Source: a virus | Reading direction: 5' to 3' (one strand) | Virus record (IMG/VR): IMGVR_UViG_3300034198_006004 | Location: 1 to 38,014 of that record | Length of the DNA: 38,014 nucleotides | Part shown: positions 1 to 38,014 of the stretch, piece after piece | Layout: every line of letters starts with the position of its first letter | Position numbering within the stretch: the first letter of the stretch is position 1 | Notes under the pieces: generated by a model | Database searches by the model: none | What the model was told of the DNA's origin: nothing | Seen by the model: only the letters and a program-made list of their open reading frames with translations | Program-made: the position numbers and the translations under genes

Positions 1-31
1 AAAAAATAATGCGCGGCGGGTCATTTTAGTC

Positions 32-60
32 TTGACAGCAATGCAGCGTTGGAATATAGT
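32..60 (+). promoter_or_regulatory. Sigma70-type promoter, leaderless geometry
   Basis: A -35 TTGACA at 32-37, a 17-nt spacer and a -10 TATAGT at 55-60 match the housekeeping consensus closely. The ATG of the next gene begins at 67, only 6 nt after the -10, so transcription would start at or next to the start codon and leave no room for a ribosome binding site. The same spacing is seen at 37499-37527 and, on the other strand, at 37146-37175. Promoter assignment is from sequence only. Confidence 0.8.
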
Positions 61-80
61 TAAAGTATGAACAGCGCACG
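55..80 (+). repeat. 26-bp direct repeat, copy 1 (-10 box plus first codons)
   Basis: Bases 55-80 are identical to 37522-37547. The repeat covers the -10 hexamer, the 6-nt gap, the ATG and the codons for MNSAR. It ends inside the fifth codon, and the two genes that follow are unrelated. A shared expression cassette fused to different coding sequences is the simplest reading. Confidence 0.9.
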
Positions 81-399
81 CAACACCAACCGCCCAACCA
101 AGACGACCTTTAAGAGCTTCGTCAAGAAGAACGCAGCCAACCTGCTCGTGAAAGTCAACGCCGAATTTGACAGCATGTCCGATTGCGTGCGCATCGCTGA
201 CGGCGCATGGCGCATGGTGGACCAAAATGCTATTCAGCTTGAAAAGCCGTACACGATGGGCATTGACGGAGTGTGGTTGGTTGGTGGCGGTCGAGACTGG
301 TTCGAGCATTACGAAACCGCCGCCGTGATCGGCATTCGCGGCTTGAATTGCTGCGGCTCTTTTACGGTGGCGGTAGCCAAGCAGCAACACGCTGCCTAA
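67..399 (+). CDS. Early hypothetical protein, 110 aa
   Basis: I do not recognise this family. The protein begins MNSAR, shared with the broken gene at 37534, then has a basic N-terminal third (about residues 6-30, Lys/Arg/Thr rich). A mixed alpha/beta-looking body follows with Trp at 48, 70 and 78 and a CC pair near residue 95. There is no signal peptide or membrane segment. The ATG is chosen because it lies 6 nt behind a near-consensus -10 box. It is the first gene of a rightward group with 454-687 and 684-851. Its place behind a strong promoter suggests an early, host-directed role, which is inference only. Confidence 0.75.
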   Translation: MNSARNTNRPTKTTFKSFVKKNAANLLVKVNAEFDSMSDCVRIADGAWRMVDQNAIQLEKPYTMGIDGVWLVGGGRDWFEHYETAAVIGIRGLNCCGSFTVAVAKQQHAA

Positions 400-453
400 T
401 TCCCCACCACTCCAACGCCAGCGGGCGGCGTGAAGCCCGCAGAGGAGAGAGAG

Positions 454-687
454 ATGAAGCGAGACAAGACCTACGCATATGTGACCACCGGCTCCTGCGT
501 CCGCTTGGATGCCGTCAAGCCCGGTTCCTTCATTGGCCGGAATGAGATTCCGGTCGCAAAACACGGCGACTACTATAAGTGGGCGTGGGGCAAGAAAGAC
601 ACGCTTGCCGCGATTCGTAACGATGGATCGAAACACGACCGCAACGCGGCTCGGGCAGTGGCGCAGTTGCTTGGGTGGTCCCGATGA
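454..687 (+). CDS. Small hypothetical protein, 77 aa
   Basis: Not recognised. A GTG start is possible at 430, but the ATG at 454 is preferred because a purine-rich GAGGAG lies about 6-8 nt upstream and would itself be coding from the GTG. The product is basic with several aromatic residues (KWAWGKK near the middle). It ends in a helix-like Arg/Ala-rich stretch. Its stop overlaps the ATG of the next gene (ATGA at 684-687), so the two are probably translationally coupled. Confidence 0.65.
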   Translation: MKRDKTYAYVTTGSCVRLDAVKPGSFIGRNEIPVAKHGDYYKWAWGKKDTLAAIRNDGSKHDRNAARAVAQLLGWSR

Positions 688-851
688 CCACCCCGAAAAA
701 CCCCGCCGCCGTCGCGTTGCAAGCCCTCCGCAAAACCAAAACCGGAGGGCGGAACGGAGGGCGCCCGCAAACCGAGCCACGCTGCCCGTGTGGGGTTATG
801 ACAGCCGCTCGGGCTAAGCAGCGCAACCACCGCTGTCAGCCCGCCGTTTAA
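684..851 (+). CDS. Small basic Cys-containing protein, 55 aa
   Basis: The ATG at 684 overlaps the previous stop as ATGA. The product is very basic. Its middle is rich in Gly and Arg (TGGRNGGRPQ), followed by a CPC pair and a late Cys near residue 51, so metal binding is conceivable. It runs tail to tail into the leftward gene ending at 814, overlapping it by 38 bp. An 8-bp hairpin (723-730 with 743-750) lies inside the frame. No family is recognised. Coupling is the main support for it being real. Confidence 0.5.
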   Translation: MTTPKNPAAVALQALRKTKTGGRNGGRPQTEPRCPCGVMTAARAKQRNHRCQPAV

Positions 852-1137
852 GCGCCACATACGCCGCCGCTAGGTCTCTAATCCACGGCTCGTGGCACTG
901 ATCGGTTAGCCTGGTCTTGACGTGCAGCAACTCATGCACAAGCGTTAACTCCGCGTCCGCGTGCCGCCCGCGCCGTAGCTTGACCGTCCAGCCGTCTTCG
1001 ATGGCGCGGAAATACTCAACCACCGCATCACATCCGGGTATTTCGGACGCTGGCACCAGCACCAGCCGTGGGCGTTCGGTGATAGCTAGAATCAGGCACC
1101 ATTCGCCCGCCAGGACGTGCCAGCGTTCGCGGGTCAT
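814..1137 (-). CDS. Putative zinc metallopeptidase-like protein (HExxH), 107 aa
   Basis: The central motif HELLH (about residues 68-72) is the HExxH zinc signature. It is followed by HEPW and a helix in which a third ligand could sit. Length and layout resemble the small phage metallopeptidase-like family or the core of SprT-like proteins. The start is MTRERW, because its ATG overlaps the stop of the gene upstream (ATGA at 1134-1137); the longer frame lies inside that gene. It is the last gene of the leftward late block, next to membrane proteins. A role in lysis or head or tail processing is possible but unproven. Confidence 0.65.
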   Translation of the reverse strand: MTRERWHVLAGEWCLILAITERPRLVLVPASEIPGCDAVVEYFRAIEDGWTVKLRRGRHADAELTLVHELLHVKTRLTDQCHEPWIRDLAAAYVALKRRADSGGCAA

Positions 1138-1367
1138 TCGATCACCTTGTAATGCGGCACTTGCACCACGCGCCCGCCGCTGCGGATACGGAACGATTTT
1201 TGCTCGACCAGCCCTTCGGCCACGCCGCGCTGGATCAGCTTTTGCGCCCAAGTGAGCCCCTTGTTGGCGGACTTGGCCATGTCGCGGGCAGTGTACCAGC
1301 CGTCCGGTGGTGTTTCGATGTCGCCTTCGGACAGCGCGGCGGCGAGGTCTGCTAGGAGATTAGCCAT
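1134..1367 (-). CDS. Small winged-helix-like protein, 77 aa
   Basis: Residues about 22-60 look like a helix-turn-helix followed by a wing: a DGWYTARDMA stretch, a helix ending in KLIQRGVAEG, then beta-like FRIRSGGRVVQVPHY. Such small proteins occur in phage genomes as uncharacterised DNA-binding-like factors. An AAAGGAG lies about 8 nt before the ATG. It overlaps the metallophosphoesterase stop by 16 bp and the next start by 4 bp, so it is expressed with them. The function is not known. DNA binding is inferred from fold-like pattern only. Confidence 0.6.
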   Translation of the reverse strand: MANLLADLAAALSEGDIETPPDGWYTARDMAKSANKGLTWAQKLIQRGVAEGLVEQKSFRIRSGGRVVQVPHYKVIE

Positions 1368-2101
1368 CGCGGATACTCCTTTCCGCCGTGATTACAGTCC
1401 CATTGGAGGAGGTGCATGGTGCTGTCGTGGTCCGTGTACTCGCCATAGGCTATCCCGTGGTTCCAAGCCAGCGTCTGCCGCCGCCGTCGCGCGTATGCCA
1501 TCGTGCGCGGATCGCCACCGGTGCCGACGCAGACGCCCCAGTGCCCGCCGTGGTTTCGTGCGCGGAATGTGTGAGCTACGTGCAAATGCGCCATCACCAC
1601 ATTGCCACCCATCATCTCGACGTGATCGCGCAAAGCGTTGATATTGTACATGTAGCCGTGGCCCACGTACATATTGCCCACTTTGGCCCAGCCTTGCTCG
1701 ATATCGTAGGGGTGGACTTTGGCCCCCGCGTCCCGTGCTGCCGCCATCATGTCCGCGTGGAGCCGCCGCGCAAGCTCTGACACCATCGCGGAAGGATGCG
1801 CCAACAGCGCGTGCACCCGGTCGTCATGGTTCCCCCACATCCACCGCGTAGGCTGCATCTCCCGCACCCAATCAAGTCCGATACGGAGGTCAGGCTCCAG
1901 CGGCTCGGCTTCGTCCTTCGTGCCCCGTGCGCCGCTGCGGAGGCAGGTGGTTTCTAGCACGTCTCCAAGCTCGGTGTAGTCATGCGGCTGAAACTGCTTT
2001 TTGAACTCGCGGACGTTCCGCAGGTACTCGCGGCAGGCGTGGGTGCTGTGCAGGCACCCGGTGGCCATCCAACGTTTCCAGGCGCGGTTGATGTTGGCCA
2101 C
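1352..2101 (-). CDS. Calcineurin-like metallophosphoesterase, 249 aa
   Basis: This looks like a two-metal phosphoesterase. Motifs in order are GDVLE (about residue 48), WGNHDD (about 90), a GHGYMY segment and a C-terminal MAHLHV in the place of GHxH. The usual first motif, Asp-x-His, appears as GCLHSTH, so the expected first Asp may be missing; activity should not be assumed. The start is GTG at 2101, with GGAGG 6-7 nt upstream and overlap with the previous TAG. The longer ATG frame from 2188 would run into the neighbour. Substrate is unknown. It lies between the membrane genes and two small genes at the end of the late block. Confidence 0.8.
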   Translation of the reverse strand: MANINRAWKRWMATGCLHSTHACREYLRNVREFKKQFQPHDYTELGDVLETTCLRSGARGTKDEAEPLEPDLRIGLDWVREMQPTRWMWGNHDDRVHALLAHPSAMVSELARRLHADMMAAARDAGAKVHPYDIEQGWAKVGNMYVGHGYMYNINALRDHVEMMGGNVVMAHLHVAHTFRARNHGGHWGVCVGTGGDPRTMAYARRRRQTLAWNHGIAYGEYTDHDSTMHLLQWDCNHGGKEYPRWLIS

Positions 2102-2400
2102 TACTTGCCTCCATGGTTCGCCCACCACATCGCCCCGGCGCCGATAATGCTGGCTGGAATCGAGGAGATCAGCGCGACAAACTTCCACGCCCCTCGCTGC
2201 TCGGCACGGTCGTTTTCGAGCGAGGATAAGCGGTCTTCAGACTTGCCGACACGCCCATTAAGGCGCGTCAAATGCTCTACGATGTTGCGCAACTGTTCAG
2301 TCTGGACAGCCTGAGACGTGGTGAGGCCACTCACGTCTCCGCGAACGTCATCGAGAGTAGAGGCAATGCGTTCGAGTTGCTCCAATTCGTTCCCCTGCAT
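2101..2400 (-). CDS. XhlA-like coiled-coil plus one membrane helix, holin-type candidate, 99 aa
   Basis: Residues 1-70 are a polar heptad-like helix (LEQLERIASTLDDV and on to SSLENDRAEQ). One hydrophobic helix follows (about residues 73-92, FVALISSIPASIIGAG), with a short tail. This coiled-coil then C-terminal helix layout is that of XhlA-type phage lysis proteins. It lies beside another small membrane protein, as expected in a lysis cassette. No sequence-level identification was possible. Confidence 0.6.
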   Translation of the reverse strand: MQGNELEQLERIASTLDDVRGDVSGLTTSQAVQTEQLRNIVEHLTRLNGRVGKSEDRLSSLENDRAEQRGAWKFVALISSIPASIIGAGAMWWANHGGK

Positions 2401-2407
2401 GGAAGTT

Positions 2408-2605
2408 TTACTTCTCGGGCGGTGATGCTTTTGGTTCGATTGGCGATTGCGTCAGGTGGCCGATAAGGCCCAGGACCGCCCCGGTAATGGCGGCGGTTTT
2501 AAGTGCCTCCGGCTTTGCGCCTTCTTGCGCTGATTGCGCCACGGCGCCCACGGCACCGGAGCCAGCGGCTATCAGCGCGGCTTTGAGGATTTTGCGCCAG
2601 TTCAT
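2408..2605 (-). CDS. Small membrane protein, holin-like, 65 aa
   Basis: Two stretches of small hydrophobic residues (about 8-24 and 38-50, Ala/Gly/Ile/Leu rich) are separated by a polar turn with Gln, Glu and Lys. A Pro/Lys tail follows. Size and topology fit a class II-like holin, though the helices are short and Gly/Ala-rich. The ATG overlaps the stop of the upstream gene (2602-2605). It sits next to the XhlA-like gene, so both could form the lysis membrane component. Confidence 0.55.
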   Translation of the reverse strand: MNWRKILKAALIAAGSGAVGAVAQSAQEGAKPEALKTAAITGAVLGLIGHLTQSPIEPKASPPEK

Positions 2606-3030
2606 AGCTGCACCCAGTAGCCGCCGAACGGCGTAGGCCGCTTGTAGACGTAGAGCGCTCCATTGGTCTTGTAGTCGTCGCCCGGTTGCGGGTTCGTTGT
2701 CGCGACCGCGTAGAACTTCCCCGGCGCGCCTGGTATCGGCCCGCCAACGGGTCCGCCAACGGCATCAGTGTCGGTGGCATTCTTCGGCAGGAATGACTCC
2801 GGCTTGATGTCGGAAACGGGCTCCTGTGTTGGCGTCAGCTTGAGCGCGAACTCAGGCGCAAACGAGACTTGCGCTGACACCGCAAATGGCGCAAGCGGCG
2901 GTAAGCCCACGGCTTGCAGCGCCCAGTTCTGGCAGGCTTGGATGTAGTTCTGCGCCGCCAGCGCGTTGATTTGCGCTGCCATTGCGCGCCCTTGGGCGGC
3001 GAACGTGGCTTTTATTTCTGCGTCGAACAT
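2602..3030 (-). CDS. Hypothetical late protein, 142 aa
   Basis: Not recognised. The N-terminal 45 residues are Ala/Gln rich and helical. A hydrophobic stretch follows around LPPLAPFAVSAQVSF. The middle is Gly/Pro rich with a VGGPVGGPIPG repeat (about residues 92-104), and the end is aromatic and strand-like, FGGYWVQL. The Gly/Pro linker and C-terminal aromatic strand suggest a virion or tip accessory protein, which is inference. AAGGA lies about 9 nt before the ATG. It overlaps the upstream gene by 19 bp. Confidence 0.6.
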   Translation of the reverse strand: MFDAEIKATFAAQGRAMAAQINALAAQNYIQACQNWALQAVGLPPLAPFAVSAQVSFAPEFALKLTPTQEPVSDIKPESFLPKNATDTDAVGGPVGGPIPGAPGKFYAVATTNPQPGDDYKTNGALYVYKRPTPFGGYWVQL

Positions 3031-3188
3031 GATGGTTTATCCTTGCTTTGCTCAAATTCCACGCGCCCGAACTCCTGCTCAAGCGCTTTGATTTCTTTGA
3101 GCGCGTCTTTGTCCAGTGGCACTGCCCACGGCCCACCAACGCGCTTATTGTCTACAGCCGCATCGACGGCGGCGGTGCGGAGTTTCAC
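3012..3188 (-). CDS. Small hypothetical protein, 58 aa
   Basis: The GTG at 3188 overlaps the upstream TGA (GTGA at 3185-3188) and gives a compact, charged product whose C-terminal half (KDALKEIKALEQEFGRVEF) is a plausible amphipathic helix. The longer ATG frame from 3380 is rejected because its N-terminal part is low-complexity Arg/Gly antisense-like sequence within the neighbouring gene. No function is recognised. Confidence 0.5.
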   Translation of the reverse strand: MKLRTAAVDAAVDNKRVGGPWAVPLDKDALKEIKALEQEFGRVEFEQSKDKPSCSTQK

Positions 3189-3544
3189 TCCTCCACCGCC
3201 CGATAGACCTTGAAGGCGACTGCCGTATGATCCACGCCGTCGAACTGCACCAGCGCGATTAGCCTCCCCCACGCGTCCCGCACGAGGTCGGCAAATTGCG
3301 TCACTTTGCCCACGGTCACGCGCACGGCGTCGCCTTCGCGCACATGCACAAGCACCTGCGTCACCTTGCCCACCGGCCAAGGGTGCTGCGGCGCCTGCTC
3401 GCGGAGCCGATCGTAGTCGATGCAGGACACCTGGACGAGATCAACGTTCGGCGTGGGGTTTCGGTCGTCTTTGCCGCAGATCGACTCGCCCCGCAGCGCG
3501 GCAATGGCCAGGATGATGGCGGGTATCAGCTTGGGGGAGATCAC
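3185..3544 (-). CDS. Putative secreted or membrane-anchored protein, 119 aa
   Basis: The first 18 residues (KLIPAIILAIAALRG) form a signal peptide or N-terminal anchor. The remainder looks soluble. It has two VGKVTQ repeats (about residues 58 and 78) around a strand-rich part, so a small beta-barrel is possible. The GTG start overlaps the upstream stop as GTGA (3541-3544). It is the second of three neighbouring genes whose products begin with a secretion-type helix. Family unknown. Confidence 0.6.
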   Translation of the reverse strand: MISPKLIPAIILAIAALRGESICGKDDRNPTPNVDLVQVSCIDYDRLREQAPQHPWPVGKVTQVLVHVREGDAVRVTVGKVTQFADLVRDAWGRLIALVQFDGVDHTAVAFKVYRAVEE

Positions 3545-3801
3545 TTCTTTACCTCTTTTGCGGGCGGTTCCGGCAGCGTCAGAAACGTACCGTCCGGTTG
3601 CAATCGGCAGCGGTCTTTTGGGATGGCCCGGTCGGCGCAGGCCTCTGTGAGAATTGCGTCGATTTGCTTGTTTAGTTCGGCAACTTTGGCGGAAAGCTCC
3701 GTCAGCGCCATACGTTCTGCGGTCTTCAGTGCGGGCGTGGGTTTCGGCTGTTCGGCCGCCGCAAGCAGGCCCAGGCTTGCGAGTAGGAGGGTGGTACGCA
3801 T
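3541..3801 (-). CDS. Putative secreted small protein with coiled coil, 86 aa
   Basis: The start MRTTLLLASLGLLAAAEQ is a typical signal peptide with cleavage near AAA-EQ. It fixes the start at 3801 rather than the longer in-frame ATG at 3915, which lies inside the fibre gene. Residues about 28-55 form a heptad-like helix (ELSAKVAELNKQIDAIL). Two Cys follow near 58 and 68, and the tail is Pro/Glu/Lys rich. A periplasmic accessory lysis protein (spanin-like) is possible by location and topology only. Confidence 0.6.
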   Translation of the reverse strand: MRTTLLLASLGLLAAAEQPKPTPALKTAERMALTELSAKVAELNKQIDAILTEACADRAIPKDRCRLQPDGTFLTLPEPPAKEVKK

Positions 3802-3871
3802 AAAGTCTTGAGCGAGTGTTTGCGGCACACTCGCAAAGCCGCCCGCGCGGGAGAGGGCACGCGGGGAAGGG

Positions 3872-6800
3872 TTACGGCGTGCCGCAGGAGACGGCGGTAA
3901 CGATACCCGCGTCAACCGTGATGGCCTTGATGGCTTGGCCGCTGCCGCAACTCAGGGTCGATGACGCGCCGAGGTTGCCGCTGGGGGCCTGCACGGCGCC
4001 GTAAATGTACATGTTAGTCACATAGGCGGCGGCCCATTTATTGGCGGCGTAGCCGAGCGAATAAGTGACCGAGGAGCTTGGGGCAAGGTCGCCAGCCACT
4101 CGCACGCCCGAAGGCATAACTAGCTGCGTGATTGGCTCCACGTAATTGGCGTACATGTTGAGAGCTGGAGCGCCAAATGAGCCGACGTCATAAGTCGAGC
4201 CAGATGCAAAACGGAGGGAGCTGGAAATAGTTCCGCTCAGTGTGAGCCCGACAAATGAGGCGTTCCGAGAACCGTCGATCACGGTCGTGCCGCTGACCCG
4301 ATAAGCCGGGCTACCCGTGGCATTGATGACCGCGGCGGAAAGGTTGCCAGTGATATCCACGCCCGCATAGAACGACGCCAAGCCGGCGGAGTCAATGCGC
4401 ATGCGCTCGGTCATTGTGCCGGAAGTGTTGGCGGTAGAAATCTTTAGCCGCCCTGGAACTACGCCCGCGGATACGGTGGCATCAACTTCGCTATTTAGCG
4501 TGACGCCATTGCGAAAAGCCGTTCCGTCTGAGCCGCGAAATATAATAAAGCCCAGTGTCTCCCCATTTACTACCGCGCTATGCGTGCCGATCGTCCCCGA
4601 GCCGCTCTTATTGAAATCGATTACGCCGCCGTGAGAGTCAGTGGCTGACCACGTATTGATGGCCATACCGGCGTAGTTTCCGCTGTAGTTCAAATCGAGG
4701 TTCTGCCCAAGGCGAACGGTGGTCGTCGCGCTGCCAATCGTCGCGCCGGTGAAGTTTCCGCGGACGCCAAAGAAATCGCCGTAGCGCGAGCCAACCGTGC
4801 CGATACTGCCGCTGTCGTTGACCTGCGGGGCGAGTGTCCCGTACATGTAATTGATGCCGGTTCCGAGCATGTCCACGAAGCCGTTGAACGTGGTGAGCCC
4901 GGTTACGGTAAGCGCACCGGGCAGCGCCACGGCCTGGTTTGTGATCGTGATTGCGTCCTGGTACGTCCCCGAGCCCGTCGCCGTCTGGATGGCGAACTTG
5001 TCATTGGTGAACGATGCCGTCTGGTATCCCGCGCATACCCGCGCCGCGCCGTAGATTGTGCTGGTGACTGTATCTGTCGACGCCAAAACCAGACACGCCG
5101 GGTCGTAGGTGGCGGTGCTGTTGGTCTGTGCCAGGGTCATCTGGTTTTGCACGCTAGCGATAGCTACAGTTTGCGGGTTGACGAAGGTCTGCGTCACGTT
5201 TAGCCCGGCGATGGTGGCGTCAGTGTTGGGAGGCGTGAGAACGCGCGTGGTGCCGGTGGTGAATCCGTCCACCTCAAACCGCACGATCTTGCTGGCGTCA
5301 CTGGAGCCCTTTGCGATGCCGGTGGTATCGACGACAGGCAGCGCGGTCGGGTTGGCTTGCCATGATCCAGCACCGCCCGTACTTGTAGCGGTCCAGACGT
5401 GCCCAACCGTGGCCGCGCCCGTGTTGATTGTGAGCGCAATAGTGTTGAGGCCCGTGAAATCAGAGTTTGCCCCCCAGATGACAGCCGGATAGGAAGCATC
5501 GCCAATCTGATTGGCGTACACCTTATCCCAATTGAGCAGTGGCGTGCCGATGTCTCTACCGCCGTCTGTGTCTGGCAGAAGCGACGTGTACCAGGTGGTT
5601 CTTGATACTGCCGAGCCACTGGCAATGCGCTCAGACTTGAATACATTAGAGCCAGCGTTATCCCGAAGGTAGAAATAGCTGTTCTGAAATGCCCCGGCCC
5701 CACTCATTACGACATTCAAATCCCAGTACGAAGCTCCGGTTGACGAGCCTGTGTTATCGAACAGTTGCAACTTCCGCGTCTGCACGTAGTCGCCCGTCCC
5801 ACCACTCACTACGGAATCGAATATTTTTGAGTACGTTCCCAGAACCCGCGCCGATGTGCTGCCGATGGTGTAGGAGTCGGTCGCAGCAGGGAGGAGCGCC
5901 GAAGTCGTGAAGCGAAATCGTTCAGCGGAATCCACAAGCATTAGCATAGGGTCTGGCGTCATTGAGCCCACTCCAACCGCGCCGGAGTAGTTTCCTTGAA
6001 TGCGGATTTCCTTTCCGCCCATAACGGACGCAAGGTAACTGCCGGCCGTGACTGTAGACGTTGTTTTGACCGCTCCCACAACATCAAGCGGTGCCGTGGG
6101 GGAAACGCCGATGCCGAGATTGTGGATAACGTAGGTGTCACCATCTGCTTCGATAGTGAGGTCGGTGGATGGGCCCGCTGATCCGGCAGAGTCGAAGCGG
6201 GCAAAATTCAGGTTTTTGTCGTTGAACCCCCACCACAAGCCACGCTGCGATGCGGTTCCGGTCGTTGGGTTGCCGAATAAAATCGCGCTATTTGCTGCCC
6301 CGCTGGCTTGAGTAAACTCGGCCAGCGACCAGATGTTGAATGCGTTCGATATCTGCCGTATTTGGCCGTTCGGCGTCATCGTCGCTGACATCGAAATGTT
6401 GTACGGAGTCGTAACAGATCCAAAGTCATTTTTCCCAATTCCTAAATTGGTGGTGGTTGACCCGGCCTGAATGCCAATCTGGCAACCAATGATGTTGTTT
6501 GCGTCGATGGTCGTGTTGTTGGCGCGTCGGACTTTGATCGCTGTGTAATTTGTCGTGGTGCGGCAGTTGATGGCATTGCCTGAAATAGTGGCGTTGTCGA
6601 AATAGGTGGTTCCGCCAGTGTTGCCGTAGTCGATTCCGATAAACGATGCCTGGAGCGTCTTTGGCGTGATTACGTTGCCAGAAATCACCAATCCGTCAAA
6701 CGGGATAGTCCCGTCGAAACGAATTGCTGCTTCCGTGTTGCCATCAAAACTATTGCCGATGATCAAGGCAATTGATGTGCTGTCAAAGCTGGCACCTCCC

Positions 6801-7942
6801 GATGCCGCTGCGAATTGCGCGTCAATGCTAACCTTGCAGCCAAGGAACTTATTACCTATGATCCTTACGCCGCCACCGTTCACCCAGTACAGACACGTCC
6901 CCTCGTTGTCGTCCTCCTGGAAAAAGTTATCCGTGACGAGCGTATCGCCAAAGTCGGTAGCCCAATCGTTTTCCAGGTGGAGGTGGTGGTTGTCGATATT
7001 GTAAGTTCGGACGCCGCGAATCTGAGCGGCGCATTGCTTATCGAACCAGATGCCGTTATAAAGGTTTTGGAATTGGACTTTTTCGATGATCGATCCGCAG
7101 TTGTGCGTGGTCGATTCCGCGAAGTACATCCCTCCGCCGCTGGTCGCTGTGCCGGTGCCAATGATGTATAAATCTCGGAAAACAAAAGCATACTGGTTAT
7201 GCGCGTATAACGCCCATTGTTCGCCAAGCACATTGAGCATCGAGTATCCGTATTGCCCGTACCCGTTCCCAAGGATTTGCAGCGGTTGATCGAGGTACAC
7301 GTTAGTAGCCGGGGAGTTAGGCGCTGGCGGGTCGATAGTAAGCGTTGCGGCTGTCAGTCGGATGACACCATTCGCGCCGAGCGCGATAGCCGCTTCCCGG
7401 AGCCCGTCAGATGCAGAGGATGCTGTCCACGCGCCGCTATGCGTCGAGGTCGCCGTAAAGATCAGCGTTCCGCTACTGGCTCCGCTAGTGCAGGTTCCGC
7501 CAGTGATCCGCACTGTCTCATCAGTGCCGGTTCCTCCCGCGATGCGAATATTGTAGTAAGTGCTGGAGGCGGCCACACCAAGCGGACATGGCGCCAATGT
7601 GATCGTATTGGAGCCAACGGACAGGCTTCCGCCAGGAGCTTGCGACCAGTCGTAACTGGTGACATCTGCCCCGCCGCAGGTTTGCCAGCCCCATTGGCCA
7701 GCGCCGTCAGTTTTCAGGCATTGACCGTTTGTACCGTCGGCGGCGGGGAGAGTCCAAACCGTATTCGACGCCACCGACTGCGGGGCTTTGACGCCAACGT
7801 AATTTTGCCCATTCGTGCGCCGCTCCTGCATCCGCAATTCGCCCGTAGCGCTGCCAGCGGATTGCGTGATGGTAAGAGGCGTCTGCGCCTGCGGAAACGC
7901 CGCTACGGCTGCCAGGACGCAAAGGATAGGGAGTTTATTCAT
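3872..7942 (-). CDS. Tail fibre / tailspike-like protein with beta-helix and Sec-type N terminus, 1356 aa
   Basis: The N terminus (MNKLPILCVLAAVAAFPQAQ) looks like a signal peptide, unusual for a tail fibre. Residues about 25-90 match the common fibre entry module with VGVKAPQSVAS and WTLPAADGTNGQCLKTDGAG. Residues about 190-510 have short Asn/Gly/Ile turns (IIGNSFDGNTEAAIRFDG) typical of a right-handed parallel beta-helix. Such domains bind or cut surface glycans. The C-terminal half carries at least five copies of a loose IG...R/W...Y unit, near residues 687, 790, 1040, 1247 and 1290. No Peptidase_S74 chaperone end is visible. It follows the tail tip gene with TAATG overlap. It is the main receptor-binding candidate. 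Confidence 0.85.
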   Translation of the reverse strand: MNKLPILCVLAAVAAFPQAQTPLTITQSAGSATGELRMQERRTNGQNYVGVKAPQSVASNTVWTLPAADGTNGQCLKTDGAGQWGWQTCGGADVTSYDWSQAPGGSLSVGSNTITLAPCPLGVAASSTYYNIRIAGGTGTDETVRITGGTCTSGASSGTLIFTATSTHSGAWTASSASDGLREAAIALGANGVIRLTAATLTIDPPAPNSPATNVYLDQPLQILGNGYGQYGYSMLNVLGEQWALYAHNQYAFVFRDLYIIGTGTATSGGGMYFAESTTHNCGSIIEKVQFQNLYNGIWFDKQCAAQIRGVRTYNIDNHHLHLENDWATDFGDTLVTDNFFQEDDNEGTCLYWVNGGGVRIIGNKFLGCKVSIDAQFAAASGGASFDSTSIALIIGNSFDGNTEAAIRFDGTIPFDGLVISGNVITPKTLQASFIGIDYGNTGGTTYFDNATISGNAINCRTTTNYTAIKVRRANNTTIDANNIIGCQIGIQAGSTTTNLGIGKNDFGSVTTPYNISMSATMTPNGQIRQISNAFNIWSLAEFTQASGAANSAILFGNPTTGTASQRGLWWGFNDKNLNFARFDSAGSAGPSTDLTIEADGDTYVIHNLGIGVSPTAPLDVVGAVKTTSTVTAGSYLASVMGGKEIRIQGNYSGAVGVGSMTPDPMLMLVDSAERFRFTTSALLPAATDSYTIGSTSARVLGTYSKIFDSVVSGGTGDYVQTRKLQLFDNTGSSTGASYWDLNVVMSGAGAFQNSYFYLRDNAGSNVFKSERIASGSAVSRTTWYTSLLPDTDGGRDIGTPLLNWDKVYANQIGDASYPAVIWGANSDFTGLNTIALTINTGAATVGHVWTATSTGGAGSWQANPTALPVVDTTGIAKGSSDASKIVRFEVDGFTTGTTRVLTPPNTDATIAGLNVTQTFVNPQTVAIASVQNQMTLAQTNSTATYDPACLVLASTDTVTSTIYGAARVCAGYQTASFTNDKFAIQTATGSGTYQDAITITNQAVALPGALTVTGLTTFNGFVDMLGTGINYMYGTLAPQVNDSGSIGTVGSRYGDFFGVRGNFTGATIGSATTTVRLGQNLDLNYSGNYAGMAINTWSATDSHGGVIDFNKSGSGTIGTHSAVVNGETLGFIIFRGSDGTAFRNGVTLNSEVDATVSAGVVPGRLKISTANTSGTMTERMRIDSAGLASFYAGVDITGNLSAAVINATGSPAYRVSGTTVIDGSRNASFVGLTLSGTISSSLRFASGSTYDVGSFGAPALNMYANYVEPITQLVMPSGVRVAGDLAPSSSVTYSLGYAANKWAAAYVTNMYIYGAVQAPSGNLGASSTLSCGSGQAIKAITVDAGIVTAVSCGTP

Positions 7943-9573
7943 TAGGACATCTCACGGGCGAACGACATCGGCCACCAAAGGCCATCGGCGCGACCGACGA
8001 AGGGGAAGGCTATCTCCATGTCGTCGATGGCGGGAATATTCGTGTTGACGATTTGGGAAAACTGATCCGGGTCAAAACTGATGCTGTATGGGCCAGTACC
8101 TTGCTTGATAAAGACCACCATCGTCGCGCCCTTGGTCGCAGGGACCGGCGCGGTGATCGTGGTGTTGGCCGTCAGTTTGGCGGGCTCGTAGACATACACA
8201 CCGGCACCGCTTCCCGCTGATGCGATCGAGCTGGAGCCGCTGACGTTACCGCCGCCGCCCGATAGATCGCGGAACACGTCCACGTAATTGCGAAGCACCG
8301 GACCGCTCACGGCTTCGACGCGAACGGCCCAGCGCGCTTGGTGCTGGTCATCCAGACGAGATTGCAGGGTTACAGAGCGGACAAGATAGGTTCCGGCGCA
8401 TTGGTAGCCGGTGAGGCTGACCGTCAGCGTTTGCCCTGGCTCAATGTTGATGCACTCAGGCTCCAAGAGCGTGTCTGTCTCGAAGACCATGACGACAGAC
8501 AGAGACGAATAGCGGTCAACGTAGGCGTCGGCCACGGCTTGCGCGTTTGCGCGCGTGAGCTTGGTGTCTAGGGTGAGGAGCTTGTGATAGATGCCGCTGT
8601 TCGATTCAGCGGCTGCCCGGTCGCTGATGCTGGTTGTGTTGGCCGCCGACACTAGAATTGATTCTGTGCCAACGTAGGTAACCATAATCGCAACGCCGGA
8701 ACCAATGACGGTGGCACCGCTATCTTGCCGGATTTCGGTTGAGCCTTCCTGCCAGTACCAGTCTTTGCCGGTGTCAACGTCGATGATTCCGACCGTCTGC
8801 GCCACGGCGGGTGAGCCGACGAAAATATCAGGCGCTTGCGCGATTGGGTTGGTGACGTTGAAGCTGGTGGCCACACCGTCGCCCGTGAAATTTTCGGTTT
8901 CCGGGTAGCGGAGCGCGTTGGCCACTTTGATTGTGACGCGGTTGCAGAAGTCTTCGCGCGTCTCGCGGGTGGTGATCTTGTTGACGTTTGCCCCGGTGGT
9001 GATGCTTACCGGGCAGGCGTTAGAGGCTGTCTGGAAATATGAGAGCGTGCCGTCTGGTAGGACGTAGTACTCGTACCCAGGCGAAAGATTGACCACCGAA
9101 TCAGCCGCATCTTTGGCGGTCGGGTAGTCCCATACAAGGGACTCGATGGTTGGCCCAGTGGCGATGCCAGATGGAGAGGCGATGGAGATATCGCCAGAAA
9201 GGCTATTAGCCACTAACTGGCCGAGGATGTAGCCGCCAGTCTTGCCGGTAAACTCGTAGTACCCGGCCAACCGCCGCTCAAGCCGGTCAGCCTTGCCGAC
9301 GCAGGAGCAATTGGTTTCAAGCGTTGCGATGTTCGTGCGGCGACGGATGCGCTCGACCTCGGAGATTGAGCCGCCGAACAGCGTCACGGTTGGCCCGTTC
9401 AAATCGTCCTGTATCTCGACTTCGTTCCCAACGCCAGGTAGGAATGAGCCCGTTTGGTCGATGGTCCGAATAGTGGCCGTTGGGATCGTGCGGAGCGCCT
9501 TGGTAATGGTCACTCCGTCACGCCCGGTTAGGTCGTTGCGCGTGGTTGAGGCGATGAGTACAGAAATGCCCAT
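7942..9573 (-). CDS. Tail tip / hub-type protein, 543 aa
   Basis: Position directly behind the tape measure, size and strand-rich content with many Thr/Val/Ser residues fit a siphovirus tail tip or baseplate hub protein. The N-terminal half has the beta-domain feel of gp27/Tal-type proteins (EVEIQDDLNGPTVTLFGGSI). A GGGGNVSGSSS linker lies near residue 445. The last about 85 residues resemble a small fibre-attachment domain (KLTANTTITAPVPATKGAT). Both junctions overlap as TAATG. Exact family is not certain. Confidence 0.75.
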   Translation of the reverse strand: MGISVLIASTTRNDLTGRDGVTITKALRTIPTATIRTIDQTGSFLPGVGNEVEIQDDLNGPTVTLFGGSISEVERIRRRTNIATLETNCSCVGKADRLERRLAGYYEFTGKTGGYILGQLVANSLSGDISIASPSGIATGPTIESLVWDYPTAKDAADSVVNLSPGYEYYVLPDGTLSYFQTASNACPVSITTGANVNKITTRETREDFCNRVTIKVANALRYPETENFTGDGVATSFNVTNPIAQAPDIFVGSPAVAQTVGIIDVDTGKDWYWQEGSTEIRQDSGATVIGSGVAIMVTYVGTESILVSAANTTSISDRAAAESNSGIYHKLLTLDTKLTRANAQAVADAYVDRYSSLSVVMVFETDTLLEPECINIEPGQTLTVSLTGYQCAGTYLVRSVTLQSRLDDQHQARWAVRVEAVSGPVLRNYVDVFRDLSGGGGNVSGSSSIASAGSGAGVYVYEPAKLTANTTITAPVPATKGATMVVFIKQGTGPYSISFDPDQFSQIVNTNIPAIDDMEIAFPFVGRADGLWWPMSFAREMS

Positions 9574-12011
9574 TACAGCCCCTGCGCCTTGAGCCAGCGC
9601 GCCTGTTTGGCCATGAACTCATCGAAGGCCGCGTCGGTCAGGAAATACGCCCCGGCCATATTGACCTGCATTCCACCACCACCGGCAAGGCCTGCCCCGC
9701 GTTGCTCTATGCGAAGAAGCGACTCCCAACAGTTCTTCATATACGGCCAGTACTCGTTTGCCTTGTTGAGGGTGTTGAGGAGGTGGATTTGGCTGTAGCG
9801 TACTTCGTGCTCGATGAGGTCTAGAGACTTGTTCATTCCGGCCATTTGGAAATTTCCGATCACGCCGGAAACCGCAGATACGACGCCGGAAACAGCGCCG
9901 ACAATGCCGGTGATGCCAGCGGATGCAGCGCCGCCAATAGCCGACGATGCGCCACCAAGGCCACCAGTGGCAGCGCCTCCCAGGTCACCCATGCCGCCAG
10001 ATACGGATTTAACTACGCCCGTGCCGCCTCCGAACACCTTGCCAAAAATGCCGCCTACGTCTAGTAGCCGCGTGGCCAGCTTTTTCAGCGCACCTTCGAT
10101 CAGTTCGCGCGTGATTGCTTGCCCGGCCTGCTTGGCTACATTGGCCATCATGTCGCCAAACTTGCCGCCCTTAAAGAGAATATCGGCGATGCCGCGCGAC
10201 AAGTCGGTAACGACCGTGGACACCTGCCGCATTGCGGCTTGACCAGCTTTTCCTACCTGCTTGTAACGGTCCTTGATGGCGTCTGCCTGTTCGCGGGTCA
10301 GCATTCCTTCCGGCCCAACATTGCGGCCCATGCGCTTAAACTCCTCAAATCCACCAGGACCTGGTAGTCCTGCATCTGGCGCCTTGGGTAATTTGGAGAA
10401 GTCAATTTTGTTGAGGTTGCCGAGATCCGGCGCGTCGGAGAGTTGGCGATAGGACACAAACAGAATGTCCAGTGCCCGTGCCGCCTTCAACGCGGCCTCA
10501 GCGGTGACCACGCCATAGCGGCCCATAATATCGGCAAGATCGCTGATAGACTTTTGCTTTGCGCTCGCCGCTTCTTTCATGCGCTCGAATAGCGCCAATA
10601 GGTCAGATGAAGGCAGCTTTGCGGACTCCATGGCCTTTGCGTGCTTAACCACCGCTTCAGCCGCCGCTCCGTGTGCGTCTCCCAGCCACTTGATGAACGG
10701 TTTTGAGGCGTCGGCTTGCACCGTGGTCGATTCCATGCCAGACGCCAGCCGCCGCAACTCCACAGAAAAGTCTTCCGCAGATAGCTTTCCAGCGCGGTAC
10801 TGCAACTCCAGCGCGCCTACTTCCGGGTGCTGCTTGCGCACTCGTTCCAACAGCTTCTCAATGGAAAAGGCGAGGCTGTTGGTAGACGTGTCGAGCTTGG
10901 ATTGCGCCGCGTAAAGTTGATAGAAAGCGCTGGTCAGTGTGCCGACAGAATACACGGCCACAGCGGCCCCGGCTACCCATGCGCCAGCCATCAAACCGAC
11001 AGCCGCAGATGTAGCTGCGCCATACGTGCCGATGGTCGTGGCAAAGCCAGCCACGGCAGTGCTGATAGTGCCAGCCGCCCCGGCAATAACTCCGAAGTTG
11101 GTGATGATCGTCCCGACTGCCGTGATCACCAGTGGCGCGGTAACGAGAAAACCGGCAAACGCAAGGCCAATCTGCTGGATCGGCTTCGGCATGTCAGCAA
11201 AGCCTTTCGCAAAATCAGCCACAATTTTCAGCCCATCGGACATGTAGCCGATCATGTCGCGGATGGCTGGCGCAAGTTGATCGCCCACAGCCGCCGCAGT
11301 TTTTTGGAATTCCTGGCCTAAATTCTCGATTTCAGTCTTGAGCCCAGGTGCCACCTTCTGAGCATCGTTTAGCCGGTTGATGAGGATGGTGACAAACTGC
11401 TCCGAGTTAACGCCGAGCTTTTCCAGCGCCTTTGCAGGATCCGCTAAAGCTTCGGAGCCAAACTCTTCGCGGATAATCTTGGCCGCTTGCGGGACGCGCT
11501 CCAGGATGATCCGTAGATTATCCATCGTGACCTTTTGACGGCCAAAGGTCTGCCCAAGCTGGCGCAGCGCTTCGTTAGTATCGTCGGCAGAGCCACCAGA
11601 CGATCCAATAGCATTGGAGAATCCGCGCATGGCCTTCTCGGCCAGTTCCGCCGATAGCCCGTAGTTTTGCAAGCGGATGGAGCCGCGAACGGCTTCTTCT
11701 AACCCAATGGCAGGGAGTTTGGCAATTTCCTCCAGTCGGGCAAACTGCTTTGACGCTTCCGACGCACTGCCCGTGGTTGTGACGAGCGCACGCCGCAAAG
11801 AGTCCATGTCAGCCGATGCTTTGACGGCAACGCCACCAAGGGCCAGCAACGGAGCGCTGAGGCCAATGGATAGCGTGGAGCCCAACGAACTGATAGAGCC
11901 GCCAACCTTTTCCGCGCGAGTGGCGATAGAGTCAAGATCGCGGTTTAGCGATCCAGCCACACTTTTAAAGCCGCTGGCGTCCCCGGTAATTTTTACAATT
12001 AAGCTAGCCAT
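9573..12011 (-). CDS. Tail tape measure protein, 812 aa
   Basis: The tape measure sets tail length and is ejected with the DNA. Residues 1-130 have the usual head of TP901-type tape measures (GDASGFKSVAGSLNRDLDSI, then SIGLSAPLLALGGVAVKASADMD). Hydrophobic segments follow near residues 280-370, with a Gly/Ala/Ser-rich section (about 675-720) and an aromatic C terminus. At 812 residues and about 1.5 angstrom per residue, a tail of roughly 120 nm is expected. It lies behind the chaperone and gp10-like genes, with an 8-bp overlap. Confidence 0.92.
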   Translation of the reverse strand: MASLIVKITGDASGFKSVAGSLNRDLDSIATRAEKVGGSISSLGSTLSIGLSAPLLALGGVAVKASADMDSLRRALVTTTGSASEASKQFARLEEIAKLPAIGLEEAVRGSIRLQNYGLSAELAEKAMRGFSNAIGSSGGSADDTNEALRQLGQTFGRQKVTMDNLRIILERVPQAAKIIREEFGSEALADPAKALEKLGVNSEQFVTILINRLNDAQKVAPGLKTEIENLGQEFQKTAAAVGDQLAPAIRDMIGYMSDGLKIVADFAKGFADMPKPIQQIGLAFAGFLVTAPLVITAVGTIITNFGVIAGAAGTISTAVAGFATTIGTYGAATSAAVGLMAGAWVAGAAVAVYSVGTLTSAFYQLYAAQSKLDTSTNSLAFSIEKLLERVRKQHPEVGALELQYRAGKLSAEDFSVELRRLASGMESTTVQADASKPFIKWLGDAHGAAAEAVVKHAKAMESAKLPSSDLLALFERMKEAASAKQKSISDLADIMGRYGVVTAEAALKAARALDILFVSYRQLSDAPDLGNLNKIDFSKLPKAPDAGLPGPGGFEEFKRMGRNVGPEGMLTREQADAIKDRYKQVGKAGQAAMRQVSTVVTDLSRGIADILFKGGKFGDMMANVAKQAGQAITRELIEGALKKLATRLLDVGGIFGKVFGGGTGVVKSVSGGMGDLGGAATGGLGGASSAIGGAASAGITGIVGAVSGVVSAVSGVIGNFQMAGMNKSLDLIEHEVRYSQIHLLNTLNKANEYWPYMKNCWESLLRIEQRGAGLAGGGGMQVNMAGAYFLTDAAFDEFMAKQARWLKAQGL

Positions 12012-12558
12012 TGAAGAGTCGGATTGCGTCCTTGTAGGCGGTTACGAGCGTTGAGATTGCGCGTGATTTCGTATTGCGGATGGCGCTGGAGAAGAACCGC
12101 GTGCCTCGGTGATAGCGAGTGCCGGATTCAAAAATTCGGCCGAGTGAAATGCCGAGTCCGTTAGTTGCGGTGGTTCCGTTTTTACGAGTTGAACCAGCGC
12201 CCCACACGCGATAGATGCTTTTATCCAATCGTGGAGGAGCGCCGGTCCTGACGCCCACAAGCGATGTGCGCTTTTGCGCTCTCGTGCGGCCTGCGTCGAG
12301 GTCAGAAAAGGCAAACGTGGCGGCGGTGACGCGGCGAGATCGTCCAGTGATCGCAGTTCGCGCTGCGTCCCGGAGAATCATGGACGCCTGAGCAAAGCCG
12401 TATTTGACGATAGCTAGGCCGCTCTGGTACTTCTGAATGCTGCCTTCAGCCATCAGCAGCGCGGAAAGATCGGCAAACATGGTCTGTACGTCTTTCAGTC
12501 CGTTAACCTCAACGCGCCATCGACCCGCGCGCGTGATTACGTTCCGAGGTGTCGCCAT
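12004..12558 (-). CDS. HK97 gp10-like neck/tail protein, 184 aa
   Basis: The N terminus VNGLKDVQTMFADLSALL and the C-terminal IFESGTRYHRGTRFFSSAI match the pattern of HK97 gp10-type proteins: a G-L-x helix, then an E/SGT...PF/FF..A segment. These usually act at the head-tail interface. The middle is basic, with RSRR and RTRAQKR. Its position is odd, between the tail chaperones and the tape measure instead of the neck cluster. The frameshifted chaperone reading frame would run 50 bp into its start. Family assignment is by pattern only. Confidence 0.65.
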   Translation of the reverse strand: MATPRNVITRAGRWRVEVNGLKDVQTMFADLSALLMAEGSIQKYQSGLAIVKYGFAQASMILRDAARTAITGRSRRVTAATFAFSDLDAGRTRAQKRTSLVGVRTGAPPRLDKSIYRVWGAGSTRKNGTTATNGLGISLGRIFESGTRYHRGTRFFSSAIRNTKSRAISTLVTAYKDAIRLFNG

Positions 12559-13038
12559 TTTGCTTTGCTTTCGTGATCGACAAATCCATCAGTTGCCCAG
12601 GTGTCAGGCTCCAGAATTCTGACTCTGTTAGTCGGAGGTGGATTCGGGCAGCGCACCAGAGTTCTGTCCACCATTGATCTCGTCCAAAGGGGGTTTTGGT
12701 GCCTCTTCCTGAACGCCCCAGATAGCCCGAAGCTGCGGAAGCAGCCGGTCAGTGGCCTTTTGCAGCTTGACAAGGAAGTAGTCGCGCTGTTCGCCGACAA
12801 CTGCCCCCATGCACTCGGTAAGCGTGGCCGTGGGAATGTCGTGCGGCTTAAGCATGGCGTACAGCAGCACGCCGCGCTGGTAGGCTTCCGGTTTTTGCCA
12901 GAGCATCGACGGAGCCGGGTAGACAATCGCAATCCCTGCCTCCCCCTCGACCAGCGCAAGCTGGCCAAGGGTGAGATCGCAGGAATACAGCTTTCCGCGC
13001 CAACCGACTTCGATTGGCGGGTTGATTGGGTTGAGCAT
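12509..13038 (-). CDS. gpGT-type tail assembly chaperone, -1 frameshift product, 176 aa
   Basis: Reading shifts -1 at the heptamer C CCT TTG (12685-12691). This joins the first 118 residues of the 136-aa chaperone to 58 new residues ending at the TGA at 12509-12511. The extension begins GRDQWWTELW and carries EFWSLTPGQLMDL, the W-x-LTP-x-Q-L pattern of the T part of tail assembly chaperones. Such fusions bind the tape measure and recruit tube subunits. The zero frame continues 18 residues past the slip site. The extension overlaps the next gene by 50 bp. The slip site is canonical, but efficiency is not known. Confidence 0.75.
12628..13038 (-). CDS. gpG-type tail assembly chaperone, 136 aa
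   Basis: The protein begins MLNPINPPIEVGWRGKLY and contains DLTLGQLALVEGEAG and a helical body with TATLTECMGAVVGEQRDYF. It ends in a loose acidic tail. Position between tail tube and tape measure fits the unfused tail chaperone. The ATG at 13038 is chosen because the longer frame (13128) would lie in the tube gene and be Arg-rich nonsense. No clear ribosome site precedes it; the tube stop is only 5 nt away, so coupled re-initiation is likely. Confidence 0.8.
   Translation of the reverse strand: MLNPINPPIEVGWRGKLYSCDLTLGQLALVEGEAGIAIVYPAPSMLWQKPEAYQRGVLLYAMLKPHDIPTATLTECMGAVVGEQRDYFLVKLQKATDRLLPQLRAIWGVQEEAPKPPLDEINGGQNSGALPESTSD
12685..12691 (-). promoter_or_regulatory. Programmed -1 ribosomal frameshift site CCCTTTG
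   Basis: On the minus strand the zero frame reads CCC CCT TTG. The heptamer C CCT TTG has the X XXY YYZ form and both tRNAs can re-pair after slipping one base back. A 6-bp stem GGTGGA/TCCACC (12667-12672 with 12637-12642) begins 12 nt downstream and could stimulate the shift, though the loop is 24 nt. The shifted frame encodes the expected T-type motif. Confidence 0.75.
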
Positions 13039-13043
13039 AAAGG

Positions 13044-13463
13044 TTACGGGACGGTGTTGACGGCGCCGGTCATCGTGACAACCACGGACACCATGCGGGC
13101 CGCGCCCTTTGCGGCGCTGCGGTTCCACTGGGTGACGTAGCCGGTGAAGTACTCGTCGCAGGCGCCGGTGTTGTCGTGCCGGTCGCGGAAGTACAGCAGC
13201 GTGGTTCCGGCATTGTACGCGGCCAGCAGCGCGGCGTGCTGGGTGTCATCCGGGTCGTAGGCGATGTCGAACGAGATGTTCTGCTCGCCGGGAATGTCGG
13301 GGATGGTTTCCGTGGCCGTCGCGGAGATCGGCGTCACGTCGATTCGCGGGCGTTCGGAGCCGCCGTAGGAGTACCCCATCACGTAAGGGATGGTGGCGTA
13401 GGTGACCGGGCTGGAGCTACCAAACTGGAGCAATGACCCGGCGGCAGAATAGGCTTGTGCCAT
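13044..13463 (-). CDS. Major tail tube protein, 139 aa
   Basis: This beta-rich protein shows the usual tail tube layout: a start with SSPVTYATIPYVMGYSYGG, then PRIDVTPISATATETIPDIPGEQNISF, then a Y/F-rich strand region and a C-terminal VVVTMTGAV. The pattern GLxDxxxISFDIAYDPDDTQHAALLAAY is that of small siphovirus tube proteins, which stack in hexamers. A strong ribosome site (AAAGG) precedes the ATG. A short hairpin (CCGCC...GGCGG) lies just upstream of it in the 53-bp gap. Confidence 0.88.
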   Translation of the reverse strand: MAQAYSAAGSLLQFGSSSPVTYATIPYVMGYSYGGSERPRIDVTPISATATETIPDIPGEQNISFDIAYDPDDTQHAALLAAYNAGTTLLYFRDRHDNTGACDEYFTGYVTQWNRSAAKGAARMVSVVVTMTGAVNTVP

Positions 13464-13516
13464 AGGTTTCCTTTCCGCCTGTCGGCGGTAGCTAGTGGGT
13501 TAGTGGTGTGCGCTGT

Positions 13517-13948
13517 TTAGCGCGTGTGAACAGAAAAAGTGCGGGCCTCGCCAGCAACGCCCAGGTCAACGAGGTCCTCTGAAATTAGATCCTCTTCGCC
13601 GGTCGGCTCGATTTTGGCCGTTAGCGCGTCTCCTGTTACCGGGCTGGTAAGCGGTAGCGCTTGCCATACCGTGCCGTAGGTGGATAGGTCGGATGAAACC
13701 GCGTCGGCGAGGTCAGCGGCGGCTTCCTGGGTCTTCGCGAAGCAGCCGATTTGAATGTCGGTTATGCTCGGGTCAGCCGTGAACGTGAGGCCCTGGATAA
13801 TTGACCGTTTTGCCGTTTTGCTGATGCGAACCAGCGGAAACTGCGGATTTTTGGGGATGAGGTTCCAGTAAATGCGCGTGCCGCACAGCGCATACGTTGC
13901 GCTGCTGGTTTGCGCAAGTTGGCGCGTGATAGCTTCCTGGACTCTCAT
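13517..13948 (-). CDS. Tail completion / terminator protein (DUF3168-like), 143 aa
   Basis: The N-terminal helix QEAITRQLAQTS, then strand FPLVRISKT, a central helix KTQEAAADLADAVSSDL and a late acidic strand region fit the tail-terminator family (lambda gpU/HK97 gp10-neighbour type, DUF3168). It lies between the head closure and tube genes, the usual place. Its start overlaps the previous stop (13945-13948, ATGA). Confidence 0.75.
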   Translation of the reverse strand: MRVQEAITRQLAQTSSATYALCGTRIYWNLIPKNPQFPLVRISKTAKRSIIQGLTFTADPSITDIQIGCFAKTQEAAADLADAVSSDLSTYGTVWQALPLTSPVTGDALTAKIEPTGEEDLISEDLVDLGVAGEARTFSVHTR

Positions 13949-14316
13949 GTGTTTGCGCCTTCGTCTTCGACTACGTACAGATGCAGTTCACGCCCGCGCT
14001 TTTCCTGGTCGTCAATGCCCACAATGCGCTGGTATTGGGTCGTTCCGTTGCGGTCGGTGTAGCTAACGCGGAAGTCTTCGGCCAGCGAGGGAATCCACGG
14101 GATTTCCCACACGCCAGAGGCGCGCGAAAAGCGCCCGCCTTCCATGGCGTTCTCCGTGTACGAAGTCTTGCGCCACATCCCGCGCACCTGCGTACTGGCA
14201 CCGTTCCAGGCGGGCTGAAAGTCGCCGCCGTCGCCACGCGATCCGCTCGATGCGGTGATCGTGAGCAACTGCGTGAATCGGCCGGGATTGCCTTTGTGAC
14301 GCTGGCGGTTGGTCAT
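13945..14316 (-). CDS. Head closure / head-tail joining protein, 123 aa
   Basis: A basic start (NRQRHKGNPGRFTQLLTI) is followed by W-rich strands (RGMWRKTSYTENAMEGG, VWEIPWIPSLAEDFRV) and a typical late motif YQRIVGIDDQEKRGRELHLYV. This resembles head-tail joining proteins of the SPP1 gp16 / HK97 gp7 type. Order (connector, closure, terminator, tube) supports the call. The start and stop overlap both neighbours by 4 bp. Confidence 0.78.
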   Translation of the reverse strand: MTNRQRHKGNPGRFTQLLTITASSGSRGDGGDFQPAWNGASTQVRGMWRKTSYTENAMEGGRFSRASGVWEIPWIPSLAEDFRVSYTDRNGTTQYQRIVGIDDQEKRGRELHLYVVEDEGANT

Positions 14317-14897
14317 ACGATCTCGCGGCGGCCGATCTCAAGAAGCGACAGCATGAACGGGTAGTTCTGCACCGCCGACGCGCCGAGTTCAGAAGGTATC
14401 TGATTTGCGTCCCAAAGCGAGATAAGGGCCAATATTCCGCGCTTTAATTTGGCCGGAATCGCGGGCGGCGTGACGGTAAACCGGATCTCGATGGCTGACG
14501 ACGGCCATAGTTCAGCCGTGGGCCATGTGCCGCTGCTGGTCGGCGTCAGGATGCCCAAGGCGGAATCAAACTCGTAGTCTGTGCCCTCAACCATCGTCAC
14601 GTAGTCGCCGTCGCTCTTGCGGTAGCGGAAGGTGGTAACGCTGGTGGTGTTGTCGCGGAGGATGATGGCGTAGGTGTCGAATGACGACAGGAACAGGTCC
14701 CACTGCTTTGCCACGAGATCGCGCTGTTGGCACGCTTCGGCCACTTCGCGGGCGGCTGGCAGGTACGCCTGTAGGAGCGTGTCGCGCGAGGTATCGGCGT
14801 CAGGGATGCCCAAGGCTTCGCGCACTTCCGACAGCGTGACCGGCTCGGTTGGCGATTGCACCGGGGAGGTGACGGTAAGTTTTAGGATTGCGCTCAT
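14313..14897 (-). CDS. Head-tail connector protein (gp6-like), 194 aa
   Basis: The protein begins with VTLSEVREALGIPDADTSRD and LLQAYLPAAREVAEA, the helix pair of HK97 gp6-type connectors. A WDLFLSSFD strand block follows, then a YRKSDGDYVTMVEGTDYEFD segment, and a C-terminal helix ending LLEIGRREIV. Gp6 rings seal the portal. It is the first tail-side gene after the glycosylation cassette. No clear ribosome site is seen before the ATG. Confidence 0.85.
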   Translation of the reverse strand: MSAILKLTVTSPVQSPTEPVTLSEVREALGIPDADTSRDTLLQAYLPAAREVAEACQQRDLVAKQWDLFLSSFDTYAIILRDNTTSVTTFRYRKSDGDYVTMVEGTDYEFDSALGILTPTSSGTWPTAELWPSSAIEIRFTVTPPAIPAKLKRGILALISLWDANQIPSELGASAVQNYPFMLSLLEIGRREIV

Positions 14898-14931
14898 TGA
14901 AGTTTGATATGATTTCCACGAGGTTTCAACC

Positions 14932-15294
14932 GTGCAATATCTCCACCCTGGCTACACAGGCCGCATTGCAAAATTTAAGACGATGGATTGGTCGCTGGAA
15001 CAGAAAAGGGCCTCTCGCTGGAACCACAGAACTTTTGACCCTACTGTGTTGGTTGCTGAGATGATCCGCAAGTTCGGCTCTACTGTTGTTTACGAGGCAT
15101 TGCGCAGGCCTGTTTTTCATAATCCTTTGCGCAAAAATAACGATTCCATCGACAACTGCTTTACTGCCACAGAACTAAACGACTTGCGAATGCAATGCGT
15201 GTTAGAGGACGACCTTGAACTAGCGGATAAATTTAGGTATTTACTCGTGTTGAAGTATGGTTTTTCAACCGAACCATCACGCCACTCCAAATAG
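14932..15294 (+). CDS. Opposite-strand moron-type protein with UVR-like motif, 120 aa
   Basis: This is the only rightward gene inside the leftward structural block. Its base composition is visibly more A+T rich than its neighbours. GTG at 14932 is preferred (GAGG about 9 nt upstream); an ATG at 14983 would also work. Residues about 80-108 (ELNDLRMQCVLEDDLELADK, then FR) resemble the UVR motif found at the ends of UvrB/UvrC and in ClpC-associated proteins: an acidic EDD, an Ala and an Arg at the expected places. The rest is unfamiliar. A weak TATGAT lies at 14909-14914. It overlaps the glycosyltransferase tail to tail by 18 bp. Function unknown. Confidence 0.65.
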   Translation: MQYLHPGYTGRIAKFKTMDWSLEQKRASRWNHRTFDPTVLVAEMIRKFGSTVVYEALRRPVFHNPLRKNNDSIDNCFTATELNDLRMQCVLEDDLELADKFRYLLVLKYGFSTEPSRHSK

Positions 15295-16128
15295 GTCAAG
15301 CCCGCCAAAGTGCGCCGCGCCGTACTGCGCCACCAGTTCCCGCGTGGCCTGTTCCTGCCATGGCTCCGCGTCGATGTCGCAATGGTGCATCAGGTCGGCA
15401 TACGGTGCCCACCATTCGGCGGGTGTTGGCTGCCGGGTAATACCGGCCAGCGACGGTGCCATGTTGTAAAGCGCATCGATGTCGCGGATGGATTTCTGCG
15501 GGTATTTCACCCGCTCGGATGCCTTGTAAAGCGCGTGCTTGGCAATCAGGCGACGACGGCTGGCGAATTGCAGGTGAAGGAGCCCGCCGCCGTTGATGTA
15601 GCTGGCCTGAGCCGCGCCATACGGGCTGCGCTGGTGGTGGTCGTATCCGTTGCGTGCTTCCCAATGGAGGTGCGGGTGGTCGGCAAAAGCCACGATTGTA
15701 CCGGCGTCGGTGCCCCACGGTCCGCGTTCGGCGCGGTACTGTTCAAGCCCATCGATAATGTTGCGAAACTTGATAGCCGCAAAGCGCTTGGGCGCGAGTT
15801 GCGCTACGTGGTCGCGCATGGCTGGCAGCGTGTCGCCAGCGATGATTTCGTCGGCGTCAACTACGGAGATATGCGTGGCGTCTAGGCAACGGGCGTACTC
15901 CAGCAGCCGTTGCCGGTGGTGCATTTCGCGCCAGATCGTTTCTGACTCGTGGATGACATGCACGCGCCCCGGATGTTCCGCCGCTACGGCCTCTAGGATC
16001 GGCCCAGAGGCGTCTGTGCAGGCGTGGAGGAGGAATACGGCGTCATCGCACCAGCGAAGCAGCGCTCGGGCTGTCAGGCCCAGGCACCACGCTTCATTGC
16101 GGACGGGCTGGATGTTAACGAGCCGCAA
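15277..16128 (-). CDS. Glycosyltransferase-like (GT-A, GT2-type) protein, 283 aa
   Basis: The protein opens with a GT2-like NIQPVRNEAWCLGLTARALL, then VHVIHESETIWREMHHRQRL and HISVVDADEIIAGD, in which D-A-D is the metal-binding signature of GT-A folds. A WEARNGYDHHQRSPYGA loop and helical tail follow. The start is a TTG at 16128 with GGGAGA about 6 nt upstream. The longer ATG frame overlaps the methyltransferase and is low-complexity Ser/Pro. Four neighbouring genes belong to the same cassette. Acceptor and sugar are unknown. Confidence 0.8.
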   Translation of the reverse strand: MRLVNIQPVRNEAWCLGLTARALLRWCDDAVFLLHACTDASGPILEAVAAEHPGRVHVIHESETIWREMHHRQRLLEYARCLDATHISVVDADEIIAGDTLPAMRDHVAQLAPKRFAAIKFRNIIDGLEQYRAERGPWGTDAGTIVAFADHPHLHWEARNGYDHHQRSPYGAAQASYINGGGLLHLQFASRRRLIAKHALYKASERVKYPQKSIRDIDALYNMAPSLAGITRQPTPAEWWAPYADLMHHCDIDAEPWQEQATRELVAQYGAAHFGGLDLFGVA

Positions 16129-16702
16129 CGATGTTCTCCCCGGTGACGTGGAAATTGGTATAGCCGCGACGGCGGGCGGCGGATTCGATCTGAGGTGCAA
16201 ACCCGTCATGCTCCACGCAGAAACACTGCGGGAGCATTTCGTCGGGCTGTTCGAGGAGTTGGGTCGCGAGTTCGACGGATTGGCCTTCGGCGTCAATATC
16301 AATGAAATCGAAGCGCCCGAACTCCTCAAAAATTGCGGCCAGCGTCACTGACGGCACCACCAGCGGGCCGAGGTACTGCGTCAGCGGGTCAGTCTGCCAG
16401 AGCGAGTACACCTTGTGATCGCTGGTGGAAACCGGGTAATCGGTCACCTGCATGGTGATGCGCTTGCCGTGGGCGGTGACAGCAGCTTGTAGCAGGGTGA
16501 TCTTGTCGTTTTTGCCGTACTCGCCCAGGAGTACTCGCATCGGTCCCGGCGATGGCTCGACTAGCACGGCATCCCAGCCTTTTTCGATCAGGGCTCGAGA
16601 GTTGGACAGGTTTGTCGGCCACCATGCGCCGATGTCCAGCACTCGGCCAGTCTCGGGCGTCCATTTGAGGATGTACCACTCCTCATCATTCTGGCTAAAC
16701 AT
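16115..16702 (-). CDS. FkbM-family methyltransferase-like protein, 195 aa
   Basis: The pattern VLDIGAWWPTNLSNSRALIE (motif I, SAM site) and AVLVEPSPGPMRVLL is that of FkbM-type methyltransferases. FDFIDIDAEGQSVELATQLL gives the later core strand. These enzymes methylate sugars and similar groups, often in surface glycans. Start MFSQNDEEWY at 16702 is chosen by GGGAG upstream and by the 8-bp overlap with the gene before. It lies between glycosyltransferases, so a sugar substrate is likely. Confidence 0.85.
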   Translation of the reverse strand: MFSQNDEEWYILKWTPETGRVLDIGAWWPTNLSNSRALIEKGWDAVLVEPSPGPMRVLLGEYGKNDKITLLQAAVTAHGKRITMQVTDYPVSTSDHKVYSLWQTDPLTQYLGPLVVPSVTLAAIFEEFGRFDFIDIDAEGQSVELATQLLEQPDEMLPQCFCVEHDGFAPQIESAARRRGYTNFHVTGENIVAAR

Positions 16703-17492
16703 TCCGATAACGGCTCCCTTGAAGCGACTTCGGGCGGGCTGGATCTTGCTGGATGAAAAGCTGCGGGTAGAGGTCCCAGTCCTGCTGGTGCTCATTGCCG
16801 AACGCGCACGCCTCGCGGTACAGCTTCAGCCCGTAGCGATGGCAGAGGTTGGTATAGATCGCCTGTTCGGTGCGGTGTTCGCGAAAACCGGGATGCTCTG
16901 GTGCCAGCGTGGACGGCTCGAAGGTTTGGCACACCGGATCGAGGCAGTAGTACTGCCATTCAGCCAGGAACGTAGCGACCAGCGGCGCGCCTTTTTGAAA
17001 CAGCATGAACCGCGCTACGGCGGTTGGCGCTTCCAAGTATTGCTCCTGATCCATACCCATCTGGATCATGCAGTCTCTTTTGTTCCATTCGCGATTCTTG
17101 AACGGCGAAGGCCCAGCGGTCGCGGCGAATGCCATAATGCCGCCGATGCGGGAGCATTCTTCGTACAGGACGGTCAGGTCGGCTATGGGGTAGGTGTCGG
17201 CGTCGATGAATAGCACGATGTCGCCGTCAGCGCAGTAGTTATCAAGCGCGTGCCGGATGATGAATGGCTTCCAGGAGAACCATCCAAAACCGCGCCGCCC
17301 GTTGGGGTTGCCTACGCCGCGATGATTGAAGAGCCACTGAAACTCAGGCGTAGCGAAGAACGGCTGCTCGGTCAACCACTTGTCGTCGTAGACGTGGAAC
17401 TCGTCAACGCCGAACCGCTTAAAGTCGCGCACGACCTTTTCAGTCAGTTCGTCGTAGGCCGCGCCGCCGAAGGTGATTAAGTGCTTGGTCAC
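16695..17492 (-). CDS. Glycosyltransferase-like protein, 265 aa
   Basis: Residues about 3-40 (HLITFGGAAYDELTEK) and GDIVLFIDADTYPIADL (about 90-106) are those of a GT-A nucleotide-sugar enzyme, with D-A-D for metal. A late stretch EHRTEQAIYTNLCHRYGL resembles the catalytic or acceptor helix of GMA12/capsule-type transferases. The ATG overlaps the previous gene by 4 bp (17489-17492). Donor unknown. Confidence 0.78.
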   Translation of the reverse strand: MTKHLITFGGAAYDELTEKVVRDFKRFGVDEFHVYDDKWLTEQPFFATPEFQWLFNHRGVGNPNGRRGFGWFSWKPFIIRHALDNYCADGDIVLFIDADTYPIADLTVLYEECSRIGGIMAFAATAGPSPFKNREWNKRDCMIQMGMDQEQYLEAPTAVARFMLFQKGAPLVATFLAEWQYYCLDPVCQTFEPSTLAPEHPGFREHRTEQAIYTNLCHRYGLKLYREACAFGNEHQQDWDLYPQLFIQQDPARPKSLQGSRYRNV

Positions 17493-18190
17493 GCCGGGTA
17501 ACTCTCCGCGAATCCGCTGGCTCGATGCCGATTAAACAGCGCTTTGCTTTCTTCCCAGTGCTTCATGGTGTTGGCTTGCACGAGATACTGCGGCATCGGC
17601 CGCTTTTCGCGTGCCCAGTGCCGGTGTTCGTGCTTCAGGTCCTTGCGCTGCCACAGGCACCCTTGCGCCTTTGCTGCTTCCTGCAGGTGCTCGTCTACGT
17701 GCATATGCCAGTAGTCAGGATGCAGCGGACCCGCCCCTTTATTGGCCTTCAAGCACCACTCGCGCCCCATCCAAGGGCTCCCGCAAATGCGCTCAATGCC
17801 GCCCCAGGCGTCGCCGATTGGCTGCATGACGCCGTAGGTGCCGAACAGGTCTTCCGCGTCACCGTGGCTGGCTATGTCGCCCTTGCCGAACCGGCGCGAA
17901 CACTCCCGCGCGATCTGCTCCGGGTGTTTGTTCTGGTCGGGGAAAACATCGTCTCCGCCAGTTACGACCCATTGACATCCGGGGTCCATTGCAAGCACGG
18001 TATGCGCTAGGGTATTGGCCGCTTGAGCGTAGCCCGGATAGGGCGCGTAGATGGCGAAGTCGGCTTCGACGGGCTGCGCGTCGGCATCACGCCACACGGC
18101 CACTTTGTAGCCCATGCGCCGCCATTCGTTGATGCAATCTTGCGCATCACGCGCTGACTTGGCGCTCGGGATCACATACCAGACGGCCAT
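17489..18190 (-). CDS. Glycosyltransferase-like protein, 233 aa
   Basis: The N terminus YVIPSAKSARDAQDCINEWR, the VVTGGDDVFPDQNKHPEQIA segment (a DD pair at the metal-site place) and HPDYWHMHVDEHLQEAAKAQ suggest a divergent GT-A fold transferase. It is weaker than its neighbours in motif content, so a binding role cannot be excluded. It overlaps the next gene by 19 bp, consistent with one transcript. Confidence 0.65.
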   Translation of the reverse strand: MAVWYVIPSAKSARDAQDCINEWRRMGYKVAVWRDADAQPVEADFAIYAPYPGYAQAANTLAHTVLAMDPGCQWVVTGGDDVFPDQNKHPEQIARECSRRFGKGDIASHGDAEDLFGTYGVMQPIGDAWGGIERICGSPWMGREWCLKANKGAGPLHPDYWHMHVDEHLQEAAKAQGCLWQRKDLKHEHRHWAREKRPMPQYLVQANTMKHWEESKALFNRHRASGFAESYPA

Positions 18191-18957
18191 TTGTACCCCT
18201 TCGGAAGTTCAGAGAGCGAGCATTTGCGGCTCAGGACGCGCTGCGCCGTGTGCGCTTCGTGAACGGATGCGACCATGAGGCCGTAGCCGTCAATGTGTAC
18301 CTTATCGCGGCACTGCTGAATAAACATCGAGTCCTCTCCGCAGTGAGCCACAGGCGCGAAGCGAGAACGGGTCCAGTATTCGCGGCGATAGATGAGCCCG
18401 GAGCCAATGCCGTACATCGGGTCAGCATCGAGCTTGTAGGCTTTCAATTCGCTTGCAAAATGACAGCCGGACGGTACGCACATCGCGGCGCCGCCGATGG
18501 TATGCACCTGCTTTTCAATGCGATCCGGCGAATACCAATCGTCGTCGTCCCAGTGGGCAATAAACTCGCCGGTTGCAAGCTGGCACGCTAGATTACGGAG
18601 CATTCCAAGCTTCATGCCCTGCCCGGCGCGGGTGTAGATGATGCGCGGATCGGCTGGGAGCAAGTCTTTTATCGGATCGGCGCCGTTGTCGAGCACGACC
18701 AGTTGGAGCGGGCTGTAGGTTTGCGCCTGCCAGCACTCCAGAGCACGCGGAATCCACTTGCGGCGGTCGCGCGTAGGCATGATGCAGGAGACTAGGCCTA
18801 ATGTTGACTTTGCTGCGGGGTTGAAAACCTTGTCGTCAAAAGCCAACCCCCGCGCAATCAAATCATTGGCAGTTGAGACATCGACTATATTGACAACCGC
18901 GCCAGCCGGGTATAACTGACTGTCAATGGTCAACTGCCGCTCAAGAATAATTCTCAT
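18172..18957 (-). CDS. GT2 glycosyltransferase fused to a decoration-like N-terminal module, 261 aa
   Basis: From about residue 50 this is a GT2 enzyme: CIMPTRDRRKWIPRALECWQ, LQLVVLDNGAD, then FIAHWDDDDWYSPDRIEK with the DxD. Residues 1-40 (RIILERQLTIDSQLYPAGAV then VNIVDV and DLIARGLA) look like a small phage beta-module found near capsid genes. The fusion may tether the enzyme to the virion or be a recombination relic. The ATG at 18957 is just 7 nt from the terminator tract; the longer frame would lie in the terminator. It is the first gene of the cassette. Confidence 0.82.
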   Translation of the reverse strand: MRIILERQLTIDSQLYPAGAVVNIVDVSTANDLIARGLAFDDKVFNPAAKSTLGLVSCIMPTRDRRKWIPRALECWQAQTYSPLQLVVLDNGADPIKDLLPADPRIIYTRAGQGMKLGMLRNLACQLATGEFIAHWDDDDWYSPDRIEKQVHTIGGAAMCVPSGCHFASELKAYKLDADPMYGIGSGLIYRREYWTRSRFAPVAHCGEDSMFIQQCRDKVHIDGYGLMVASVHEAHTAQRVLSRKCSLSELPKGYKWPSGM

Positions 18958-18963
18958 GTTGTT

Positions 18964-18992
18964 AAAAAAAGGGGCGGAGGTAGATCCGCCCC
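18964..18992 (-). terminator. Rho-independent terminator behind the capsid gene
   Basis: On the minus strand a perfect 8-bp stem GGGGCGGA/TCCGCCCC (18985-18992 with 18971-18978, loop 6 nt) is followed by seven T (18964-18970). It lies 13 bp after the capsid stop. It should end or reduce transcription from the head genes before the glycosylation and tail genes. Confidence 0.92.
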
Positions 18993-19005
18993 TCATGGCC
19001 GTAGC

Positions 19006-20181
19006 TTAGGAAGCGGGCGAGGTGTTCATGGTGCCGGTGATGTAGGACGCGGGGCGGCGAACCACAAGGGCGAGTCGCTCTTCGCATCGAATGGCGACCA
19101 TGTTCTTGATGAAGTAGTCGCTGTGCTCGGTGCTAATCTCGACCGTAACGTCTTCGCGGTCGCGAATGGACGCTTTCACCGAGTTGCCGACGAGGAAAGT
19201 TCCGCTGGTGATCGACGGGGTGACCACCACGCGCATCCCCCAAAGCATCGGCCCCATGGGCGTGTAGAGGAGCCCAGCGTACCCGGAGAGATACTGCCGC
19301 GCCGTGTCTTTGGCCAATTCAATGTCGGCCCAATCGACCGGGTTCAGGATAACCCAGGTGCAAGGCGTCTGATCGGCGCTCTCCACCTGCTGTTTGGCGC
19401 GCCGGATCACGTCGGCCTTGTGCCACACGCCGGTACCCAAAAGTGAGGTCGTGAAAGAAGTCGCCTGCGTGATAAGGCCGTTGAGGTCGTTGCCGGAACC
19501 GGAGCCAGACAAAAGCTGCTGCTCTTCCTTCAGCTTTAGCCCGTAAATCAGTTCGGTGCTGATCACGTCTTGAAGTCCAGAGAAGTCGTCCAGGATCTGC
19601 TTGGTCGCCGGAATCCAGTGAGCAATGGTGCGAACGTTTGCCGTTGCCGTGGTGAAGGTCAGCGCGGCTTCCGCTTTGTCAGAGGCTTCAACCTGAGGCG
19701 AGGCGGCACTGGTAAACGCATTGACTTTGACGTAGTCGATGGCGTTGGCGGTAGTGGGAGACGAGGTGAGCAAGTCGCGAACGGTCAGCTGCCGCATCGG
19801 CTGCATTTCTACGCCCGGGTCGCGTTCAAAGACCAGAACGCCGGAAGTAGCAGAGCCGACAGCCGATGAGGTCACCGTCGTTTTGCGCTCCAGTTCTCGC
19901 AATCCACCCTTGATGTTGATGACGGCAGTTCCGCGCCCATCGCGCGCCAGCTTGAGCACGCTTTCGTTTTCCTTCAGTTCGTCCGCGAAAGACTTGCGCT
20001 CGGTCGGTGCCGGAAACTGAGCTTGCTTGGTGATCAGGGCGTCCAGTTCGTTGCGGAGTTGCAGGTTAGCGGACTTGGTTTCCGCAAGCGCCGCGCCGAG
20101 GTTTTTGATTTCTTCGGCCTGCTTGTTTTGGCCGGTGATGACAAGCTGGGAAATGCTTTCGAGTTGCTGGGAAATTTCCAT
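19006..20181 (-). CDS. Major capsid protein, HK97 fold, 391 aa
   Basis: Residues 1-65 are a coiled-coil delta domain (LESISQLVITGQNKQAEEIK and on) expected to be removed by the protease. The mature part has capsid patterns AIDYVKVNAFTSAASPQVEA, FTTATANVRTIAHWIPATKQ, LIYGLKLKEEQQLLSGSGSG and VVVTPSITSGTFLVGN. The last is followed by a conserved C-terminal strand with RCEERLALVVRRPASY. This is the HK97 gp5 order. AAGGACC precedes the ATG. Its mRNA is terminated at 18964-18992. Confidence 0.95.
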   Translation of the reverse strand: MEISQQLESISQLVITGQNKQAEEIKNLGAALAETKSANLQLRNELDALITKQAQFPAPTERKSFADELKENESVLKLARDGRGTAVINIKGGLRELERKTTVTSSAVGSATSGVLVFERDPGVEMQPMRQLTVRDLLTSSPTTANAIDYVKVNAFTSAASPQVEASDKAEAALTFTTATANVRTIAHWIPATKQILDDFSGLQDVISTELIYGLKLKEEQQLLSGSGSGNDLNGLITQATSFTTSLLGTGVWHKADVIRRAKQQVESADQTPCTWVILNPVDWADIELAKDTARQYLSGYAGLLYTPMGPMLWGMRVVVTPSITSGTFLVGNSVKASIRDREDVTVEISTEHSDYFIKNMVAIRCEERLALVVRRPASYITGTMNTSPAS

Positions 20182-20210
20182 AATGGTCCTTGTTGGTGCC
20201 GAAACGGCGG

Positions 20211-20825
20211 TTAGTTGAGGAGAGACAAGCGCAATCTCGCGATTGCCAATTCCGCCGAGTGGTCGGCGACCGGCTCGGGTTTTGCGGGTGCGGCTGGCGC
20301 GGCCTTTTCGGCTTCCAGTGCGGATATTTTGGCCTCAAGCGCGGCAATTCGCTGAGTGGTGTCGTCGGTGGCCTTCACGCTCGTAATTTGCGCTTGGGTC
20401 ATAGCCGGGAATGTCACAATGGACACTTCCATGAGCTTGATTTCTTGAAGGCGGCGAATGTACTTGCCGTCCTCTTCGCCATAGGTCTTCTTGACGGCCA
20501 TGAAGCCGATAGACAAGCCCTTCACAAGGCCGTTTTTGATCTTGCGGTAAGCGTTCTTCGCGACCGGATCTTCCAGATCTAGCTTGCCGGTGACTTCGAT
20601 CTTGTTGCCTTTTTCGCTTACCGTGCCGAGCCCGATGACTTCCTCGTCGTCGTGCTGCCAGAGCACTGGGACCTCGGGATTTTCGCGGATGGTCTTGGTA
20701 AAGGCACCTTTTTCAATGACATCGCCTTCCAGGTCGGTCACGCCGTACATAGAGGCGATTCCGGTAAACGTGCCATCCTCGCCCATGGCTTTGATTTCGG
20801 TGTAGATGTGGCCTTTATTGTCCAT
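20211..20825 (-). CDS. Prohead protease (HK97 type, U35-like), 204 aa
   Basis: The protein has FTGIASMYGVTDLEGDVIEK, then VLWQHDDEEVIGLG with the catalytic His, and a KGLSIGFMAVKK segment with the Ser at G-L-S-I-G, followed by IKLMEVSIVTFPAM. These are core features of the HK97 gp4 family. The C-terminal Ala/Glu/Pro part is a scaffolding-like tail. The ATG at 20825 has AGGAG 9 nt upstream and overlaps the portal by 11 bp. Confidence 0.93.
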   Translation of the reverse strand: MDNKGHIYTEIKAMGEDGTFTGIASMYGVTDLEGDVIEKGAFTKTIRENPEVPVLWQHDDEEVIGLGTVSEKGNKIEVTGKLDLEDPVAKNAYRKIKNGLVKGLSIGFMAVKKTYGEEDGKYIRRLQEIKLMEVSIVTFPAMTQAQITSVKATDDTTQRIAALEAKISALEAEKAAPAAPAKPEPVADHSAELAIARLRLSLLN

Positions 20826-22110
20826 TGGCGGGTACTCCTGCGTTAGTTTTTGCAATTGATGCGGCTTCCGCCGCCGTGGGTTGTCCGGTGCCTGGAACGG
20901 TCTGCCGGTTGAGTTGGATATAAAGCGCGTCGGCGCCGTCCATCGGGTCGAAGTCGATCATTTCGCGGCCTTCGTTGATGGTGATGAGGCCTTTTTCCAG
21001 CGCGGCGGCGATGGCTTCGAGCATCGACTTGAAGTCGCCACGGAGGAATCCGCTGGCGTCATGCCGAACGGCCCAGCCTGCCGACTTCTGCGCGTCGGTG
21101 AGTAGTACCCGGTAGCACTCCTGTTCAAACGCCGTCATCCACTTGGTAAGAACCCCGGTAAGGTGCGCCCGGTTTTCGTGCTCCAGGTTGTTGTAATGCG
21201 CCTGGGTGAGATCCTGCACGAGCGTGGGAGAGACGCCGTAGAAGCGGCAAATCTCAGGCACCACGGCGCGCGATTGCTCGACTAACTGCGCCTCGGAAGG
21301 TTGAGAGCCGATGCCCTCCCACTCCCAGCCGTCACTGCCCTTGCTGTTGGCTACCAGGAGGATATTGCGGTGAAAAGATTCCTTGCCGTTGCGATATTTT
21401 TGCTGCCACTCCGACTCAAAGCGCTTCTGCGCGGCTTCGTCGGCAAAGGGCATAGTGCGCTTCAGTAGACCAGCGCGAACGCCGCCGCGACCAAAGAACG
21501 TGCCGCCAAAGGATTCCATCGCCATCGCGCGCCCGATGGCCTCTTTGGCCATGTCAACGGTACCGATGCCTAAGACGCCGTCCTCGGAGTGCCCTTGGAG
21601 ATGGAAGATTTCACGGTTTTTGTACTTTTCTTCCTTGTTGTTTATCCTAAACAGGTATTCCGGCTCACCCTTGACAATGTCTTTTTTGATGAGCAGCGAC
21701 GGGTGAATCGGGATCAGCGCGACCGGCTCACCCATGTTGGCGGCGCGTTCGATTCTTGCGTACCCGTTGCCGTAGTTCAGCGCCCAGTGCAGCGTGGTTT
21801 CGCGCCATTTTTGCGGGGTTTGGAAGCCGTTTGGAATGAGGTTAAGGATGCGATGCAGGCGAGAATCCGGCTCAAATGTGGTCTTGAACCCGACCTTACG
21901 CACCACCGGCAGCGGCATCGACGCGATAGGCGAACAGATAGCGCGAGTGCAGGCTGCGACAGGGCCGCAGCGCATGGCGGATTCGACGGTGACGACCACG
22001 CCGGAATCGGTTTGCTGGCCCATGCCATAAAGCTGGGCCAGCCGATAGTACCCGTTGCGCTGGTACCATGCGGCTGCCACTGCTTCGTATGCTTTGCGAA
22101 TGATGTTCAA
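20815..22110 (-). CDS. Portal protein, HK97 type, 431 aa
   Basis: The portal ring is the entry and exit of DNA. Patterns SAMRCGPVAACTRAICSPIA, LHWALNYGNGYARIERAANM, EIFHLQGHSEDGVLGIGTVD, the RGGVRAGLLKRTMPFADEAA segment and VPEICRFYGVSPTLVQDLTQ are those of HK97-type portals (Phage_portal). It starts 4 bp inside the TerL stop and lies between TerL and the protease, the standard order. Confidence 0.95.
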   Translation of the reverse strand: MNIIRKAYEAVAAAWYQRNGYYRLAQLYGMGQQTDSGVVVTVESAMRCGPVAACTRAICSPIASMPLPVVRKVGFKTTFEPDSRLHRILNLIPNGFQTPQKWRETTLHWALNYGNGYARIERAANMGEPVALIPIHPSLLIKKDIVKGEPEYLFRINNKEEKYKNREIFHLQGHSEDGVLGIGTVDMAKEAIGRAMAMESFGGTFFGRGGVRAGLLKRTMPFADEAAQKRFESEWQQKYRNGKESFHRNILLVANSKGSDGWEWEGIGSQPSEAQLVEQSRAVVPEICRFYGVSPTLVQDLTQAHYNNLEHENRAHLTGVLTKWMTAFEQECYRVLLTDAQKSAGWAVRHDASGFLRGDFKSMLEAIAAALEKGLITINEGREMIDFDPMDGADALYIQLNRQTVPGTGQPTAAEAASIAKTNAGVPANGQ

Positions 22111-23684
22111 TTAAGAGTCGCCCGCCCGTCACTGTACGGGTCACTGTATTCTTCTGCCTGAATCAGCCCGCCAATGGCCATGACCATCGACGCGGCTTTG
22201 TCAATTCGTTTGCGGTTGGTCAAGCGCTGTACTTTGGCAATCTTGCGGTGCCCATTGTCGTCTGACTTCACCATCGTGTTGTCAACGCACCAACGGAGAG
22301 AGGCGTCGTTTTCGTGGATCAGCCGCCCCATATGCAGTAGGTCCTCGACGCGCTTTACCGCTGGCGATTGGTCCCGGTAATCCTGCCCAAACTTGATCAC
22401 CTCCATGCCGCCCTCAGCGAGAGCTACTGCGGTGTCGCGTGCGCCCCAGGCGTCATAACACACGCTCTGGATCTGGTACTGTTCGTTTAACGTGCGGATG
22501 TGGTCAGCGACGAATCGCCAGTCGGTAACGTTGCCTGGGGTGAGAACGATGTGCCCGTCAAGCGCCCATTGCCCATAGGGAACGGCGTCGCGCTTCTCGC
22601 GGCCTCGTACATCGTCTTCGGGTAGATAGCCCCAGGAGCGGAGGAATACATTGCCGTCAGGCAGCTTCCATACCAGGGTGAACGCTGTTAAGTCGCGGGT
22701 GGCGCCAAGGTCTAAGCCACCAAAGCACGGAGCCTGTCGTAGCACGTCTTCGGATACTGCACCCGTGCGCTCATCCCATAGCTGTATGTCCAACCACGCC
22801 GTCTCAGAGCCCATCGGCTGATTCAGGTACAGGCGGCGGAACGTGGCCTCTTCGGCTTTGCTGTGCTCGGCTTTTAGGAAATCCTCTTCGTAGTCCTCAA
22901 GCTGATGGTGCCCAGTTTTCAGGAGCGGCAAAGCCAACGGCCAGAGAGAGCGGTCACGCCAGTCTGCATCTATCGGAACCTCGTGAATCATGGCCAGATA
23001 CGACTGGTCTTTGATTTTGCCGGACAGCACTTCTTTGGCGTATTGGTACTCTTGCCCCCACAAGCTCTCCATGTCGTGACCAGCGGTCGTGGGCATGATG
23101 CGCAGTGGATCGCGGCGAGACTTCCCACCTGTTGTCAGAGCTCGGTAGAGCTCCATGTGAGCTGGTCCCCAGGCGTGCAGTTCGTCGCAGACTACCAGCG
23201 ACGGGTTGTAACCGTGCTTGCCAGCGCCTTCGGCGGAAAGCACGCGCATGATGTTGCCGTTTTGGCGGTTCTCGATCCGCTTTAGGCTAGGGGTGATTCG
23301 GCATAGCTCCAACAGATCTGGCTCGGCCTTGATCATGTCGTGGACGGCGTCGAAGCAGATGCCAGCCTGTGATACGTCGGTGGCGGCAAAATAAATCTCA
23401 TGGCGGGCGGTGTCGCCCATGAAGAACTCGTAGGTGCAGACACCAGCGGCAAATTGCGTCTTGGCCTGTTTCCGGCCGCATGTCAGGAACGCTTTGCGGT
23501 ACTGCCGTCGTCCGTCCGGTCGGCGCCACCCATAAAGTTGGGTGATTGCTTCGCGCCAATGGGGGAGGAGGATGAACGGCTCAGGCTCGTCTGATTTAGT
23601 CGCTTTGGTGAGCGTAAGAGATTCGATGAAGCGGATGACGTGATCGACTTTGGCCTGATCGAAATAGTTATCCGTCTGTGCCAT
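22107..23684 (-). CDS. Terminase large subunit, 525 aa
   Basis: TerL drives packaging and cuts the concatemer. The ATPase has a Walker A variant GRKQAKT (about residues 70-76) and Walker B VVCDE (about 164-168). A coupling motif RIMPTTAG lies near 195-202. The nuclease has GGLDLGATRDLTAF (Asp near 325), a CYDAWGARDT segment and a late DKAASMVMAIGG motif that supplies the last Asp. This is the Terminase_1 (HK97-like) arrangement. It overlaps TerS by 17 bp. Confidence 0.95.
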   Translation of the reverse strand: MAQTDNYFDQAKVDHVIRFIESLTLTKATKSDEPEPFILLPHWREAITQLYGWRRPDGRRQYRKAFLTCGRKQAKTQFAAGVCTYEFFMGDTARHEIYFAATDVSQAGICFDAVHDMIKAEPDLLELCRITPSLKRIENRQNGNIMRVLSAEGAGKHGYNPSLVVCDELHAWGPAHMELYRALTTGGKSRRDPLRIMPTTAGHDMESLWGQEYQYAKEVLSGKIKDQSYLAMIHEVPIDADWRDRSLWPLALPLLKTGHHQLEDYEEDFLKAEHSKAEEATFRRLYLNQPMGSETAWLDIQLWDERTGAVSEDVLRQAPCFGGLDLGATRDLTAFTLVWKLPDGNVFLRSWGYLPEDDVRGREKRDAVPYGQWALDGHIVLTPGNVTDWRFVADHIRTLNEQYQIQSVCYDAWGARDTAVALAEGGMEVIKFGQDYRDQSPAVKRVEDLLHMGRLIHENDASLRWCVDNTMVKSDDNGHRKIAKVQRLTNRKRIDKAASMVMAIGGLIQAEEYSDPYSDGRATLN

Positions 23685-24075
23685 TCTTCTCGGCGATCAT
23701 CAGCGCCAGTTTGCCCTTTGCAGGTGCTTTCTTGCCACGAATGCCGACGCGCTGGCGCGACTTCTCGCCGATCACCAGGGAGTCTTCTAGGCCAGCCATG
23801 ACGCGGCGTGCTTTTTGGCGTTGGTCCGGGTCCTTAGCGCGGCGGAAATCGTCCAGGAGGATGACGTACTGCGCGTACAGGTCAGCGTCCGCTTGGCGGG
23901 TACCAACACCGGCCCCGTGCTGCATGTCGATCAGCTTTTGAAATTCGGCGTGGTGTCGCTTGGGAAGCCAGGACGGAGAGGTGACGGACTCTTGGAGAAA
24001 GTCGGTCGGCGCGTTGTTGGTGCCGTTAATGCCGCGCCGGGAATCGGGCTGCGGAAGAGGGCCTCGGGAGTTCAT
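23668..24075 (-). CDS. Terminase small subunit (P27-like), 135 aa
   Basis: TerS recognises the packaging site. The Pro/Gly start (MNSRGPLPQPDSRRGINGTN), then APTDF, a helical W-L region with AEFQKLIDMQHG and a long RRAKDPDQRQKARRVMAGLE helix are typical of P27-family small terminases. It has a basic C-terminal end. It is the first gene of the packaging unit. A 107-bp non-coding gap with two dyads precedes it. Confidence 0.85.
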   Translation of the reverse strand: MNSRGPLPQPDSRRGINGTNNAPTDFLQESVTSPSWLPKRHHAEFQKLIDMQHGAGVGTRQADADLYAQYVILLDDFRRAKDPDQRQKARRVMAGLEDSLVIGEKSRQRVGIRGKKAPAKGKLALMIAEKNGTDG

Positions 24076-24182
24076 GGGTGGTAAAAATTACCTAAACTGG
24101 AAACTTGGAATCGGTGGCGCGTACGCGCGAGGGGTGTTCAACGACAGGTCGTTTTATCCTCAACCTACCCCCCTGCCACCTG
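24076..24182. other. Non-coding gap before terS, candidate cos / promoter region
   Basis: No gene is seen. The gap holds a perfect 12-bp palindrome GCGCGTACGCGC (24117-24128) and a dyad GGTAA-AAA-TTACC (24080-24092), plus an AT-rich stretch next to the start of terS that could contain a leftward -10 box. HNH nucleases beside terminase genes are characteristic of cos-packaging phages, and in such phages cos usually lies close to terS. Cos itself cannot be proved from sequence alone. Confidence 0.5.
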
Positions 24183-24482
24183 CTACTCACCCCGCGCAGT
24201 CCGCACACTATGGCACGCCTTACAAAGCGACATCAGATTTCCAATCACCAACCGCAAGTGCGGCGCATCGGCAATCTTGCGAACATGATGCACATCCACC
24301 GCAGGCGTGATCCTAGGTAGGCAATCCTCGCAGCAGGGGTCCTGGTATAGCTTCAGCCGCCTTACAGCGCGCCAAGCAGCATCATACCCGCGCTCTGCTG
24401 GTGTACCACGCTCGTGCTTGCATCGCCCGGCGTGGGGTTGCTGGCAGTGGTGACACCAGCGGGTAGTGGGGAGGAATGGCAT
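24183..24482 (-). CDS. HNH endonuclease beside terminase, 99 aa
   Basis: The N-terminal zinc ribbon-like part has WCHHCQQPHAGRC and the HNH core has YQDPCCEDCL, DVHHVRKIAD (the catalytic His pair) and LVIGNLMSLCKACHSVRTAR. The pattern is that of HK97 gp74-type nucleases, which work with terminase in cos cleavage. The ATG at 24482 gives the usual compact N-terminal layout for this family. The 94-aa frame upstream overlaps it by 121 bp. It is the last gene before the cos candidate. Confidence 0.92.
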   Translation of the reverse strand: MPFLPTTRWCHHCQQPHAGRCKHERGTPAERGYDAAWRAVRRLKLYQDPCCEDCLPRITPAVDVHHVRKIADAPHLRLVIGNLMSLCKACHSVRTARGE

Positions 24483-24646
24483 ACATCCGTCTTGCTGTAG
24501 CAGGCCACACCCAAGACTCCAGTGATCGTTGCGTTACGCGTCGCCGTTGCCATGTGACAAGGTACGTAGCCTTTACGGTCAATGGCTTCGTATATCGCCT
24601 CGTCAATCGCGGCTTTGGCCTTCTGGAAATCGTCTACAACGCTCAT
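24362..24646 (-). CDS. Hypothetical protein overlapping the HNH gene, 94 aa
   Basis: The start at 24646 forms TGATG with the upstream stop, so it is likely to be translated by coupling. Its first 60 residues look like a protein (VVDDFQKAKAAIDEAIYEAI, then ATRNATITGVLGVACYSK). The last 40, inside the HNH gene, are rich in Ser, Pro and Thr, as expected of an out-of-frame reading. Either the overlap is real or the real stop has been lost. Confidence 0.4.
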   Translation of the reverse strand: MSVVDDFQKAKAAIDEAIYEAIDRKGYVPCHMATATRNATITGVLGVACYSKTDVCHSSPLPAGVTTASNPTPGDASTSVVHQQSAGMMLLGAL

Positions 24647-24969
24647 CAAAACCCAGCCATCAACGACGAACGATGCGTGTACGTAGTTGGCAGCACCTTC
24701 ACCACCTCAGCCTGCGCGGTGATCCGCTTGGCGATCTGATTCGGCGCGGCCTTCATGTAAATCCGCGTGATCGCCCGGTCTTTCTTTCTCTCGATCATGC
24801 GCGCAATAGTCGCGCGCTCACGCCGAAACTTCAACGTTTTAAGGTCGATCATCTCCCGCGTGCCATCGACGTTGTACGCGGGAATGTTCTTTTTGGCCAG
24901 CTTGATCTCGTCCAAACGCGGCTCCTCGAAAACGTTATGCGCCTTAGCGCTTGCGACGTGTACCGCCAC
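24646..24969 (-). CDS. Hypothetical basic protein, 107 aa
   Basis: Not recognised. GTG at 24969 is the start. The product is strongly basic and helical in its middle (LKTLKFRRERATIARMIERK), with a Lys/Arg-rich stretch following, so nucleic-acid contact is possible. A 45-bp gap separates it from the gene upstream. A TTGACA on the same strand at 25044-25049 lacks a good -10 at the correct spacing. Confidence 0.6.
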   Translation of the reverse strand: MAVHVASAKAHNVFEEPRLDEIKLAKKNIPAYNVDGTREMIDLKTLKFRRERATIARMIERKKDRAITRIYMKAAPNQIAKRITAQAEVVKVLPTTYTHRSSLMAGF

Positions 24970-25014
24970 TACAAACCCCGTCGGAGGTTGAGCCTACAAC
25001 ACCATCAGGCCTGA

Positions 25015-25218
25015 TCATAGAATCACATGGTTGTTCCTCTTCGTGTCAAGACTTTTTTGAACTTTTTTCAGAGCACCTACCACGCGCAATAGTTCCCACA
25101 TCGCCGCCTGGTCCGCTGACACTTGGGCGAGGCACCGCTGAAGTAGCGTGTTTTGGCGCTGTAACTCTCGCATTTCCATGCGCATAAGCACGATGGCTTG
25201 GAGCTGTTCGGGTGTCAT
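25015..25218 (-). CDS. Small coiled-coil protein, 67 aa
   Basis: The ATG at 25218 overlaps the upstream stop (ATGA). Almost the whole product is an amphipathic helix (EQLQAIVLMRMEMRELQRQN, then TLLQRCLAQVS and RVVGALKKVQKSLD). It may act as an oligomer or partner of the preceding protein. Family unknown. Confidence 0.6.
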   Translation of the reverse strand: MTPEQLQAIVLMRMEMRELQRQNTLLQRCLAQVSADQAAMWELLRVVGALKKVQKSLDTKRNNHVIL

Positions 25219-25631
25219 TTGACGCACCATGGGCAAGGAATCATCGCCGCTTCCATTCGCTTGCTTTCCTCTTCGTCAATCTCAAATTGCATCGGGTAAT
25301 CATCTGGAAGCACTGCCATCTCACCAGCGCACTTGCGGCAGAACTCTGGCTCCGTTGGCGAAACCCAATACCGGCGCGCCTTGTCCTTTTCCTGCTGCAC
25401 CCAAAGCCGTATCTCTCCAGGCGACGGCATCCGGTTGGTGGTGGAAGATGACGCCCGCGCAATATCGCTGCGTATCGCCTCCATTGCGTTGCAAGCCATC
25501 GCATCGCTGTCTGCTTCGGCCGCCAGTGCGTGTATCAGGCTCGCCATGGCCTCGGGAAGCGTGTTTTGGTAGTAGGGAAGCCCAGAAAGCATTTCAATGC
25601 GCTGGGCGGCCAGTTCAAAGCTAATGGGCAT
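25215..25631 (-). CDS. Replication-associated protein, putative zinc site, 138 aa
   Basis: The gene follows directly on the initiator and overlaps it by 11 bp. N-terminal helices (FELAAQRIEMLSGLPYYQNT, then EAMASLIHALAAEADSDA) resemble the small partner proteins that come after DnaD/O-type initiators. A C-terminal CRKCAGEMA then PCPWC could bind zinc. A helicase-loading role is possible by position, not by recognised homology. Start MPIS at 25631 is chosen over the Arg-rich longer frame. Confidence 0.6.
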   Translation of the reverse strand: MPISFELAAQRIEMLSGLPYYQNTLPEAMASLIHALAAEADSDAMACNAMEAIRSDIARASSSTTNRMPSPGEIRLWVQQEKDKARRYWVSPTEPEFCRKCAGEMAVLPDDYPMQFEIDEEESKRMEAAMIPCPWCVK

Positions 25632-26580
25632 GGTTTTTCTCCTGTATCCCGAGCATCTCTTTCGCAATGTCTAAATTTGATTTCTTCGCCGGCTGCTGTT
25701 CGCTGTCTAACACCCGTGGCGCCGGGCGCGAGTAATCGCGGTCCTGCACCCACTTCTCCAGCGTCGGGATGAAGTGGCGTTGGTTCGACTTCCGGCATTG
25801 CTCATGGGCGACGCTGTGAACCATTGCCGTTTGCCGAATCTTCCGGCACCACTCTTCCGGGCCTTCCACCGCGTCCACCGCGTGTCGCTCCCACACCCGC
25901 TTGGCGTTCGGCACGTTGCCCAGGATCGGCCAAAACTGCGCGATATCCTCGACGGCCTCCGATACGAGAGTCTGTACATCGAGCTCGTCACCGAATGGCA
26001 GGAACTCGGGTTGCTGCTGCTGTTGTTTCCGCGTCGGTGGCGGAGGCGCCGCGCGCGTTGCTGCGACAGCAGCAACGTCTGATTCTGTCTCTGTATCTGT
26101 ATCTGTCTCTGAGGGCGTCACCGTGACGGCGTTGTGACGGTGATGTGACGGTGTGGGTGTGACGGTGATGACCGTCACATGACCGTCACCGTGACGGCGA
26201 GATGTTGTCACATGTGACGGCGAGTGGCCGTCACCGTGACGGTCAACTTCCGTCACATCTCCCGGATTTGTCTTATCCCGCAGTTTTTTCATGCGAGATC
26301 GGGAACTGTCTGACTCGTATTGAAACTTGTCCCAGTTGTGTGGTCTGGCAATATCGCCGTCCATCTCCACTAAGCGAACAGTGGCCATGCGCTGAATGTG
26401 CTTCTCTAGCACATCTGGCGTAAGTCGTAGAAGAAACGCTAGTTGCTCATTGTCGGGCAAGTTTCCGCCGTATTTTTTGTACGCGCAAAGGTACAAAATC
26501 CACGTCTGAAACACTTCCGGCCCAAGCATCAAAACCTTGGGATCTGCGAGGATATCGTCGTAAAGCCTTAGCCAAGCCAT
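25621..26580 (-). CDS. Replication initiator with winged-helix N terminus, 319 aa
   Basis: Residues 1-95 have a phage replication-organiser feel: WLRLYDDILADPKVLMLGPE, then a helix-turn-helix-like LPDNEQLAFLLRLTPDVLEK and a HNWDKFQYES end typical of Rep/DnaD-type winged helices. Residues about 105-200 are a low-complexity linker (His/Asp/Thr/Ser, then Pro and Gln runs) whose DNA contains the iteron array. The C-terminal 120 residues form a second folded domain ending with LDIAKEMLGIQ. By analogy with lambda O, the N-terminal domain may bind repeats in its own gene and the C-terminal part recruit helicase. GAGG lies 7 nt before the ATG. Confidence 0.8.
   Translation of the reverse strand: MAWLRLYDDILADPKVLMLGPEVFQTWILYLCAYKKYGGNLPDNEQLAFLLRLTPDVLEKHIQRMATVRLVEMDGDIARPHNWDKFQYESDSSRSRMKKLRDKTNPGDVTEVDRHGDGHSPSHVTTSRRHGDGHVTVITVTPTPSHHRHNAVTVTPSETDTDTETESDVAAVAATRAAPPPPTRKQQQQQPEFLPFGDELDVQTLVSEAVEDIAQFWPILGNVPNAKRVWERHAVDAVEGPEEWCRKIRQTAMVHSVAHEQCRKSNQRHFIPTLEKWVQDRDYSRPAPRVLDSEQQPAKKSNLDIAKEMLGIQEKNHAH
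26115..26256 (+). repeat. Iteron array GTGACGG, candidate replication origin inside rep
   Basis: In 142 bp there are seven exact GTGACGG (starting 26123, 26134, 26145, 26159, 26191, 26214, 26236) and four exact inverted CCGTCAC (starting 26172, 26183, 26228, 26250), plus near copies at 26115 and 26205. Two perfect dyads CCGTCAC-C-GTGACGG lie at 26183-26197 and 26228-26242, a near copy at 26115-26129, and a palindrome GTCACATGTGAC at 26206-26217. Placement inside the linker-encoding part of the initiator gene is like the origin of lambda. A TCTGTATCTG microsatellite lies next to it (26087-26112). Confidence 0.8.
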
Positions 26581-26759
26581 TTACAGGCCTCGCACGCGCA
26601 AGTCTGCGCACCCGCTAGCGGGTTGAATATGTTCATGATTTTGCTCGGTTCTTTCCGCTCTAGTTCTTTAAGTGGCGGGAGTTGTCGGCATAACTCCCGC
26701 TCACAGAACCAGAGCAAAGGTGGGGGATCAGTCCCACATATCAATTATCCATCACGTAC
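26581..26759 (-). promoter_or_regulatory. Structured leader region upstream of rep, with alternative stems
   Basis: No convincing gene lies here. A long stem of 13 bp with one bulged base pairs 26640-26652 with 26705-26718. Inside it a perfect 9-bp stem GCGGGAGTT/AACTCCCGC lies at 26675-26683 with 26692-26700. A second copy of the outer half (GCTCTAGTTCT, 26657-26667) could pair with the same partner (26705-26715) with one mismatch, excluding the first. Further dyads are a 14-bp palindrome at 26610-26623 and GTGGG/CCCAC at 26720-26737. It lies in the transcript just before the initiator ATG, so it may control rep or belong to the origin. Confidence 0.6.
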
Positions 26760-26939
26760 TCAGACGTGTTCCGGTTTGAGCAGCCGCCGCAACATCGACA
26801 ACTGCTTCTGCTCCGCCCGCCAATCGCTCGGCGTCTGCGACATCACGTATTTGCGCCCATCTGGCAAGCTCCACACCTGATGCCGCTTTTGGCGGATTAG
26901 GACGGCGCCGATGCGCTTTAGTTCGTCAGTGACGGTCAT
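26760..26939 (-). CDS. HicA-like small double-stranded-RNA-binding-fold protein, 59 aa
   Basis: The layout LKRIGAVLIRQKRHQVWSLP then DGRKYVMSQTPSDWRAEQ and QLSMLRRLLK follows the HicA mRNA interferase fold. The His of KRHQ sits where HicA has its catalytic His. The Gly-Ser before it is replaced, so activity is uncertain. No HicB-like partner is next to it. The start overlaps the nuclease stop (ATGA 26936-26939). It may be a solo relative used in phage regulation. Confidence 0.65.
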   Translation of the reverse strand: MTVTDELKRIGAVLIRQKRHQVWSLPDGRKYVMSQTPSDWRAEQKQLSMLRRLLKPEHV

Positions 26940-27238
26940 TCCCTCCGCCGCTCCCACTCAGCGATCACTACGCGCGCCGCAGTTTCCGGCGAGTTGACCG
27001 TCGCAAGCTGGCCGGCCCATTTAGCGTGCCAGTCGCGCTCATCTCCGGTTAGCTCTTGCGCCGATGGCGGCTTACTTCCGTCCTTCAGCTCTAGCAGCAC
27101 ATTTAGACCGCGCCAGCCTACCAACAGGTCGGGTATGCCTTTACCCATCGGCGAGAGGATGCAAACGGACATCCCCAGCGCGCGCAGGTAGGCGACAACG
27201 GCGTTTTGGTTGGCGTCGATGCGCCCGTTGCGCCTCAT
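26936..27238 (-). CDS. VRR-NUC / PD-(D/E)XK-type nuclease, 100 aa
   Basis: The product has GRIDANQNAVVAYLRALGMS, then GIPDLLVGWRGLNVLLELKD. The Asp of IPD and the E-x-K of LELK make the D...ExK core of VRR-NUC and Holliday-junction-type nucleases. QELTGDERDWHAKW follows. At 100 aa it is the size of stand-alone phage VRR-NUC proteins, which work in recombination or branch cutting. The ATG at 27238 overlaps the upstream stop; the longer frame is Gly/Arg nonsense. Confidence 0.85.
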   Translation of the reverse strand: MRRNGRIDANQNAVVAYLRALGMSVCILSPMGKGIPDLLVGWRGLNVLLELKDGSKPPSAQELTGDERDWHAKWAGQLATVNSPETAARVVIAEWERRRE

Positions 27239-27585
27239 CGCTCCACCGCCGCCAAAACCGCCAGCATCACAGCCTCGGGCCACTCGCGCGCCTCGCCAAC
27301 CACCGGATAGCGCGAGTCGTGTTGGTGGTGTAGTGTGACCACGTACAGCCGCTTTTCTGCCTCCCAGCGCTGCCAAGTAGACACGCCTTCCATCTGAAGT
27401 GCCGCCAACGCCATTGCGGCGGCTGCTGGGTCGCTCGGCCAGTCTGGCACCACGCAATCCATCAGCCAGTTAGGCCGCTGGCCTGGGTCCGTCAGCCATA
27501 GTCGGCCTTCAAACTCGAATACCTGCCACTCCATCACGCGCTCGGCGATCAGGCGGGATTCGCGTAGGGTCCATGGGCGGGTCAT
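27235..27585 (-). CDS. Phage ABA-sandwich-like (DUF2591-type) hypothetical protein, 116 aa
   Basis: The order RLIAERVMEWQVFEFEGRLW, MDCVVPDWPSDPAAAAMALA, then WEAEKRLYVVTLHHQ and EWPEAVMLAVLAAVE resembles small phage proteins that assess padded substrates by a sandwich fold (DUF2591 type). The real role is unknown. Start and stop overlap the neighbours by 4 bp. Family assignment is by pattern. Confidence 0.6.
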   Translation of the reverse strand: MTRPWTLRESRLIAERVMEWQVFEFEGRLWLTDPGQRPNWLMDCVVPDWPSDPAAAAMALAALQMEGVSTWQRWEAEKRLYVVTLHHQHDSRYPVVGEAREWPEAVMLAVLAAVER

Positions 27586-27731
27586 GGCTTGGACTCATGC
27601 TCAATCAGGAACTCTTCCGCAAACCAGTCACCCATGCCCAACTCTGCCAGCGGGTGACCATCTGCGATGTACCGCGCCGCCGCTTCCCGCTGCTCGCGCT
27701 GGGCTGTCGCTATCAAGTCATTCGGCTGCAT
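27582..27731 (-). CDS. Small hypothetical protein, 49 aa
   Basis: An ATG at 27731 within the end of the helicase-methyltransferase gene opens a frame with a clear helical, acidic product (ATAQREQREAAARYIADGHP, then LGMGDWFAEEFLIEHE). It ends in ATGA with the next gene. Coupling and protein-like composition support it. No function is recognised. Confidence 0.6.
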   Translation of the reverse strand: MQPNDLIATAQREQREAAARYIADGHPLAELGMGDWFAEEFLIEHESKP

Positions 27732-29916
27732 CGAACAGCCCTCCTTGGCGCATCTTGTCGTGTTCGGCCTGCTTTAAATTCTTGACCGCCACCTGCCAGT
27801 ACGACTCCTTCAACTCCGCTCCGATGAAGCGGCGCTGCATCTTCAACGCCTGATACCCTTCGCTCCCGATTCCCATAAACGGGCTTAAAACCGTGTCTCC
27901 CTCGTTTGACCACAGCCGGATGCCGCGCTCGATCACGTCAAGCTGTAGCGGGCAGATATGGCGCTCGTCTTCCTCGTCCCGAGCTTCGGCACGAGCGAGA
28001 GTATTCGACTGGTCGATATCCATCCACACCGGCGAAGCGTACCGCTGCCACAAAGACACCGGAAACGATTCGTGTGTCTTGGTGACGCGCTCGGGGTTAT
28101 CGCCGTGCTTGCGCATCGTCACCAAGTAATCCGGGATTCCTTGACGGCTGATGGTAGAATCCTTGCGCAATTGCTTGTACAGGAGACCGATGGCCTTCGT
28201 CCGCTGCATTGCCGTGACCGGATCTTTCCAGATGCAAACCTCACTATGGAAGATGAAACCGGCGTCCTGAAATAGCTTAATCAGAATGCCGCGAAAGTCG
28301 CGCACGCCGATGAATCCGTCGCGCTCTTTAGATAGCGGCAGGTTCATGCAGTGGAATGATACCAACCGCCCCGGCATCAGCACGCGGTGTAACTGGTGGA
28401 CGAGATACTCAAACTGCGTCATGAAGTCGTCGTAGTTGGCGCAGTTGCCCATGTCTCGGTCAGAGTTGCTGTACGTGTACAGGCTGGCGAACGGCGGAGA
28501 GAAGATCGAATAGTGGATGCTATCAGATGGCAGTTCGCCGACCACTTCGACGCAATCTCCAAGATGAGCGGTGAACCGCTCACCCGCAAACACGTCGCGC
28601 TTGTACTCGGACTTCTGATTGCTTTCGACTCCCAAGTTTTTCTCCATTTCGCTCCTCATGTGATCCACCATTCCGGCCATCATTTCGTTGGCCTGACGTT
28701 CCTTCCGTTCGATATTTCGCACAACAGCGCCTTCGATGTCGGTCGTGATGACGTGCGCGTTGACTTCGCGGGTTTGGCCGAAGCGCCAGCAGCGCCGCAC
28801 TGCTTGATAGAACTGCTCAAAGGAATCCGACATGCCGACGAAGGCCATGTTGCGGCAGTGCTGGTAGTTCATGCCAAACCCCATGATCTCCGGCTTGCTC
28901 ACGATCACGCGGATCTCGCCTCGCTGAAACGCCAGCATGGAATTACGCTTGTGTTCCGGCGAGTCCGAACCTGTAACCTCCACCGCGCCCGGGATCGCAG
29001 CCGTGATGGCCTTAGACTCATCATTCAGCCCACACCACATGATCCACGGCCCGTTGTCGCCGTTCGCCAGTTCGGCCGCTTTCGCCACGCGAAGCGCTAT
29101 GGTGTCACGCCGCGCCGCTTGCCGCTCCTGTAACGTCTCAGCCTCAACCATGAACAGTTTGCCTTCCGGCACGATGCCGCTTTCGATGGCGTGCTGGTAC
29201 ATGTTCAGCGGCGGCAGGTCGTAGCCGGTATCGTCAAACCCGATATCGGAGGGTCGCCGAACGGCCACCGCCCATGATGCTACCCATTTCCAGAACTCCG
29301 ATTGCGCGTGCCCTTTGAGCCGCCATTTCGACGTGTCGCCGCCGTCGTGGGTGAAGAACATGGCGAGCATTTCTGAGCACTTCATCACGCCCAAATACTC
29401 CGCATGGTTTCCGAGTTCCATGTAATCGTTTGGAGCTGGCGTTGCCGAGCATGGCAGTCGGTACGGGATTGGTTCAGAGAACTCCGTCAGCGCCGCGCGA
29501 AACTTCGACGTAAATCCCTTCAATATGCTCGACTCATCTAACACGATTCCGCTGTAGCGTTCCGGTGTGAATCGGTGAATCTTCTCGTAGTTGGTGATCT
29601 GGATGCGGTCATCCGATGGATCACTCACCACAGCCGCGCCATGAATGCCGAACTTGTCAGCTTCCCTCGCGGTCTGTTCTGCCACCGCGAGCGGAGCAAG
29701 AATTAGAACCTTGCCCGGTATGCGGTGAGCCCATTCGAGTTGCATGAACGTCTTGCCCATGCCCGTATCTGCAAAAATTGCACGACGCCCGCCGCGCAAC
29801 GCCCATCGGACGATGGATTTCTGAAACGGTTTCATCATCGCGTTGATGTCGGTTACCCCAAATCCACACGGCTTTGCATACCGTTGTTTCGACACAATGA
29901 ACTCTTCGTATGTCAT
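27718..29916 (-). CDS. SNF2-like helicase fused to DNA methyltransferase (SPPF type), 732 aa
   Basis: The N-terminal about 440 residues are a DEAD/SNF2 motor: FADTGMGKTFMQ (Walker A), GIVLDESSILKG (motif II), PCSATPAPNDYME (motif III) and EQFYQAVRRCWRFGQTREV (motif VI). The C-terminal about 270 residues are a beta-type methyltransferase: FSPPFASLYTY (catalytic SPPF, N4-cytosine or N6-adenine) and later SPFMGIGSEGYQALKMQRRF (SAM site). Catalytic before SAM motif is the beta order. The start MTYEEFIVSK at 29916 overlaps the upstream stop (ATGA). The motor may move DNA for modification or anti-restriction; that is inference. Confidence 0.93.
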   Translation of the reverse strand: MTYEEFIVSKQRYAKPCGFGVTDINAMMKPFQKSIVRWALRGGRRAIFADTGMGKTFMQLEWAHRIPGKVLILAPLAVAEQTAREADKFGIHGAAVVSDPSDDRIQITNYEKIHRFTPERYSGIVLDESSILKGFTSKFRAALTEFSEPIPYRLPCSATPAPNDYMELGNHAEYLGVMKCSEMLAMFFTHDGGDTSKWRLKGHAQSEFWKWVASWAVAVRRPSDIGFDDTGYDLPPLNMYQHAIESGIVPEGKLFMVEAETLQERQAARRDTIALRVAKAAELANGDNGPWIMWCGLNDESKAITAAIPGAVEVTGSDSPEHKRNSMLAFQRGEIRVIVSKPEIMGFGMNYQHCRNMAFVGMSDSFEQFYQAVRRCWRFGQTREVNAHVITTDIEGAVVRNIERKERQANEMMAGMVDHMRSEMEKNLGVESNQKSEYKRDVFAGERFTAHLGDCVEVVGELPSDSIHYSIFSPPFASLYTYSNSDRDMGNCANYDDFMTQFEYLVHQLHRVLMPGRLVSFHCMNLPLSKERDGFIGVRDFRGILIKLFQDAGFIFHSEVCIWKDPVTAMQRTKAIGLLYKQLRKDSTISRQGIPDYLVTMRKHGDNPERVTKTHESFPVSLWQRYASPVWMDIDQSNTLARAEARDEEDERHICPLQLDVIERGIRLWSNEGDTVLSPFMGIGSEGYQALKMQRRFIGAELKESYWQVAVKNLKQAEHDKMRQGGLFDAAE

Positions 29917-30371
29917 ACCCGCCCCCAATCCAAAGTAGCCCACCGTGGCACTGTATTCCCAACATCCGCCAGTGTCGCCCACTCGCAATCAGGGCCTCCA
30001 CGCAGGCCTTTAAAAGCAGCGCAAGCGTTCCTAGGCTTATCCACCTGCCCGCACGTAGCCTCGCGCATCGCCCGCTCAGAGCGGCGCTTTTCCATCATTG
30101 CCTCACTGCCTCGGCGGGCACCTTCCGCGCGTCTCTTTGCCACGCACGCAGCGCAGCGGGTGGCCGTGGTCAGACCGCTGATGAACGCGCTGCAATCCTC
30201 GCAGTTACGCTCAGACGGGCGTGCTGCTTTCAGCTTGTCCAGGTATTCCCGCCTCGCCTTCTGGCCGCATGGGCGGCAGACGTTGTGGCTGACCTTGTAC
30301 ATCTCGTCCCGTGAGTAAATCGGCTCTTTGCAATGCGGGCATGGGTCGCCCGGCTTCCATGGTGGTCTCAT
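29913..30371 (-). CDS. Zinc-ribbon protein upstream of the fusion, 152 aa
   Basis: Two Cys4 sets are seen: CPHCKEPI...CRPCGQ (about residues 11-36) and CEDCSAFI...CAACVAK (about 57-78). A basic Arg/Ala-rich helix region (RRAEGARRGSEAMMEKRRSE) follows, then an aromatic end with two WATL motifs. AGGAG lies 4-5 nt before the ATG at 30371. It is coupled by ATGA to the helicase-methyltransferase. It may be its DNA-targeting partner, which is inference from context. Confidence 0.7.
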   Translation of the reverse strand: MRPPWKPGDPCPHCKEPIYSRDEMYKVSHNVCRPCGQKARREYLDKLKAARPSERNCEDCSAFISGLTTATRCAACVAKRRAEGARRGSEAMMEKRRSERAMREATCGQVDKPRNACAAFKGLRGGPDCEWATLADVGNTVPRWATLDWGRV

Positions 30372-30409
30372 TTTGCTCCTCTTTTTCAGGCCGTCGGCAT
30401 TAGCCTGGG

Positions 30410-31114
30410 TTACTGCTGATCCGCTTCGATTATTCGGCGTCCGATCCACTCGGCGACTTGGGGGACAATACTGTTTCCGCAGGCTTTAAGTCTGTCCAAC
30501 CCAACGGGAACCCCATTAACCACTCGCTGAATTCGGGGTGGCACCAGTGTGTTTTCCCAATACCCGGATTGCGCAATGGATTCCGCAGGGTCGAGCCAAA
30601 AGAACTTAGGGCAAAGCGGTTGTCCGATGCTTGCGGGGTAGGCCACCATGAAAACTCTAAGCCGCTCATGCCATGCGCCGAATTGGGTTGCTCGAAAACT
30701 TCGCCATTGAGCATTAAACCCAAGCTCGGAAAGGTCTCCGAGAACTCGGCGCATAGCGGCGTTGTCAAGCAAGCCTGAGACGTTCTCAATGAGTATGAAT
30801 CGTGGTCGAATTTCCCCAACGAGACGAGCGTATTCTGACCACAGCCCGCTTCGCGTGCCGGTGACAATACCGCGTCTAGATCCACCGATACTGAGATCCT
30901 GGCAAGGGAATCCGCCTGCGATGCAATCGACGTCTCCAAGTTGCTCTCCTGTGACTTCCTTGATATCTCCATACTTAGGCACCTCCGGCCAATGTTTCGT
31001 TAATACCTTCTGGCAGAACGGGTCTATCTCGACCTGCCATTTGCACGTCATCCCGGCCCGCTCCAGGCCAAGGTCCATCCCGCCAATTCCCGCGAATAGG
31101 CTTCCAAACGTCAT
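30410..31114 (-). CDS. C5-cytosine DNA methyltransferase, short, 234 aa
   Basis: All core motifs are present: SLFAGIGGMDLGL (motif I), GGFPCQDLSIGG (IV, catalytic Cys), ILIENVSGLL (VI), FRATQFGAWHERLRVFMVAY (VIII) and LKACGNSIVPQVAEWIGR (X). The target-recognition stretch between VIII and the end is only about 50 residues, so the enzyme is reduced compared with the usual 330-400. It would methylate phage DNA to escape host restriction, or alter host DNA. A second reading frame overlaps its last two thirds. Confidence 0.93.
   Translation of the reverse strand: MTFGSLFAGIGGMDLGLERAGMTCKWQVEIDPFCQKVLTKHWPEVPKYGDIKEVTGEQLGDVDCIAGGFPCQDLSIGGSRRGIVTGTRSGLWSEYARLVGEIRPRFILIENVSGLLDNAAMRRVLGDLSELGFNAQWRSFRATQFGAWHERLRVFMVAYPASIGQPLCPKFFWLDPAESIAQSGYWENTLVPPRIQRVVNGVPVGLDRLKACGNSIVPQVAEWIGRRIIEADQQ
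30430..30972 (-). other. Overprinted open frame inside the cytosine methyltransferase, 180 aa
   Basis: In the +1 frame of the methyltransferase an ATG-initiated frame runs 180 codons. Its content, FSETFPSLGLMLNGEV, SWWPTPQASDNRF and EFSEWLMGFPLGWTDLKPAE, has the W-PTP-x-SD and MGFP-x-GWT patterns seen in hypothetical proteins that are often annotated beside phage Dcm genes. That set may exist because the alternative frame of a conserved enzyme is conserved too. No strong ribosome site is seen. I record it as an observation, not as a proven gene. Confidence 0.4.
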
Positions 31115-31150
31115 TTGCTCCCTTTCCTCCCCCGCGTCGGCAAACCGGGG

Positions 31151-31309
31151 TTACTGCTCGTTCTGTATCGCGTCCCGCTCATCGGCCTCGTACTGCGCGG
31201 ACTCAACCGCCCACCGTTTCCGCTCCGCCCGTGGCGCCGTGGGGTACTCGTCGGCGTAGATGCGCTCCAGCTCGGCGATGCGGGCCAGTTGCGGTGGTTG
31301 GCGCGTCAT
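31151..31309 (-). CDS. Small hypothetical protein, 52 aa
   Basis: GAGG lies 6 nt before the ATG at 31309, which overlaps the previous stop as ATGA. The product is charged, with an amphipathic helix (QLARIAELERIYADEYPTA) and an acidic, Gln-rich end. It ends 36 bp before the methyltransferase start. No family recognised. Confidence 0.6.
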   Translation of the reverse strand: MTRQPPQLARIAELERIYADEYPTAPRAERKRWAVESAQYEADERDAIQNEQ

Positions 31310-31479
31310 GGCTTACCTCGTGCGGCGTCGATGGCGGCGCGGAGGGTGTCGGCGCCATGCACGCTATCAACTGATCCGCCACGGCCCAGCATAAGGCGTA
31401 TTTTTCCTTTGACTGTCTTGCCATCACATCCTTCTACCCAATCCAGCCGCTTGCGGGCCATGCGGACGCGGCGGATCAT
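31306..31479 (-). CDS. Small basic hypothetical protein, 57 aa
   Basis: ATGA junctions at both ends (31476-31479, 31306-31309) and a basic protein-like composition (RRVRMARKRLDWVEG, KIRLMLGRGGSVDSVHGADT) support it. The other frame over the same bases becomes Pro/His/Thr rich and is rejected. Function unknown. Confidence 0.6.
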   Translation of the reverse strand: MIRRVRMARKRLDWVEGCDGKTVKGKIRLMLGRGGSVDSVHGADTLRAAIDAARGKP

Positions 31480-31673
31480 TCCGCACCGCCAATAAACTTA
31501 GCTCTGCCAGCCCACTTCCGAAACGCTCGCGTAAACATGCGAAACGTAAACCTGCCATCGCTCACGATCAATCTGCCATTAGCGTGGACGGTCAACAGAT
31601 TTAATTGCCCATCGTCGATCAGCCACTTATCCCCAGCCAGCGGCTTCGCCAGCGCCTCAGCCTTTGTTCGCAT
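31476..31673 (-). CDS. Small hypothetical protein, 65 aa
   Basis: The frame reads KWLIDDGQLNLLTVHANGRL then IVSDGRFTFRMFTRAFRKWA, which looks like a small folded beta-alpha protein. The ATG lies within the end of the gene before (17-bp overlap). No family recognised. Confidence 0.6.
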   Translation of the reverse strand: MRTKAEALAKPLAGDKWLIDDGQLNLLTVHANGRLIVSDGRFTFRMFTRAFRKWAGRAKFIGGAE

Positions 31674-31842
31674 CGGTGACCGTCACTTTCTTGGGCTTCC
31701 AGTTGTCGTAGGCGGCGTACAGCAGGTTGTCCGCCCGCCACTGCTGCGCCTCGCGCTTCGTCCGAAACAACCGAACCTCCCCTTGCCCGCTGCCAAACAC
31801 GCAGCCTTCCCCGGCCAGCACCCACATCGTCAGGCGGATCAC
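31657..31842 (-). CDS. Small hypothetical protein, 61 aa
   Basis: GTG at 31842 overlaps the upstream stop (GTGA at 31839-31842). The product begins IRLTMWVLAGEGCVFGSGQG and continues with a helix REAQQWRADNLLYAAYDNWK and a short basic tail. It may be a small single-domain protein. Function unknown. Confidence 0.55.
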   Translation of the reverse strand: MIRLTMWVLAGEGCVFGSGQGEVRLFRTKREAQQWRADNLLYAAYDNWKPKKVTVTDANKG

Positions 31843-32129
31843 GCCCCCACCTCCGGCGCGGCTTCGGCGCGGGCGATGGCGGCGTGGTGGCGCAGAATAG
31901 ACTGTGTTAAATTTGCCAGCAGCCGCTCCACCTCGGCTCGGAGTTGGTCGCGCTCGGCGGTTATGTCCGCTGCCCGATCTGCGGCGGAAGGCCCGTTCTC
32001 AAACTGGTGCATGTCGCACTCGGCGATCACGGCATCGATCTTTCCGCCCACTCGCTTCATCCATCCGCACTCGCACTTCACTAGCCATTCGTAGGCATCG
32101 ACTGCTGTGTATGTGGTTGCGTGTCCCAT
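31839..32129 (-). CDS. Hypothetical protein, Cys pair and coiled coil, 96 aa
   Basis: GGGAGGGG lies 7 nt before the ATG at 32129, a very good ribosome site, so this start is preferred to the GTG one codon earlier. YEWLVKCECGWMKRVGG is followed by a His/Cys-containing AECDMHQFENG. The C-terminal half is a coiled coil (AERDQLRAEVERLLANLTQS). The CxC..C and H could bind zinc. It overlaps its upstream neighbour's stop as TGATG. Confidence 0.65.
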   Translation of the reverse strand: MGHATTYTAVDAYEWLVKCECGWMKRVGGKIDAVIAECDMHQFENGPSAADRAADITAERDQLRAEVERLLANLTQSILRHHAAIARAEAAPEVGA

Positions 32130-32581
32130 CACTTCCCCTCCCGAAGCCGCTGGGCCTCTGCCAGTAACGTCTCGTAACGTTCTCGTTGCCCGGCGTCCAA
32201 AAGCATCGACTCAGCCTCCCGGAGCAGGCCTGTTTCGTCCCACGCGAACCCGCCAAGCGACATGTCAAGCAGTTTCATCACCGCACCCTCCCGCCGCTGC
32301 TGGGCGTCGCGGGCGGCGAGTGGGTTGCTGTTCTTCCCACGCATCGCATCGGCGGCGATATGCGAAATTGTCGAGTGCCCGCTATCCTCGCCAAGCGGGA
32401 TGGAACGGTAGTAGATGTCGGACAGCGCCGCGTGCATGAGGTCCCGCTCCCCCTCCAACTCCCGCAGGTGCTCCAGGATGGCGGGGAAGGCTGCGTATAT
32501 TTCCCGCGCCGCTCCCGCCTGCCATGTCGTCTTTTGCGCCTCGCCGTGCAGCCGCGCCAGTTCGTCCAACTTCTCACGCAT
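32129..32581 (-). CDS. Hypothetical helical protein, 150 aa
   Basis: The whole product is charged and mostly helical (REKLDELARLHGEAQKTTWQ, LEHLRELEGERDLMHAALSD, then GQRERYETLLAEAQRLREGK). No family recognised. Its stop and start overlap the neighbours, so it is part of the early train. Confidence 0.6.
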   Translation of the reverse strand: MREKLDELARLHGEAQKTTWQAGAAREIYAAFPAILEHLRELEGERDLMHAALSDIYYRSIPLGEDSGHSTISHIAADAMRGKNSNPLAARDAQQRREGAVMKLLDMSLGGFAWDETGLLREAESMLLDAGQRERYETLLAEAQRLREGK

Positions 32582-32882
32582 TATGGGCCTCTTTCCATTT
32601 GGCGATCAAAGAGATGGCTTCTTCGGTGCTGTTCTGCGCCACTGCCAAGCTCTCCAGTAACGCTCCGTAACTACCGCTAACTCCTGCTGGCTGCTTCATG
32701 TGCGCCATCCACGCCTCCAGCGCCCGCTCCGCCGCCGCGATCACATCCGCTGCCGTGGGCACGCTGGCCTCGCGGGCTTCGGCTTCGGCGAGGAGGCGGT
32801 CAAGTGCATGCGCTACGGATGGATCACAGCAGCCATCGATGATCCACTTGGCTCCACGGTAAAACTCCGCGCTACGCTCCAC
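32574..32882 (-). CDS. Hypothetical helical protein, 102 aa
   Basis: GTG at 32882 has AGGAGG 6 nt upstream, so it is chosen. The longer ATG frame at 32912 has only a basic, Arg-rich N-terminal extension. The product has helical parts AHALDRLLAEAEAREASVPT and ADVIAAAERALEAWMAHMKQ. Its start overlaps the previous gene by 11 bp. Function unknown. Confidence 0.6.
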   Translation of the reverse strand: MERSAEFYRGAKWIIDGCCDPSVAHALDRLLAEAEAREASVPTAADVIAAAERALEAWMAHMKQPAGVSGSYGALLESLAVAQNSTEEAISLIAKWKEAHNA

Positions 32883-33135
32883 GCTCCACCTCCTTTTCCT
32901 TCCACTTCGCAATCTCTTCCGGCGTCATCGGGCGCGTGGCGTGCTTCCGAGACGGGTAACCAAAATCGGCGTCCGTCTCGCCGGGGAACAGATCGCCGGG
33001 CTTAGGGTCAAACCGATACCCTTTGCAATCCGCATTGCACCCGCTGAATATCAGCGAGCGGCCAACTGGATCTTTCACGCCGCCACACACCGAACAGGTG
33101 ACGCGTATTCCAACCTTTGTCGGCTCAGTTATCAT
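32872..33135 (-). CDS. Small zinc-ribbon-like protein, 87 aa
   Basis: CSVCGGV near residue 13 and CNADCKGY near 32 could bind one zinc. The rest has GDLFPGETDADFGYP and an acidic, Lys-rich helical end (MTPEEIAKWKEKEVER). The ATG at 33135 overlaps its neighbour by 11 bp; the longer frame is Pro/Arg rich. Function unknown. Confidence 0.6.
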   Translation of the reverse strand: MITEPTKVGIRVTCSVCGGVKDPVGRSLIFSGCNADCKGYRFDPKPGDLFPGETDADFGYPSRKHATRPMTPEEIAKWKEKEVERGA

Positions 33136-33445
33136 CGCCACGCTCCACCTCCTGCGGCGGGGTGGGGATGGGGGCCCAGTGGGTGGCTTCCTCCAAGACC
33201 ATCGCTCCGTTACTCCACCAGCGCCACTCATCGCCACCTGTCCGCGTGGGGCATTGTTGCGCGTTCGGGATGCGCCGACCACCTGCCCAAATATCCACGT
33301 ACTGAAACTTCGGCGCGCTCTCAATTGGACGCCACCGCCGCGCCTCGTGAGCGGAGACTACGGCGTCGATTACGTCTTGCCAATTCCACCCATCACCATC
33401 CGTCCATACCTTCTCCGCGATCTCTGCCAGCGTCTTATCCGCCAT
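33125..33445 (-). CDS. DUF551-like protein, 106 aa
   Basis: WRPIESAPKFQYVDIWAGGR then ATHWAPIPTPP follow the DUF551 pattern, W-x-P-I-x-x-A-P...HW-x-P-x-P. This family is common in phage early regions and its role is unknown. The N-terminal helix is LAEIAEKVWTDGDGWNW. The ATG at 33445 makes TGATG with the upstream gene. Confidence 0.75.
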   Translation of the reverse strand: MADKTLAEIAEKVWTDGDGWNWQDVIDAVVSAHEARRWRPIESAPKFQYVDIWAGGRRIPNAQQCPTRTGGDEWRWWSNGAMVLEEATHWAPIPTPPQEVERGDDN

Positions 33446-33597
33446 CACTCGCCGCCTTTCTTCAGAGCGTCAGTGTCGTCGTATTGTTCAGACACGATAC
33501 GCAAGGCCTCTTCTTTTGCAATGCCGCACTCTTGGCACTGCCACGCGGCGTAATCCAGCGCCTCTTTTGCTATCCGTCGGTCCCGTGCATCAGCCAT
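33445..33597 (-). CDS. Small hypothetical protein, 50 aa
   Basis: The ATG at 33597 makes TGATG with the gene before it. The product is helical and charged with CQECG near residue 21, then a short KEEALRIVSEQYDDT helix. It is too small to assign. Coupling to both neighbours supports it. Confidence 0.6.
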   Translation of the reverse strand: MADARDRRIAKEALDYAAWQCQECGIAKEEALRIVSEQYDDTDALKKGGE

Positions 33598-33770
33598 CAC
33601 ACCACCTCCGCTTCCAAATACTCCCGCCGCTTCTGCTCCCGCGTAATCGCCGCGTCACGATTCGCCGCCGCCCAGGCCGCGATATAGTTCCAGATGCCAG
33701 CGCGGGTGGGCTTCCAGCGCAGGTAGGCGATGCCGAATAGACACGCAGAGCCAGCCAAAGCCACCTCCAT
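33597..33770 (-). CDS. Small one-helix membrane protein, 57 aa
   Basis: The first 17 residues (EVALAGSACLFGIAYL) form an N-terminal hydrophobic helix, with an Arg/Lys-rich soluble part following (TREQKRREYLEAEVV). It overlaps the upstream stop as TGATG. An inner membrane anchor is likely. Function unknown. Confidence 0.6.
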   Translation of the reverse strand: MEVALAGSACLFGIAYLRWKPTRAGIWNYIAAWAAANRDAAITREQKRREYLEAEVV

Positions 33771-34054
33771 CACTCCACCTCCCGTTTCGGCGGCGTAGGC
33801 AGGATCGGGCGGCAGAAGTGGGTGTAAGTCGAGGTAACCTCACCGCGCCGATAAGCGATATAAGGGGCCATAACCCACGAAACGATTCCGTGGTAGCCAA
33901 TCCGAACTCCTTGAGGCTCAAACGCCTCCAACTCCGCCATCGGCTTCCAATCCAGCCCGCGCAGGGCGGTCAGTGCTTCCCGGCATTTCTCGGCCGACTC
34001 GTCGCCAGGTCGGTACATTGCCGCCTCTAATGCCTCTCGAATAATCTCTAGCAT
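33770..34054 (-). CDS. DUF551-like relative, 94 aa
   Basis: The order EIIREALEAAMYRPGDESAE, then DWKPMAELEAFEPQGVRIGY and CRPILPTPPKREVE, is like DUF551 ends, though the HW motif is changed to HFC. AGGAG lies 6 nt before the ATG. It may be a diverged copy of 33125-33445. Role unknown. Confidence 0.6.
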   Translation of the reverse strand: MLEIIREALEAAMYRPGDESAEKCREALTALRGLDWKPMAELEAFEPQGVRIGYHGIVSWVMAPYIAYRRGEVTSTYTHFCRPILPTPPKREVE

Positions 34055-34063
34055 TGATCTCTC

Positions 34064-34300
34064 CTATTCCGCGCCAGCATGTCTAGCTTTGCGCTTTGAT
34101 TTGCCCTGATACAGCCATGCTTCCTGGTTCGCAAGCGACGACGAGTAACCCATCAGCCGCTCTGCTTCCTTGCGTGCCTCTTGGCCCCATGCGTCCTCCG
34201 GCCACACCACGTCAGTAAATCGGCGGCGCGCTTTCCGCTGGCAGTCTCGTTGCTTACAGAGTCGGCATTCGCCGCATTTACAGCGTTCTTCACGTGGCAT
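34064..34300 (-). CDS. Small Cys-rich basic protein, 78 aa
   Basis: The N-terminal CKCGECRLCKQRDC (residues 8-21) has five Cys and could hold zinc. The middle is RRRFTDVVWPEDAWGQEARK, with a Lys/Arg-rich end. AAGGA lies 5-6 nt upstream of the ATG. A 186-bp gap with two strong hairpins separates it from ssb. DNA binding is possible. No family recognised. Confidence 0.6.
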   Translation of the reverse strand: MPREERCKCGECRLCKQRDCQRKARRRFTDVVWPEDAWGQEARKEAERLMGYSSSLANQEAWLYQGKSKRKARHAGAE

Positions 34301-34486
34301 ATCATTCCTTTTTTCGGCGGGCCAGTGTCTCTCCAGCCCGCCTAGAATTCAACAAATCCTCAGGTTTTCAGGGGTATACGTTCTGCCTCTTTTCCGGGAG
34401 CTTTCCGCGCCCGGTCTGCCGCCGACGCTGATTTCCGAGATCGTGCGTGGTGTTCAGCGGCAGGCCGTGGGCGGCTGCCCACGGGG
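34301..34486 (-). other. Non-coding gap with two hairpins between ssb and the next gene
   Basis: No convincing gene is seen. A perfect 8-bp stem CCGTGGGC-GGCT-GCCCACGG (34465-34484) lies just behind the ssb stop. A perfect 7-bp stem GGCGGGC/GCCCGCC (34316-34322 with 34336-34342) lies just before the next gene. Neither has a T tract on the transcribed strand, so processing or stability roles are more likely than termination. Confidence 0.55.
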
Positions 34487-34903
34487 TCAGAATGGTACGT
34501 CGTCGTCAGAAATACCGCTGTCAATTGACGCCCGCTGCGCGCCACGCGGCTGACTCACCAACCCTCCGCCGTCCTGCTTGTCGCCGCCACCGAACACCTG
34601 AACGCCATTGAAAGGGTCAGCGGTGATGACCGTCTTGCTGCCCTTCACGCCGTCCTTCTCCCATGTCTCAACCGCGAGCCGTCCCGTGACAAGGACCAAA
34701 GCGCCCTTTTTCAGCTCGTCCAGCTTCCACTGGATTAGATCGCCCCACACGTTGACATTGAACCACGATGTAACCTTGTCAGCCCCCTTCTTCTCAGTGA
34801 CGGCCACGCTGAACGTGTGCAGCGCTTTACCTGATGCCACGTGCTTTGTCTCCACGTCTCGGCCGAGGTGTCCCATGACCGTTGCTTGTGCTAAATACGG
34901 CAT
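34487..34903 (-). CDS. ssb: Single-stranded DNA-binding protein, 138 aa
   Basis: The OB fold has the usual order: ATVMGHLGRDVETKHVASGK, then FSVAVTEKKGADKVTSWFNV, then WGDLIQWKLDELKKGALVLV and GRLAVETWEKDG. A flexible Gly/Gln part and the acidic end SDDDVPF follow, the last binding partner proteins. GGAAAGGG precedes the ATG, which overlaps the stop of the Sak4-like gene. SSB and Sak4 are typical partners in phage annealing recombination. Confidence 0.97.
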   Translation of the reverse strand: MPYLAQATVMGHLGRDVETKHVASGKALHTFSVAVTEKKGADKVTSWFNVNVWGDLIQWKLDELKKGALVLVTGRLAVETWEKDGVKGSKTVITADPFNGVQVFGGGDKQDGGGLVSQPRGAQRASIDSGISDDDVPF

Positions 34904-35790
34904 TATTTGCCCTTTCCGGCTTTCGCCACCAGCGCCTTATAGCAGGCGGTTGCTTGTGCTTTGTCGGTGAACTGCTGCGGCCGCCCGACGCCGAAATCAG
35001 TCAAAACCGACATCACGTCCTCAGCAGAGAGTTCTTTCGCAGCCTCCGCAAAGGCGTCAATCAGCGGCTGATTTGGTGCCCAGGCTGGCGGCTCCGGTCG
35101 GTCATCGGGAGCGCCTTGCAGCCAGTCCAGCAGTGTTTCGGCCATTTCTCGCCCTGGTCGATTGAGAACCGCGCCGCTCAACTTCGGACAGCGTGACTTG
35201 GTGACCGTGAGGGTATTGTCTTGGTCAATTTCTCCGCACACGTCAAACTCAAACTCGATGCCGTCGCGCATGACCGGTGCCAGCCCAATCTTTCGCGGCG
35301 AACGCTTGCCGTTGACTTCTTCAATGACCCATTCGGTTTTGGTGCGCATCGACACCAAAACATGAATCTTGGCTGAAAGGATCTTATCAACCAAGGCTTG
35401 GTGGTACGGCGTGACATTCTTCCAGGCCGCGAACGTATTCCCGCCACTTGATCGCTTGGCTGCGGCATCCACCATGTCAAGTTCTCCGCCCTTCCCCATC
35501 CAGTAATGGGACAGCGAGTCCACCACGATGACCGCGTACCCGCCATCTACCGCCGCGTCAATCGTCTTCACGAGATCGCGCGGATCAAAGGTGGACGGCT
35601 CCACCACATCAAACTCAAACAGGTCGGCGTACTTGCTTGCCGAACCATGCTCTGTGTCAATGACCGCGACCTTTCCGCCGCCAGCCAAATTCTTCGCCAG
35701 TTCCAGCAATGAATAGGTCTTACCCGCTCCCGCTGGCCCGCAGATCGCAAACCGTAGTTTTGCGTTTCGCTTTACTGCTCGCTCAAACAT
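34903..35790 (-). CDS. Sak4-like RecA-fold recombinase/ATPase, 295 aa
   Basis: The core has ICGPAGAGKTYSLLELAKNL (Walker A at about residues 17-25), KVAVIDTEHGSASKYADLFE, then YAVIVVDSLSHYWMGKGGEL (Walker B). GNTFAAWKNVTPYHQALVDK and LVSMRTKTEWVIEEVNGK follow. This is the AAA_24 / Sak4 order for short RecA-like annealing proteins. The start MFERAVKRN at 35790 has GGAGG 4-5 nt upstream. It is next to ssb, as in many phages with Sak4. Confidence 0.9.
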   Translation of the reverse strand: MFERAVKRNAKLRFAICGPAGAGKTYSLLELAKNLAGGGKVAVIDTEHGSASKYADLFEFDVVEPSTFDPRDLVKTIDAAVDGGYAVIVVDSLSHYWMGKGGELDMVDAAAKRSSGGNTFAAWKNVTPYHQALVDKILSAKIHVLVSMRTKTEWVIEEVNGKRSPRKIGLAPVMRDGIEFEFDVCGEIDQDNTLTVTKSRCPKLSGAVLNRPGREMAETLLDWLQGAPDDRPEPPAWAPNQPLIDAFAEAAKELSAEDVMSVLTDFGVGRPQQFTDKAQATACYKALVAKAGKGK

Positions 35791-35990
35791 GCTTCCTCCG
35801 TTGTCGTTTTGCAATCTTCCACCGCTTGCTGGAACGCCGCATCCAGCTTTTCAACGAGATCAACAAGCCCAGCCCGCCGCGCATCGTGCATCAGTTGATC
35901 AAGCGCCGCCGCCGCAATCATCGCTACGTTTTCAGCGCTGCCGATGGTAGGGAATCCAAGCTCACGCCGTTGATCGTTAACCGAGCCCAT
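35772..35990 (-). CDS. Small helical protein, 72 aa
   Basis: NVAMIAAAALDQLMHDARRA and LVDLVEKLDAAFQQAVEDC make two helices, with an acidic end containing TTEEACLSEQ. It overlaps the next gene by 19 bp and the upstream one by 14 bp. Its second half resembles the end of 35977-36174 (...L-x-Q-A-L/F-x-Q-A-V-x-x), so they may be distant copies. Confidence 0.6.
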   Translation of the reverse strand: MGSVNDQRRELGFPTIGSAENVAMIAAAALDQLMHDARRAGLVDLVEKLDAAFQQAVEDCKTTTEEACLSEQ

Positions 35991-36174
35991 CTTCTCCCTC
36001 CTTCACCGCTTGCTTCAACGCCTGCCGAAGTAACGCCGCTACCTCCAGCCGCCCCTTATCCTTCGCCATCGAAACCAACTGGTCAATCTCGTACACCAGT
36101 TCATCGGCGCCGCAGTCCGGCACATGGCGCTCCAGCGAGTCGAAGCGCGGCGCGTTGGTAAGTTGCCTATCCAT
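35977..36174 (-). CDS. Small helical protein, 65 aa
   Basis: The start MDRQLTNAPRF at 36174 is chosen because it overlaps the upstream stop. The product has YEIDQLVSMAKDKGRLEVAA and LLRQALKQAVKEGEDGLG, like 35772-35990. It may form a pair with that gene. No family recognised. Confidence 0.6.
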   Translation of the reverse strand: MDRQLTNAPRFDSLERHVPDCGADELVYEIDQLVSMAKDKGRLEVAALLRQALKQAVKEGEDGLG

Positions 36175-36268
36175 GCCACACCTCGTAAAACAGCCCACCC
36201 AGCGCCATCGCAAAGCACAGCAGGATAATCAACAGAAACAATTGCGGCGCAACGTCGCGGCGGTTCAT
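36167..36268 (-). CDS. Tiny membrane protein, 33 aa
   Basis: One strong hydrophobic helix (QLFLLIILLCFAMALGGLFY) with a basic start (NRRDV) is the whole product. The ATG overlaps the upstream stop as ATGA and it shares 8 bp with the gene after it. One-helix early phage proteins often act on the host membrane. Nothing more can be said. Confidence 0.55.
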   Translation of the reverse strand: MNRRDVAPQLFLLIILLCFAMALGGLFYEVWHG

Positions 36269-36284
36269 CGCGTCACCGCCCAAA
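36265..36284 (+). repeat. 20-bp direct repeat, copy at 36265 (second at 36495)
   Basis: Bases 36265-36284 and 36495-36514 share TCATCGCGTCACCGCCCAAA. On the coding strand this spans the end of the membrane helix (WAVTR), the stop and the coupled ATG of the next gene in both places. Duplication of a gene-end module or local recombination is likely. Confidence 0.8.
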
Positions 36285-36498
36285 TAACAAGCATCGACAA
36301 CGGAATTGCCATAACTGCGTAGCCTTTCACTAGTGCGGCTCGCCACCGCTCCATATATTCAATCCGAGCCCAGAGCGTAGCTACTTGCCCGTCCCGCGTT
36401 GCCGTTTCGTTGTCACGCCAAAGCTGCATCTTTGCCTCGTGAACTTCAATCACCGCGTCCATCTCCGTCCGCCAATTCGCCCGCCGTTGGCCGCTCAT
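36265..36498 (-). CDS. Coiled-coil plus one membrane helix, 77 aa
   Basis: The first 50 residues are charged and helical (RTEMDAVIEVHEAKMQLWRD, then RIEYMERWRAAL). The end is a membrane helix (YAVMAIPLSMLVIWAVTR). The topology is like XhlA-type proteins, but its location in the early unit suggests another role. ATGA overlaps lie on both sides. Its last bases are part of a 20-bp repeat. Confidence 0.6.
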   Translation of the reverse strand: MSGQRRANWRTEMDAVIEVHEAKMQLWRDNETATRDGQVATLWARIEYMERWRAALVKGYAVMAIPLSMLVIWAVTR

Positions 36499-36608
36499 CG
36501 CGTCACCGCCCAAACCAACACCCAAACCAACGCCGCCGCCACGGCGATCAAATCCGACCGCCGCTGAAGAGTCCGCAAGTCTTCCGGCCCGCCGCCCCAG
36601 GTAATCAT
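36495..36608 (-). CDS. Tiny membrane protein, 37 aa
   Basis: The polar start ITWGGGPEDLRTLQRRSD is followed by a membrane helix (LIAVAAALVWVLVWAVTR). Its end WAVTR is identical in DNA to the end of 36265-36498. ATGA overlaps lie on both sides. The two genes probably share an origin in their 3' parts. Confidence 0.55.
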   Translation of the reverse strand: MITWGGGPEDLRTLQRRSDLIAVAAALVWVLVWAVTR

Positions 36609-36742
36609 GCCGCACCGCCAGCCGCCAAAAACGCAGCGATCACCGCATCCCAGCCCAACCCAGTTCGCCGCTGCATCGACCGCATGGCGCCCCAGTAGTC
36701 ACCGCAGAGCGCGGCGTGTAGTTCGTCGGCGTTGGGCTTCAC
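36605..36742 (-). CDS. Small hypothetical protein, 45 aa
   Basis: GTG at 36742 overlaps the upstream stop (GTGA at 36739-36742), and the gene ends in ATGA with the next. The product has ELHAALCGDYWGAMRSMQRR and a hydrophobic end (WDAVIAAFLAAGGAA). It may have one amphipathic helix. Function unknown. Confidence 0.5.
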   Translation of the reverse strand: MKPNADELHAALCGDYWGAMRSMQRRTGLGWDAVIAAFLAAGGAA

Positions 36743-36975
36743 AGCGCACCTCCGGTTTCAGCGACGAGACCGCGCGCCTCTTCGATCAGCGTGCCGACTA
36801 AGGCGTAGTCGCCCCGACTGTCAGCGCGGGCGATGCGGCCCAGCAGGTCGAACGCCTCGTTGGTTCGCAGCTTGCGCTGCATGTCGCGCTCCATCAACTC
36901 CCCGGCGCGCTTCGCTCCGGCTGTCATCGGCAGCGCGGCGGCGTTGGTTGGGTAACGGTGTATTCCGTGGCTCAC
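36739..36975 (-). CDS. Small hypothetical protein, 78 aa
   Basis: The order AKRAGELMERDMQRKLRTNE, then AFDLLGRIARADSRGDYALV and TLIEEARGLVAETGG looks like three helices. The ATG overlaps the RHH stop by 4 bp. No family recognised. Confidence 0.55.
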   Translation of the reverse strand: MSHGIHRYPTNAAALPMTAGAKRAGELMERDMQRKLRTNEAFDLLGRIARADSRGDYALVGTLIEEARGLVAETGGAL

Positions 36976-37139
36976 TTCGACTTCTCCTTTTTAGTTGCAA
37001 CACCCCAAGCCCACTCCACCAGCCGACCAGGATGGACGCCAAGCTCTTTTGCCCGCGTGATGATGGCCGTGTGAACGCTGGGCAGCATCGTGATCTGCAC
37101 TGCCTTGCGCTGCTCTTGTGTAGTTGCTGTGTTGCTCAC
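36972..37139 (-). CDS. Ribbon-helix-helix-like DNA-binding protein, 55 aa
   Basis: KAVQITMLPSVHTAIITRAK and ELGVHPGRLVEWAWGVATK give a strand (VQITM), helix, turn and helix as in Arc/MetJ/CopG-type proteins, which dimerise on palindromic operators. GTG at 37139 is chosen because a -10 box ends 6 nt upstream of it; the longer ATG frame would start beyond that promoter. It is the first gene of the leftward early train. Palindromes at 37205-37216 and 37513-37524 are possible targets. Confidence 0.7.
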   Translation of the reverse strand: MSNTATTQEQRKAVQITMLPSVHTAIITRAKELGVHPGRLVEWAWGVATKKEKSK

Positions 37140-37145
37140 AGACCC

Positions 37146-37175
37146 ACTATGCGCTTCATGGCCGCATTTCGTCAA
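37146..37175 (-). promoter_or_regulatory. Leftward promoter, leaderless geometry
   Basis: On the minus strand TTGACG (37170-37175), an 18-nt spacer and CATAGT (37146-37151) form a fair promoter. The GTG of the RHH gene begins exactly 6 nt after the -10, as at the two rightward promoters. It would drive the long leftward early train. Match is weaker than for the rightward ones. Confidence 0.6.
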
Positions 37176-37204
37176 GTGGCAACATGCAGCCATGCGCAAC
37201 AAAC

Positions 37205-37216
37205 TGCTATATAGCA
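37205..37216. promoter_or_regulatory. 12-bp palindrome TGCTATATAGCA, operator candidate
   Basis: A perfect palindrome about 30 bp upstream of the leftward promoter, between it and the terminator at 37227. RHH proteins bind such sites as dimers. The protein that binds it is unknown. Confidence 0.45.
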
Positions 37217-37226
37217 TTTGAGACGC

Positions 37227-37261
37227 AAAAAGCCCCGCTCCGCTGGTTGCGGAACGGGGCT
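37227..37261 (-). terminator. Rho-independent terminator for leftward transcription
   Basis: A 13-step stem with one mismatch (37231-37243 with 37249-37261, loop TGGTT) is followed on the minus strand by TTTTT (37227-37231). It faces leftward, so it must serve a transcript from 37262-37490, or shield the RHH promoter from read-through. It lies 25 bp behind the stop of the small broken frame at 37286. Confidence 0.8.
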
Positions 37262-37285
37262 AGGTGGCCGGGTGTTGGGTAGTGA

Positions 37286-37480
37286 CTATTGGATGACGAT
37301 TACGCGGCGTTGCTGGTTTGTGGCAGCCGCCGCTTCTTTGGAGCTGTACGCGACGATGTCCCAGGCGGCAAGCTTGACGGCCATGGCGGGGTGGTGCGTG
37401 GGGAGGGCACGAGCTTGATTTGGTCGGGCCGGATTTGGCCGAGGAGTGGGAGGGCGAGGAGAAGGAGAATTATTTTTATG
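37286..37480 (-). pseudogene. Possible decayed small secreted protein
   Basis: In one minus frame (from 37480) the bases encode a signal peptide-like KIILLLLALPLLGQ, but the codon before the Lys is ATA instead of ATG. In another frame the last part, AVKLAAWDIVAYSSKEAAAA to RRVIVIQ, looks like a protein end and stops 25 bp before a leftward terminator. Joining them needs one frameshift. I read it as a decayed gene. A short intact frame (37286-37384, 32 aa) is the other option. The stretch 37385-37498 otherwise holds only promoter bases. Confidence 0.3.
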
Positions 37481-37498
37481 GCATTTCAAAAAAAAGAC

Positions 37499-37527
37499 TT
37501 GACGCGCCAACGATAAGCGCTTATAGT
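37499..37527 (+). promoter_or_regulatory. Rightward promoter with overlapping palindrome
   Basis: TTGACG (37499-37504), a 17-nt spacer and TATAGT (37522-37527) are followed 6 nt later by the ATG at 37534. A perfect palindrome ATAAGCGCTTAT (37513-37524) covers the spacer end and the first bases of the -10, so a protein bound there would block the promoter. The promoter at 32-60 lacks this palindrome. Confidence 0.8.
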
Positions 37528-37547
37528 TAAAGTATGAACAGCGCACG
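37522..37547 (+). repeat. 26-bp direct repeat, copy 2
   Basis: Identical to bases 55-80. It contains the -10 hexamer, 6-nt gap, ATG and first codons of the gene. Homology ends sharply at both edges. Confidence 0.9.
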
Positions 37548-37713
37548 AGTTTACGGAAACACCTACCCGGTCAAAGACCTGCTGAAGTCAGAATGCAAGG
37601 CCCGCTGGAACGCAGCCGAAAAAGCCTGATACGTTCCGCAAAACATGCTGCTCGTCGCCATGGCAATCGTAGAGCGCGGCTGTACCGCCGATCAGTTCTA
37701 TGGCCGCGCGTAA
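37534..37713 (+). pseudogene. DUF5710-like gene interrupted by an in-frame TGA
   Basis: The frame encodes YPVKDLLKSECKARWNAAEK then Ala, TGA (37627-37629), YVPQ and a helical end to the TAA at 37711. DUF5710-type modules read ...G-A-R-W-x-x-x-x-K-x-W-Y-V-P, so the TGA sits exactly where Trp (TGG) is expected. A single G-to-A change explains it. The phage uses TGA as stop in many genes, so whole-genome recoding is unlikely. Read-through or a sequencing error are other options. Confidence 0.75.
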
Positions 37714-37729
37714 CCCACAGGAGAAAGCA

Positions 37730-38014
37730 ATGATCACCACAAACACCACCGTCCGCTGGTCCGATCCGAACGGCGAACCGCTTACCGGAGTTGTCGTTGC
37801 CGTCGAAGGCGACAGCGCCCGAGTGGCGACGCCCTACGGCCTCACCTTGACTGTCGCGCACGACAAGCTCAAGCCAATGACCACAGCCCGCCTTAATACT
37901 CAGCCGGATTCAATTCGGTGGGAAGGTAAAAACCCCGCCGCCGTCGTCCTCGGCAAGCTGGGCGGAGCCGCGAAGGTCAGCAAAGGCCCCAACGTCGCCA
38001 AGACACAGGAGCAG
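37730..38014 (+). CDS. Early hypothetical protein, open at the window end (95 aa seen)
   Basis: AGGAG lies 6-7 nt before the ATG. The product has strand-like TVRWSDPNGEPLTGVVVAVE, GDSARVATPYGLTLTVAHDK and a basic Lys/Gly-rich end. No stop occurs before 38014. If the ends are joined, the frame reads on through AAA AAA to TAA at bases 7-9, giving 97 aa. The first domain could be a small beta barrel that binds nucleic acid, which is inference. Confidence 0.7.
   Translation, partial: MITTNTTVRWSDPNGEPLTGVVVAVEGDSARVATPYGLTLTVAHDKLKPMTTARLNTQPDSIRWEGKNPAAVVLGKLGGAAKVSKGPNVAKTQEQ

What the first reader, a model, noticed from the sequence alone, without database searches (positions are those of the whole stretch)
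26115..26256. Dense iteron array inside the coding sequence of the replication initiator
Eleven exact copies of GTGACGG in both directions within 142 bp, two perfect CCGTCAC-C-GTGACGG dyads plus a third near copy. They lie in the part of the gene that encodes a low-complexity linker. This is the lambda O / ori arrangement in an unrelated-looking initiator, with a much shorter iteron and mixed orientations. The linker (His/Asp/Thr/Ser) looks shaped by the DNA requirement rather than by protein function.
Basis: partly seen in the sequence, partly recalled or inferred. Interest (0 to 1): 0.72.

Follow-up and report, generated by a model that had tools for sequence, protein, structure and literature searches.

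The report
Phage replication origin inside initiator gene
Inside the gene for a phage's replication-starting protein lies a dense array of short repeats followed by a second repeated tract, very probably the phage's own replication origin; the same two-part pattern recurs, in different reading frames, in more than a hundred related phage genes, which makes it a readable and testable origin code.

Summary
In detail: 11 exact GTGACGG (7 on +, 4 on -) lie at 26123-26256, with two perfect dyads and a near third, inside a minus-strand initiator gene (25621-26580). The repeats use all three reading frames, and synonymous codon shuffles give 1.6 copies on average, never more than 6. So the DNA, not the peptide, is constrained. 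'Origin inside an initiator gene, as in lambda O' is supported by comparison but untested at the bench. Of 156 homologous initiators, 146 carry such a CAGA run and 147 at least two ACG-ended half-sites (GTRACG, GAAACG and others). A tract encoding the same peptide with other codons is never in an initiator (0 of 78). Half-site letters covary with two residues of an Arg-rich helix behind the winged helix, so the initiator itself probably reads the repeats. The window holds the most half-sites of the 156. The kind is known (lambda/Stx O, pSK41 RepA_N); the half-site grammar and CAGA tract were not found in the held literature: a new variant.

The parts
26317..26580 (-). N-terminal winged-helix domain of the initiator (residues 1-88)
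   Evidence: AlphaFold2 model pLDDT 89; winged-helix matches, Z up to 8.8; alignment A1
26278..26316 (-). Arg-rich helix behind the wing (residues 89-101), probable reader of the half-site
   Evidence: invariant R96 and R101; residues 91 and 94 covary with half-site letters
26115..26256 (.). Iteron array: 12 GTGACG half-sites (11 as GTGACGG) in both orientations, three 13-bp dyads
26112..26115 (.). 4-nt spacer between last half-site (26116-26121) and tract; the commonest spacing among relatives (71 of 146 runs)
26078..26111 (-). CAGA tract: six CAGA at 6-nt spacing on the coding strand (TCTG on +); probable melting / loading site
   Evidence: control
25621..26580 (-). Replication initiator gene (319 aa) that contains the origin
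   Evidence: phrog_3926 E 9.4e-9; translation
25621..26013 (-). C-terminal domain (from about residue 190), presumed partner for helicase loader / helicase / primase
   Evidence: inference from position only; no family match outside the N-terminal half

Best explanation
The array plus the CAGA tract is the phage's replication origin, embedded in its own initiator gene. Initiator molecules bind the GTGACG half-sites, pairwise on the dyads, through the winged helix and the Arg-rich helix behind it (binding inferred from covariation, not shown). The nucleoprotein complex then melts the adjacent tract, whose coding strand is rich in CAGA and poor in T, and the C-terminal domain brings in the host helicase and primase (inferred). 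The linker peptide is largely a by-product of the DNA requirement. The tract occupies the place of lambda's AT-rich region. Because its lower strand offers 5'-CTG every 6 nt, it may also serve as an array of DnaG primer start sites (speculative).
For: Repeats in all three frames and both directions, far above synonymous nulls. Winged-helix domain. In relatives chosen by protein similarity only, 60 of 65 have at least 3 half-sites (mean 4.9, synonymous null 2.6, other stretches 1.2) and 51 of 65 at least 3 contiguous CAGA units (0 of 464 control stretches). Order and spacing are conserved, commonest gap 4 nt. Same peptide with other codons is absent from initiators, 0 of 78 against 79 of 99. 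GAAACG/GTAACG covaries with residue 91 in 6.0 to 0 independent pairs, median p 0.03; GTGACG with residue 94 in 3.6 to 0 of 4 pairs. The same layout is experimentally an origin in lambda/Stx phages (PMC7466680) and pSK41 (PMC5703833).
Against: No binding or replication data. GC skew of the window does not have the sign expected of a bidirectional origin there. No helicase or loader gene was recognised in the window ORFs scanned. Covariation columns were picked as top scorers. The window's own residues (Arg91, Met94) are the rarer ones. 125 homologues also share descent.
Confidence: 0.85

Rival explanations
1. The repeats are an operator: the initiator, or another phage or host regulator, binds them to autoregulate the gene or a promoter, and replication starts elsewhere.
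For: Dyads of short half-sites resemble operators of winged-helix regulators; nearest solved folds are mostly regulators.
Against: Array lies mid-gene; no promoter-like or terminator-like site found in 25900-26700. The fixed neighbour tract is not an operator feature. Covariation is with the initiator. An autoregulatory side effect is not excluded.
Confidence: 0.08
2. The repeats encode a needed linker peptide (His/Asp/Thr/Val and Asp-Thr repeats), and the DNA repeats follow from the peptide repeats.
For: Linker is low-complexity, and most CAGA units in relatives share one frame (659 of 750), so an Asp-Thr/Glu-Thr stretch may be preferred.
Against: The same 7-mer occurs in all three frames and both directions. 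Synonymous nulls fail for the window array and on average for half-sites and tract across relatives. The ACCGAC control is negative. 35 of 146 CAGA runs change frame through 5-nt spacing.
Confidence: 0.03
3. The dyads act as an RNA structure in the mRNA (attenuation or translational control).
For: The window RNA folds far better than shuffles, z -5.9.
Against: Any dyad array folds so. Relatives with overlapping palindromes (GTAACGTTAC) fold no better than shuffles in two of three cases tried (z 0.35, -0.74; the third -3.8 owes to a hairpin downstream of the tract). Direct-repeat forms also exist. No Rfam match.
Confidence: 0.03

Closest known systems
Phage lambda / Stx phage O protein and ori-lambda (PMC7466680; NC_001416)
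   Same: Origin in the middle of the initiator gene: iterons first, then a melting tract downstream in the gene, coding strand A-rich; N-terminal part binds the iterons.
   Different: Lambda has four direct iterons of 18 bp and an AT-rich tract; no GTNACG half-site in its origin and no CAGA run. The window initiator has no Phage_rep_O match, and no P-like loader was recognised.
pSK41-type RepA_N plasmid initiators (PMC5703833; structures 4pt7, 4pta, 5kbj)
   Same: Same three-part layout: winged-helix N-terminal domain, linker encoded by the ori, C-terminal domain; similar fold (Z 8.3-8.4).
   Different: No RepA_N match by sequence; different boxes; staphylococcal plasmids; fold similarity not above generic winged helices.
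Replication genes of Pseudomonas phages YMC/01/01/P52, PP9W, vB_PaeS-D14H, Acinetobacter phage Silvergun, Bradyrhizobium phage ppBjS10J-1
   Same: Homologous N-terminal domain, linker with GTAACG-type half-sites or palindromes and an ACAGAT tract.
   Different: Fewer half-sites and other letters (GTAACG, GTTTC types); the origin is not annotated in the records.
Viral contigs L064/L008/L268 and L263, L472
   Same: GTGACG(G) half-sites, including CGTCACGGTGACG dyads, followed by the tract; in L064 the tract is in another frame (QSQSQIQI).
   Different: 4 to 9 GTGACG half-sites against 12 in the window.

Membership tests
Initiator-internal phage/plasmid origins (functional kind) | Repeated binding sites inside the coding sequence of the initiator, between DNA-binding and C-terminal domains | tested here: met
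Initiator-internal phage/plasmid origins (functional kind) | Adjacent tract that is melted, downstream of the iterons | tested here: inconclusive
   a conserved tract is there; melting not testable here
Initiator-internal phage/plasmid origins (functional kind) | Initiator binds the repeats and the fragment replicates in trans | not testable with these tools
   only covariation
Lambda O (Phage_rep_O, PF04492) | Sequence homology to the O family | tested here: not met
   hmmscan of Pfam at E up to 0.1 lists no PF04492
Lambda O (Phage_rep_O, PF04492) | 18-bp iterons of the lambda kind and an AT-rich tract | tested here: not met
   lambda sequence compared
phrog_3926 replication initiation protein | Profile match | tested here: met
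   E 9.4e-9, residues 1-163
Phage_rep_org_N (PF09681) | Score above the curated cut-off | tested here: inconclusive
   16.6 bits against a cut-off of 23.3
RepA_N (PF06970) | Sequence homology to RepA_N | tested here: not met
   no Pfam match at E up to 0.1
RepA_N (PF06970) | Winged-helix N-terminal domain of the same fold | tested here: inconclusive
   4pql, 4pt7, 5kbj at Z 8.3-8.4, tied with generic winged helices

The most novel reading that the evidence does not exclude
There is a shared, undescribed origin grammar in a very large class of phage initiators of many host phyla: dyads of an ACG-ended half-site read by a helix behind the winged helix, a fixed spacer, and a (CAGA)n tract at 5-6 nt spacing that is read as single strand, for example as tandem DnaG start sites (5'-CTG) or as a loading strip for the helicase. 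With it, origins and initiator specificity could be read from sequence alone.
Probability: 0.45. Interest if true: 0.78.

Novelty: new variant of a known kind. Interest (0 to 1): 0.62.

Why it matters
Origins of most sequenced phages are unmapped. If the rule half-site, 4-nt gap, CAGA tract holds, origins in uncultured phages can be located by sequence, initiator specificity can perhaps be predicted from two helix residues, and the tract offers a defined model of how a phage initiator opens DNA and recruits the host replisome.

Tried and rejected
The search for related loci with the whole window protein in viral contigs found nothing. The dyad pattern alone in viral contigs is mostly unrelated sequence. 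GC skew did not support an origin. Promoter, terminator and Rfam scans were empty. Solved-structure search by sequence gave no significant match. DnaD recognition elements (TnnT) were considered and dropped: an (ACAGAT)n repeat contains no TnnT on either strand. Literature searches for the tract or the half-site palindrome as text found no phage paper in the held open library; subscription papers are not covered.

Full report
Observation. The window is a whole virus record of 38014 bp. GTGACGG occurs 20 times, 11 of them at 26123-26256. They lie in a minus-strand ORF of 319 aa (25621-26580) whose best family match is phrog_3926, replication initiation protein (E 9.4e-9), with a sub-threshold Phage_rep_org_N match. 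Synonymous shuffles of the ORF give 1.6 copies on average and at most 6. The copies use all three frames and the dyad two, so the DNA is what is conserved.

A second element. On the coding strand, exactly 4 nt after the last half-site, stand six CAGA at 6-nt spacing (complement of 26078-26111). The codons used go against the genome's habit: 4 of 4 Thr are ACA (10% elsewhere) and 2 of 2 Ser are TCA (12%).

How the tract was tested. The same peptide written ACCGACx3 lands in those clusters 0 of 78 times. A caveat is that the second pattern samples GC-richer contigs and is partly read in other frames.

Independent set. Relatives were then fetched by N-terminal protein similarity alone, and contigs already used as queries or seen before were removed. 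Of 65 unique relatives, 60 have at least 3 half-sites and 51 at least 3 contiguous NCAGAN units; none of 464 control stretches of the same loci has the latter. Taken one by one, only 18 of the 65 exceed their own synonymous null for half-sites at p < 0.05, because many carry only three or four; the excess is in the mean (4.9 against 2.6). Four of the five query sequences carried the tract, so shared descent contributes, but the synonymous null and the frame-crossing spacing (5 or 6 nt; 35 of 146 runs mix frames) show constraint on DNA. Over 156 pooled homologues, partly chosen by tract, 146 have the tract and 147 at least two half-sites. The window ranks first in number of half-sites. The gap from half-site to tract is 4 nt in 71 of 146 runs, with smaller peaks near 9-10 and 16.

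Who reads the repeats. The N-terminal domain is a winged helix (pLDDT 89; Z up to 8.8, with RepA_N-type initiators at 8.3-8.4, not above generic winged helices). It is followed by an Arg-rich helix with invariant R96 and R101. Half-site letters share most information with residues 94 and 91 in that helix. On a tree built without those columns, GAAACG versus GTAACG goes with Thr91 in 6.0 to 0 independent pairs (median p 0.03), and GTGACG goes with non-Val at 94 in 3.6 to 0 of 4 pairs, too few for significance. The columns were chosen as top scorers. The window has Arg91 and Met94.

Mechanism. Shown: DNA-level conservation of array and tract, their order and spacing, and covariation with the initiator. 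Inferred: binding, melting of the tract, recruitment of helicase and primase. Lambda and Stx phages place iterons and an AT-rich melting tract in the middle of O (PMC7466680), and pSK41 Rep has its ori in the linker-coding part of rep and a C-terminal domain that binds DnaG (PMC5703833). Lambda itself has neither GTNACG iterons nor a CAGA run in its origin. That the lower strand has 5'-CTG every 6 nt, the trinucleotide primed efficiently by gammaproteobacterial DnaG (PMC5204125), is suggestive only: tracts were also found in initiator-like genes of Bacillota, Actinomycetota and Bacteroidota genomes (found by a pattern that contains the tract), and primases of Bacillota prefer other trinucleotides.

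Limits. Host unknown; GC skew not supportive; no helicase loader recognised in the window; literature check limited to open papers.

Noticed in passing
window 27718-29988 (-): One 756-aa ORF joins a SNF2/DEAD-like helicase part (PF00271, PF00270, phrog_16) with an N6_N4 DNA methyltransferase part (PF01555).
   Followed up: no
window 30410-31114 (-): C5 cytosine methyltransferase of 234 aa that matches only the first half of the PF00145 profile (1-161 of 324).
   Followed up: no
L431, L528, L566: An HNH-endonuclease-like stretch stands between the winged-helix domain and the origin tract of the initiator.
   Followed up: no
L131, L209, L210 and similar DUF1376-like initiators: A different N-terminal family carries the same ACAGAT tract, preceded by CAACGG/CCGTTGC-type repeats.
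   Followed up: partly
L141, L142, L138, L197: Initiators of the DMPNDPKW type have CGAACGC repeats (4 to 7 copies) before the tract.
   Followed up: partly
window 34487-35814 (-): Adjacent genes for a single-strand DNA binding protein (phrog_44) and a Sak4-like ATPase (phrog_1366, phrog_124).
   Followed up: no
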